From a virus, in the IMG/VR virus record IMGVR_UViG_3300035666_000044, positions 1-44,672 of that record: DNA of 44,672 bases; one strand, written 5' to 3'. Made by a program: the position numbers and the translations under genes. Numbering within the stretch: the first letter of the stretch is position 1; each line of letters starts with the position of its first letter. Below are positions 1-44,672 of the stretch, piece after piece. The notes under the pieces are model-generated. The model did no database searches, was not told where the DNA came from, and saw only the letters and a list, made by a program, of their open reading frames with translations.

Positions 1-1673
1 AGGACACACCCCTTGCTACGGGTACTTATAGTATTTTATTATCACAACAGATTCAGCAAAACCAAGCGTCTGGCCTGATAATTACTTACTCTAATTCTAT
101 AACAAGAGAATTCACCGTAACTTGTGCTGGAACCCTTTGCGGACTTATTCCTTGCATTGAGAACCTTCGTGCGGCCCACGCGGCAGAACTTGTACGAAAC
201 AGAATCTCAAAATACCAAGTGTTTGTAGATAACGTCCTTCTGTATTACACAGAGGCAATGAACTACAGAGCTTGTGGAGAGCTTGACAAGTATAAGTCAA
301 CCATTGCCCTTCTTCAGGCTCAATTAGACGCCTCAGGGTGCGATTGTGCTTGTTGCGATAACGAGACCTACTACTGGGTATCAAACAACTCGGCCAACTC
401 TATCATTGACGAGCTGCTTGCTAACTTCCAATATCGTTTATTTGATGGCGCAGGATCTGATCCTGGACCTTCCCAAGTTGGGGTGGAATATGGCGCTATC
501 TGGCAAGACGTTTCTGATGGAATACTTTATCGCTGTATAGACGCCACTCCTACAAGCCTAGATTGGGAGGTTTATTACGATCCAAACGAGATAATTAACG
601 CGTCTGACGTTGCTGCTACTGCAACAGCACCATTGACCGCTTTAGACGTTCAAGGACAGCTTGATGAAATTGCCACAGGATTCATTTATGATGGAGCAAA
701 TGGCATTAGCAAGAATGGAACTGATCTTGAGCTTGGAGGAGCGTTAAATCAAAATACAACTATTGATTTAGGATTCAGAAGTTTCGATTTTACATCGACT
801 AGCGGAAACTTAGAGTTTGCGGCAACAAATGGTGGAAACATGATAGTTTCTACTAATACAGGTACAGCTATAGATGTAACAGGCACAACTAGCGCCCTCA
901 AAGTGGAGGGAACCGTAAATTCCCTTGATGTAACAGCCACTAATTCAACCGCTGGTATTCTGAAGGTTCAAACAGCAGCAGACGACGCCGTTGCTGTAAA
1001 CTTGGTTTTACAAACTGGTGTTGACTCAGGAGTTGGGGCTAATGGCCTTGGATCTTCTATTCGATTTGCTTCAGAGGGTTCTACGAGTAGTCTAATTACT
1101 ACAGGTTCAATTGAAAGCGTGGTAACAAGTGCTTCGGCTCCAACTACAGGTAATTTAGAGTTCAATGTAAGATCTACATCGGGACTAGTTAACTCGTTTA
1201 ACTTAAATGATGATACGTCTGTAACCTTGCCTTTTTACGGAAGCGGCACTTTTACTAGCGCGCCTGAATATTTATTAGGCGTTGATGCTTCTGGAAATGT
1301 TGTTGAAACAACAGCCCCGCCAAAAGTATATCTAGCCACTGTCTCTCAATCTGGAACAGGAAATCCAACCGTTGCTGTTCTTTTAAATACTACAGGAGAG
1401 ACTATTACGTGGGCTTATTCGAGTGTTGGAACGTACGAGGCAACAATAACAAATGGCGTGTTTGCTCCTGCTAAAACAGCTGTTATGGCTACTCTTGGTG
1501 GATACGCATCTCCTTTTCCATACAATGGCGCTCTTGTTAGTGTTGCTGGCATAAGAACTTCAAATAGCACTGTTCAAATTCTTTCTTTTGGTGCGCCAAC
1601 TGGAGGATCAGGGCCAGAGTTAGCCAACGGAGTATTATATGGCGCGACTATAAGAATTGAAATCTACCCATAA
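1..1673 (+). CDS. Tail fibre / appendage protein, 5'-truncated by the window edge
   Basis: The reading frame is open from base 3, so the gene begins outside the window and about 556 residues are visible. A start at the GTG at 219 would be spurious, because the frame continues upstream without a stop. The visible N-terminal part is Cys-containing and helical. The rest is Ser/Thr/Gly/Asn-rich, beta-type sequence typical of fibres, with a late stretch reading LLGVDASGNVVETTAPP that resembles fibre shaft-to-tip junctions. It ends in TAATG, overlapping the next start by one base, so it is translationally linked to the ring-protein genes. The exact part of the virion (head fibre, tail fibre or baseplate appendage) cannot be told from sequence. 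Confidence 0.7.
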   Translation, partial: DTPLATGTYSILLSQQIQQNQASGLIITYSNSITREFTVTCAGTLCGLIPCIENLRAAHAAELVRNRISKYQVFVDNVLLYYTEAMNYRACGELDKYKSTIALLQAQLDASGCDCACCDNETYYWVSNNSANSIIDELLANFQYRLFDGAGSDPGPSQVGVEYGAIWQDVSDGILYRCIDATPTSLDWEVYYDPNEIINASDVAATATAPLTALDVQGQLDEIATGFIYDGANGISKNGTDLELGGALNQNTTIDLGFRSFDFTSTSGNLEFAATNGGNMIVSTNTGTAIDVTGTTSALKVEGTVNSLDVTATNSTAGILKVQTAADDAVAVNLVLQTGVDSGVGANGLGSSIRFASEGSTSSLITTGSIESVVTSASAPTTGNLEFNVRSTSGLVNSFNLNDDTSVTLPFYGSGTFTSAPEYLLGVDASGNVVETTAPPKVYLATVSQSGTGNPTVAVLLNTTGETITWAYSSVGTYEATITNGVFAPAKTAVMATLGGYASPFPYNGALVSVAGIRTSNSTVQILSFGAPTGGSGPELANGVLYGATIRIEIYP

Positions 1674-2428
1674 TGATAACTAATCTAGGTCAGATATATG
1701 AAGAGTTGCTCTTCCGCGCAGGTAAGGACTTGCGCGGAGGATACATAACTCCCGAAACCTTCAACAAGGGAATCAAGACGGTTAACCAACGATACTTAAA
1801 CCGCCTGGTTGACCTTTTTGAAAAGAACAGGGAAATTACGAGCGACCTTCAGACCTTCATCAAGACCTTGGGAAGTCCTCAATATCCAGCGATGAATTTC
1901 ACTCCGGTATTTGCTGGGGACCCGAAAAAGGGTGGATACGCCGACATTCCAAGCGACATTTGGTATGAGGCCTCATCTAGCTACCTTGAACTTTTAAACG
2001 TGAACTGCGGGCTTGAGACCAACTACAGAAGCGTTGAATTTGTTAGTCAGCATCAGTACGATGCCCGAATGAGAAACTCAATTACAAGTCCTGTAGACAA
2101 CCCGGAAGAGAATGACCCAATCCTTGTCACACGAAACGACAAGTACTTCATTTATCCATACCTCCCACGCATCACGTTTACTTACATAAGAACTCCAAAT
2201 ATTCCTTACTTCGACTACGACATTGTTAACGGAGTTGCCGTATATTTACCTCCGGGTAGCGTACATACCAACAGCAGTGTTTTACCTGCCGGGACGGAGA
2301 GTTTGAGTGTTGAGTTTGAGTATCCTGAGAGCTGCGTAGACCACTTGATCGACATGATTAAGACGTATGTTGGTATTGGTAACGAGAACCAGTGGAATAT
2401 TCAGACTCAAATGCCAAGTAAGGTATGA
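1673..2428 (+). CDS. Tail ring/adaptor-like structural protein 1
   Basis: A 251-residue protein with an N-terminal helical segment (LGQIYEELLFRAGKDLRGG) and a beta-rich C-terminal half with many aromatic residues and prolines. It is the first of three consecutive 200-250 residue proteins that start by TAATG or ATGA overlap and precede the giant nozzle-like gene. That order and size match the ring/adaptor proteins between portal and nozzle in crAss-like and T7-like podoviruses. The function is inferred mainly from position and size; no catalytic motif is visible. Confidence 0.6.
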   Translation: MITNLGQIYEELLFRAGKDLRGGYITPETFNKGIKTVNQRYLNRLVDLFEKNREITSDLQTFIKTLGSPQYPAMNFTPVFAGDPKKGGYADIPSDIWYEASSSYLELLNVNCGLETNYRSVEFVSQHQYDARMRNSITSPVDNPEENDPILVTRNDKYFIYPYLPRITFTYIRTPNIPYFDYDIVNGVAVYLPPGSVHTNSSVLPAGTESLSVEFEYPESCVDHLIDMIKTYVGIGNENQWNIQTQMPSKV

Positions 2429-3045
2429 TAACAAAACGCCAGGCCATAGAACTCATACAGCACAGGTTGACTGGGGGAGACACCCCAGAAGATTTGCGTC
2501 GTCTTTACCCACGCTCGGTTATTTCTCGTGTGATTAACATGGCTCTTGCAGACATTGTAAGCGCCAACCCATACGACGCGAGCGACATGGCGGTTCCCTA
2601 CACGTTTACTCCTGCTTCTGACGCGAACGGATATTATGTAACCCTAAGCCCACAACCCGTGGCGGGTTCACTTGCTATATTTACGGTTACAGACGAAGGT
2701 ACAGGAAATAATGAGTACATCATTCAGACAAAGGCAGAGGCGAATGCTATGAAAGTACTTCGCGGGGCAAACAGCTCGGCTGCTATTCTGTATAACAACA
2801 AACTTCGTTTTAACAAAAGGCCAGAAGGCGATGTAACGGTTGTTATGGTTCCCAACGTGTATCAGATGGCTGATGACGACGTTTTGATTATTCCTTATAA
2901 CGAATCTGGACGCGGAGAGGTAATGCTTTTCCAAGCATGTATGCAGCTCTTGTCTACACAGCAGTACCAAGACGACTTGAACAACGACTCTATTGATATT
3001 CAGGATTTGGCAAAAGACACATCTCGCGTATATAGTAACGGATGA
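2425..3045 (+). CDS. Tail ring/adaptor-like structural protein 2
   Basis: A 206-residue protein overlapping the previous gene by ATGA. The N-terminus is helical (residues 1-45), the middle is a beta domain (about 55-150), and a C-terminal helix holds a Gln-rich stretch around MLFQACMQLLSTQQYQDDL. This helix-beta-helix plan is common among head-tail connector and tail-ring proteins. A role as a ring around the portal-nozzle interface is inferred from its place in the three-gene run. Confidence 0.55.
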   Translation: MITKRQAIELIQHRLTGGDTPEDLRRLYPRSVISRVINMALADIVSANPYDASDMAVPYTFTPASDANGYYVTLSPQPVAGSLAIFTVTDEGTGNNEYIIQTKAEANAMKVLRGANSSAAILYNNKLRFNKRPEGDVTVVMVPNVYQMADDDVLIIPYNESGRGEVMLFQACMQLLSTQQYQDDLNNDSIDIQDLAKDTSRVYSNG

Positions 3046-3773
3046 CAATTAAAAATATAAAATATATAGCCACATCAGCCCTGTACCGCTTGGGGAAAAA
3101 CCCCGTTGGTCGTGAGCTGAATTGGATGGTGCAAGTAGCAATCGACTACTTGAGCGAGAAGGCTCCCCTAGACGGGAACGTGTCTTTGAGAACAATCTAC
3201 GGAAAGATTGACACTGGAGCAAGGGTGTTTACGATGCCCGGCGACTGCATGAGGATTACCAAGGTTGGACTCAAGTCTGGCCGTCGCATTTGGACTCTGA
3301 CTCCGGACACGTCGTTGACATATCCAGAGGAGTTCTTTCAATGCGAAAGCGACAAGACCGACCCTGTAATTGCAGACGGCCTTTTCCCATACGGATACTT
3401 TGGTTTCTTTTACAACCAGACACAGTTTGGTTTGGGTGGTGGACGGAATCAGAACTATTACCGAATAGACGGCAACAATATAATTTTCGATCACAACATA
3501 CCCGACGGACAGTTGGTAATCGAGTACTTCTCAAACGGATCAGATGTTAACGAGAATAGCCTCATCGACACGGCATACGCCGAGCCGTTCCGTTTGTACC
3601 TCATGGCGGAGTATTGTCTCCATAAGGGGACGGCACTAGACCGCTCAAAGTTCAAGGAATTACAGATGCAATACGAGGCAGCCCAGTGGAGTGCCAACAT
3701 TTTGGTTAAGGCCCCACGACTGAGTGAGATGATTGACGCACTTGCACAAAGTTCAGAGTTTAATCTAGGATAA
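3042..3773 (+). CDS. Tail ring/adaptor-like structural protein 3
   Basis: A 243-residue protein overlapping its upstream neighbour by ATGA and its downstream neighbour by TAATG. The N-terminal helices (about 1-40) lead into a beta domain with the segment VFTMPGDCMRITKVGLKSG. A Gly/Asn/aromatic-rich middle and a C-terminal helical region (about 180-235) follow. The MPxDCxRI-type segment and helical C-terminus are familiar from adaptor proteins upstream of nozzle genes in Bacteroidota podoviruses. It is probably part of the tail tube assembly. Confidence 0.6.
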   Translation: MTIKNIKYIATSALYRLGKNPVGRELNWMVQVAIDYLSEKAPLDGNVSLRTIYGKIDTGARVFTMPGDCMRITKVGLKSGRRIWTLTPDTSLTYPEEFFQCESDKTDPVIADGLFPYGYFGFFYNQTQFGLGGGRNQNYYRIDGNNIIFDHNIPDGQLVIEYFSNGSDVNENSLIDTAYAEPFRLYLMAEYCLHKGTALDRSKFKELQMQYEAAQWSANILVKAPRLSEMIDALAQSSEFNLG

Positions 3774-6700
3774 TGGATTTCAACGAGATAATAACATTTG
3801 AGGGTGGTATAAACACCGACGACACGCCTCAGGGTATGCCCAAGGGCGACTATCGTGACTTTTCATACTGTCGTCTTGGTTATAATTCTGGTAACGCTTT
3901 TGCGGTGGAGACTTCGGCTGGAACGATTGAGATAAACAACCCAGACATTATCGAAGAAGACAAGGTGCTTGGTGCTACGCAGTGGTTGAAGGAAAATGCT
4001 ATCGTTTATTTCGTTTACAAATACACACCACCCCCAGTACCTCCGTTCCCTCCACCTCCCGTGCCTCACCAGATTTGGGTTTATTATATCGCAAATCAGA
4101 CCCATGAGCTTGTGGTTGAAGACATAGTGCTAAACTTCAGTCCCGACTGGCCAATCTTCCACGCCAACGTGGTAGATGATATCCTTAAGTGGACCGACGG
4201 ACGCTGGAATGATCAAATGTATGAAGACGACGGAACTCGTCTCTTCAATCCTCCTTATCAGATTAATTTACGCAAGGCCCTTGACGGCTTTTATACAATA
4301 GTTGACCTTCAGACCATAGATGCGATTAAGTGGCCAATGGAGCCGCCTATCGTTAGTTATTTCACGGACACTACTCGTAACGACAACAAGCTGCGTGGGA
4401 AACTATTCAAGTTCATTATTCAGCCGATATACGAGAATGGAGAGATTGGTGTTTGGTCGATGTATTCTAACCTGGCCTTACCTGACCAGTCAGAACTCGT
4501 TAGTGGAACCAACTGGGTATTTCTAAACAACGACAACGTCATAAGGATTCAGTTTGATACAGGACCCAAGGTGATCAGAGGTTTTAACCTAGCTGTTCAG
4601 CAATTCGATAGAGATAGCTTTGGAACGATACCTCCATTTGGTGTATTCCTTCAGCTTAACAAGGACCAAGACTCTATAAACGACAACACCTTTTACACCG
4701 TAAACTTCTACGGAGGCGTTGCCACTAGTGCTGCTACGGACGTATTTAAGAACTACGACAGACTTCCGATAACTTCAGATTGTCAAGAATACCTTCCAAC
4801 TAATCAGTTGGCCTATTCTAATTTCAGAGAAGGATATGATAAGCCTACTGAGGCCCCTTTTATTTTAGATGTAGAGATGGGCTATAACGTCAAGGAGATT
4901 CTTTGGAACTCTCTTGAATTTGGTAGATTGTATAATATTGGAATAACCGATTCGTCCCCACCATCAGGGCTGCCGGCTAATAGTTTTCTCTTTACATACG
5001 AAGGAAATGCGTATGCGGATGCAAATGTAAACTTTATTTTTCAAGCTGGGGACATCTTGCAATTTGTTACATGGGCAAATACGGGATCTCCTGAATATCA
5101 AAATAGACGACTTTTCTATAGTGTTTCTCAAGAAGATATAGAAACAGCCCTCGCGCTTCCTACTCCTTTTCAACAAAACGCATATATAATGCAGTTGATA
5201 GGCGACTCATTCATAGAGCAATGGGAAGCCACTGGTTTTTTCGCTCTCCCTGGAACTGTTTCTGTGTATACACCACCGGGATCCCCAGGGTATGTGGGAA
5301 TGAGGTATTCAGCGCAAAGAATACAAGGTTTTAATGGGGCTATCAGGGCGATGGGTTGGCAAAATATATCCCCAGCATCTCCAAAAAACATAATTGGTGG
5401 AGACTTTACTTATGGTTCTGGCCTTGCTCTTAATCGAATATGCCGAGTTTACGCCGCTGGAGGTGCTGACGGCGTTATCGATGCTAGTTTTTATGTGGGA
5501 TCTGGATTTAACGACACAGTAAATGTAATAGAGGTCAATCCAGCCGACAACTTCATAATTGTCGGCGGCAAGTTTACAGAGTCTGATGGCACTCCCAGAA
5601 ATAAGATAGCTAGACTTTTCCCAGATGGTGGTACAGACCTAAACTTTAATATCGGAAGCGGTTTTAACGGGGACGTGTATGCCATAAAGATACAGCCCGA
5701 CGGGAAGATTTTAGTGGGTGGTAACTTTACCGAATTTGATGGTCAGTCCGCAAAATTGATTGCTCGATTAAACACTGACGGAACCCTAGACAACAGCTTT
5801 ACATCACCCGTATTAGCTGTAACACCTCTTTCTAGTTTTGTTTTTGCGATAGAGATACAGAGTACTGGAAAGATATTGATAGGTGGTATTTTCTTAAATA
5901 TACCATCTGCTGTATCCAATGCCATGGCTAGGTTAAATACTGATGGATCTTATGACTCTAGTTATTTAGCGGATCCTAGTGGAGCTGTTTTAGCGATTCA
6001 TCTTGAGTCCCCGTTTGACGTAAGTCCAGACGATGTTTGGATAGGTGGGTCTTTTAATGATTGCAATGGGGTTACTAGGGGCAGGATTGCCAAACTAGAT
6101 CCGAACGGTAATTTGGACTTGACCTTTGATCCAGGTGTTGGCTTTGATGCGAATGTAAAATCATTAGAGCTTGGGCCAGCAGGCGCTATTGTTGCGACGG
6201 GAAACTTTACTACATACAAAGGGGTGCCGCGCGATAAATTGGTTTCGTTAAATGTCAACACGGCTGATTTTGTTGAGGATTTTGGGGCCTTTGACACGGC
6301 GCCTCTGTATATAAAAAACAACATTTCAACAGTTGGTGCATTTAATACACTTTTTGTTATGGGTGATTTCACCTATGACACAACCACTGCTAGAAATGGT
6401 ATAATTATAGATTACACATCGCCATTATCATACAAGGATTATATTGGTTTCTATTCATCGCCAATTCCTCCCCTAGAGACAAGTTTTAAAGACTTGACTT
6501 ACGACAAGATAACAGGCGCAACACCAAGTTTAAAGGTGGGGGCTACTCACGAGTTCGGCATTGTTTACGGGGACAGGGCATACAGAGACAGCACGGTTTA
6601 CACTATAGATTCCATGAATCTATTTGTTCCATGGTTTTACGACATACCCGAAAGATCTAGTTTTATTGATCCTCAAAACCCGTTTGCTGTAACTCCACAG

Positions 6701-9037
6701 ATTACAATAAATCACATCCCGCCAGTTTGGGCGACCAAATATTGGATAGTGGCAAAACCCGCTACTGAGATATTGAGTTTCGGTCAGTATATAACAAACT
6801 CAAATCAAGGAGATAGTTCTTACGAAATATCTGTACGCCTCGACTCTACAAATAGCAGATACGAAATATACTTAGACAACTATTACGAAACCTTCAATAA
6901 GGGCGCTAATATCAGGCACGAGATTAAGGTGGGTGACAAGTTGAGGTTCAAGAGGTCAAACTGGTATTACCTAGACTACCTGCCTTACATTGAGTTAGAT
7001 ATTGTAGATGTAACAGTAGACGGTCTTAATAGAACTATTGTTTACACGAATTTATTTGATCAGAATATAATCTCTCTTGGTGACGACTTTGCTGCATCAA
7101 CTTTTAAGCTGTTCGGCCAGGAGCTTGAGATATACACCCCAAGACCATCTGTAGATGACACAGGGAATATATTCGTCTCTACATGGAAAGATGTAACCGA
7201 GGCGATTCAGGTAAAGAATCCTCATACTGAAGACAGGTCTCACGGGTCTCCCGTTCAGTATTACCTTCAGTGGAGTCCTGATTTTTTCAGCGGAAGCTAT
7301 TTTTATATTAGCGGAGACCAAAGCCAATTGTCAGGAACGTCTTGGCCAAACTCAACCATCCATTATGCGGACGGAACAGTTTTCCAAGAAGCAACAAGTG
7401 TAAACGGCGCATCTTACGACAGCCTAGAAAATATCACGAGAATAGAACTAGCAACCGTTAGTCCGGACCCGACGATTTCTTACATAACACTCAACGGTCA
7501 AGACCAGGTGGTTAGCGCCCTAACGAGTACTACGCCTGCTTATTATCCAATCGATTACGGAGACGTTTACTTAAGACAAAGAAACAACCGCTCAGGGGTT
7601 GCTGGAGATAGGGCTATTTTGTATTGGTACATGGAGGACTTCAACTACTCTGACTACTTCCCGAGCAACATACATAATGACGGTAGACTTAGAATTGAGG
7701 ATCAAAACGCCAAGATGACTCACCGCAAGGCGTCTTCTATTCACTCCGAATCTTTTGTGCTTGGAACGCAGATAAACGGACTTTCTTCGTTTGCTCTCGA
7801 CAACCAAAATATCGAGGACATGAATCCGTTTTATGGAGAGATTGTTCGAACATATATGTCGGGTCGTGAGGGTAAGACGTTAAAATGTCTCCAACCAAAG
7901 AGAGAGAACTCTATTTACATTCAGTTCTACCCCAATGAGGTAGGCTCGGACTCAACGGTTCGTGTGTCTAACAAGACGTTTGCTTCATGGTTTGACTATA
8001 AAAGTCTTTTCGGGTGTTCTAATGCTGGAGCTGCAGCCGTTCTTCCAAACGGAGCGGTGATGTATTTTGACAATAACTCTGGTGTGTTTATCTACTCAGG
8101 AGGAAACGGTCAAATAGTAGTGAGCGAGATAGATCCCGACACCGGAAAGGACTACAAGTTCAGAACAAAGGCCAAAGCTCTTGCTAAGGCTTATAACGAA
8201 AGCGCGAATCCTATGGTTAGGACTTACGTCAACGAGACCGTTGGTGAGGTAGGCTTTGCGTTCACTTTTGATAACGAGGAGACCTACGAACACGTTGTGT
8301 TTGACTACGTGAACATGAGATGGCGTTCGACCTACGACTACAACTTCCGTCAGTTCTGCAACCTAGGACAAGCACTAGTTGGGTGGGGCAAGAACAATCA
8401 GTTATATGTACACAACCAAGACGGCGTGTGGACATTCCACGGCGACTCGTTCATTCAAAAGGTTACGTTCGTGTCAAACGAGCAGCCATTAAGACTCAAG
8501 CGATATCAGGACATTGTGTTAGTTTCGGACGACTTGTTCGCAATCGAGGCATCTTCTGAACCTAACAAGAGCTATCCACTCGGCATGAAAACCTTGATGT
8601 CCGAGAATCTTATCGGCACGTTCGAGGGATACGGAAGGACGAACTACAGAAAGAATCTGTATGACCCACGATTCTTTATAGAAGCCAACGTGAGCGAAAC
8701 AAACACGAGTACGTGGATACTAAACGGCAACCAGACATCGCTTGTAGGGGAGACCATTACTATTATTCAGGAAGACAAGAATATATATACAGGGGTGATT
8801 ACAAACCCCGTTTACAGCTCAGGACCTAACACCACAGCCATCGAGTTAGTCGGTTTACAGCCCGACACGATAGGTGTTGAGGGTACTTGGTACTTGAGTG
8901 AGAAGGTTTTATTAAACGGAGAAGATGTAAGGGCGAACGCCTTGACTCACACGCTGAGTTACGACCCCGCAGCTCCAGGAGCGTCGGGTGAAGGTTCTGT
9001 TCTTTTCTCTGTTGGAATTAAGGGTGTTTTATCTTAA
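3773..9037 (+). CDS. Giant tail nozzle (muzzle)-like protein with inserted beta-propeller
   Basis: A 1754-residue protein, the largest in the window. The N-terminus (FEGGINTDDTPQGMPKGDY) and the later segment IRGFNLAVQQFDRDSFG are typical of the large nozzle/stabilisation proteins that close the tail of crAss-like phages. A Pro-rich linker sits at about residues 84-100. Residues about 530-885 hold seven imperfect repeats of roughly 50 residues with the pattern GFN..V..I...P.GKILVGGNFT....G....IARLN.DG, the delta-60 type, which would form a seven-bladed propeller. The C-terminal third returns to nozzle-like beta sequence. The gene starts by TAATG overlap, and its last codons contain the promoter for the next block. 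Confidence 0.7.
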   Translation: MDFNEIITFEGGINTDDTPQGMPKGDYRDFSYCRLGYNSGNAFAVETSAGTIEINNPDIIEEDKVLGATQWLKENAIVYFVYKYTPPPVPPFPPPPVPHQIWVYYIANQTHELVVEDIVLNFSPDWPIFHANVVDDILKWTDGRWNDQMYEDDGTRLFNPPYQINLRKALDGFYTIVDLQTIDAIKWPMEPPIVSYFTDTTRNDNKLRGKLFKFIIQPIYENGEIGVWSMYSNLALPDQSELVSGTNWVFLNNDNVIRIQFDTGPKVIRGFNLAVQQFDRDSFGTIPPFGVFLQLNKDQDSINDNTFYTVNFYGGVATSAATDVFKNYDRLPITSDCQEYLPTNQLAYSNFREGYDKPTEAPFILDVEMGYNVKEILWNSLEFGRLYNIGITDSSPPSGLPANSFLFTYEGNAYADANVNFIFQAGDILQFVTWANTGSPEYQNRRLFYSVSQEDIETALALPTPFQQNAYIMQLIGDSFIEQWEATGFFALPGTVSVYTPPGSPGYVGMRYSAQRIQGFNGAIRAMGWQNISPASPKNIIGGDFTYGSGLALNRICRVYAAGGADGVIDASFYVGSGFNDTVNVIEVNPADNFIIVGGKFTESDGTPRNKIARLFPDGGTDLNFNIGSGFNGDVYAIKIQPDGKILVGGNFTEFDGQSAKLIARLNTDGTLDNSFTSPVLAVTPLSSFVFAIEIQSTGKILIGGIFLNIPSAVSNAMARLNTDGSYDSSYLADPSGAVLAIHLESPFDVSPDDVWIGGSFNDCNGVTRGRIAKLDPNGNLDLTFDPGVGFDANVKSLELGPAGAIVATGNFTTYKGVPRDKLVSLNVNTADFVEDFGAFDTAPLYIKNNISTVGAFNTLFVMGDFTYDTTTARNGIIIDYTSPLSYKDYIGFYSSPIPPLETSFKDLTYDKITGATPSLKVGATHEFGIVYGDRAYRDSTVYTIDSMNLFVPWFYDIPERSSFIDPQNPFAVTPQITINHIPPVWATKYWIVAKPATEILSFGQYITNSNQGDSSYEISVRLDSTNSRYEIYLDNYYETFNKGANIRHEIKVGDKLRFKRSNWYYLDYLPYIELDIVDVTVDGLNRTIVYTNLFDQNIISLGDDFAASTFKLFGQELEIYTPRPSVDDTGNIFVSTWKDVTEAIQVKNPHTEDRSHGSPVQYYLQWSPDFFSGSYFYISGDQSQLSGTSWPNSTIHYADGTVFQEATSVNGASYDSLENITRIELATVSPDPTISYITLNGQDQVVSALTSTTPAYYPIDYGDVYLRQRNNRSGVAGDRAILYWYMEDFNYSDYFPSNIHNDGRLRIEDQNAKMTHRKASSIHSESFVLGTQINGLSSFALDNQNIEDMNPFYGEIVRTYMSGREGKTLKCLQPKRENSIYIQFYPNEVGSDSTVRVSNKTFASWFDYKSLFGCSNAGAAAVLPNGAVMYFDNNSGVFIYSGGNGQIVVSEIDPDTGKDYKFRTKAKALAKAYNESANPMVRTYVNETVGEVGFAFTFDNEETYEHVVFDYVNMRWRSTYDYNFRQFCNLGQALVGWGKNNQLYVHNQDGVWTFHGDSFIQKVTFVSNEQPLRLKRYQDIVLVSDDLFAIEASSEPNKSYPLGMKTLMSENLIGTFEGYGRTNYRKNLYDPRFFIEANVSETNTSTWILNGNQTSLVGETITIIQEDKNIYTGVITNPVYSSGPNTTAIELVGLQPDTIGVEGTWYLSEKVLLNGEDVRANALTHTLSYDPAAPGASGEGSVLFSVGIKGVLS

Positions 9038-9042
9038 ATTTG
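9012..9042 (+). promoter_or_regulatory. Bacteroidota-type promoter for the ejection-protein block
   Basis: A TTG at 9012-9014, 20 bp, then TAAATTTG at 9035-9042 fits the Bacteroidota housekeeping promoter (TTG, 19-21 bp, TAnnTTTG). The -7 element overlaps the stop codon of the nozzle gene and lies 6 bp before the ATG of the next gene, so the mRNA leader would be very short or absent. Confidence 0.6.
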
Positions 9043-9048
9043 CAAACC

Positions 9049-10086
9049 ATGGCAGACGTAACATCAGGATCAGAGTCAAGTTTTTTTACCCCACAAATGG
9101 TTTCTGCCTTAGTGCAGATGGGTCCAGGCCTATTACAAGCATTTCAAGGAGGAAAGCAAACCAGAGAAGCCAAGAAGATGCAACAGCAGCTTGGCCCAAG
9201 GGTTAACTATGCGATACCAGGATCCGCAACACGAGCGCTTGCTCTAAGTGAAGAACAAGCTCGTCCTCGCACCATGTTTGGTCAAGACCAGATGCAGTAC
9301 ATGATAGACCTTGAGAATGCGAAGGCGTTTGCAAACGCATCGAAGGCTGCCACATCATCTCAAGACTTGCTTGGGGTAGCCACACAACTTGGCGAAAGGG
9401 GGCAAGAGAATCAACTCACCCTAGGCATGAAGGTCGCTCAAGACTATGGCGCTAGACAAGAGGCGTTGGGAAGAGCGTTGGCCAACATGGCTACATACGA
9501 AGACAAGGTAACGGCTGATAGACAAGCGGATTGGTACGAAAGAGCAAGAGCAGCCGCGGCCATGAGAGGTGCTGGTATGCAGAATCAAATGGGGGCTTTA
9601 CAGGGATTAACTCAGGCAGCCGTTGGCTTCTTGGCAAGCGACGCCGCCAAGAAGTTGTTTGGTCAAAACACAGGCGTTGATGGCGGCACGACTCCAAGTT
9701 CGTACAATTTTACTCCGTCTAGCAGCCTTCCGACAACTTTCCAAACAACAGGTCTTTTCGCTAATGCACCAAGGTCTACGACAATGGCGCCTCAGGCAAA
9801 TTCTTTTAATTTCTCAAGCCCGTTTGGTCCTTACGAAAGCGGTTATCAATTTGCTCCTACTGCAAGTGATTATGGGCCTTATGCCTCGGGATATCAAATG
9901 CCTGGCTCTACGCCAACGCCATCATCTATCCCATCGACTATATCTATGGGTGGAACACCTTATGCTGCTACCAATCCATATACAACATCACAAGCTACTA
10001 CAATGAACCCATTAAGTCCATACGCGACAAATGCAGGAACTTCAACGGGCTGGAGTGGTTTTGGAAATCAATTTTTTAATTTTTAA
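9049..10086 (+). CDS. Internal virion / cargo-type protein, Gln/Ala-rich
   Basis: A 345-residue protein. I start it at ATG 9049 rather than the in-frame TTG at 9040, because that TTG lies inside the promoter element. Residues about 10-190 are helical and rich in Ala, Gln and Met, with a short hydrophobic stretch LTQAAVGFLASDAAKKLFG near residue 195. The remainder is low-complexity Ser/Thr/Pro/Tyr/Asn with repeats of the form GPYESGYQFAP and GPYASGYQMPG. Position directly after the nozzle and before the large helical proteins suggests a minor internal virion protein. No enzymatic motif is visible. Confidence 0.5.
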   Translation: MADVTSGSESSFFTPQMVSALVQMGPGLLQAFQGGKQTREAKKMQQQLGPRVNYAIPGSATRALALSEEQARPRTMFGQDQMQYMIDLENAKAFANASKAATSSQDLLGVATQLGERGQENQLTLGMKVAQDYGARQEALGRALANMATYEDKVTADRQADWYERARAAAAMRGAGMQNQMGALQGLTQAAVGFLASDAAKKLFGQNTGVDGGTTPSSYNFTPSSSLPTTFQTTGLFANAPRSTTMAPQANSFNFSSPFGPYESGYQFAPTASDYGPYASGYQMPGSTPTPSSIPSTISMGGTPYAATNPYTTSQATTMNPLSPYATNAGTSTGWSGFGNQFFNF

Positions 10087-10099
10087 CGATTAAACAAGC

Positions 10100-11320
10100 A
10101 TGGCAGAAGTAGCAAGCCAAGGAAGAGTAGGTCCAGAAGGCGGTGGTGAAGCTACCGTCTTTGACACGTCTGGTTTTTACGACACGATGTATAATATGCA
10201 AAAGGATATTATCGCTGAGCGTAAAAAGAAACAGGAAGAATTAAAGCTACAGCAGCAGACTTGGAACGCCCTTTTGGAGGACCCAGGCGACGTTTGGCAG
10301 TCAGACTTTGAGTACGTGAATAAGGCCGTTGAAGAATACAATAAATTTATTATAGATGACTTACGAGCTAATGGCATAGACCCCAATAATATGTCGCCTG
10401 AATTAACTCGTAAATTAAAGGCACTTGAAGCAAACATTCGCAGAACAACTGCCGCGGCAAAGGATAACGAAACTTACTACAATCAGTCCTTCAATATTCT
10501 TAATCAGGACAAGGCCAACAAGTACAATAAAGACCACGCAGCTAATTGGCTCAAGGAATACGCGGATCCTGCAAAGTCTCCGCAAGACAGGGCTAAATTA
10601 CGTACCGAGTCCAATCCGTTCAAGATTAACTACAACATGATCGAGTTTATAGACGATACGATTCCAAAGGAAGAAGTTGTAGACAAGGGAAGATTAAAGA
10701 TTACATCTCGGAACAAAGAAGCCCACAGAGGCTTGGTTTTAGATTTTATCATGAACGACCCCTCTGGGCAAGATGTGTTTGAATCACTCAAGAAGCCCGG
10801 GGAAGATGAAATAGCATTTGCTGAAAGGGTTGCCCAAGAAGGTCAAAAGAGATACCCAGCAAAAGAGGATAGACAAGTGCCGGCAGGCGGCGGTTCTGGA
10901 AGCCGTTCTGGAGGCGGCTCTGGAAGCGAGTCTGATGTTTTAATTACTGGACAAACCAAAGAGACCAACCCAAAGTGGGATCAAAGTTATTCTATAAACA
11001 AGGTTGCGCTAGGAAAGACTAAGCCCGTTTATGTTTACGACGATAAAGGAAACCCCGTTATGAATTTTGTCCCTGCTGACGGATTTTATTTGAAACCAGG
11101 AGGGGCTGTAGCCGCGGTTGGTTATGGAACGATAGAAGAAGTTCAGCCAGACGGAAGCAAGCTCGTTAAGCAAATTCAACTAGAGGTTGACTACGATAAA
11201 AACAAGGGCAACTTTGATGCTCAAGGATATCCCAATATCTTTGATGAGTTTAGAACAAGAACTGGGGTAACTACCTCTACAGGAAAAACATTTACAGGCG
11301 TACCACAAGGAGGATTCTAA
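10100..11320 (+). CDS. Cargo/internal virion-associated protein
   Basis: A 406-residue protein. Residues 20-260 are strongly helical and charged with coiled-coil character (MQKDIIAERKKKQEELKLQQ). A Gly/Ser linker (GGGSGSRSGGGSGSES) follows at about residue 265, then a beta-rich C-terminal domain of about 125 residues. It starts 13 bp after the previous gene and overlaps the next by one base. Rod, linker and globular domain suggest a structural or scaffold-like cargo protein, inferred from context only. Confidence 0.5.
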   Translation: MAEVASQGRVGPEGGGEATVFDTSGFYDTMYNMQKDIIAERKKKQEELKLQQQTWNALLEDPGDVWQSDFEYVNKAVEEYNKFIIDDLRANGIDPNNMSPELTRKLKALEANIRRTTAAAKDNETYYNQSFNILNQDKANKYNKDHAANWLKEYADPAKSPQDRAKLRTESNPFKINYNMIEFIDDTIPKEEVVDKGRLKITSRNKEAHRGLVLDFIMNDPSGQDVFESLKKPGEDEIAFAERVAQEGQKRYPAKEDRQVPAGGGSGSRSGGGSGSESDVLITGQTKETNPKWDQSYSINKVALGKTKPVYVYDDKGNPVMNFVPADGFYLKPGGAVAAVGYGTIEEVQPDGSKLVKQIQLEVDYDKNKGNFDAQGYPNIFDEFRTRTGVTTSTGKTFTGVPQGGF

Positions 11321-14300
11321 TGGAGATTAACCCAATATACAAGTTCATGAAAGACAATGGTCTCACCCAAAAGGACGAGGCTACATTTTTGTCTGAATAC
11401 TCCGACCCTAATAAGGCGGCCCAACTTCATAAATTCATGGTAGATAATCAACTGACCACTAAAGGGTCCGACGATTTTTACAATGAATACTTCTCTCCTT
11501 CAAAAAAAAAAGTACCTACAGGCTCTTCAGCGCCTTCCGGGCAGCCTGGTCAGCCTTCTGCGCCGAGCTTTGGGCAAAAAATAACTGAGAAGATTGTAAA
11601 CTCTGCAAGCGAAACCCAAGTTCCATTAAAGACGGGTTTTCAACAAGAGCAGGAGCAAAAGGAGGCTGAAAAGAAGGCTAAGATTCCTACGTCTAAATAC
11701 TTTGAGGTTGACGTTGAGGAAAAGCCCGATGAGATTAGCGCACCTAAATTCGCTGATCCTATTGTCGTTGCTAAAAACTCACAGAAAAGCAAGGCTATTT
11801 TTAATTCTGTTATTGGCGATAAGGATATTTATAAGATGCCAACGCCGGGCGAATCCAATGAATATGCAGCGGACATTACAAGCAATTACTTAGATTATTT
11901 GGAGCTTGTTGGTTCCGGTAAAAGTGATACTTATAAAGAAAAATACAAGGCTTTAAAAGCGAAACCAAAGGCCGATAGAACAGATCAAGATGAAAAGTTT
12001 TTAAGACAAGTTGAATCTGAAGCCGTAGGAGAGTTTTATGATGCTAAGGAATGGGAGTTAGGTCAAGTATCAAATCAAATTGATGAACTTCAAAAAATAG
12101 CCGTAACAGATGAGCAAAAAGCTCAATTAAACGATTTGTATGGCAAGTACGAAAAGAAGAGAAATTCACTGCTAGGTACTTCAGCTGTATACGCTCAAAA
12201 TAAACTGCAATACGGAAAGATTGCAGGAACCGAAATGGTAGATGAGGAGGCTAAGTTGCGCCGATTCGAAGCCCTTCAAGCAGGAGATGGTAAGACTGTC
12301 GAGTTTTTTAAGGGAATCGGAGGTGCTGTAGCGAATGGCGTATTAAGCGTGGCTCAAGTTCCTAAGGTTCTTGGTGATTTAGTCGGTGACACGGATTACG
12401 ACTGGTCTGACCAAATGTACGACATGGTATCAGGTCAAAAGTCTGATTTAGATCGTGAATTTGGCGCACCATTACCCCAAGGCAAGAATATGTCCGACCT
12501 TCCATTTACCGCTCGACTCGCAGTTGTTGGCGGTAACGCAATAGGTTCAGCGGCTTTATTTGCTGCGGGAGGTACATTAGGTGGGGCAACGTCGCTTGGT
12601 CAGTCAGCAGCCACATTTGGAACCGCTTTTTTGACTAGTGAAGCAGACTACTACCAAGAGGCTCTTGATGCGGGAATGTCTCCGCAAGAAGCAGCGTTTA
12701 CAGGTACATATCTTGCAGCTCAAACAGCTCTCGTTGAATCGATTATTCCTGATGTTAGATACTTTCAACCTAGCGCATTTAGAAAGAGCGTAATGCAAGG
12801 CATCATCTCCGGTGTAGGCAGGGGTATTCCCATAAAAGATGCTGCTAAATTATCTTTGAAAAATACGCTTAAAGCCATACCCGAATCAGGAATAGCATAT
12901 ACCAAGACAGGCGTAAAGGAAGCAGGAGAAGAGCTGCTTGGTCAAGTGGGAGAAGATGTGGGTAAGGAAATGATAAACGCTGTTGGAAAAAGAGAATATT
13001 TCAACGACACATTTAATGGAGAGGCTTATACTGACGCTATTCTAGGAGGATTTATAGCAGGCGGAGGGTTGTCTGTGTTTTCAAGACCAACTCCAAAAAG
13101 CCCCGTACAACAAGAAGCGATGCGTGAGATAGTTGACAGAAGAGACATGTTGACTGAGCGAGGCACTGCTGCCGATAAAATAGGAAATAAAGAAGACTTA
13201 AAAGACTTCAATGAAGCAACTGAGGTTTTCGATGCTATGAGTTCTCACAGTGCATGGAAGGGCATGAGTCGCGAAAAGCAAAACCAAGCCTTCGCCCTCG
13301 CACAACAAGCTGCCCTGATGAAGAAGGAGCAGGAGAGAATGAAGAAGCTCAGAATACCAGATGAGCAAAAGGACGCGGAGATTAAGCAGTTGGAGGACGA
13401 GGTTAACGCCATGTTCGCCGATCAATTAGAACAGCAAAAACAAGCAATATATGATCAAGAAAACATCCAAGGGCTACCAGGTCAAGTCGGAGTCGGGCAA
13501 GAACCTATCCAAGCCGGGGCTATCCAAGGCGCAGGCACAGAAGCGCCTCAAGCAGGTGGAGTACTTCAAGCACAAGGGCAAGAAGTAGTTCCAAGCAGAA
13601 TATCCGAAATAAACAACCTCGAACAGGCGTTGTTTGAAAACGAGGTTCAGCAAAACGAGACCGGCACAGGCACTATGTCTGAACAGCAAATTGCTGACGT
13701 TACTGCCAAGCTAGATGAGATGCGCTCACAGAACAAAGAGGGTGGCCTCAATGAAGTTGAAACACTGATGAAGCAGGCACTTGGCGAGAATTTAATTACC
13801 TCGGCAGACATCGACAAAATGGTTGATGAGGGCAGCGTAGAAATCAAGTGTCCCCCAGGAACTAAGAAAGCCGAGCATGGCATGAAGATGGGCTTCATTC
13901 CAGGTGGTAAGTGGGACATCGTAACAGAGTTTAAGGGAAAGAGCCACGAGGACGGCGGTATAGACATCGAGGTGCTAGGTGGAAAGATAAGCTACACCGG
14001 AAAGGAGCCAAACCTCAAAGCTAAGAGAGGAGGATTCTTTAAGAGCATAGGTTCGGGAGTAAGAAACGTTGTTTCGAAAGTAAAAGACGCAGGTATTGTG
14101 TCAAAAGCAAAAGATGTTGGCTTTGCTTATTCCGACTATGTGTTAGGATCGGTTGGTAATGTGGCCGGTATAAAGTCTATGCAAGACATTATAGATGAGG
14201 ATCAATATAGTAATGACAGACTTGACCAAGGAGTAAACTTTGCAGGAAAGCTCGCAGGGACAGCTTTGAAGGTTATTCCTGTAACCGCACCGATAGCAGG

Positions 14301-14799
14301 AGCTGTAGGCACGGCCGGAGGTATAGTCAATAAGGTCGGTGGTATCGATGAGAAGTATTATGACCCTTCTCAGCACGACACCAAGCTAGATAAGGCAGGA
14401 GATATAATTAGCACGGTCGGAAGCGTTGTCGGCATGGCGGTAGGAGCCGGTACAGCAGCAGGGGCTAACAATGCTCTTGCGGCAGGAGGTGATTTAACAG
14501 CGGCCCAGCAAATGTCGGTGGACATGGCGGGTATAAACAAGGTTTTAGGATATACATCTAAAGGCGCAAATATGTTTGGGATTGGAGGCGGTAGTCAACA
14601 GCCACAACAAATGTTCTTGCCACAGTATCAACCTCAGCCTAGTGCTATGCCGCAGCAGACATTCCCGAACCCTTACCAACAAACGCAGTACGGAATGCCG
14701 TATCAGCAAACATATTCTAATAATAGAAGTGATGTGGTAATGATAAATGGTGTAAATTACGCTCCCGATCAGTACGGTAACCTAATCCCTCTAACTTAA
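11320..14799 (+). CDS. Large ejection (internal virion) protein
   Basis: A 1159-residue protein. The N-terminus holds two copies of a short repeat (FMKDNGLTQKDEATFLSEY and FMVDNQLTTKGSDDFYNEY). The centre (about 330-510) has Gly/Ala-rich hydrophobic helices such as VVGGNAIGSAALFAAGG, consistent with a membrane-inserting ejection protein. After Gln/Glu-rich coiled coils comes a Cys-containing beta segment with SHEDGGIDIEVLGGKI near residue 890. HEDGGIDIE-type segments recur in large cargo proteins of Bacteroidota phages. A second Gly/Ala helical region and a Gln/Pro/Tyr-rich tail end the protein. It likely enters the host envelope with the DNA. Confidence 0.6.
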   Translation: MEINPIYKFMKDNGLTQKDEATFLSEYSDPNKAAQLHKFMVDNQLTTKGSDDFYNEYFSPSKKKVPTGSSAPSGQPGQPSAPSFGQKITEKIVNSASETQVPLKTGFQQEQEQKEAEKKAKIPTSKYFEVDVEEKPDEISAPKFADPIVVAKNSQKSKAIFNSVIGDKDIYKMPTPGESNEYAADITSNYLDYLELVGSGKSDTYKEKYKALKAKPKADRTDQDEKFLRQVESEAVGEFYDAKEWELGQVSNQIDELQKIAVTDEQKAQLNDLYGKYEKKRNSLLGTSAVYAQNKLQYGKIAGTEMVDEEAKLRRFEALQAGDGKTVEFFKGIGGAVANGVLSVAQVPKVLGDLVGDTDYDWSDQMYDMVSGQKSDLDREFGAPLPQGKNMSDLPFTARLAVVGGNAIGSAALFAAGGTLGGATSLGQSAATFGTAFLTSEADYYQEALDAGMSPQEAAFTGTYLAAQTALVESIIPDVRYFQPSAFRKSVMQGIISGVGRGIPIKDAAKLSLKNTLKAIPESGIAYTKTGVKEAGEELLGQVGEDVGKEMINAVGKREYFNDTFNGEAYTDAILGGFIAGGGLSVFSRPTPKSPVQQEAMREIVDRRDMLTERGTAADKIGNKEDLKDFNEATEVFDAMSSHSAWKGMSREKQNQAFALAQQAALMKKEQERMKKLRIPDEQKDAEIKQLEDEVNAMFADQLEQQKQAIYDQENIQGLPGQVGVGQEPIQAGAIQGAGTEAPQAGGVLQAQGQEVVPSRISEINNLEQALFENEVQQNETGTGTMSEQQIADVTAKLDEMRSQNKEGGLNEVETLMKQALGENLITSADIDKMVDEGSVEIKCPPGTKKAEHGMKMGFIPGGKWDIVTEFKGKSHEDGGIDIEVLGGKISYTGKEPNLKAKRGGFFKSIGSGVRNVVSKVKDAGIVSKAKDVGFAYSDYVLGSVGNVAGIKSMQDIIDEDQYSNDRLDQGVNFAGKLAGTALKVIPVTAPIAGAVGTAGGIVNKVGGIDEKYYDPSQHDTKLDKAGDIISTVGSVVGMAVGAGTAAGANNALAAGGDLTAAQQMSVDMAGINKVLGYTSKGANMFGIGGGSQQPQQMFLPQYQPQPSAMPQQTFPNPYQQTQYGMPYQQTYSNNRSDVVMINGVNYAPDQYGNLIPLT

Positions 14800-14990
14800 T
14801 GCAAAAGAAAGTATTAGAAGTCGAAGGCGAAGAAATTGCGATATTCTCTACTAAGGGGATCATGGCTATCGTGCCTAAAAACAAGGTTAACTGGGTAAAG
14901 AAAAAGCTAAATGAGGGGTGCCACGAGTGCATCGACGAGTTTGTGAAGACGCTTCCCGACTTTGATAATCAACAAAAAACTGATAAGTAG
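14799..14990 (+). CDS. Small conserved virion-operon protein, 63 aa
   Basis: A 63-residue protein that overlaps the preceding gene by TAATG and ends 2 bp before the next start, so it belongs to the same operon. It has a short beta-rich N-terminus (EVEGEEIAIFSTKGIMAIVP) and a C-terminal helix carrying a CHEC motif that could bind metal or form a disulfide. Small proteins of this form with EGCHECID sit among ejection genes of Bacteroidota phages. The function is unknown. Confidence 0.6.
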   Translation: MQKKVLEVEGEEIAIFSTKGIMAIVPKNKVNWVKKKLNEGCHECIDEFVKTLPDFDNQQKTDK

Positions 14991-14992
14991 TA

Positions 14993-17900
14993 ATGGCAAA
15001 AGGCTGCGTATATATACCCAAGACAGGAAAGGATGCCGGTAAGGTGTTTGGCTCTAAGGAGTCACTTGCCGCGCACATGAACTATACTCCTGCGCTTACT
15101 GATTTGATGTCTAAGTTTGAGCAGTCGGGCGGTAAGGCGGATATCGACAGCGTAACAAAGTGGCTTACTGATAATGGGTATTTGAAGGAGAAGCCTAAGG
15201 GTAAACCAGGCCGCCGTGAAAGACTAGCCAAACTATTTGAAGAACCTAAGGTAGAGGTTGCACCTACTGAAGAGGCAGGGGTGGAAGCTACTCCTGAAAT
15301 GACTCCTGAAGAGGTTAGAATCAATATGAAGCCGATCACAGATGAGATGGCTGGTATTGAAATGGAGTTTTCTAATAACGGGTATTCTATTGACTGGGAT
15401 TACGACGATGAGATAATCATCACCGATAAAAACGGGGAGATAGTAGACGCCGAGGAACTGCCTGAAAAACTTCTACCTCTTGCAGCTCAATACGAAAAGG
15501 CGACGGCCGGCCTTGCAGGGTACGACTTCGAGTCGTATCGAAAGGCTCTTGAGCAATCAAGAAAGGATGTTGGTGGAATAGAGACTGAGTTTGAAGAAGT
15601 CAAACCACTAGCAATTACTGAAAAAACCGAAACACAGCAGTTAACATTAAAAGACGGAAGAAAGATTTCTCCAACAAAAATAAATGGCAAAACTACTTTC
15701 TTTCACGCATCATCTAAGAAGCGCGAAGGAAGATTAAGGGCGAACACAGCACCTCAATGGGGTAAGGCTGTTTACTTCGCCGGTAGCCGCAAAGGAGCGA
15801 CTGATGAGTTTGGTGGAGATAATGTAACTGAGGTAAACCTTGACCTTAAAAAACCCTTATACACAAACAGCAAAGAATTTCAGGCTGTCGAAAAGAAGGC
15901 TGCTGAGCTATACAACAAAGCGATGTTGCCTAAAATACGTCAACGCGAGGCTGAATTTGTAAATGGCGATTGGAAGTTTTTTAATGAAGATTTTCAAGCT
16001 CAATATGACAAGAAGGGTTACATTGATTTCTATTCCGCTAGTGACATTGAGGAGGGCAAATACTTTGGTGAAGCAGCACAAGAGCTTGGATACGATGCTA
16101 TAATAGATGAGGGCGGTCAGTACGGAACCGAAATAGCTGTGCTTGACGAAAGCGCTATTATTTATCCGGAGGACGTAAAGACGGCCTTAGAAGCATCTCA
16201 AGCTGTTAGTGACAGAGATGTAATTTCAGTTACTAATTATAATGAAAAGGCGAAGAAATTAGCTCACGCAGTTAAAGATGGGGATGCAGATGCTATTGAC
16301 GCGATGGCAAAAGAAATGGCTGCAAAAGTTCCTGAAAACGCCGTACTTATTCCAATGCCAAGTAGAAGTGGCAAGGCTACTAATATGAAAGATTTGGCTG
16401 AAGCCATTTCAAAAATATCCGGTGCGCCAGTAGCGGATGTTTTGACTGGTAAAAAACGCAAATCATTATATGAAGCAAAAAAGAAAGGGGAAACCATAAG
16501 TGCGGATGATTTAAAAATGCAGCTGACTGGCGAATTACCAAAAGGGAAAATTCCTATTATTATTGACAATGTTCTAGCGACTGGGGCAACATTTAAGGCG
16601 GCAAAAGAGGCGATTCCTAATGCAAAAATAATTGTTCATTCAGTTGATCAAATCAAAGCAGGTGGCGCTGGTGTAGAATCAAAGCCGTTTGAAGCCGTGT
16701 TGTGGCATGAGGGGTATGGTGAAAAAACAAAAGGAGACGCAGTTTATCTTGAATCAGAAGAGGCGTCGAAGGCCGCTTCAGGAAAAGGAAAACCATACAG
16801 GGTAAAACTAAACAATCCATATATAGTAGAAAAGGATGGGGATTTTGATTTGATAAAGGGATTTATTGATGAGTTTACAAAAAACAATCCGCAATCAAAA
16901 TGGCATCCGGACACAACAAAATATGTAAATGATAAATTAAGAAGGTTAGGTTATGATGGCTTAGTCATAAAGCAATCCGCAATAGATACAGACAAGGGGT
17001 ACGAAGATATAGAAAGCACTTACGGTAACGCTCAGGTCGTAGCATTTAATAAGAACTCTGTAAGCCCGGTTGAACAAGTTGAAGCAGAAAAACCAAAGAG
17101 CAAGCTCGACGAAAAGAAAGCTCTCGACCAATCGGTAAATGAACTGATTAACAAAAAGAACCGCTACAATAAGATTGCTAAGAAAAGAAAACCTCTAGCT
17201 GGCAATTTATTGAATGAAATTAAAGAAGAAGCCGACAGATTAGGCTTTGCCACATCCCCTGCGTTAGGCGGAAACATCAAGCTCGTTAGCAAGAAAAACG
17301 CCAAGGCAGTATCAAGAAGGAATGTTGATCGCAAATTCAATAAAGAGCGAAATGAAAAGGTCAAAGCAGCGAAAGCGATGGCTAATGACTTTACGTTTGG
17401 ACTTAGAGGAAGTATTTTGCTTTATTTCTTAAACGGAGGAAAGATCAGCACAACATCTTCAGAGTTAGGAAGGGATAGTAAAGAGTTGCAAGCAGCTAAG
17501 AAAGCGGGAATTGTATCCGACACCGGAATAAGTGCGAGTTCGATAGCCAAAGAAGACCTTCCTGAAATGGGTGCTGCCGTTTTTGATGAGTTAGATACTG
17601 TTGCACAAATCCAAGATGTAGTGGCTTCATTTGAGAATAAAGAACAAATGGAGGACGAACTTGTCGATATGCTTGATAAGTTTAACAGAGACATGCAAGA
17701 GGCGGCTGAGTACGACTCTATGCGTAAGATAAACCAAGGAATTGAAGAAGGTCGCATTGATGAGGGTGAACAGGTTGATTACTTCGAACTACTTCCAGAG
17801 GATGAAAAAATAAAATTAATAGAAGAATATGAAAGATTCAAACAAGAAGTCGACCTTGGACAATTTGACCAACAGGGAGAAGGTCTTCCTAGCGATGTTG

Positions 17901-18544
17901 CATCGTCGCAACAAGAAGAAACAGCTAGAGAGTCTAAATCAAAAAGACTCCAAAGGGCAGAAGAACTAAGAGCAAAGGCTCAAGATTTAAGAGACGCTTC
18001 AGGCGGAACGCTTATGGCGGGTCCAAAGTTACTTGCCGCCGCATACGAAGCCTACGCGACTATTCTTGAAACCACCGAAAACATTATTGAAGCAATCAAG
18101 AAGTTCAAGGGAACAAAAGAATACAAAGACCTCGATGTTAAAAGCAAGAAGGAATTAGACGTTGTTCTTGCAACTGACGCGGTTGAAGAAGAGATTTCTT
18201 CGGGGAGAAATCCTCAAGAGGTTGTTGACGATTTAATCGGAAGTCAAGACTGGTATGGCGACTTGAGTGATGTTCAGAAAGAACAGTTGAATGAAATCCT
18301 TCAAGACGATTTTGGAGTTACGGTAAGCAAGCCAAAACAAGTGACGCCACTTGGGGAACAGATTTCAAGTATTGTTGACAATTACTACAAGCTCAAGGAC
18401 GGAGATCGTTCCGCGAAGGATGCCATCAACGAAATTTTGGACGCTGACCCAAAGTTGAAGTATATTTACGACAATATTCGCAAGATTAACAAGCAACTGC
18501 AAGAAGCAGGTGTGATAACAGATAAAACCGACGGTTGCCCGTAA
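14993..18544 (+). CDS. Polyvalent virion protein: ADP-ribosyltransferase, phosphoribosyltransferase and second ART-like domain
   Basis: A 1183-residue multidomain protein. Residues about 235-392 look like an ADP-ribosyltransferase of the polyvalent-protein class: FFHASS with H238, then GKAVYFAGS, and YGTEIAV with E380. Residues about 412-560 fit a phosphoribosyltransferase: a VLIPMPSRSGKA strand and a PRPP-loop-like IIIDNVLATGAT (about 522-533, D525). Residues about 565-690 form a second ART-like unit (LWHEGYGEKTKGDAVYL, then YRVKLNNPYIV, then LRRLGYDGLVI). The rest is helical linker. Polyvalent proteins are large fused effectors injected with phage or plasmid DNA. Position among ejection genes suggests delivery into the host. 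Substrates are unknown. Confidence 0.65.
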   Translation: MAKGCVYIPKTGKDAGKVFGSKESLAAHMNYTPALTDLMSKFEQSGGKADIDSVTKWLTDNGYLKEKPKGKPGRRERLAKLFEEPKVEVAPTEEAGVEATPEMTPEEVRINMKPITDEMAGIEMEFSNNGYSIDWDYDDEIIITDKNGEIVDAEELPEKLLPLAAQYEKATAGLAGYDFESYRKALEQSRKDVGGIETEFEEVKPLAITEKTETQQLTLKDGRKISPTKINGKTTFFHASSKKREGRLRANTAPQWGKAVYFAGSRKGATDEFGGDNVTEVNLDLKKPLYTNSKEFQAVEKKAAELYNKAMLPKIRQREAEFVNGDWKFFNEDFQAQYDKKGYIDFYSASDIEEGKYFGEAAQELGYDAIIDEGGQYGTEIAVLDESAIIYPEDVKTALEASQAVSDRDVISVTNYNEKAKKLAHAVKDGDADAIDAMAKEMAAKVPENAVLIPMPSRSGKATNMKDLAEAISKISGAPVADVLTGKKRKSLYEAKKKGETISADDLKMQLTGELPKGKIPIIIDNVLATGATFKAAKEAIPNAKIIVHSVDQIKAGGAGVESKPFEAVLWHEGYGEKTKGDAVYLESEEASKAASGKGKPYRVKLNNPYIVEKDGDFDLIKGFIDEFTKNNPQSKWHPDTTKYVNDKLRRLGYDGLVIKQSAIDTDKGYEDIESTYGNAQVVAFNKNSVSPVEQVEAEKPKSKLDEKKALDQSVNELINKKNRYNKIAKKRKPLAGNLLNEIKEEADRLGFATSPALGGNIKLVSKKNAKAVSRRNVDRKFNKERNEKVKAAKAMANDFTFGLRGSILLYFLNGGKISTTSSELGRDSKELQAAKKAGIVSDTGISASSIAKEDLPEMGAAVFDELDTVAQIQDVVASFENKEQMEDELVDMLDKFNRDMQEAAEYDSMRKINQGIEEGRIDEGEQVDYFELLPEDEKIKLIEEYERFKQEVDLGQFDQQGEGLPSDVASSQQEETARESKSKRLQRAEELRAKAQDLRDASGGTLMAGPKLLAAAYEAYATILETTENIIEAIKKFKGTKEYKDLDVKSKKELDVVLATDAVEEEISSGRNPQEVVDDLIGSQDWYGDLSDVQKEQLNEILQDDFGVTVSKPKQVTPLGEQISSIVDNYYKLKDGDRSAKDAINEILDADPKLKYIYDNIRKINKQLQEAGVITDKTDGCP

Positions 18545-18550
18545 TAAAAC

Positions 18551-19042
18551 ATGAAACCTCATAGTTTAGACAAAGGTGTAGTAGACCTACTAGCTCCACG
18601 CCATCTTGACGAGATGGATGCATTTTACTTCTATCGTGCCGCCAGCAACTGGTGTCAGGGTGTTGGTTACTTCAAGGCGGCTGCCTTTTTCGCGGCTGAG
18701 TCCCAAGACGAACTCGAACACGCGGCCAAGATTGAAAAGTATTTGGTAGACTGGAACATTACCGTTCCACTTCCGACTGTACCTAAGCCGCAGGTGGATT
18801 TCTCCGGGCTTCTTGAGGTGCTAGAGGAGGCGTATAAGATTGAGTACGACCTGTACGAGGCGTATGAAGAAACGTCCAAGAAACTTTTCAACATGGATCT
18901 TTGCACGTTTGACTTCTTGCAGCAGTTCCGTTTGATACAGACCAAGTCTGTTGCGGAATATAGCGACAAGCTCAACCTGCTCGAAGACGTAGACGGCAAG
19001 GATAAATTCAAGTTATTACTTCTCGAAGAAAAACTGTTCTAA
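18551..19042 (+). CDS. Ferritin-like protein
   Basis: A 163-residue protein of the length of bacterial ferritins (about 165). It aligns by eye with E. coli FtnA: E21 lies 13 residues before NWC as in FtnA E17 and AWC, QDELEH gives E54 and H57 (FtnA E50, H53), YKIEY gives E98 (FtnA E94), and Q130 sits where FtnA has Q127. The FtnA residues E126, E129 and E130 are replaced (I129, K132, S133), so the ferroxidase A site is kept while site B is incomplete and the third site seems lost. It lies between two ejection-protein genes and overlaps the next by TAATG, so it is made with virion components. Iron storage, iron loading of virions or DNA protection are all possible. Confidence 0.75.
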   Translation: MKPHSLDKGVVDLLAPRHLDEMDAFYFYRAASNWCQGVGYFKAAAFFAAESQDELEHAAKIEKYLVDWNITVPLPTVPKPQVDFSGLLEVLEEAYKIEYDLYEAYEETSKKLFNMDLCTFDFLQQFRLIQTKSVAEYSDKLNLLEDVDGKDKFKLLLLEEKLF

Positions 19043-22032
19043 TGGCTAAACCCTGTAAGGTAATAATCAAGACTTCTAAGGGCGCTACTCCAAAGGAGAT
19101 GACCTTTGAGGACTACATGGAGATGCTCTATAACGGGGCGTTGGAAAAGTTTATTGCCGACGGTACGATAAATACTAATCGCCTTGAGGGTGATAACCCT
19201 TTCGTGGCAACCCCACCCAAGCCACCTGCCCCTGGTAAAAAAGAAACCGAGGAAGAGAAACCAAAGAGACGCCGCAAGGCATTGTTTGGAAGAGCGGTGA
19301 AGGGCATGGATGTAGAAGCGGCCAAAAAAGCTATAGACAAGTACGGATTGACCTACGATGTAGAAAGCAGAACTGACGCAAGAGAAGCTGCTCAGAAGTT
19401 TGTGGATGCAGTTGGTTTTGACGACGCGTTACAAGCGGTAAGGGCGAGCATGATGGAGGACGGGGCCGCGGCATACGTGTTTGCAGAGCTTATCGACCAG
19501 GTGGAAACAGACATGGAGTACGCCGAGACCGATCAGGAAATGGCTGAACTAGTGGACTTGCAGCAAAAGCTATTCAATGAGTTTGACCGCAAGGCAAGAA
19601 GCGCCGGTAGATTCATATCTTCTTTGGATGATATTTATCGCAACTCTAAGTTTGGTTACTCTGCCGAGAAGAAGATACAAGAGTACAAGAATAAAAACGA
19701 AGGGTTTATCCCAGAAGAGATTGAGAAGAAATTCCGCAAGCTCGATGAGAAAATCAAGGAGTTGAACGCTAAGTTGAAAGAAGCGGAGGCTCGTGCTAAG
19801 AAAGCTGAGGAAGATCAGGTTATAGCAAGCATAGTAACTAGCGTCAAGCAAAAGCAGACAGCTAAAGTCAGTTATACTCAAAAGGCAAAGTCTGTAGCGG
19901 ATGATTTCCGTAAGAAATTAAAGACAAAGCCAGTTCAGTTCAAGGATGCCAATGGTAATGTTATTCCGATTAAGACTCAGGGTGTAACCTGGAATGACTT
20001 AGTTGAGATTGGGGCAAAGGCGATTGAAGCAAGCGGTAAGATTGCTGACGGTATCGCGGCAATGATGAACGCCGTTGAGCAGGAAGAATGGTATAAGAGA
20101 TTAAACAGCACAGACAAAGACGCTGTTCGCGCACAGGTAGAGGGCCTGTTCTCTGAGGAGACTCCGGGAGATATTCAGATTCCGTCTGGAATGATTCGCA
20201 GTTTCGTAGAGTCGGGTATCGATAACATGGACGACCTTGTTTCGGCGGTGAAGGCCATGGTTTCAGAGACATATCCAAACGCTACAGATCGTGAGATTCG
20301 TGACGCTATTACTGGTTATGGAAAGGAAGTAACCAAGACGGCTGATGATATCAAAGATGAGATTAACAGACTTAAGCGAATAGGGAAACTCACATCGAGA
20401 ATCGAGGATTTGCAAGCTGGTATTGAGTCTGAGAAAGACCCTAAGAAGAAAGCTCAAAAGACCGAGGAAGAAAAGAAGTTAATTAAAGAGGTAGATAACC
20501 TTTTGGAATCTACCGGAATCAAGAACGCCAAGAGACTTGAGCAAGCCAAGCAGCGTGCGGCAAGGAGAATCGAAGAACTTCAGGAAAGATTGGATACGGG
20601 CAACTTCTCTAAAAAGAAGGCAACTACGCTTACTGAGGATGAGGAATTAGCCAAACTGCGCGTAGAAAAACAAAACTTGCAAGACGAGTTTGATACTGAG
20701 TTATACAAAGTAGAGCTTCAAAATAGAACTAAGTTCCAGAAGTTCCGCGACGGACTGCTTGAAATATGGAACATCCCCCGCGCACTTATGGCTACGGGTG
20801 AGATTTCATTCATGCTTATTCAGGGTGGCATACAGACTTTATCTCACCCCATGAATGCTGCTAGAGCGTTCTATAAGGCAATACAACACTATTGGAGTGA
20901 AAAGAAAGCAAAGGAGTGGGGTGATTTCATTAAGACTCGACCATATTATGAGGTGATGAAAAAGTCTAAACTTTCTTTGTCGGAGTTTGATGCCAAGCTC
21001 AATGCTAAGGAAGAACAGTTCTTGGGTGGATGGGTTAATTTCTTATGGGACTATGCCGGTTGGCCGCTTAAGTTTGCGAGCAGGCAGGCGTATGAAAGAT
21101 GGAAACAACTCAATGTATTCAAGAAGTTGGAAAGGGCGACGGTTGGCTACATGAACACTATTCGTATCCTTCGCTTCGTAGATGGAATGGAGAAACTGAA
21201 GAAGCAAGAAAAGAATTTTAACGACAATCCTGAAGATTATAAGAATGTCGCTGACGTAATAAACACTCTTACAGGTAGAGCGTCACTCGGTCCTTTGGAG
21301 GGTGCGTCTAAGGCCCTTTCAACGGTATTCTTCTCGCCACGCAACTGGGCGTCTGTTCTTAAGACCATGACTCCGCTCGCGTTTTATCACTTCGGCAAGA
21401 TGGGACAGAAGGGGACGTATAAGCCATCGGTGGCTCAGAAGATGGCTATGGCCGACTTCATGACTTATATGGCTATTACAGGTTCTTTTGTTGCTTTGGC
21501 AGCATCTAAATTCAATGACGACGACGACGAGGAGACAGAGGTTTCTTTGGATCCATACAGCTCAGACTTCATGAAGATTCGTCTTGGCAATACCCGTATA
21601 GACCCATGGGCAGGTAAACAGCAGATGATCGTGTTTCAAGCTCGCATGATTATGAACGCAATCACCAAAGAAGGCAAGACTAAAAAGCTGGGAGAAGGAA
21701 TGTTGACTCCTACTCGTGAACAGCTAGGATTACAGTTGATAAAGAATAAATTATCTCCGTCCGCTGCGCTTATATCTAAATGGGCGGAACAAAAGGTAAA
21801 TAAAGAAGGCAACCCATCATTGTATGGTAAAGAGCTTATTTTATCAGATGAGCTTGCTGGTAGTCTTTATCCTATGTACATAGGCACTGTAAATGAGCTT
21901 TGGGAAGATCAGCCGGAAACCGTAGCAGGCTTCTTGACTGCTTATGCTTTCTTGGGAGGTGGCGTCTCTACTTACGGGAACGAAAAAGAGAAAGAAAAAG
22001 AGGAAAAAGCAAAGATAAAAGAGTCAAAGTAA
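19042..22032 (+). CDS. Large internal virion protein (LPD-like)
   Basis: A 996-residue protein. After a Lys/Glu/Pro-rich N-terminus, residues about 90-560 are charged and helical with long coiled coils. The C-terminal third contains the pattern RALMATGEISFMLIQGGIQ followed by LSHPMNAARAF, which recurs in large polyvalent and internal virion proteins of tailed phages. Hydrophobic segments follow (MADFMTYMAITGSFVALAAS). It starts by TAATG overlap with the ferritin gene and closes the ejection block. It probably helps form the channel or helical core ejected into the cell. LPD family membership is by eye. Confidence 0.6.
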   Translation: MAKPCKVIIKTSKGATPKEMTFEDYMEMLYNGALEKFIADGTINTNRLEGDNPFVATPPKPPAPGKKETEEEKPKRRRKALFGRAVKGMDVEAAKKAIDKYGLTYDVESRTDAREAAQKFVDAVGFDDALQAVRASMMEDGAAAYVFAELIDQVETDMEYAETDQEMAELVDLQQKLFNEFDRKARSAGRFISSLDDIYRNSKFGYSAEKKIQEYKNKNEGFIPEEIEKKFRKLDEKIKELNAKLKEAEARAKKAEEDQVIASIVTSVKQKQTAKVSYTQKAKSVADDFRKKLKTKPVQFKDANGNVIPIKTQGVTWNDLVEIGAKAIEASGKIADGIAAMMNAVEQEEWYKRLNSTDKDAVRAQVEGLFSEETPGDIQIPSGMIRSFVESGIDNMDDLVSAVKAMVSETYPNATDREIRDAITGYGKEVTKTADDIKDEINRLKRIGKLTSRIEDLQAGIESEKDPKKKAQKTEEEKKLIKEVDNLLESTGIKNAKRLEQAKQRAARRIEELQERLDTGNFSKKKATTLTEDEELAKLRVEKQNLQDEFDTELYKVELQNRTKFQKFRDGLLEIWNIPRALMATGEISFMLIQGGIQTLSHPMNAARAFYKAIQHYWSEKKAKEWGDFIKTRPYYEVMKKSKLSLSEFDAKLNAKEEQFLGGWVNFLWDYAGWPLKFASRQAYERWKQLNVFKKLERATVGYMNTIRILRFVDGMEKLKKQEKNFNDNPEDYKNVADVINTLTGRASLGPLEGASKALSTVFFSPRNWASVLKTMTPLAFYHFGKMGQKGTYKPSVAQKMAMADFMTYMAITGSFVALAASKFNDDDDEETEVSLDPYSSDFMKIRLGNTRIDPWAGKQQMIVFQARMIMNAITKEGKTKKLGEGMLTPTREQLGLQLIKNKLSPSAALISKWAEQKVNKEGNPSLYGKELILSDELAGSLYPMYIGTVNELWEDQPETVAGFLTAYAFLGGGVSTYGNEKEKEKEEKAKIKESK

Positions 22033-22034
22033 CA

Positions 22035-22042
22035 TATATTTG
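22035..22042 (+). promoter_or_regulatory. Candidate -7 promoter element
   Basis: TATATTTG matches TAnnTTTG exactly and lies 8 bp before the ATG of the small membrane-protein gene. No TTG is seen at the expected -33 position, so it may be weak or need an activator. Confidence 0.4.
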
Positions 22043-22050
22043 TAAGCGCA

Positions 22051-22266
22051 ATGCAGCACGATATCAATCACACGGATATGACAGGAGACGGATACGCAGA
22101 CGGAGCAGCGTCAGTTTTATTGACCACATTTGCTACCGTACTTTCATGGCAGGAACAGGCCGAGTGGGCCTTCCGAATCGCGTCTCTAATACTAGCCTGC
22201 ACTGTGTCTATCGTCGTTCTTTATGGACACCACAAGAAGTCCAAGGCGAAGCGTTCTACCAAGTAA
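22051..22266 (+). CDS. Small membrane protein, possible holin-like
   Basis: A 71-residue protein with one clear membrane segment (FRIASLILACTVSIVVLYG, about 41-59) and a weaker hydrophobic stretch at about 20-34. A strongly basic tail (HHKKSKAKRSTK) would stay cytoplasmic. Size, membrane content and basic tail fit class II/III holins or other small phage membrane proteins. It lies 7 kb from the endolysin gene, so a direct lysis role is less likely than for the protein at 28624. It has its own -7 element 8 bp before the start. Confidence 0.5.
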   Translation: MQHDINHTDMTGDGYADGAASVLLTTFATVLSWQEQAEWAFRIASLILACTVSIVVLYGHHKKSKAKRSTK

Positions 22267-22296
22267 TTTCTCCCTTCTGTAATTGTATACCTTCTG

Positions 22297-22369
22297 AAAA
22301 CACAGAGGGCGGTGATCAGCCCGCCCTCAAAGTTCTCGTCTCCCGACTGCACTGATGTGCGCGAACTTG
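22297..22369 (-). ncRNA. Candidate small structured RNA, about 73 nt
   Basis: A consensus leftward promoter (22375-22404) faces a compact foldable sequence ending in a terminator-like hairpin. On the minus strand AAGTTC (22368-22363) pairs with GAACTT (22335-22330) and encloses two hairpins: GCAC-ATCA-GTGC (22360-22349) and GTC-GGGA-GAC (22347-22338, a GNRA-type loop). This gives a three-way junction. Then GAGGGCGG (22328-22321) pairs with CCGCCCTC (22312-22305), followed by TGTGTTTTC. No ORF is apparent. Start and end positions are estimates. It is not a recognised family, and its target is unknown. Confidence 0.5.
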
Positions 22370-22374
22370 CAAGG

Positions 22375-22404
22375 CAAATATATGACATTTCTTAATTAAT
22401 ACAA
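22375..22404 (-). promoter_or_regulatory. Leftward Bacteroidota-type promoter inside the late region
   Basis: Read on the minus strand: TTG (22404-22402), exactly 19 bp, then TATATTTG (22382-22375). It is a full match to the host-type consensus yet points against the late operon, with no leftward protein gene downstream. This is the main support for the small RNA at 22297-22369. Confidence 0.6.
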
Positions 22405-22484
22405 AATAATTTGCATAACTAAACATGAGGGTATATATTCGCCCCGGTTTTGGTAATAAATAGTGTTAGTGATTATTGTTGGTT

Positions 22485-22514
22485 AACCCAGGCAACGGCT
22501 TGGGTTTTCTTTTT
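22485..22514 (+). terminator. Rho-independent terminator
   Basis: AACCCAGGC (22485-22493) and GCTTGGGTT (22498-22506) form a 9-bp stem with one G-T pair and an AACG tetraloop, followed by TTCTTTTT. It would end the ejection-block transcript. The T-tract runs into the next -7 promoter element. Confidence 0.75.
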
Positions 22515-22521
22515 ATATTTG
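22514..22521 (+). promoter_or_regulatory. Candidate -7 element for the tail-fibre operon
   Basis: TATATTTG lies directly after the terminator and 16 bp before the ATG at 22538. No TTG occurs at 19-21 bp upstream. Terminator plus promoter back to back marks a transcription-unit boundary here. Confidence 0.5.
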
Positions 22522-22537
22522 CATTCAATACAACGAT

Positions 22538-23188
22538 ATGATAGAGCTGAAAATAGCGGACCCAACACCGCATGAATTAAGTGAATATAGAGTACTAATT
22601 AAGGAGCTGAAGGAAAAGTTCCCCGACGCAAGTGTAATTGTTGACAGGGGACAATCAGATTACGCGATTAGTATTACATCAATATGGATAGACGATGACA
22701 AATACACAGACTCGCATTCCGCAATTTACCCCTCGGTTCCCAACAGGGGGACGGCGCAAATCAAGGCAGACATTCTCTCCCTTACCTTCGCTATGCGCGA
22801 ACTTGGGTTTGATATCAAGTTCTTGGACAACGATCCGGTCATTCGCGAGAAGGTTTCGATAACCCGTGGTAAGCTCGATTCTTGTGTATCTCTTCGTCAA
22901 ATGGTGGAACTGCTGGAAGAAGCGAACCACGAAAAGCTCGACGAGGTAAAGATTCTGATTGAAAACAAACGAAAGGAAGGCGGTCGTCCTAGCAAGAAGT
23001 CTGTAATCGATTTTATCTTTTCTGGAGCTAAGGAAGAGAAGCGTGGGCAGCCTGTACGCACTGGTCCGGAGTGGGCGCGAGTCAAGATGGAGTGGCGTGA
23101 TAAATTTCCTACGTCTAAGTATGTGAAAATGTACAAAAGTCTCGACGAGTTTTGTACCTTTGCTTCTGACGCAGAGTGTAAATCATGA
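22538..23188 (+). CDS. Unknown protein at head of the fibre operon
   Basis: A 216-residue protein that I do not recognise. The first 115 residues are mixed alpha/beta with a possible small-domain fold, residues about 118-150 are Glu/Lys-rich helix, and the C-terminal part is basic (GGRPSKKSVIDFIFSGAKEE). It has no signal peptide or membrane segment. It overlaps the following fibre gene by ATGA, so the products are co-translated. Being first in the operon, it could be an assembly factor or adhesin anchor. Confidence 0.55.
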   Translation: MIELKIADPTPHELSEYRVLIKELKEKFPDASVIVDRGQSDYAISITSIWIDDDKYTDSHSAIYPSVPNRGTAQIKADILSLTFAMRELGFDIKFLDNDPVIREKVSITRGKLDSCVSLRQMVELLEEANHEKLDEVKILIENKRKEGGRPSKKSVIDFIFSGAKEEKRGQPVRTGPEWARVKMEWRDKFPTSKYVKMYKSLDEFCTFASDAECKS

Positions 23189-24345
23189 TTTCAACAATTA
23201 CAAAGATACAGATCGAGGGAAACAACGTCGTATCTTTCTTAAACGGGACGAACTACCAGATAGGCATGAGTCAAGTCATGCCCCAGGTTCCTACGTATAT
23301 TTCATACGGGTATGATACGATCACGATAACACAGGACGGGTCTAAGTCGTTTCAGTTTACCGTCTATACTGTGACTGAGGTTGGTGGTAACTTTTTTACT
23401 GCGATTGACTCCAACAATACGGCTGCTGAAATCCAGGCAAAGACCGTTGAGATTTACAGGCTCCTTGTAACATCTGTGTTCAAGGGATGCTGCGAGTGTG
23501 GCAACACAGAGCCGGAGTGTTCGATTCAGTACACAGCAGGGAGCGACCCGACTGTTTCCGGGACATTGTATGACGGTGGCTCGGTAATACGAATAAACTA
23601 TTTTACCGCCAACAACCAAGACTTTACGGGTTTCTGGCCCATTGTCCAAGACGGCTCGTGGATATTCATATTTAGTAAAACAGATCCTACCGTTTACGGT
23701 GTTTATCAGCTGTCTAACTATAGCGATTTCGGAACATTCGCGCGGTTTGACTCTACATTACTTGCAGGCCCTGCGGGGTTCCCTGACGGAACTCAGCTCT
23801 GCGTGGATGTTACTTCTGTTGGAGGTAATCTGATAGACACTCTGCAAGAAACTCTTATTTCTGGATCAACACTTACTCAAAATAATACGATTGACGGAGG
23901 AGGATTTGACCTTTTATTCGACAACAACTTGTCGTTCACGGCTAACGTGCCTTCCGGTTCTGTAACCGCTGATTCTACGGGAGTGTCCATCACATCGGGT
24001 GGTAAATCCGTAGAGGTTACACCGACCTACGTTGACATCATAACCCCTAACCACGGAACTGCTACAACCGGAATGGTTCTGGCTTTGGATGCGTCGGGCC
24101 ACGTAGAATATACGTCGGCAGGCAGTGGATCAGGGACGGTCACCTCGATAACAGCGGGGACAGGACTCGATGGCGGGACGATAACAACAAGTGGAACCAT
24201 TGACCTTGCCGACACGGCTGTTACTCCGGGGGCTTATACAAACGCGAACATAACCGTTGACCAGCAGGGGCGCATTACTCTAGCGTCTAACGGGACCGGG
24301 GGATCATCAGACACTCTTTCACCTTTATTATTAATGGGAGCATAA
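23185..24345 (+). CDS. Tail fibre protein
   Basis: A 386-residue protein. The N-terminal domain (about 1-210) includes a CCECGNTEPEC cluster near residue 100. The C-terminal part is a fibre shaft with VTSITAGTGLDGGTITTSGT and VTPGAYTNANITVDQQGR, a segment that recurs in very many phage fibre and collar proteins. It ends almost exactly at the next start, giving a run of receptor-binding genes. The Cys cluster may bind metal or stabilise the attachment domain. Confidence 0.75.
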   Translation: MISTITKIQIEGNNVVSFLNGTNYQIGMSQVMPQVPTYISYGYDTITITQDGSKSFQFTVYTVTEVGGNFFTAIDSNNTAAEIQAKTVEIYRLLVTSVFKGCCECGNTEPECSIQYTAGSDPTVSGTLYDGGSVIRINYFTANNQDFTGFWPIVQDGSWIFIFSKTDPTVYGVYQLSNYSDFGTFARFDSTLLAGPAGFPDGTQLCVDVTSVGGNLIDTLQETLISGSTLTQNNTIDGGGFDLLFDNNLSFTANVPSGSVTADSTGVSITSGGKSVEVTPTYVDIITPNHGTATTGMVLALDASGHVEYTSAGSGSGTVTSITAGTGLDGGTITTSGTIDLADTAVTPGAYTNANITVDQQGRITLASNGTGGSSDTLSPLLLMGA

Positions 24346-24346
24346 A

Positions 24347-24676
24347 ATGGCAACAGTATATAAAACATTAGGACAATCGAGTCCATCAGCAACAACAGAG
24401 ACGGCTCTGTACACGGTCCCGGCAGCCACATCGGCGATTGCTAGTTCTATTGTCGTGTGCAACAGGTCATCTGTTTTGTCAACTTTTAGAGTATCGGTAG
24501 CCGTCGGTGGCGGGGCAACTGCTAACAAGGATTATATTTACTATGATTTACCTATCGGGGCAAACGATACGTTTATTGCCACGGTTGGCTTAACTTTGGC
24601 GGCTACAGATGTAGTGAGGGTTTACGCCTCGAATACCAATTTATCGTTCTCACTTTACGGATCTGAAATAAGCTAA
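24347..24676 (+). CDS. Small beta-type tail/virion protein
   Basis: A 109-residue protein predicted to be entirely beta. It carries the pattern ALYTVPAATSAIASSIVVCN, then YIYYDLPIGANDTFIATVG and DVVRVYASNTNLSFSLYG. Small proteins with this layout occur in tail-fibre clusters of many aquatic and environmental phages and are thought to be virion decoration or fibre-associated. It is one base after the preceding gene and two bases before the next. Confidence 0.65.
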   Translation: MATVYKTLGQSSPSATTETALYTVPAATSAIASSIVVCNRSSVLSTFRVSVAVGGGATANKDYIYYDLPIGANDTFIATVGLTLAATDVVRVYASNTNLSFSLYGSEIS

Positions 24677-24677
24677 C

Positions 24678-25931
24678 ATGGCACAAGGATACTCATCATA
24701 CAACATAATTAGTAGCGAGATTTCGTTTGCAAATACTCCTAACATAGATGCCTTCGGAAGACTAAGGGTAAGCGAGCCATTCACCTTGTTTGACTCAAGT
24801 CATAGATTTGCTGATAATGGTCTGTGGTCTACAGCTACCGCAACAGGTGGGGCCGCTACATTTAATTCTGCTCAAGGACTAGTTGATTTAGATGTAACCG
24901 CAGCATCAGGATCTGAGGTTCTTAGAGAAACTACAAAAGTGTTTTCGTATCAGCCTGGCAAGAGCTTACTTGTGCTTTCCACATTTGTGATGAGTGCAGC
25001 TAAGACCAACCTCAGACAAAGAGTTGGTTACTATGGTGCACAAAACGGTTATTATTTAGAACTTAACAATACCACGGTAAGTTTTGTAGAGAGAAGTTTT
25101 GTTACGGGGTCAGTTGTAAACACTCCGGTGGCCCAAGCAAGTTGGAATGTTGACCCGATGGATGGTTCAGGACCTAGTGGAATCACGCTTGACCTAACAA
25201 AGGCCCAGATCTTGTTCATGGATCTAGAATGGTTAGGGGTAGGAACAGTTAGGATAGGCTTTGTTATAAATGGGAACTTCTACGTTTGTCATAAATTCCA
25301 TCACGCCAACTTGATTACCTCTACCTACATCACGACAGCATCATTGCCGTTGAGATACGAGGTAACTAACACAGGCGCTACAAGTGGTGCTAGTACCTTA
25401 AAACAGATATGCTCTACCGTACTGTCTGAAGGAGGATATCAACTTAACGGATTACAACAAGCAATCGGGCTTCCCGTAACCACTCCAAAGAACTTAGCAG
25501 TAGCAGGTACATTTTACCCTATAGTAAGTATACGTCTTAAAGCATCCCCTGATCGATTAGATGGCATAGTAATATGTACTGCTATTTCTGTAATAGCAAC
25601 CAGCACGGGATCTTATAATTGGCAGGTAATAGCAACTGGAACTACGACGGGCGGTACTTGGGTAAGTGCAGGAGCAAACTCAGCTGTAGAATACAATATA
25701 ACAGGCACTAGCTTTTCTACAGGTAGTGGAAGAATACTTGCTAGTGGATTTTTTAGTGTGTCAAACCAAGGGTCAACTCAAGTTGATATCCTTAAAGAGG
25801 CGCTCTTTAAAACACAGCTTGAAAGAAATGGATTAACCTCAACCCCATTTGAACTTACTATTGTAGTCGCTACTGATAATGCAGGCGGTGACGTTCTTGC
25901 GTCAATGGACTGGGAAGAAATAAGCAGATAA
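24678..25931 (+). CDS. Tail appendage / receptor-binding-associated protein
   Basis: A 417-residue protein with the N-terminal signature NIDAFGRLRVSEPFTLFD, which recurs in structural proteins of marine and freshwater tailed phages next to small beta proteins like the one upstream. The rest is beta-rich, with a lectin-like sandwich suggested by RVGYYGAQNGYYLELNN and FVINGNFYVCHKFHHAN. No catalytic residues are evident. It likely sits at the distal tail and contributes to surface contact. Confidence 0.65.
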   Translation: MAQGYSSYNIISSEISFANTPNIDAFGRLRVSEPFTLFDSSHRFADNGLWSTATATGGAATFNSAQGLVDLDVTAASGSEVLRETTKVFSYQPGKSLLVLSTFVMSAAKTNLRQRVGYYGAQNGYYLELNNTTVSFVERSFVTGSVVNTPVAQASWNVDPMDGSGPSGITLDLTKAQILFMDLEWLGVGTVRIGFVINGNFYVCHKFHHANLITSTYITTASLPLRYEVTNTGATSGASTLKQICSTVLSEGGYQLNGLQQAIGLPVTTPKNLAVAGTFYPIVSIRLKASPDRLDGIVICTAISVIATSTGSYNWQVIATGTTTGGTWVSAGANSAVEYNITGTSFSTGSGRILASGFFSVSNQGSTQVDILKEALFKTQLERNGLTSTPFELTIVVATDNAGGDVLASMDWEEISR

Positions 25932-25932
25932 T

Positions 25933-27201
25933 ATGTCACAAGGATTTACAAAAGGAACCCCGATTGATACCGACCCAACCCTGTCGCTCGATAGTGACAT
26001 TGTTGTACCTTCTCAAAAAGCGGTCAAGACATACGTAGACAATGGGTTATCTACTAAGGTACCAACAACTAGAACATTAACTATTAATGGAACAGCACAA
26101 GACTTATCAGCAGATAGATCCTGGACTGTAGCAACTAGCTCAGACTTGCCTGAGATATCTATAAGCACAGCTAACGCAAGGGAGGATAACTATGCTCCAA
26201 CAGGGTGGCCAGGTACATCTGATATAGTTAAAGTTATTAGGATTAATTCTACCAACACAGACTCTATGATGTGTCTTGGAGGATTAGCAAGCCCGACAGC
26301 TGGTAGAATAGTTACAATCTATAATTCATCAACAGCAAACAACTTAATAATCATTGAAAATCTATCTACCTCATCAACTGCGGCTAATAGATTTAGAATG
26401 ACAGCTAATTTACCGTACTTCTTGCTTCCCAACAGAAGTGTTACATTCTTATATGATGGTACTTATTGGACTCAGTTTTCTGCCAGCAACTCTGGTGGAT
26501 TTGATTTCTTTGACGATTGTACTGGTGGAGGTTCCGGTTATGTTACAACTAGTACTGTTGGCATGTCTGGTGTACATGCTTCAGGTACAAGTGCCGGGGT
26601 AAGAAGTGGAAATTTTGGAGTCTCTGACGGTTTTGGTGAATATGGTTTACAAACAGGAACTAGCACTACAGGATTTGCATCCGTTTCTGCACAAACTAGG
26701 AGAGCTGGTGGAAACAATGCATTTGGAGCATACAGCGGTACCTATGATGTACCTTATATAACAGTTTCTAAAATTGCTTTGAGCGCTTTAGCTACAGTTG
26801 CTCAAGACTACAGAGCTCACTTTGGAATGAATGGAACGTCTTCTCTTCCTGCAAACGCACCAACAATTGGGTATTTGTGGTCTTATGAAGGTACAGCAAA
26901 TTCAGCGTGGACAGCAAGAACTCAAAATACAGGAGGAACAACATCAACTGTAACTACGGGATTGACCGCTAGTGCAGCCTATGTATGGTTAGGTGTATAT
27001 AAACCGGGTGGATCAACTATTAGAGATGCAGTGTATTTTTATTCAAGCAATGGAATAATATATCAAATGGCATCCAAGTTTGTAGGAGTAACTGGTACTT
27101 ATGGAGGGAGTCCTACTGTTGTGATAGGTTCGATAGCAGGAACAACAGCAAAAGAATTAATAGTAGACTGGATAGGCACATCATTTAATCTTGCACGATG
27201 A
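25933..27201 (+). CDS. Tail fibre protein
   Basis: A 422-residue protein. Its N-terminus carries two fibre signatures, LDSDIVVPSQKAVKTYVDNG and RTLTINGTAQDLSADRSWTV, both common in Bacteroidota phage fibres as virion-anchoring or shaft elements. Residues about 195-422 form a Gly/Ser/aromatic-rich beta domain that is probably the receptor-binding tip. It overlaps the next gene by ATGA, so the small downstream protein may be its partner or chaperone. Confidence 0.75.
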   Translation: MSQGFTKGTPIDTDPTLSLDSDIVVPSQKAVKTYVDNGLSTKVPTTRTLTINGTAQDLSADRSWTVATSSDLPEISISTANAREDNYAPTGWPGTSDIVKVIRINSTNTDSMMCLGGLASPTAGRIVTIYNSSTANNLIIIENLSTSSTAANRFRMTANLPYFLLPNRSVTFLYDGTYWTQFSASNSGGFDFFDDCTGGGSGYVTTSTVGMSGVHASGTSAGVRSGNFGVSDGFGEYGLQTGTSTTGFASVSAQTRRAGGNNAFGAYSGTYDVPYITVSKIALSALATVAQDYRAHFGMNGTSSLPANAPTIGYLWSYEGTANSAWTARTQNTGGTTSTVTTGLTASAAYVWLGVYKPGGSTIRDAVYFYSSNGIIYQMASKFVGVTGTYGGSPTVVIGSIAGTTAKELIVDWIGTSFNLAR

Positions 27202-27488
27202 TATACTATACATACAAAATAGATTATACGGACAATAATGGGCACGTTTCTACTGTGTCTCAAACAAGGGCTTGTGAGGATGTAGACTATCCTACCAGTT
27301 TAGATGATACAAAACTTATTGTTCAGCAACAAGCATGGGCGTTAAATAACTTTGTCCTCGTTACAGTCTACACGGACTCTACAACGATTATAACCCAAGC
27401 AGAATACAATAGGATAGTTTCTGATCCAAACGGATCTGAACCTATTGAGAATTGGGACCCAGACGTTCCTTTAAACGATACCCCATAA
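27198..27488 (+). CDS. Small acidic fibre-associated protein
   Basis: A 96-residue acidic protein beginning with a beta hairpin-like segment (YYTYKIDYTDNNGHVSTVS) and ending in a Pro/Asp-rich tail. It overlaps the fibre gene by ATGA. Size and position suggest a fibre assembly chaperone or tip protein, but no family is recognised. Confidence 0.5.
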   Translation: MIYYTYKIDYTDNNGHVSTVSQTRACEDVDYPTSLDDTKLIVQQQAWALNNFVLVTVYTDSTTIITQAEYNRIVSDPNGSEPIENWDPDVPLNDTP

Positions 27489-27526
27489 ACACAGCACATT
27501 GGAATATACAGGTTTAAAATATAAAA

Positions 27527-28627
27527 ATGCAAAACTTAGATAAGTCACTACGGTTATTGAACTTGCCTTCGGAAATGGGGGCTATCAATGGGCAGATCAA
27601 CAAGAGGACAACCAAGTCCCTTGTAGAAATCTGTTTGATGGATTACACTAAAATGGCCAAGGGGGCTAATGGGAAGTTCGGGCCGACTATTACCTACAAC
27701 TACGTCATAGATTCAGCGGTCTCGTTGTTCGGGGCCTATCCCCTGAACCTTGCCGCGATCCACCTGCATTCAAGCAATATGGACCTTGTCAGCATGGAGA
27801 ACGGAACCTTTGTATTCTATCGTCCATACGAGGAGTTTACTATCGACACGGTGCTTGACTCAAGCGGAAACCTTGTTAATCTCCCAGAGGGAACAGGACA
27901 GAAGAGCTGGACCGGGTGGAACGAGGTTCGTATTGTACCGACGACTAACGGTTATGACTATAATTTCTACTACGAGCAGGGGTTTAATAACTACTTCGGG
28001 GTCTATTACCCACACGACGATAACGTGATGTGGAGGTCAATACTTCGAAAGACCTTTATCAAGACTACATCGACCCCAAATCCGACACGTTTTACCAAGT
28101 CCTACCCTAAGTATACTATTGCTGAATTGAAGGCAAAGACAGGGCTGAATGACTTCCAACTAGCGGACGCTTTCGGGACCACATGGCACGTCGAGTTCAA
28201 GAGCCACGACACACACTGTTTGAACATTGCTTCGGACATTGTTACGGTTGACGACACCACGTTAAAGGGTGAGGTTTATATCAACGGAATATTGGCTAAG
28301 GACATTCCGTATACCAGCCTTATCAGTTCGTATGGTAAACCACTCCCGGACTTCGTGTGTAGGTGGAAGCTGTATAATGACAAGTTCACAAAGACCGGAA
28401 CCAACATGTTCGGGACTGCGTGGGATATTACTCTGTACTCCAACCAAGACACGACCATAAGACTTGTCAAGGGTGACGAGGTTAAGTACGACCAGGCAAC
28501 CAAGATGCTGACCTATCCCGAAGGAAGTAGACTCGTGTTTGACTTTGAGTTCCTTCCTGCCCAAGGCAAGAATGAAACTAGCGGTTCGGCAATCGATTTA
28601 GACACAATGAATAAATACCTTTTATGA
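27527..28627 (+). CDS. Unknown late protein, probably structural
   Basis: A 366-residue beta-rich protein with many aromatic residues and no signal or membrane segment. It begins 38 bp after the fibre cluster without a clear TAnnTTTG element and overlaps the holin candidate by ATGA. Its place between fibres and lysis genes suggests a virion or tail-tip component, perhaps a carbohydrate-binding or depolymerase-like protein, but I see no motif to support either. Confidence 0.45.
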   Translation: MQNLDKSLRLLNLPSEMGAINGQINKRTTKSLVEICLMDYTKMAKGANGKFGPTITYNYVIDSAVSLFGAYPLNLAAIHLHSSNMDLVSMENGTFVFYRPYEEFTIDTVLDSSGNLVNLPEGTGQKSWTGWNEVRIVPTTNGYDYNFYYEQGFNNYFGVYYPHDDNVMWRSILRKTFIKTTSTPNPTRFTKSYPKYTIAELKAKTGLNDFQLADAFGTTWHVEFKSHDTHCLNIASDIVTVDDTTLKGEVYINGILAKDIPYTSLISSYGKPLPDFVCRWKLYNDKFTKTGTNMFGTAWDITLYSNQDTTIRLVKGDEVKYDQATKMLTYPEGSRLVFDFEFLPAQGKNETSGSAIDLDTMNKYLL

Positions 28628-29016
28628 AAAAGATACTACGCAAACTACAACTCTTCGACGGAATATGGACTATCCCGCTCGCGTTCTTTATTTTCTTACT
28701 CGCAGGGTCCTACAGCGCCGAGTATTTCGGTGACGGACTGATCTCCACGGAGTACATTCAGCAGGTTTTACTTGCCGCACTTGTCATGGTTTTTGCTAAC
28801 TTTGTAGTATTCCTTGGTGCGTTCTTCAACTTCCGTGGTTTACAGAACTACTTCTATTCGAAACACGCCAAGGAGGAACTAGAATACGCATCTACACCAT
28901 GGCAAAGAATCGTTTTATACCTTGTTGTTTACTTTGGATTACTCTTATCCTTCCTTCTAATCTTGTGGCTGATAATGACGGTTACTGCGTCCGTGCCACT
29001 GCCGCTTCCTTTGTAG
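28624..29016 (+). CDS. Holin candidate (three membrane segments)
   Basis: A 130-residue membrane protein with segments at about 14-34, 46-71 and 97-121 and a basic N-terminus (MKKILRKLQ). It overlaps the preceding gene by ATGA. Its last 118 bp overlap the endolysin gene in another frame. Three membrane spans next to a cell-wall hydrolase gene is the usual plan of a class I holin. The pore-forming role is inferred from topology and neighbourhood. Confidence 0.6.
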   Translation: MKKILRKLQLFDGIWTIPLAFFIFLLAGSYSAEYFGDGLISTEYIQQVLLAALVMVFANFVVFLGAFFNFRGLQNYFYSKHAKEELEYASTPWQRIVLYLVVYFGLLLSFLLILWLIMTVTASVPLPLPL

Positions 29017-29483
29017 GCGTAAAGGAGAAAGGAGGTAACAATCAGGGTTTCAATGACAGAGACCTCCAGAAGATGATGGCGGCGGTCGGGTGGAAGCCCG
29101 GCTACGCGTGGTGTGCGTTCTTCGTTAGGGCTATCCTAGACGACTGCAACATCCCAAACACCATAACTGGGTGGTCTCCGTCTGCTTATAACACAAAGGA
29201 TGTAATCTTTACAGATGGGAGATTTTATCAGAGCTTTCGTGATGGCGATGTCCTTGTTGCCACATACACATATTCAAGTTTCAAGAAGTCAAGATACAAG
29301 GGAATCGGACACACCGGAATCGTAGACCGCATTGGAGAGTATTCAGTAAGGGTTATCGAGGGGAATACTAATGAGCAGGGAATGCGTGACAGTCGGTCAC
29401 GGGATGGGGTCTACGTCAAGATCCGTCCGCTGTCTAAGAACACCCACATCACACGTTGGAGAAAGGCCACCGGCTTTAGATAA
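28899..29483 (+). CDS. Endolysin, secreted CHAP-type amidase/peptidase
   Basis: A 194-residue protein. Residues 1-24 form a signal-peptide-like sequence (FIPCCLLWITLILPSNLVA) with a plausible cut before DNDGYC. The rest is a CHAP/NlpC-like cysteine hydrolase: C72 in GYAWCAFF, H138 in GIGHTGIV and E154 in VIEGNTN, followed by KIRP. It would cleave peptidoglycan peptide bridges or the stem-peptide amide. The signal sequence implies Sec export, so the holin may time rather than permit access to the wall. The start lies inside the holin-candidate gene. Confidence 0.75.
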   Translation: MAKNRFIPCCLLWITLILPSNLVADNDGYCVRATAASFVGVKEKGGNNQGFNDRDLQKMMAAVGWKPGYAWCAFFVRAILDDCNIPNTITGWSPSAYNTKDVIFTDGRFYQSFRDGDVLVATYTYSSFKKSRYKGIGHTGIVDRIGEYSVRVIEGNTNEQGMRDSRSRDGVYVKIRPLSKNTHITRWRKATGFR

Positions 29484-29517
29484 AAAGAAAAGAGGGAATC
29501 CACGTTAGGACTCCCTC
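29481..29517 (-). terminator. Terminator of the leftward operon
   Basis: GAGGGAATCC (29492-29501) and GGACTCCCTC (29508-29517) form a 10-bp stem with one A-C mismatch and a 6-nt loop. On the minus strand the hairpin is followed by TTTTCTTTTTA, so it ends leftward transcription coming from the spanin-like genes. On the plus strand no T-tract follows, so it is not an obvious stop for the endolysin transcript. Confidence 0.7.
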
Positions 29518-29552
29518 CCCTCCAACAATAAACAACTATAACAACTATAACA

Positions 29553-29969
29553 CTAAAAGACAAAAAAGTATAATGTCGTGGCGGAAGTCACAATCGTTGC
29601 ACACTTCCAAAATATCTTTCTCCTTCTCTCCTTCTTCATCTCCTGCTTCATGTCAAGGTATTGACTCTTTAGGAACCTGATCTCCGCTAGTTGGTTCTGA
29701 CGAACCTCGTTGCAAAGGTCGTTGTTTTCTATGGCCAAGTCAAGGGCTATCTGTGCAGCCTCTAGCTGGTCTTTCATCTGCTGTATACGCATCGAACGTG
29801 ACTCGATGGTCATCTTGTTCTGCCGGATGGTCTCAGCGGCTGCTGATACGATTTCCTGTGCTTCTCTTGGGAGCTGCGGAATCTCACTCGGCTGGCTGTA
29901 AACGGCCTGAGCGATACTCATTAAGAAGATAATTCCAAGAGAGCGTGTAAAGTTTTTGTAGCGTGTCAT
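29553..29969 (-). CDS. Spanin-like protein: signal peptide, coiled coil, C-terminal membrane segment
   Basis: A 138-residue protein. Residues 1-25 are a signal peptide (SLGIIFLMSIAQAVYSQ) without a lipobox Cys, residues about 35-115 are coiled coil, and residues about 119-138 are a C-terminal hydrophobic segment (CATIVTSATTLYFFVF). It overlaps the upstream membrane-anchored coiled-coil gene by 86 bp in another frame, the arrangement seen for i-spanin/o-spanin pairs. The topology resembles u-spanins, but those have an N-terminal lipoprotein signal. Fusion of inner and outer membranes at lysis is inferred. Confidence 0.5.
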   Translation of the reverse strand: MTRYKNFTRSLGIIFLMSIAQAVYSQPSEIPQLPREAQEIVSAAAETIRQNKMTIESRSMRIQQMKDQLEAAQIALDLAIENNDLCNEVRQNQLAEIRFLKSQYLDMKQEMKKERRRKIFWKCATIVTSATTLYFFVF

Positions 29970-30282
29970 TTGGCATTTTGGGTATTCGTGAAATCAATAT
30001 CTTAGACTTGGCTATCTGCTCCTGCTCTATGATGAACTGTTTCTCGTCTTGAACTAGCAGGGAGTCGATGGCGGCCTTAGTTTCCTGTACGATGATGATG
30101 TTCTGGTCCATCTTGGCCTCGTACTTTTCGGTTATCTCATGCAGCCTGTCTATGGCTACGGCCTCGTTCTCGGAGCTTTCCTTTAGACCTCCCATGTGGA
30201 AGACTAGAAAGAATACCCCGCACAGAATTACAACCGATAGCGCAAGGATAACTAGAGTGTATATGTTCTTGGTCTTGTCCAT
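29884..30282 (-). CDS. i-spanin-like protein: N-terminal membrane anchor and periplasmic coiled coil
   Basis: A 132-residue protein. I start it at ATG 30282 (MDKTKNIY), because the in-frame TTG at 30291 falls inside a TAnnTTTG promoter element. One membrane segment (residues about 7-27, TLVILALSVVILCGVFFLVF) is followed by about 95 residues of charged coiled coil. This is the plan of Rz-like inner-membrane spanins. Its 3' end overlaps the second spanin-like gene. The pair sits beside the convergent endolysin gene and has a candidate -7 promoter element. Confidence 0.5.
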   Translation of the reverse strand: MDKTKNIYTLVILALSVVILCGVFFLVFHMGGLKESSENEAVAIDRLHEITEKYEAKMDQNIIIVQETKAAIDSLLVQDEKQFIIEQEQIAKSKILISRIPKMPNDTLQKLYTLSWNYLLNEYRSGRLQPAE

Positions 30283-30288
30283 GTTATT

Positions 30289-30296
30289 CAAAGTTA
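30289..30296 (-). promoter_or_regulatory. Candidate -7 element for the spanin-like pair
   Basis: On the minus strand TAACTTTG matches TAnnTTTG and ends 6 bp before the ATG at 30282. No TTG lies at the expected distance. It would let the lysis-type genes at the end of the early operon be transcribed separately, for example late. Confidence 0.35.
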
Positions 30297-30330
30297 GCGT
30301 ATCCTAGGTCTTCCCAGGTGGGTGGATCAA

Positions 30331-30870
30331 TCATTTTTTTAATTCTTTTACTTTGTCCTTGTAATGGTATATCAGTTCCTTTATCTTGTCAAGCGGCAGG
30401 CTGAGGCGCTCATTTCGCATAGACTTGAGTTCATCAAATCTTTTTTTACCTATCCGTCTCTCAAGACCAATGGCGTATTCTAAAAGGTTTCCGTGCTTAT
30501 GCTGGTTGCACGAGACACATTGTCCTTGCGTATTATCCTCATTAAACCTGAGGTTCGGGTAAGAGCCGCAAGAATAGAAATGCCCTGCATCATACTTGCC
30601 TTGCAGAGGGCGGTTGCATGATATACACCCCTTGCCTTGGTCTCGAAGCCGAATGTATTGATTGAACACCTGTTGGAGTTCCTTCCTCCATTGGGACACG
30701 GACTTGTTCCGCTCCTTGATGGCCTTGAACTCAGCCTTGGTTTTCTTTTCCTTCTGCTTGGAGGAGTAAGCGATCATGCACTCGATGTTCTCACACGTTG
30801 CCTGCATCGTGCTGTACTTAGGAATAAACTCCTGCCTACAGATCCTGCACTTCTTATTCCTCGCCTTCAT
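30331..30870 (-). CDS. ninG: NinG recombination protein
   Basis: A 179-residue protein closely following phage lambda NinG (Rap) in layout. The N-terminus MKARNKKCRICRQEFIPKY with C8/C11 and C26/C31 forms a zinc ribbon. After a basic coiled coil comes an HNH-like zinc domain, GCISCNRPL (C82, C85), DAGHFYS (H97), LRFNEDN and CVSCNQHKHGN (C118, C121, H124). NinG family proteins are structure-specific nucleases acting on branched DNA in phage recombination. Length is close to lambda NinG (about 200). Confidence 0.88.
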   Translation of the reverse strand: MKARNKKCRICRQEFIPKYSTMQATCENIECMIAYSSKQKEKKTKAEFKAIKERNKSVSQWRKELQQVFNQYIRLRDQGKGCISCNRPLQGKYDAGHFYSCGSYPNLRFNEDNTQGQCVSCNQHKHGNLLEYAIGLERRIGKKRFDELKSMRNERLSLPLDKIKELIYHYKDKVKELKK

Positions 30871-30878
30871 ACGCTATC

Positions 30879-31154
30879 TTATTTTTCGGCAGGTTTCCAC
30901 TCTGCCTGTTCTTTAGCCAAGTTTGCCTTGACGGTTTCTTCGAGTATCGTCGTGTAGAACTCGCCATACTTCTCGTCGTCGATGTGTTGTTTGAATTGTT
31001 CATAGTCTGCTTGTACGGCAAAGGTAGTTGATCCGTTCGTTGTACGCAAGACCGTGAAGTTCCAAAGTTTGTTTTCTACGCCGGGGAACGATAGGGTTAT
31101 GGTTCCGCTAAAGTGTTCCACCTTCTTCGATGGCTTGTCTGAGATTTTGATCAT
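30879..31154 (-). CDS. Small early protein, 91 aa
   Basis: A 91-residue soluble protein, not recognised. It has a beta-rich first half (FSGTITLSFPGVENKLWNF) and a helical, Glu/Lys-rich second half. It is 8 bp upstream of ninG in the same operon, which suggests a role near recombination, but no motif supports one. Confidence 0.55.
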   Translation of the reverse strand: MIKISDKPSKKVEHFSGTITLSFPGVENKLWNFTVLRTTNGSTTFAVQADYEQFKQHIDDEKYGEFYTTILEETVKANLAKEQAEWKPAEK

Positions 31155-31169
31155 AGCTTTATATCGTTA

Positions 31170-31415
31170 TTATAGGTTTTCGTCAAGAATCTTTAGAACA
31201 TTCAACCAGTTTTCTTTGGTCTTAAAGTATACCTCCATGGTTGTTGCACCACCCTTTTCGTTCATTAGGTATATGTCTAAGCCGTAAAGATCTGTGTCAT
31301 CTTTGTAGGCGTAGTATCCCTTGAAGTCTATTTGGTTAAATGTAAAGGCAACGTAGCCGTCTATGTAGACCTTGACTCTGCCGTTGAAAATTTTAAAATC
31401 ATACTTGTGTTTCAT
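31170..31415 (-). CDS. Small early protein, 81 aa
   Basis: An 81-residue beta-type protein rich in Tyr, Asp and Lys (YAYKDDTDLYGLDIYLMNEK). It is not recognised, with no signal or membrane segment. It starts 10 bp after the upstream gene in the leftward operon. Confidence 0.5.
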   Translation of the reverse strand: MKHKYDFKIFNGRVKVYIDGYVAFTFNQIDFKGYYAYKDDTDLYGLDIYLMNEKGGATTMEVYFKTKENWLNVLKILDENL

Positions 31416-31425
31416 GGTAGCTTTT

Positions 31426-31659
31426 TTAGTTAATAATTGATATCAAGAATCCGATTATCCCACCGGCTTGGGTCGCCATGATGTCGCCATAGCTGAACCT
31501 CTTGCCGTTATAGTTGTCATACAGCTCCTTTGCTACCGCTGCAGTAAACACCGCGATAAGGGAGAATACAGGCATGATTAGGATGGAAGATAGTCCATAG
31601 ATTACTACGCCGTAGAGGGCGTGGTTTGCCTTGTCTTTGTCAAACATTGGTAGGTTCAT
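31426..31659 (-). CDS. Small membrane protein, YfiM/DUF2279-like pattern
   Basis: A 77-residue protein. I prefer the ATG at 31659 over the TTG at 31668. It has DKDKANHALYG near the N-terminus, then two hydrophobic segments flanking KELYDNYNGK, and an ATQAGG turn. The DK..H...G and KELYD motifs recall YfiM-type membrane proteins carried by many phages and bacteria. It may act at the envelope; the function is unknown. Confidence 0.5.
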   Translation of the reverse strand: MNLPMFDKDKANHALYGVVIYGLSSILIMPVFSLIAVFTAAVAKELYDNYNGKRFSYGDIMATQAGGIIGFLISIIN

Positions 31660-31661
31660 GT

Positions 31662-31925
31662 TCACCAAGATGTTGCGTTAGTTACACAGAATCTGTCGCC
31701 GACATAGTTGTTCATCCAAATGTCTTGGTCGAAGCAGAACTTCTTTTTGTTGCCGGAGCATTCGTTTCGTATCTCTAGCCAATAGCAGTTGGTGGCTGAG
31801 TCGATGCCGTCGTTAGCGATAGTCCCGCAGTTGCATTGTTGTGTTGGCTGTGCGGGTTCTGGATCCTCTTTCTTGCAGGCAAGTAGGGATAGCGCAATTA
31901 AAATTGTGAAGGATGTTTTTTTCAT
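31662..31925 (-). CDS. Small lipoprotein with surface-export signal
   Basis: An 87-residue protein with an N-terminal lipoprotein signal: MKKTSFTILIALSLLAC, Cys at residue 17. The residues right after the Cys (KKEDPEP) match the K-(D/E)2 type export signal that sends lipoproteins to the cell surface in Capnocytophaga and relatives. The mature part is Cys-rich (CNCG, C in TNCYW, NECSG, KKFCF, RFCV), suggesting disulfides outside the cytoplasm. Known phage lipoproteins often block superinfection at the receptor; that role here is inferred. Confidence 0.6.
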   Translation of the reverse strand: MKKTSFTILIALSLLACKKEDPEPAQPTQQCNCGTIANDGIDSATNCYWLEIRNECSGNKKKFCFDQDIWMNNYVGDRFCVTNATSW

Positions 31926-31982
31926 TTTTATAGGTTTGAGAATAATCCGTAATTGATTTCGTTTTCGGTTGATGTTCTTTTA

Positions 31983-33527
31983 TTAGAATAACTTGGATTG
32001 GGTTGAGTTACTAGTAGAACCTTTATCTTCTTTACCACGATATTTGTACTGCTCATACTCGTCTATTTTGCTCCACTCATTTATGCGAGCTTCTGAAATC
32101 TTGCAGTAGTCGGCATCTAACTCTATTCCTGTGTATTCAAGGTTTTCCAAAGTACAAGCGATACCTGTTGTTCCGCTTCCGTTGAAAGGGTCAAGCACTT
32201 TACCATTGGGCGGTGTTATCATCCTAACGAGATACTGCATCAGTTTTACGGGTTTGACCGTTGGGTGAAAGTTTTTTGAAGGTGCTTTTTCACTACCATA
32301 TTTTCCGCTCGCGCTATTTACATCATCAAGGTAGTTTCCTATACCGCCACCTCCACCAATCGTTTGTTTTTCATCAAACTCCTCTAATCCAAAATTTCTT
32401 TCGCTTTTTGATGCTTTTGCTACATAGAAAAAACGTGAAGCACCTCCGCTATCACCAAGACCACCCAAGTTGTCGGCTTTTACATTCAAATTGTATTTAC
32501 CATACTTTCCGTTTTTACCTAATGCACCCATTGACTTTTCTCCACTTCCTCCTGTGCTTTTGCTTTTCCCACTCTGCTCGTCCATTATTTTAATCGGGCA
32601 ATCATCGTGGCAAGTCCAGTCTTCAATCGTTTCTTCGCCATTTTCATCTCCAAGGCCACCTGCATTAGCACCATTTTCTATTTTCTTAAATCCAAATCCT
32701 TGTTCATTCATACTGACGCTTCCTCCTGAACCGCCCTTTATCGCTTTTATTTTCTTCATTCCTTTGCACTCACATTCGGGGTGATGCGTTAAAATCAAAT
32801 TGGCGGGGAAGCGACCTTGTATATTAGGTTTAGTAGCTATATTTTCAGCAAAATCACCATATTTTTTTGTCGGATTTTCATTATAGTTAGAAGTAGGGTT
32901 TTTACTACTTTTTGCATCAATTTCTTCGTAATCATTTTTTGACATTTTAACTCTACACCCATCAATGTTAATTGCACCCGTTCCCCATTTGAGTACATTT
33001 TCGGCAATCGAAAGACCTTTTTCAAGCGGCTTTCTTGCAAGTACAATAGGTTCGTTGCTTGGTTTTAGAGCACTACCCCAACCATCCCATTGTTTCGCTT
33101 GGTCGGTAGGCACATCTTGTTTATCTATCGCCTTGCTGATATTGTGCGACTTTGGAAACCCACTTCCATAAAGCCATTGAATACAATCGCGTATTTCAAA
33201 ACCACCTATTCGCATTGCCATAACACCCCAATCGTATGTCCTGGTTCCAAAAAAAGCAACAACGTGTCCTCCGTGCTTTAACACCCTAAAAACCTCCTTC
33301 CAAAACAAAGGCTGTGGCACAAAGGCGTCCCACTCTTTACCCATAAAACCACTTCCTTTCACCTGCAAATACCCGCTTGATACCCAGGCCTGAAGCACTT
33401 CTTCTGCATTAGGTTCTTTGCCCAATCCATACGGGGGATCAGTAACCACTGAATCAAAATAGTTATCGGGAAACTTTTTAAGTTCTTCGTAACTATTTCC
33501 ATTTATTATTTTAAATGTGTTTTTCAT
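31983..33527 (-). CDS. DNA methyltransferase, N6-adenine/N4-cytosine (beta class order)
   Basis: A 514-residue enzyme. I start it at ATG 33527, since the upstream in-frame ATG at 33545 would place the promoter -7 box inside the coding region. Catalytic motif IV TDPPYGLG (about 29-36) precedes the AdoMet-binding motif DPFNGSGTTG (about 446-455), the beta-class order. Family marks include HPTVKPVKLMQYLVRM, GASRFFYVAKASKSERNF and the Cys clusters CECKG and CHDDCPI. A Gly-rich insert spans about residues 255-345. It likely modifies phage DNA to evade restriction. The gene looks more AT-rich than its neighbours, hinting at separate acquisition. Confidence 0.85.
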   Translation of the reverse strand: MKNTFKIINGNSYEELKKFPDNYFDSVVTDPPYGLGKEPNAEEVLQAWVSSGYLQVKGSGFMGKEWDAFVPQPLFWKEVFRVLKHGGHVVAFFGTRTYDWGVMAMRIGGFEIRDCIQWLYGSGFPKSHNISKAIDKQDVPTDQAKQWDGWGSALKPSNEPIVLARKPLEKGLSIAENVLKWGTGAINIDGCRVKMSKNDYEEIDAKSSKNPTSNYNENPTKKYGDFAENIATKPNIQGRFPANLILTHHPECECKGMKKIKAIKGGSGGSVSMNEQGFGFKKIENGANAGGLGDENGEETIEDWTCHDDCPIKIMDEQSGKSKSTGGSGEKSMGALGKNGKYGKYNLNVKADNLGGLGDSGGASRFFYVAKASKSERNFGLEEFDEKQTIGGGGGIGNYLDDVNSASGKYGSEKAPSKNFHPTVKPVKLMQYLVRMITPPNGKVLDPFNGSGTTGIACTLENLEYTGIELDADYCKISEARINEWSKIDEYEQYKYRGKEDKGSTSNSTQSKLF

Positions 33528-33531
33528 TTTA

Positions 33532-33562
33532 CAAAGATAACTCATGTGTGTAGTTTATGCAA
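33532..33562 (-). promoter_or_regulatory. Promoter of the methyltransferase gene
   Basis: Minus strand: TTG (33562-33560), 20 bp, TATCTTTG (33539-33532), then only 4 bp to the ATG at 33527, so the mRNA is expected to be leaderless or nearly so. It is divergent from the promoter at 33571-33603. Confidence 0.65.
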
Positions 33563-33570
33563 ATATTTTT

Positions 33571-33603
33571 TTTGACTTTTTTATTTTCGTAGTCATACTT
33601 TTG
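33571..33603 (+). promoter_or_regulatory. Promoter of the structured leader RNA / winged-helix gene
   Basis: TTTG (33571-33574), 21 bp, TACTTTTG (33596-33603) fits the Bacteroidota consensus. Transcription would start near 33609, about 97 nt before the ATG at 33706. Confidence 0.65.
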
Positions 33604-33608
33604 TTGCG

Positions 33609-33705
33609 TTCTCACATTGCAGTGTCTGGTACGCAGTGCAATGTGGGAGGTAAGAATAATCTTACTCAGAATTGCCCTCGGACGTACCAGACGAGGGCTT
33701 TTTTT
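33609..33705 (+). ncRNA. Structured leader or small RNA with loop-loop complementarity and terminator
   Basis: Three hairpins follow the promoter: CACATTGCA (33613-33621) with TGCAATGTG (33637-33645), GTAAGA-ATAA-TCTTAC (about 33650-33665), and GCCCTCG (33674-33680) with CGAGGGC (33692-33698) followed by seven T (33699-33705). The last is a textbook Rho-independent terminator placed directly against the start codon at 33706. The loop of the first hairpin (GTCTGGTACG, 33624-33633) is perfectly complementary over 10 nt to the terminator loop and its edge (CGTACCAGAC, 33683-33692). It could be an attenuator of the downstream gene or a free RNA of about 97 nt. Confidence 0.65.
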
Positions 33706-34425
33706 ATGCCCAAACATACAGAAATATCATCTGTAATCTCAAGCCACACATTGTTTTCGAATGTCGAGAACATAAAGTGGCTTGAGAGGTTTGTCGAATT
33801 CAAGCGGGCATTCCCGAACTCCGTGATATATAAATACTCTGCCTACCGGGTTGAAAAACTTGGGAGACTCAATATGTCACGCAACACAATCAAGAACACG
33901 ATAGATAAGTTTATCGAGCTTGGTTGGGTTACAAAAAATAAATCTCACCTCATTTTAATATCTAAAAATAAATTGTCTGCTCTCTATGGGGCAAAAACCC
34001 ATAGGAAAATCAAATTAGACACAACCCTATCAATTAAGATCCAGCTACAAGCAAAGGTGTTTAACAGAGCCATCAATCGCTCTCGCTATGGTAAGTGCAT
34101 GCAGGAAGTACAAGATAAAAGCATCAGGCGTAAATACGCTAAATCACTCAGTGGCACTCCGCAAGAACTTTCTAGCAAAAAGATTGGAAAAGTATTTAAC
34201 GTATCACAAACTCAAGCATTAAGGCTAGTAAGAAACCTGGAGAACAACGGGTGGATCACTGTACAACGGCAAAAACTCAAACATTTGGGTAAGTGTTCAG
34301 CCAAGCAGTGGCAGTTCAGAAAGGTATGGTGGAAAAGAAAGGAGAATGTAAACAACTGCTTTTGGCATTTGGGGCATTTCTTTCATCTTCCATCTAATTC
34401 TTATCTTAGTAATACCATTTCCTAA
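33706..34425 (+). CDS. Double winged-helix DNA-binding protein
   Basis: A 239-residue basic protein. The frame is open from 33544, but promoter and terminator lie in that stretch, so I start at ATG 33706. It appears to have two winged-helix units: about residues 40-90 (NMSRNTIKNTIDKFIELGWV) and about 150-200 (IGKVFNVSQTQALRLVRNLE, then NNGWITVQRQKL). A basic linker and a Trp/Lys/His-rich C-terminus complete it. It is the only rightward gene within the leftward operon and is divergent from the methyltransferase, so it may be a regulator of that cassette. A plasmid-type replication or mobilisation role cannot be excluded. Confidence 0.6.
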   Translation: MPKHTEISSVISSHTLFSNVENIKWLERFVEFKRAFPNSVIYKYSAYRVEKLGRLNMSRNTIKNTIDKFIELGWVTKNKSHLILISKNKLSALYGAKTHRKIKLDTTLSIKIQLQAKVFNRAINRSRYGKCMQEVQDKSIRRKYAKSLSGTPQELSSKKIGKVFNVSQTQALRLVRNLENNGWITVQRQKLKHLGKCSAKQWQFRKVWWKRKENVNNCFWHLGHFFHLPSNSYLSNTIS

Positions 34426-34476
34426 AGATGCTAGAATTCCTAACCATTTTTTGACCAATCAGAAAAAAACTGACCA

Positions 34477-35073
34477 TCAAATAAGGCTCATCTTACTGAG
34501 GTAATCACACTCCTCATTCATTTCTCTTGGAATCCACTCTATTTCAATGTTTGAGAATGCGTTAAACATTTTCTTGCATTCAAGTCCATACGGAAGATAC
34601 AAGCCGTTTGCCCCGAATCCCCACACCCGGTTCATCTGATTAACCACCAGGCTCGAATCCCCTCTAACAAGTATGTTGTGATCGGAGAACCTGTTGTCTA
34701 ATAGCCAAGATAAAGCATCGCATAGCGCTATATACTCAGCCGTGTTAGCAGAGTTTTGTCTACCGGCTTGCTCTCTCCCTGATGAATGGTGTATCCACTT
34801 TCCGTTTTCCTCGACATAAAACCCCCATCCCATTTGTCCGTATGGATTCACAGGCTCGCAACAACCGTCGAAATACACGATTAAATCGCGATTAAAGTGC
34901 TTGAAGGTCTCTGACTCTATCTCAACCCAATAACGCTCGTAATAGGCGGATACGGCAGGATATTGACCCCGCTCCCACGTTTCCTTGATCCACCAGGCTG
35001 GGACGTCTATCATTCTTTTGCCTTTATGCACCCCGAATGGGAAACTGTCGCTATGTTTTGCTTTTGTGTTCAT
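34477..35073 (-). CDS. RNase HI with N-terminal DUF3820-like domain
   Basis: A 198-residue protein. Residues about 9-35 (FPFGVHKGKRMIDVPAWWI) match the FG.(Y/H)KG..I.DVP pattern of DUF3820-like small domains. Residues about 62-198 form an RNase HI fold with the acidic tetrad D69 (VYFDGCCEP), E113 (NTAEYIAL), D139 (RGDSSLVV) and D190 (ECDYLS). It would cleave RNA in RNA:DNA hybrids, such as primers during phage replication. It overlaps the NinB-like gene by ATGA. Confidence 0.8.
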   Translation of the reverse strand: MNTKAKHSDSFPFGVHKGKRMIDVPAWWIKETWERGQYPAVSAYYERYWVEIESETFKHFNRDLIVYFDGCCEPVNPYGQMGWGFYVEENGKWIHHSSGREQAGRQNSANTAEYIALCDALSWLLDNRFSDHNILVRGDSSLVVNQMNRVWGFGANGLYLPYGLECKKMFNAFSNIEIEWIPREMNEECDYLSKMSLI

Positions 35074-35504
35074 GTTATTTCAAGTTGTTCGTTAGGGTCG
35101 GGAATGTAAATATCTAGCGTCTCGGCAGCAAACTGCTTGACGTGTTCAACGTATTCCATAAACTCCTCCGTTGCAAGCTCCGACGTTTTGCGTGGAATCT
35201 TCATCACCTCGCCGGATGTCGGGTCGGTCAGCTCCGTGTAGAGAAACCTTCCCTTGAGGAACTCATGCGTGAGGTCTCGGTCAACGTCGTGTCCAAGCTC
35301 GCGGAGTCTTTCAGAAACCATGGCTACAACCACAGCCCAGTAGTAACTATTGAACTCATTGGAGCGCTTGTACTTCTTTACCTTGACTTCGATGGTCACA
35401 GCCAAGTCCGTCTCGCGGGACATAGCCCTGACGTCTTCCTCGAAGAGGGGGCGATTGTAGATTCGCAATGCCCCCTGTGGTGTGATTACTGCGTTGTGCT
35501 TCAT
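35070..35504 (-). CDS. NinB-like recombination protein
   Basis: A 144-residue protein. Two starts are possible. I choose ATG 35504, which overlaps the upstream stop as ATGA and has a GGAGGG sequence 4-9 bp upstream, one of the few Shine-Dalgarno-like sites here. The segment KRSNEFNSYYWAVVVAMVSE matches the RS..QN..YW signature of NinB-like proteins, and the C-terminus (FAAETLDIYIPDPNEQ) is typical of Bacteroidota phage versions. NinB family proteins bind single-stranded DNA in phage recombination. Confidence 0.65.
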   Translation of the reverse strand: MKHNAVITPQGALRIYNRPLFEEDVRAMSRETDLAVTIEVKVKKYKRSNEFNSYYWAVVVAMVSERLRELGHDVDRDLTHEFLKGRFLYTELTDPTSGEVMKIPRKTSELATEEFMEYVEHVKQFAAETLDIYIPDPNEQLEIT

Positions 35505-35734
35505 TGTACCCTCCATACCCTAACTCCGGTATCGAAGACCTGAGTCTTGAATTTGTACTCGTCATTCTTCTTGCAGAACATACAAGCCGCTGCTGATATT
35601 TTCTTGCGTATGGGTTCGGGGTTTTCGTCCGTAATGAAGAACGAGTCTCCTACCACCATGTCTTTGAATGGATACTTGCCCGATCTTGTGCTGTGCTTGG
35701 GGGTTGGCACACCCTTTTCGATTTGAATTTTCAT
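35501..35734 (-). CDS. Small early protein, 77 aa
   Basis: A 77-residue protein with GKYPFKDMVVGDSFFI, a pattern found in small early proteins of many phages. The second half holds an AACMFCKK segment. Its start overlaps the upstream stop, and its stop overlaps the NinB-like start. The sequence MKIQIE at the N-terminus is shared with its upstream neighbour. The role is unknown. Confidence 0.65.
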   Translation of the reverse strand: MKIQIEKGVPTPKHSTRSGKYPFKDMVVGDSFFITDENPEPIRKKISAAACMFCKKNDEYKFKTQVFDTGVRVWRVQ

Positions 35735-35955
35735 AGGGATTGTATTAGTTGTTCTCTTGATATGAACGCTCTTCTTTCCGGCACTACCGATATGCTTGCG
35801 TTTTCGTCTTGGTCTCGTACAAAGAGGTACGTTCTGTGTTCATTTTCTTCGACGCTTATGTCCATCTTGTACATTACCCCGAATTTAATCTTTCCATCTT
35901 CGATGAAAAAGATTGTGTCTCCAAAGGAGAACTTGGTTTCGATTTGTATTTTCAT
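35731..35955 (-). CDS. Small early protein, 74 aa
   Basis: A 74-residue beta-type protein (FSFGDTIFFIEDGKIKFGVM). It begins MKIQIE like the next gene and overlaps it by ATGA. The FSFGD.I.F.. and VMYKM pattern suggests a small SH3-like barrel, but this is by eye. No family is assigned. Confidence 0.55.
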   Translation of the reverse strand: MKIQIETKFSFGDTIFFIEDGKIKFGVMYKMDISVEENEHRTYLFVRDQDENASISVVPERRAFISREQLIQSL

Positions 35956-35967
35956 TTGGTTTACTTA

Positions 35968-36987
35968 TTAAATTTCTTCTTCTTCTTCAGTTACGCCAAA
36001 CTTCTTGGCTTGTTCTACGATTTTATCGAAGTTGTATCCGGCTAACTCAATCTCTGCACGTACCTCCTCGTTCTTTGGTGTTATCTTATCACCCTTGGCA
36101 TAGCGGGCAACCACACGAGTCCAGCGTGCAACCTGGGACTTAACTGAGTCAGCGTAGTCGCGTGGCTCTTCGAAGTCGTATAGGAACTTGAGGTAGTTTG
36201 AATACTCGATGCCGAAGTTCTTCTTGAACTTGCCATCTTCCACTACGATGTGGTTCTCAAGTGGCGGACGAGTGGACGTGTTGAAGTGGTGCGTTATCTT
36301 CTCAAGATCTGCGAGGTACTCAGCTTCAAGCTCAGCCGACGGCTCGTATTGGAAGCACATCATCCGTAGGTCGTCCTTGCAGATATAAACTAACTCCCCA
36401 TTGAGTCCGAGTCCCTTCATGTAGTGGAATAGTTGGAGTCTGTGGTGCTTGATGGGTTTCTCTGTCTTCTCCATCATGTCCATCACGAAGGATGAGCATG
36501 ACTTGATTTCGAGAACTTTCTTCTCTAGCTCCTTGTCTCCGAACTTCTCGTACAGCTTCTCTGCAATGTACAGGGACGATGCTTGAATAGACTCCGGAAG
36601 GTGCGATGAGGTAATATCCTGCTTGGCACGTTCGATGTCAATTTTGCCACCGGCTAGGAAGTCAAGGCGGCCCGATACCTTAAGCATGTTCGGGTACTCC
36701 ACCATAACACGCTCTTGTGTATTGTTGATCAGTCCAGCTCGCTCTAGAACGTAGCGAACTACCCACTCTACTAGGTTACCCGCTTCGAACTTCCGAAGGC
36801 TTCTCATGTTGGGTGGATTGGTAGGTGTAACGGCTTTCATCTTGAGGTAACGGTCAACGAGGGGTTGTCCGATTTCCGACGCATAGCAATAGTCGCGTGG
36901 CTCGAGCGCACGTTGTTGCGAGTATACACACTCGTTCCATAATTTCGATAAATCCCATTTTAGTATTTGATTACTCATTTGTTTCAT
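35968..36987 (-). CDS. PD-(D/E)XK exonuclease, RecB/Cas4-like
   Basis: A 339-residue protein. GRLDFLAGG with D109, VLEIKSCSS with E160 and K162, and the following HHRLQLFHYMKGLG with Q185 form the PD-(D/E)XK core with the QxxxY element typical of RecB/Cas4-type phage exonucleases. The N-terminal YCYASEIGQPLVDRYLK segment also fits this family. It probably processes DNA ends for recombination together with the NinB-like and NinG proteins. The start could be at 36987 or at ATG 36978; both overlap the upstream gene. The C-terminus is acidic (TEEEEEI). Confidence 0.75.
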   Translation of the reverse strand: MKQMSNQILKWDLSKLWNECVYSQQRALEPRDYCYASEIGQPLVDRYLKMKAVTPTNPPNMRSLRKFEAGNLVEWVVRYVLERAGLINNTQERVMVEYPNMLKVSGRLDFLAGGKIDIERAKQDITSSHLPESIQASSLYIAEKLYEKFGDKELEKKVLEIKSCSSFVMDMMEKTEKPIKHHRLQLFHYMKGLGLNGELVYICKDDLRMMCFQYEPSAELEAEYLADLEKITHHFNTSTRPPLENHIVVEDGKFKKNFGIEYSNYLKFLYDFEEPRDYADSVKSQVARWTRVVARYAKGDKITPKNEEVRAEIELAGYNFDKIVEQAKKFGVTEEEEEI

Positions 36988-37171
36988 TTCGTTGGATGTT
37001 AAAAAAGATTGTTTTGATTTCGTTTGGTATATTCTTGAGCAGCTTTCCGCTCGACTGGTAACTGGGCGAGACCTTGCCTATGTACTTCACGTTCTTGCCT
37101 ACGATTGCATAAACGTCACGCGAATGTTTTACAATTTCATACCCGTCTTTGGTTTTAAATAGCTTTGTCAT
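36971..37171 (-). CDS. Small early protein, 66 aa
   Basis: A 66-residue basic protein (LFKTKDGYEIVKHSRDVYAI) with alternating beta strands, not recognised. It is the first gene behind a candidate -7 promoter element and overlaps the exonuclease start, so the exonuclease is probably translated by coupling. Confidence 0.6.
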   Translation of the reverse strand: MTKLFKTKDGYEIVKHSRDVYAIVGKNVKYIGKVSPSYQSSGKLLKNIPNEIKTIFFNIQRNETNE

Positions 37172-37179
37172 TTAGATTG

Positions 37180-37187
37180 CAAATATA
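37180..37187 (-). promoter_or_regulatory. Candidate -7 element upstream of the exonuclease module
   Basis: Minus-strand TATATTTG, 8 bp before the ATG at 37171, the same spacing as at 22035. A CTG rather than TTG is found 18 bp upstream. It would split the early operon into two units here. Confidence 0.45.
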
Positions 37188-37219
37188 GTGTAACTTCAAT
37201 GGTATCAGTTAATCTTAGT

Positions 37220-37540
37220 CTAATTAAGACTATTTAATTCCTCAGCGAATACTTCAGCGAGTACGTCTGCTAGGTCGGCTTCCTCTGCTTTAGTCAGTAG
37301 CTTGCGAAACGCACGAGCATCTACCCACCATACATTGTCGGTCTTCTCGTCGTTCATGTCGCATACAGGGCATTTGGTAAATGGTCTGTCGCTTTTCAAT
37401 CCTATGTCCACAAGGATGATGCATCCACAACTATTCCTTTGCATGGCTATGGCTGTGAACACATCCCCCTTGAGGAATACTCCTTGTGAGTGGTCTTTGA
37501 TTGCGATTATGTCGTCGCCGGTGCGGTAATCTATAATCAT
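37220..37540 (-). CDS. Small early protein with CxxC, 106 aa
   Basis: A 106-residue protein started at ATG 37540 rather than the in-frame GTG at 37564. It contains DDIIAIKDHSQGVFLKGDVF, then NSCGC and FTKCPVCDMND, four Cys that could hold zinc. The C-terminal helix is strongly acidic (EEADLADVLAEVFAEEL). It may be a small zinc-ribbon regulator. No family is assigned. Confidence 0.55.
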   Translation of the reverse strand: MIIDYRTGDDIIAIKDHSQGVFLKGDVFTAIAMQRNSCGCIILVDIGLKSDRPFTKCPVCDMNDEKTDNVWWVDARAFRKLLTKAEEADLADVLAEVFAEELNSLN

Positions 37541-37601
37541 TTGTCTATGTTTTTTAAGAGCCACATCATTAGGTTGAATGCTATATTATCCAGTAGCCTT
37601 C

Positions 37602-37952
37602 TCACGCTGTGATTTTATTTAGGTGGTTTACGGCATCTTTGTACGCTTCCATGAATTCATCCTTGTCAACGAAGGCGAACTGCTTGTAGTTGGAGCGCAA
37701 ACGGTTTATCTCGTCGTTTTGATTCACTTCGGTAGCATCCATTTCGTCTACCTCAATAGTCGGAATAAATATGTACCTTGTAATGGTAACTTGATAGCCG
37801 TCCTTGTTTATCATTCCGTATGTCCAGTGCCTGTCGCGGTTGTGAAGGTACTTGAAGTAAGCATCTTCTTTAATAGCGTTTGGATCTTCGGTGTAGTGTC
37901 CGTCGTCGTCGGGGTTGGATAGTTTCCAGTCGTCGTAGTTGTGGTAGTTCAT
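37602..37952 (-). CDS. Small acidic early protein, 116 aa
   Basis: A 116-residue protein rich in Asp, Asn and Tyr, with an acidic N-terminus (NYDDWKLSNPDDDGHYTEDP). It overlaps the upstream gene by ATGA. It is not recognised and has no signal or membrane segment. Confidence 0.55.
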   Translation of the reverse strand: MNYHNYDDWKLSNPDDDGHYTEDPNAIKEDAYFKYLHNRDRHWTYGMINKDGYQVTITRYIFIPTIEVDEMDATEVNQNDEINRLRSNYKQFAFVDKDEFMEAYKDAVNHLNKITA

Positions 37953-38140
37953 TGTTCAAACTTGTTTAGGATTATTGTATAGATTTCGATTCGGTCTTTG
38001 GCATTGGCGATGCAGTCGCGAATGATTTGGTCGCCTTCCCATGCCGGTTTTTTCAGTTGCTCTTCATACTTCATAACTGACCGCCATTCGTCCATGATTT
38101 GTTGTTGCACGTAGCCGATTACTTTTTCTTCAGTACTCAT
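37949..38140 (-). CDS. Small helical early protein, 63 aa
   Basis: A 63-residue protein predicted to be two helices (VIGYVQQQIMDEWRSVMKYE, then the RDCIANAKDRIEIYTIIL region). It overlaps both neighbours. It is not recognised. Confidence 0.55.
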   Translation of the reverse strand: MSTEEKVIGYVQQQIMDEWRSVMKYEEQLKKPAWEGDQIIRDCIANAKDRIEIYTIILNKFEQ

Positions 38141-38396
38141 TTTTTATAGTGTTAATTGTTACGTTAAATTCTTTTTCTGCCCATTCTATGTCTTGGTCTA
38201 TTTCGCCCATGTCCATATAGCTGAATGACTCAAGCACATTCGAGCTATCCTTGTCGTGGGTGTCGTGAATGTCTATGTAAACGACTCCGGTTTCTTTATC
38301 CTCGTAGATTTTGATGTCGAATTCTGCGTTGTATTCGTAGGACGCATCGCGCATCCATTGTGAGAAGCTCACGTTGTGAAAGTTGGATTGTTGCAT
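38130..38396 (-). CDS. Small acidic early protein, 88 aa
   Basis: An 88-residue acidic protein (YIDIHDTHDKDSSNVLE, MDMGEIDQDIEWAEKEF). Its start follows the recurring AACACTATG context. Net negative charge is in line with other small proteins of this cluster. No family is recognised. Confidence 0.5.
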   Translation of the reverse strand: MQQSNFHNVSFSQWMRDASYEYNAEFDIKIYEDKETGVVYIDIHDTHDKDSSNVLESFSYMDMGEIDQDIEWAEKEFNVTINTIKNEY

Positions 38397-38459
38397 AGTG
38401 TTGTTTTTAAATGTGGGTGCAATATAATTCTAAATACTGCACCCACTTGTTAATGGTTG

Positions 38460-38657
38460 TTAATTTGCCCAGCCGCACCCGCCGTTGTCGCGGTGTACCC
38501 AATTATTCGTCGGTGTTGATCTGAGGTGGTCATGATATCCGGCTCTCTTTGGGGCGGTGCATGATGTAAGCAGTAGGATTGCTAGTGTAATTAGAACTAG
38601 TGCTGCCATGATACGGTCATAGGTTCTAAATTTTTCGTCGTTGTTCATGATGTTCAT
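38460..38657 (-). CDS. Small lipoprotein or membrane peptide, 65 aa
   Basis: A 65-residue protein with a hydrophobic segment and lipobox-like end (ALVLITLAILLLTSC, Cys at about residue 33), then a short polar tail with CGW near the end. A long N-terminal extension before the signal is unusual; a start at ATG 38648 shortens it by three residues. It may be an envelope-anchored early peptide. Its start follows AACACTATG. Confidence 0.5.
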   Translation of the reverse strand: MNIMNNDEKFRTYDRIMAALVLITLAILLLTSCTAPKRAGYHDHLRSTPTNNWVHRDNGGCGWAN

Positions 38658-38676
38658 AGTGTTTATGTTTTATTGT

Positions 38677-39171
38677 TTATGATTCTAATTCGTAGTCCCA
38701 TAGCTCACAGGCGAATTCCATGTTCCCTTGTTCCTCGCTTATGCGCTCACCGTTTTTGTATTCGTAGCTTCCGCAGTTATATCCTAAATCTTCGTCGGCG
38801 AATGATACCTCAAAGGTATTCTCAGGGAATAACAAGCTGAGCTTTTCAATTACTGCAAGCGGTGTACTCCATGCGGTTTGGAATTGGATATAAAACTGCA
38901 TGTCTTCTACGTCGTAGGCATTCCACTTCGTACCCCAATTACTCAGTCTCCAGTCGTACCAATTAGATGCGCCCCACTTTAACATTAGTTCGTGGTGTTT
39001 CTTTATATCATCTTCGGTCTTCATTGGAGTCGGGGCGGTTGTATTATTCAGATCCTCCGGCATGGGAATAATCTTATTGAAGTCTATCGCTGCTTCTCCG
39101 CGGATAAACGATTTAACTTCTTGTTGGTTGTCGCCATGAATGTATAGGCGGTGAATTAAGTGGTTTGGCAT
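38677..39171 (-). CDS. Api92-like (DUF1281) protein
   Basis: A 164-residue protein with the family layout MPNHLIHRLYIHG, then AAIDFNKIIPMPEDL, WGTKWNAYDVED, FQTAWSTPLAVIEKLSLLFP and the FADEDLGYNCG region. These match the ferredoxin-like-fold Api92/DUF1281 proteins found in many phages and prophages. The family is thought to bind nucleic acid or act in takeover, but its function is not established. Confidence 0.75.
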   Translation of the reverse strand: MPNHLIHRLYIHGDNQQEVKSFIRGEAAIDFNKIIPMPEDLNNTTAPTPMKTEDDIKKHHELMLKWGASNWYDWRLSNWGTKWNAYDVEDMQFYIQFQTAWSTPLAVIEKLSLLFPENTFEVSFADEDLGYNCGSYEYKNGERISEEQGNMEFACELWDYELES

Positions 39172-39213
39172 GTTGTTTACTTTTTATTTGTTGGTTGTTG
39201 TTATGTTTAATTA

Positions 39214-39741
39214 TTATCGCAATACTCTTTTGCGTAGTACATCTTGGAAATACACATGGCCAACTGCATCTTCGATTGTGTCGAATTGAATTCTCGAACC
39301 TGTTGCACTTGTTGTGTAGCGCAATTTTTCACCGAAGTATTGGTATTCGCCATACTCGTTTATCCTAGAAACTTTATCCACATTTATTTCGATTGAAACT
39401 ACATCATCGCAATGCGCGCAAGGACTAACGCTTTCGTGTCGCAGTTGTATTTTCGGCGACTTGATTTTACCAATATGCCCATCATACCTTTCAACCTTTA
39501 CATGGTAGGGCAGATCATCTACCAGTAGTTGGATAATGCGCTCCATTTCATCGAAAGCGGCTAACTCCCAAGCCGCAAGGTCTTGCTTTGAAAGTTCTGC
39601 AAATTCTTTGCTGGCTTTTGTCCGCTCTTGCAATGCATCGGTATTGATTAGGTTGAATGATTTTTTGGTGGCGTTCGCCTTGTTGATGCGTGCAAACTCA
39701 TTTGTAAGTGCATCAATGATGTTTTGTTGTTGTGTTGTCAT
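39214..39741 (-). CDS. Early protein, 175 aa
   Basis: A 175-residue protein. The N-terminal two thirds are helical (MTTQQQNIIDALTNEFARIN). The C-terminal part is beta-rich with SPCAHCDDVV, a CxxC that could bind metal. It is not recognised. It is one of the larger proteins in the cluster of small early genes. Confidence 0.5.
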   Translation of the reverse strand: MTTQQQNIIDALTNEFARINKANATKKSFNLINTDALQERTKASKEFAELSKQDLAAWELAAFDEMERIIQLLVDDLPYHVKVERYDGHIGKIKSPKIQLRHESVSPCAHCDDVVSIEINVDKVSRINEYGEYQYFGEKLRYTTSATGSRIQFDTIEDAVGHVYFQDVLRKRVLR

Positions 39742-39765
39742 TGTATTGAAGTGTTTAATTGTTGT

Positions 39766-39972
39766 TTACTCTTGAATGATTTGTTTTAATTCTATGGTAT
39801 AGTCGAAGCCCCTCCCGCCAGCAGTAAATCCTTCCTCGCTTGTTTCTTCAATGATGTATGAATAATCTTCGCACCACTCCGCAAAGCGGTTGTATGCCTT
39901 TCCTATGGTGGTGAATTCGTCATTGTAGATACATTCACCAGTTGTTGTGCGTGTTACTGTTACTTGAAACAT
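39766..39972 (-). CDS. Small early protein, 68 aa
   Basis: A 68-residue protein with a beta start (FQVTVTRTTTGECIYNDEF) and an acidic helix (KAYNRFAEWCEDYSYIIEE). It is not recognised. Confidence 0.5.
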   Translation of the reverse strand: MFQVTVTRTTTGECIYNDEFTTIGKAYNRFAEWCEDYSYIIEETSEEGFTAGGRGFDYTIELKQIIQE

Positions 39973-39976
39973 GGCT

Positions 39977-40231
39977 TTATTTTTTTACGATTGTGTTATA
40001 TGTTAGTCCGTCGCTATCGGTGTACGTTCCGCAAATCACCTTGTACTCGTTTAGCTCGTTGGCTTTTTGTTTATACGTTGCGTTGAAAAGTCTCGCTCCT
40101 AACTTTTGTTTGTAGGGTAGTATGTACTTTTGGTACTGGTAACTTTCTTTTTCAATACTTCCGTAGGCGAAACATGACTCTATCATGTCCCTCATGAATT
40201 GGATTGTCTCGTTTGTTTCTTCGTTGCTCAT
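39977..40231 (-). CDS. Small early protein, 84 aa
   Basis: An 84-residue protein started at ATG 40231, which follows the recurring AACACTATG context. The longer frame to 40348 overlaps the neighbour by over 100 bp and looks non-protein. Helical first half (ETIQFMRDMIESCFAYGSIE) and beta second half. It is not recognised. Confidence 0.5.
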   Translation of the reverse strand: MSNEETNETIQFMRDMIESCFAYGSIEKESYQYQKYILPYKQKLGARLFNATYKQKANELNEYKVICGTYTDSDGLTYNTIVKK

Positions 40232-40239
40232 AGTGTTAT

Positions 40240-40614
40240 TTATTTTTTGAATGGATTTATATTGTTTGATAGAAGCTCGTGGATTTTTTTCCCATACTTG
40301 CTGACTTTGTTTATTGTGTAGTGGTCTCCGCAGTTGTTTATGTACCAAAGATCATTGTCCCCCTTTGCGTTTATAGTTGGTATTGCTATCCTGTCTATAT
40401 ACCAATATCCGGCTCTTTCATGCACCGTTTGTCCGTTGGCTTTTCTATAATGGGCTATACTTTCGTTTTCAGTGTAGCATTCGCGCCTGTTCGCTCCGCG
40501 TCCTTTGTGCCAATAGTATTGAACGCCTGTGTGTTTGTATTCAATCAGCAGTTTAGTGTTGAATGTTGAGCCGCTATAAGTAATGTTTGCGGCATATTGT
40601 GTTTTAATCGTCAT
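40240..40614 (-). CDS. Early protein, 124 aa
   Basis: A 124-residue basic, Tyr/Asn-rich protein with beta character (AANITYSGSTFNTKLLIEYK) and a WYIDRIAIPT segment. It is not recognised. The basic charge contrasts with its acidic neighbours. Confidence 0.5.
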   Translation of the reverse strand: MTIKTQYAANITYSGSTFNTKLLIEYKHTGVQYYWHKGRGANRRECYTENESIAHYRKANGQTVHERAGYWYIDRIAIPTINAKGDNDLWYINNCGDHYTINKVSKYGKKIHELLSNNINPFKK

Positions 40615-40640
40615 TGCTTATTGTTTTTGTTTGTTTGTTG

Positions 40641-40784
40641 TCATGAATTAAGGTGCTCTATTTCGCTGTCATCGAGGTAAAATACTAGGCCGTTGTCTAG
40701 CTTAATCCAGTTGTCGCTTGCGCTGTAGATGGTGCGGCCTACCAACATATCGATGGCCTCCGCTGTGAGTTTTGCTGTTGTCAT
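40641..40784 (-). CDS. Very small early protein, 47 aa
   Basis: ATG at 40784 to TGA ending at 40641 gives 47 residues (begins MTTAKLTAEAIDMLVG, ends SEIEHLNS). It fills an otherwise empty gap, starts 4 bp after the upstream stop and carries the recurring ACAACATG start context. It has an amphipathic helix and a short beta hairpin (LDNGLVFYLDD). The function is unknown. Confidence 0.55.
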   Translation of the reverse strand: MTTAKLTAEAIDMLVGRTIYSASDNWIKLDNGLVFYLDDSEIEHLNS

Positions 40785-40788
40785 GTTG

Positions 40789-41052
40789 TTATGGGTTTTG
40801 TTGTTGTGTGTAGTTAAGTTTCAGCGTGTAGTAGTCGTATGCACTCTCGTCGTACATGGCGTCTAGGCTTTCCTCTTCTAGGTAAAAGCGTTCAACCTCT
40901 TGCCCGTAGTAGACTCTCATCACGAAGTCATGAAGCGTGGGGAAGATTATTGCCTCGCCGTCTTTAATGTAAACGTGTATCGCGTTGCCGTTGTTGTCAT
41001 GGCGAACCTCGTATAGTTCGTCCGCCTTTTGAAGGTGTTCGTTGTGTATCAT
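40789..41052 (-). CDS. Small acidic early protein, 87 aa
   Basis: An 87-residue acidic protein with segments VYIKDGEAIIFPTLHDFV and YLEEESLDAMYDESAYDYY. It resembles the next upstream protein in charge and length. It is not recognised. Net negative charge would fit a DNA-mimic or a partner of a basic host protein. Confidence 0.5.
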   Translation of the reverse strand: MIHNEHLQKADELYEVRHDNNGNAIHVYIKDGEAIIFPTLHDFVMRVYYGQEVERFYLEEESLDAMYDESAYDYYTLKLNYTQQQNP

Positions 41053-41064
41053 GTTGTTTAGTTA

Positions 41065-41319
41065 TTATGCTTTAGAAATTAAATACCATTGTCCGTCGTG
41101 CTTCTCATACCATTCGCCCTCGTCTGCCCAATCCCATTCGGTGTAGCAGTAGGCGTCGTCGTCGTATGCCTCGTCAAGACTAGCGTAGCCAATCTCGACT
41201 GCGTAGCGTTCGGCGTCTTCTTCGTTAATGAAGTACATTAGAGATTCTTCGAACAGGTACCCCTCATTCATGCCCTCGTTGGTTGCGGAGCATATCCGCG
41301 CAAATCTTTCGTTGCTCAT
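41065..41319 (-). CDS. Highly acidic early protein, 84 aa
   Basis: An 84-residue protein with 22 Asp/Glu against 5 Lys/Arg by hand count, the most acidic in the window. Acidic clusters include FINEEDAERY, LDEAYDDDAY and EWDWADEGEWYE. Start context is AACACCATG. Such charge is typical of DNA-mimic anti-restriction or anti-repressor proteins, but no family is recognised. Confidence 0.5.
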   Translation of the reverse strand: MSNERFARICSATNEGMNEGYLFEESLMYFINEEDAERYAVEIGYASLDEAYDDDAYCYTEWDWADEGEWYEKHDGQWYLISKA

Positions 41320-41328
41320 GGTGTTGAA

Positions 41329-41604
41329 TTATTTGATTATTGGTAAAATTTCGCTGACTAGCTGACGCCCGTACTTTTTCGAGCTTGCCTCGTCTATGTA
41401 GTGTTTTTTGATTCGGCTATACCTTGCGGTCTTTTTTGGAATGCTCGCGTATACGATATACCCCGCCGTTTCTTCGTGATTCGTCCAGACTTGCACCTGT
41501 AATTCGCTCGCGTAGTTTATCCCGCATAAATTCACTTTGGTTGGCTTGTAAAGGTCTAGTGACACATTGCCCAAAGTGGTTTGGAAGTTGAAATTTTGAT
41601 ACAT
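41329..41604 (-). CDS. Early protein, 91 aa
   Basis: A 91-residue protein with a beta-rich N-terminus (NFQTTLGNVSLDLYKPTKVN) and a basic C-terminal helix (KKYGRQLVSEILPIIK). It is not recognised. Confidence 0.5.
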   Translation of the reverse strand: MYQNFNFQTTLGNVSLDLYKPTKVNLCGINYASELQVQVWTNHEETAGYIVYASIPKKTARYSRIKKHYIDEASSKKYGRQLVSEILPIIK

Positions 41605-41622
41605 TGCTTTTTTTGTGTTTGG

Positions 41623-41790
41623 TTATACTTTTTTGATTACTGCATACTTTGAGAAGGTTTCTTCTATCATTCGCCCGCGTTCGGGGTATATGAACCGAAG
41701 TAATAAGCCCGACGGCGTTTCCTTGTAACCTTTGAACGTCCCTACTTTGCCGTTGGATAGTAGGCACTGCGTGTTGGTTGATAGTATCAT
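41623..41790 (-). CDS. Small early protein, 55 aa
   Basis: ATG at 41790 to TAA ending at 41623 gives 55 residues (MILSTNTQCLLSNGKVGTFK, then a GLLLRFIYPERGRMIEETF segment). It fits neatly between neighbours, 20 bp after the upstream stop, and its sequence is protein-like, unlike the overlapping longer frame (41417-41821). It may be a small beta-barrel. No family is assigned. Confidence 0.55.
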   Translation of the reverse strand: MILSTNTQCLLSNGKVGTFKGYKETPSGLLLRFIYPERGRMIEETFSKYAVIKKV

Positions 41791-41810
41791 TTGGCGGTCT
41801 ATTTTTGTTT

Positions 41811-42023
41811 TTATATTTCAAAATACGTCGGGGCGTATTGGTTCAAAATGTTCACTCTTCTCACCTCGTCAGCTCCGTATTTTTTAGCTTGTAAAATTCC
41901 CTTTCTTATAGCCCCGAAGCGGTTGCCTACATGTAGGTAGTATATGTCGTGAAAAAATGTGCCTCTGGTCGTGTTTTTGGCTAATTTTACATGGCATTCG
42001 AATGTTTGTAAACTGGTGTTCAT
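41811..42023 (-). CDS. Small basic early protein, 70 aa
   Basis: A 70-residue basic protein (FECHVKLAKNTTRGTFFHDI, then a GILQAKKYGADEVRRVNIL helix). The start has the ACAACATG context. It is not recognised. Confidence 0.5.
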   Translation of the reverse strand: MNTSLQTFECHVKLAKNTTRGTFFHDIYYLHVGNRFGAIRKGILQAKKYGADEVRRVNILNQYAPTYFEI

Positions 42024-42061
42024 GTTGTTGGTTTTTATTGTTGTTTAAATTTTAGAAACAG

Positions 42062-42082
42062 GGCAGGGAGTCGAACCCTGCC
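42062..42082 (-). other. tRNA T-arm-like hairpin
   Basis: Minus strand: GGCAGGG, loop TTCGACT, CCCTGCC. The 7-bp stem and 7-nt loop fit the TTCRANY T-loop consensus exactly. No acceptor, D or anticodon arm can be folded around it, so it is not a complete tRNA. It lies in the 74-bp gap between two early genes, followed by a weak T-rich run, and could be a processing/termination hairpin or an attachment-type sequence. Confidence 0.4.
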
Positions 42083-42097
42083 TTGCACCATGCCCGT

Positions 42098-42391
42098 TTA
42101 ATACATTGAAGCTATCAACTGCTCCGCTTCGCCGTAGCTTTCAAAAAATGTTTCTTCGCCGTCTTCAAAGTTGGTTACTAGATACTCAACGCCACGTCCT
42201 AACATTGAGCATATTGAAATACCGTTTTCGAGAGCGATGTATACATAACCGCTGTTCGGGTTAAAGCCGACGTCCATAATTGATTCGCCCGCGCACTCGT
42301 CCGCGTATGCCTCGAAACAATTTGCTAGTCCCTGCGCTTCGCAGTATGCTATTGAGTCGCTAACGTTGTGAATTTCTAAAATGTTTTTCAT
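42098..42391 (-). CDS. Acidic early protein, 97 aa
   Basis: A 97-residue protein with about 17 acidic and only two basic residues, Cys-containing (AYCEAQGLANCFEAYADECA) and with an acidic C-terminus (FEDGEETFFESYGEAEQ). Start context AACACTATG. It is not recognised and, like its acidic neighbours, is a candidate DNA-mimic or inhibitor. Confidence 0.5.
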   Translation of the reverse strand: MKNILEIHNVSDSIAYCEAQGLANCFEAYADECAGESIMDVGFNPNSGYVYIALENGISICSMLGRGVEYLVTNFEDGEETFFESYGEAEQLIASMY

Positions 42392-42414
42392 AGTGTTGAA
42401 ATTTTAAGAGGTTA

Positions 42415-42705
42415 TTATTTGTTGCTGTTGTTGATGAATTCGCACAGGTTGTCGAGGTTGTAAGACTGGAAAACAACGCCGCCGCCGTAACTTTTCGTGT
42501 GGTACTTGCGCCCGCCTAATTTATTCGCCTTTTTTACAGCTATGCTGTAAAGTTCTGAAGTATAACCGAACGGTGGCGCGCAGTTCTTCGCGGTGTCGCG
42601 GTCGGTGTCGTTTACTAATTGGGTAAAGTGTACCACATAACGCGGGTTGCCGTTTACGTCGTTGTTGATACGTGTAAAATCTTGAGGGGTTACAATGTTG
42701 CTCAT
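42415..42705 (-). CDS. First gene of the leftward early operon, 96 aa
   Basis: A 96-residue protein (DFTRINNDVNGNPRYVVHFT, then GYTSELYSIAVKKANKLGGR and a short C-terminal helix). Being first behind the early promoter it should be expressed earliest. The N.NGN.RYV.HF pattern recurs in small phage proteins of unknown role. Start context AACACTATG. Confidence 0.55.
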   Translation of the reverse strand: MSNIVTPQDFTRINNDVNGNPRYVVHFTQLVNDTDRDTAKNCAPPFGYTSELYSIAVKKANKLGGRKYHTKSYGGGVVFQSYNLDNLCEFINNSNK

Positions 42706-42738
42706 AGTGTTTTTTTATTGTTGTTTCTAAATTTTCGG

Positions 42739-42768
42739 CTAAGATAGTATAATTTTTATCTAAATCAA
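42739..42768 (-). promoter_or_regulatory. Main leftward early promoter
   Basis: Minus strand: TTG (42768-42766), 19 bp, TATCTTAG (42746-42739), one mismatch to TAnnTTTG. It lies about 33 bp before the first early gene. The palindrome at 42781-42799 begins 12 bp upstream of its -33 element. Confidence 0.6.
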
Positions 42769-42780
42769 TAGCCCAATGAA

Positions 42781-42799
42781 ATTTAGAATGATTCTAAAT
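42781..42799. promoter_or_regulatory. Fur/PerR-like palindromic operator, copy 1
   Basis: A perfect 19-bp palindrome, ATTTAGAATGATTCTAAAT (9-1-9), containing the TTAGAAT-N-ATTCTAA 7-1-7 core typical of Fur-family sites. It adjoins the early promoter. A second copy lies at 43271-43289. The binding protein is inferred. Confidence 0.55.
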
Positions 42800-42925
42800 A
42801 AGAACATTCTCATTTTCAACGATTTAAGTGAAAAAAAATTTTTTTTGTGGGATTCTTTTTTGTATATTTACAGGGCGAAAATACCCGGAACGAACAGGTG
42901 TTTTTTGATCAGTCCAAACAGCCAA

Positions 42926-43219
42926 ACGCGGGCAAATAGTCGAAAGATCCGCGCAAGTTTCACAAGGGTAAAGAGACAAGAAACAAAGAGACGAGGCAAG
43001 CATGGAAGCAAGCCGGAAAGGGTAAACCTTCACGCGGGCAAATCTGTAACGGATACCCCAATCACTAGAGAATGTAAGAGAATAGACAAAGAGCAGTTAA
43101 GGCACTCATGCGCGCACACGCAATCGGCATCCCCTTTCTAGGGTTACCCCAACAAAAGAAACCCCGCACCCCCACAACTGCAAGGAAGCCCAATACAAGC
43201 GGGCAATTCAAGCGGGCAG
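42926..43219 (+). repeat. Iteron-like GCGGGCA direct repeats (four copies)
   Basis: ACGCGGGCAAAT occurs identically at 42926-42937 and 43032-43043. CAAGCGGGCA occurs at 43197-43206 and 43210-43219, 13 bp apart. All are in the same orientation within the non-coding region. Short direct repeats of this sort often bind replication initiators; that is inference. Confidence 0.5.
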
Positions 43220-43270
43220 CATCTACGGTGGACGAACAGTTTATATGGCCTTAAACGGGCGGAAATGCCT

Positions 43271-43289
43271 ATTTAGAATCATTCTAAAT
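43271..43289. promoter_or_regulatory. Fur/PerR-like palindromic operator, copy 2
   Basis: A perfect palindrome, ATTTAGAATCATTCTAAAT, identical to copy 1 except for the central base and followed by the same AAG. It extends to 21 bp (43270-43290). It lies mid-region, about 390 bp from the late promoter, so it may act by looping with copy 1 or regulate an RNA made from this region. Confidence 0.55.
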
Positions 43290-43528
43290 AAGGATGTGTG
43301 GTCTGGACGTGAAACAATATGTACCCCGCGCACCCCCCGAAACGGTCAAATCCTGCATGAAATACCCCAAAAAGGGCTAGCATAAATATAGCACGCATGG
43401 GACGCGAAATATAACGTGCTGACTATCAATGCAAAAATGCGGTTGCTCCACCGTACGGAGACAAATTTACCGCGGCATGGATTGAGACAGCAAGACAAGC
43501 ACCCCACCCCCTTTGCTAGTTCGACTTC

Positions 43529-43561
43529 GGGACGGGGACAGGGCAGCGGCTGTGTGGGGGG
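43529..43561 (+). other. Possible G-quadruplex-forming G-run cluster
   Basis: Four G-runs (GGG, GGGG, GGG, GGGGGG) lie within 33 bases with spacers of 2, 3 and 12 nt. The C-rich stretch at 43499-43511 could instead pair with the last G-run to give a long-range stem. Either would be a strong structure about 100 bp before the late promoter. Confidence 0.35.
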
Positions 43562-43578
43562 TGACCCCAACTAGGATA

Positions 43579-43637
43579 AGTTTACAACCATGATAGGTTT
43601 ATAGTTTATTGACCCCACCATAATGAGTTTACAACCA
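43579..43637 (+). repeat. AGTTTACAACCA direct repeat upstream of the late promoter
   Basis: AGTTTACAACCA occurs at 43579-43590 and 43626-43637, 47 bp apart, with a partial third copy (GACTTTACAG) near 43642. The repeats end about 20 bp before the -33 element at 43658, a fitting place for activator binding. Confidence 0.45.
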
Positions 43638-43657
43638 CAATGACTTTACAGAATTTG

Positions 43658-43687
43658 TTGGATATTTCATAACTCCATGTATATTTG
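43658..43687 (+). promoter_or_regulatory. Rightward late promoter
   Basis: TTG (43658-43660), exactly 19 bp, TATATTTG (43680-43687): a full match to the Bacteroidota consensus. It would drive the gene at 43701 and, by readthrough, the late operon continuing past the window. Confidence 0.7.
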
Positions 43688-43700
43688 TAAAAAAAAGACT

Positions 43701-44105
43701 ATGGTCAAGGCATATACACTAAGTGACAAGATAGTACAGATGGGCTACAACGACTTTGAGACGATTGTAGGCATGGTGTTTAATAAGCCGGACGGCGACG
43801 ATGCTAAGTTGTCATCTGCTTCTGAGTTAGCGTCATCTGGGGCTACTCAGATCCCGATTGGTCAGGTATGCACGTTCGTGAATGACGGGTTAAGCGGGTA
43901 TAATACGTTTACGGTGATCACTGAAATTTTTGAAGACACAAGCTCTTCTGAATTGATTGTTAGGACGTTTCAGGGATGGACTAAGGCTGGTTACGATCAG
44001 TGGATTCAGGTTCGTTCGTTGAGTGTTGTAAACGCCTCGACTACTATTCCTGGGGCGATGATATACAAGTTGGTTGTTGACGCTTTTACCTCGGTAGCCC
44101 CATAA
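43701..44105 (+). CDS. First rightward gene, 134 aa, unknown
   Basis: A 134-residue protein. The ATG at 43677 lies inside the promoter, so I take the ATG at 43701, 13 bp after the -7 box. The protein is mixed alpha/beta (VKAYTLSDKIVQMGYNDFET, then VCTFVNDGLSGYNTFTVITE) with no signal or membrane segment. As the first gene of the rightward unit it may be a small virion or packaging-associated protein. It is not recognised. Confidence 0.55.
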   Translation: MVKAYTLSDKIVQMGYNDFETIVGMVFNKPDGDDAKLSSASELASSGATQIPIGQVCTFVNDGLSGYNTFTVITEIFEDTSSSELIVRTFQGWTKAGYDQWIQVRSLSVVNASTTIPGAMIYKLVVDAFTSVAP

Positions 44106-44115
44106 AAACAATAAC

Positions 44116-44265
44116 ATGAGATACGCATCACAGGACTTTGTGAATAACATGTTTGGGGGATATTCTCCGGCCAAGCAGTTGGTAAAGAACAGACATCGGG
44201 CTGAGATGGAGAAGATGGAGAAGGAGGCCATGGAAAAGGATCACGAATGCGGTTGTAAAAAATAA
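44116..44265 (+). CDS. Very small protein with CGC tail, 49 aa
   Basis: ATG 44116 to TAA 44265 gives 49 residues: MRYASQDFVNNMFGG start, a Met/Glu/Lys-rich helix (AEMEKMEKEAMEKDHE) and a C-terminal CGCKK. It lies 10 bp after the previous gene and 4 bp before the next, so it is probably a real operon member. The function is unknown. Confidence 0.55.
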   Translation: MRYASQDFVNNMFGGYSPAKQLVKNRHRAEMEKMEKEAMEKDHECGCKK

Positions 44266-44269
44266 GGAC

Positions 44270-44590
44270 ATGGATTCAGCATCAAGGGATTATAGGGAAA
44301 ATATGTATGGCGCTAGTTACGTCAGTCAGTTTTTGAGGAAAAAGAAGAAGGGTGAAGCGTCTAAGGACGAGGTTACCTGCGGAAGGGAGGGGGACACTTC
44401 TTGTAGTGCTGGTCGTGGCGAGGATCGTCAGGGCGGAGACATCAAGGAAGGCAAGACATCATCTGGTTCAAAGGGAGAAGCTAATAAGGTTCTGACTAAA
44501 AAACAAGCTGAAAAACGTGCTGAGGAGATGGAGAAGTTCCGTCAGAAGGAGAAGGAGAAACACACAAAAGTAGCAAAATCAAAATTCTAA
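44270..44590 (+). CDS. Highly charged Lys/Glu-rich protein, 106 aa
   Basis: A 106-residue, strongly hydrophilic protein. The N-terminus has YGASYVSQFLRKKKKGE, the middle is Gly/Ser/Asp-rich and probably disordered with two Cys (EVTCGREGDTSCSAG), and the C-terminus is a Lys/Glu helix (KKQAEKRAEEMEKFRQKEKE). It may be a small scaffold or DNA-packaging-associated protein. It starts 4 bp after its neighbour and ends 1 bp before the next start. Confidence 0.5.
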   Translation: MDSASRDYRENMYGASYVSQFLRKKKKGEASKDEVTCGREGDTSCSAGRGEDRQGGDIKEGKTSSGSKGEANKVLTKKQAEKRAEEMEKFRQKEKEKHTKVAKSKF

Positions 44591-44591
44591 T

Positions 44592-44672
44592 ATGAAAACA
44601 CCATCAAACGGACGCGCTGGGCGTGTCGAAAAACGCGCAGTAAAGACAATGGATCGCGCACAGAAGAACTGG
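44592..44672 (+). CDS. Start of a basic protein, cut by the window end
   Basis: The ATG at 44592 opens a frame with no stop to the window edge (27 codons visible, MKTPSNGRAGRVEKRAVKTM and onward). It continues the rightward operon. The visible part is basic; nothing more can be said. Confidence 0.5.
   Translation, partial: MKTPSNGRAGRVEKRAVKTMDRAQKNW

Follow-up and report, generated by a model that had tools for sequence, protein, structure and literature searches.

A putative phage small RNA in which the first hairpin loop is predicted to pair with the terminator loop

In the 44,672-nt virus record IMGVR_UViG_3300035666_000044, an IMG/VR phage that was analyzed over its full length and is called the window below, we have identified what appears to be a new phage RNA family, uncatalogued in Rfam. 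Comparison among 28 distinct full-length versions supports its promoter, its three stems, a helix between two of its loops, its terminator, and its independence from neighboring genes. We consider it probable that the element is a free, terminator-ended phage small RNA (sRNA) of ∼97 nt, its fold locked by a loop–loop pseudoknot of 8-10 bp, that accumulates and acts in trans, and that in the window would serve as a read-through leader as well. The RNA belongs to a known broad class, that of phage small RNAs having a loop–loop pseudoknot; what is unusual is that one of the two partners is the loop of a terminator.

Architecture of the RNA gene

The original prediction had described this unit as a promoter, hairpins, and a terminator abutting an ATG, and rechecking the sequence bears out the coordinates of that arrangement. 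The promoter (33571-33603, + strand) is of the Bacteroidota type (TTTGAC ... TAnnTTTG), with TTTGAC at ∼33571-33576 and TACTTTTG, the TAnnTTTG box, at 33596-33603; box and spacing are kept in relatives, and transcription would start at ∼33607-33611. It is divergent from the promoter (TTG...TATCTTTG) of an N6/N4 DNA methyltransferase gene (31983-33529, - strand), the intergenic region being common to both; the methyltransferase start is approximate, having been set from the promoter position, and the longest ORF extends to 33545. In several relatives the promoter spacer (33577-33595 in the window) holds short inverted repeats that differ in letters (GGAG..CTCC, GGTG..CACC, TACA..TGTA), which are possibly operator variants.

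Hairpin 1 (33610-33648, + strand) had been predicted with a 9-bp stem at 33613-33645; the hairpin exists, with a stem that is in fact 12 bp long (33610-33621 with 33637-33648) and a 15-nt loop (33622-33636). Its G·G mismatch (33622/33636) is conserved, and an invariant GTG...C[AG]G frame surrounds the variable 9-10 nt of the loop, mismatch and frame being unchanged even where the remaining stem has been rewritten. Hairpin 2 (33650-33665, + strand) has 6 bp in the window, its letters varying among versions. The terminator hairpin (33674-33698, + strand) has a 7-bp stem (33674-33680 with 33692-33698) and an 11-nt loop (33681-33691), and is followed by seven T (33699-33705, + strand), which complete an intrinsic terminator and mark the expected RNA 3' end. 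This T run is kept in 28 of 28 versions, broken by a single C in three of them (L042, L044, and L059). The small hairpin, the terminator hairpin, and the seven T are thus present as predicted, the last T touching the ATG at 33706 of a winged-helix protein gene (239 aa, 33706-34425, + strand). The RNA strand has a folding energy of -43.4 kcal/mol (z = -5.3).

Within loop 1, the ten nucleotides GTCTGGTACG (33624-33633, + strand) are confirmed as the exact reverse complement of CGTACCAGAC (33683-33692, + strand) in the terminator, and loop-pair comparison marks these as the two halves of the loop–loop helix. The final paired base, C33692, is also part of the 3' arm of the terminator stem, and the helix thereby overlaps the terminator's invariant closing G-C pair.

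Evidence for selection on the loop–loop helix

The original prediction held a loop match of 10 nt to be very unlikely by chance, a judgment that we can uphold because a descriptor made up of a terminator and an upstream hairpin with a loop complementary over at least 7 nt finds only this RNA in phage loci: it matches 94 of 394 terminator-like sites there (redundant copies included), all 94 being this RNA, as against 1 of 120 in bacterial control loci. Outside the RNA family, none of the terminator-like sites of the phage loci has complementary hairpin and terminator loops. The match moreover persists in 28 versions despite letter changes, so that the folded shape is, on this comparative evidence, under selection, which would keep the match.

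Among 16 distinct loop pairs, the longest Watson–Crick runs sum to 142, compared to 72.8 (sd 7.2) when partners are re-dealt (20,000 permutations, maximum 107). Read in a fixed register of ten positions, 13 helix sequences have 3 unpaired cells out of 130; all four Watson–Crick pair types occur at helix positions 6 and 7, and three types at two more. Loop lengths mostly co-vary (14/10, 15/11), a longer loop 1 usually coming with a longer terminator loop, and loop alleles vary among close relatives. Traced on a tree of the neighboring exonuclease gene, changes at helix positions 3 to 7 are equally numerous on either side (2, 3, 6, 16, and 14), though these counts are possibly inflated, as locus and tree may have recombined.

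We looked for covariation in the homologous leaders and found it in all three stems and in the loop–loop helix, whose compensatory changes across homologs sustain the pseudoknot that had been proposed. In direct pair counts, nine clean rows in which hairpin 1 is joined to the terminator have 99.6% of their cells paired and double changes in 20 cells, compared to 5.0 after shuffling; all 28 rows have 95.7% of cells paired and 119 cells changed on both sides, compared to 33.7, in an automatic alignment that misplaces some loop columns where lengths are unequal. Both-side changes are found at 8 of the 14 pairs of hairpin 1 (99% of cells paired), at 4 of the 6 pairs of hairpin 2, and at 3 pairs of the terminator stem, which has 100% of its cells paired in the 28 versions. 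Together, these comparisons strongly support a loop–loop pseudoknot contact of 8-10 bp.

The 10-nt stretch of loop 1 was also compared with the whole window, allowing one mismatch, and no site was found besides the two paired halves; with no second site in the window, a trans target of loop 1 inside its own phage was dropped from consideration.

Family search and distribution

Relatives were gathered by the stem pattern of hairpin 1, by a search from the neighboring Cas4-like exonuclease gene, and by covariance models, which yielded the 28 versions. Four near-identical relatives were found with the winged-helix protein as query; their leaders have 83% identity to that of the window and another loop pair, TGTTTGACGG with CCGTCAAACA. 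In an initial test of 20 phage records, 15 carried the RNA in a single copy per genome and 5 lacked it, as did 19 further records or fragments. Since several related phages are without it, including two records of 67 and 70 kb, the RNA is accessory, not essential. All relatives come from one phage group, sampled in environmental metagenomes, which limits the age that can be given to the element; the 28 versions, though distinct, are related to one another.

Neither the window nor six related loci contain an Rfam 15 family at gathering threshold, in keeping with the earlier statement that the leader resembles no known riboswitch or attenuator; at loose thresholds, the best sub-threshold match is Spot 42, at 16 bits compared to the 80 needed. 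A DNA similarity search of the phage collection gave no match. A pattern scan of cellular genomes gave 70 stretches, and among the 53 checked with the model there was no true copy. Searching 297 Bacteroidota genomes with the model gave no convincing copy and two matches only (L185 and L186), which we rejected as bacterial copies, since they lack the hairpin 1 loop and one of them is the terminator behind an EF-Tu gene. Wider viral patterns (the promoter; a diverged stem) gave only chance matches beyond the known group, and we found no description of the RNA in the literature.

Exchange of neighboring modules

Three kinds of module, unrelated to each other, lie downstream of the RNA. The first is the winged-helix gene, whose ATG stands at the end of the T run; a start codon touching the terminator is peculiar to this subset, which comprises only the window and the four near-identical relatives. 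The suggestion that the element is an attenuator of this gene accordingly fails as a general role. The second module spans ∼330 nt and contains an ORF-like stretch of 81-85 codons that begins 4-6 nt after the model end. Its coding status is doubtful, because its substitutions, judged by eye, look mostly non-synonymous and its end is frame-shifted. An example is L041:8141-8460, with equivalents in L011, L029, L042, L044, L058, L059, and L082; the module has long invariant blocks, its ORF-like stretch reading MYYGLKSVSPVPSKQS..., and searches with L041, L011, and L082 found no match to it in Rfam. The third and commonest module, present in 18 of the 28 distinct versions, is a very conserved and probably noncoding sequence of ∼170 nt, usually followed by a convergent gene. 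As an observation of its own, these ∼170 nt just downstream of the RNA (L064:5730-5900, - strand, with equivalents in 17 other versions) appear better conserved than the RNA. Their indels break the frame, their tail is rich in pyrimidines, and a fold is predicted for their + strand (consensus -39 kcal/mol, ending GGCTTTTTC); they may represent another noncoding RNA or a site in the DNA.

Most relatives therefore have no same-strand gene, or a doubtful one, after the terminator, and their next coding gene is convergent. The second option of the original prediction, a free RNA of ∼97 nt, gains support from this layout, in which the RNA is usually alone on its strand.

Identical RNA cores are followed by different modules: L041 (second module) has the same core as L089 (third), and L058 (second) the same as L060 (third). 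Between the window and L029, both flanks have been exchanged while the RNA persists as an island at 88% identity. Because of these identical cores with different modules and these flanks exchanged around the island, the RNA is seen to stay constant at the core of a locus whose neighbors swap, and as a family it cannot be an attenuator of the winged-helix gene; the swapping takes place on both sides of the RNA, with the methyltransferase and winged-helix genes as exchangeable neighbors. The methyltransferase, winged-helix, and RNase H-like genes of the window (31983-33529 and 33706-35073) are absent from L029, a near relative whose matching backbone is mostly 91-98% identical.

In the window, there is no room for a promoter between the terminator and the winged-helix ATG, and none was seen, so that the gene, barring an overlooked promoter, is probably expressed only by read-through. 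The winged-helix protein had no solved relative in a structure search, and its structure model (mean pLDDT 39) is unusable. Translation of the leader was considered and dropped: in the window the RNA shares an open frame with the winged-helix gene, but elsewhere the RNA length varies in non-multiples of three. A promoter-like TTG...TATGTTTG on the - strand (window 33742-33711) points into the terminator; antisense control from this site was rejected, as L005 has not kept it and chance alone should give several matches of this kind per window.

Function of the RNA

The element combines its own promoter, a compact structured body, a terminator, and conservation independent of its neighbors, as an intrinsically terminated small RNA gene does, and the compensatory changes between its two loops are those of a loop–loop (kissing) pseudoknot RNA. 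In the reading that we favor, a noncoding RNA of ∼97 nt would be transcribed from a strong promoter of its own, stop at an intrinsic terminator of its own, and fold into three hairpins; pairing of the hairpin 1 loop with the terminator loop over 8-10 bp would lock the 5' hairpin and the 3' end together into one compact pseudoknotted particle. This discrete RNA would then accumulate as a stable molecule and act in trans on a protein or RNA that belongs to the host or to a competing phage, forming the constant core of an accessory locus with swapped neighbors. In the window phage, the winged-helix gene would have landed directly behind the terminator and so made the RNA its leader too, and the loop–loop helix may tune read-through into that gene. 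Such an effect on termination is plausible because the loop–loop duplex is nominally stronger than the terminator hairpin (means -15.0 and -12.3 kcal/mol) and overlaps its closing pair. Because the variable loops are occupied in pairing with one another and match no further site in the window, they are unlikely to be the targeting part; a putative binding site is better sought in the conserved frame of hairpin 1. Being accessory, with swapped neighbors and a diversity of loop alleles, the locus suggests a role in phage–host or phage–phage conflict. Against a free RNA stand, in one subset, the contact between ATG and T run and, in another, the start of the ORF-like stretch only 4-6 nt past that run, both of which could reflect regulated read-through, as well as the absence of the cassette from some related phage records; in the third subset, the conserved noncoding stretch after the RNA might be co-transcribed.

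We think it unlikely, if well worth weighing, that the RNA is instead a cis-acting attenuator, in which the emerging terminator loop would pair with the hairpin 1 loop, taking the first base of the terminator 3' arm and hindering the terminator from closing, so that transcription would run into the downstream module; a factor holding hairpin 1 would restore termination. The energies above and the overlap with the invariant closing pair suit this, as do the need of the winged-helix gene for read-through and the position of the ORF-like stretch so close behind the T run, but most distinct versions have no clearly coding same-strand sequence downstream, the terminator stem is perfectly paired in all 28, and one RNA core serves unrelated modules, where an attenuator family would have the same kind of gene throughout. 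We are somewhat more doubtful of a protein-independent antitermination switch, exchanged among phages with allele-specific loops, in which the upstream hairpin loop would capture the emerging terminator loop and serve any module behind it.

It is improbable that the loops pair between molecules and build dimers, chains, or rings in the manner of phi29 prohead RNA, with loop variants setting which copies assemble: although the loops are fully complementary, change in step, and differ among close relatives, the hairpins are ∼25 nt apart on one molecule, where intramolecular pairing should win at low concentration, and the RNA is accessory and has no prohead-type context. Least credible is an element acting at the level of DNA (an origin of replication, or a site of recombination or packaging) with a folding strand, which would fit a recombination-prone place between divergent modules and beside conserved noncoding DNA, but not the conserved promoter and terminator, the G-U pairs tolerated in the loop–loop helix (L025, L083, and L040) and in the stems, as expected for RNA, or the lack of the element in some long relatives.

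What sets this RNA apart is a tertiary contact, supported by covariation, between an upstream hairpin loop and the terminator's own loop through a helix of 8-10 bp, in a family new to Rfam. Should the contact act on termination, it would offer a simple means of controlling terminators by loop capture; should it do no more than lock the RNA, it would be a phage way of protecting and shaping a stable small RNA in Bacteroidota-type hosts. Members of the Bacteroidota are not known to possess Hfq or ProQ.

Comparison with known systems

In plasmid ColIb-P9, a pseudoknot opens the ribosome site of the replication initiator, and an antisense RNA blocks that pseudoknot. Attenuators of the pT181 type have a terminator hairpin just upstream of the start codon and need a counter-transcript. 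These attenuators and leader pseudoknots such as that of ColIb-P9 repZ (PMC10724649), both belonging to plasmid replication genes, are functionally nearest to the phage RNA. As in ColIb-P9 repZ, a hairpin loop of the phage RNA pairs with a distant complementary stretch near a gene start and the kissing contact is central, whereas its partner is an intrinsic terminator loop and there is usually no gene downstream. With pT181 it has in common a terminator hairpin shortly before a start codon, and a loop-based choice between folds is conceivable, but both complementary loops lie within one RNA instead of involving a counter-transcript. We found no conserved antisense promoter opposite the leader such as countertranscript control of either kind would use.

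In the type III toxin–antitoxin system ToxIN, ToxI consists of 36-nt repeats cut by ToxN (PMC5772629). The likeness is one of layout only, a promoter, a pseudoknotted RNA, and a terminator being followed by a gene that read-through expresses at a lower level (PMC5772629). The phage RNA, in contrast, is a single unit without tandem repeats, and has behind it a winged-helix gene or, mostly, no clear gene, and no endoribonuclease gene of the ToxN/CptN/TenpN type.

Among phage RNAs, the prohead RNA (pRNA) of phi29-like phages has a pair of loops that are complementary to each other and change from phage to phage. Our RNA is of similar size and likewise has two complementary loops that vary among phages, but its second loop is that of a terminator and it is accessory in its phages; the prohead RNA models of Rfam have no gathering-score match in the window. 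RNAs C and D of T4 are free, stable phage sRNAs whose genes lie in an accessory region, and the phage RNA resembles them, by description only, as a small stable RNA gene in such a region.

Host and other genes of the window

Few Shine–Dalgarno sites, A-rich upstream regions, and TAnnTTTG boxes are typical of Bacteroidota and their phages. In the window, SD-like sites precede 3 of 42 genes, upstream regions are A-rich, and TAnnTTTG boxes occur at sensible places, so that a Bacteroidota host is likely. In contrast to these promoters and start sites, a virion structural protein (phrog_1645; window 24678-25931) has ∼67-72% identity to cyanophage proteins and to those of Puniceispirillum phage HMO-2011. 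The window also encodes, at 3773-9037, a protein of 1754 residues with several DUF5122 beta-propeller repeats.
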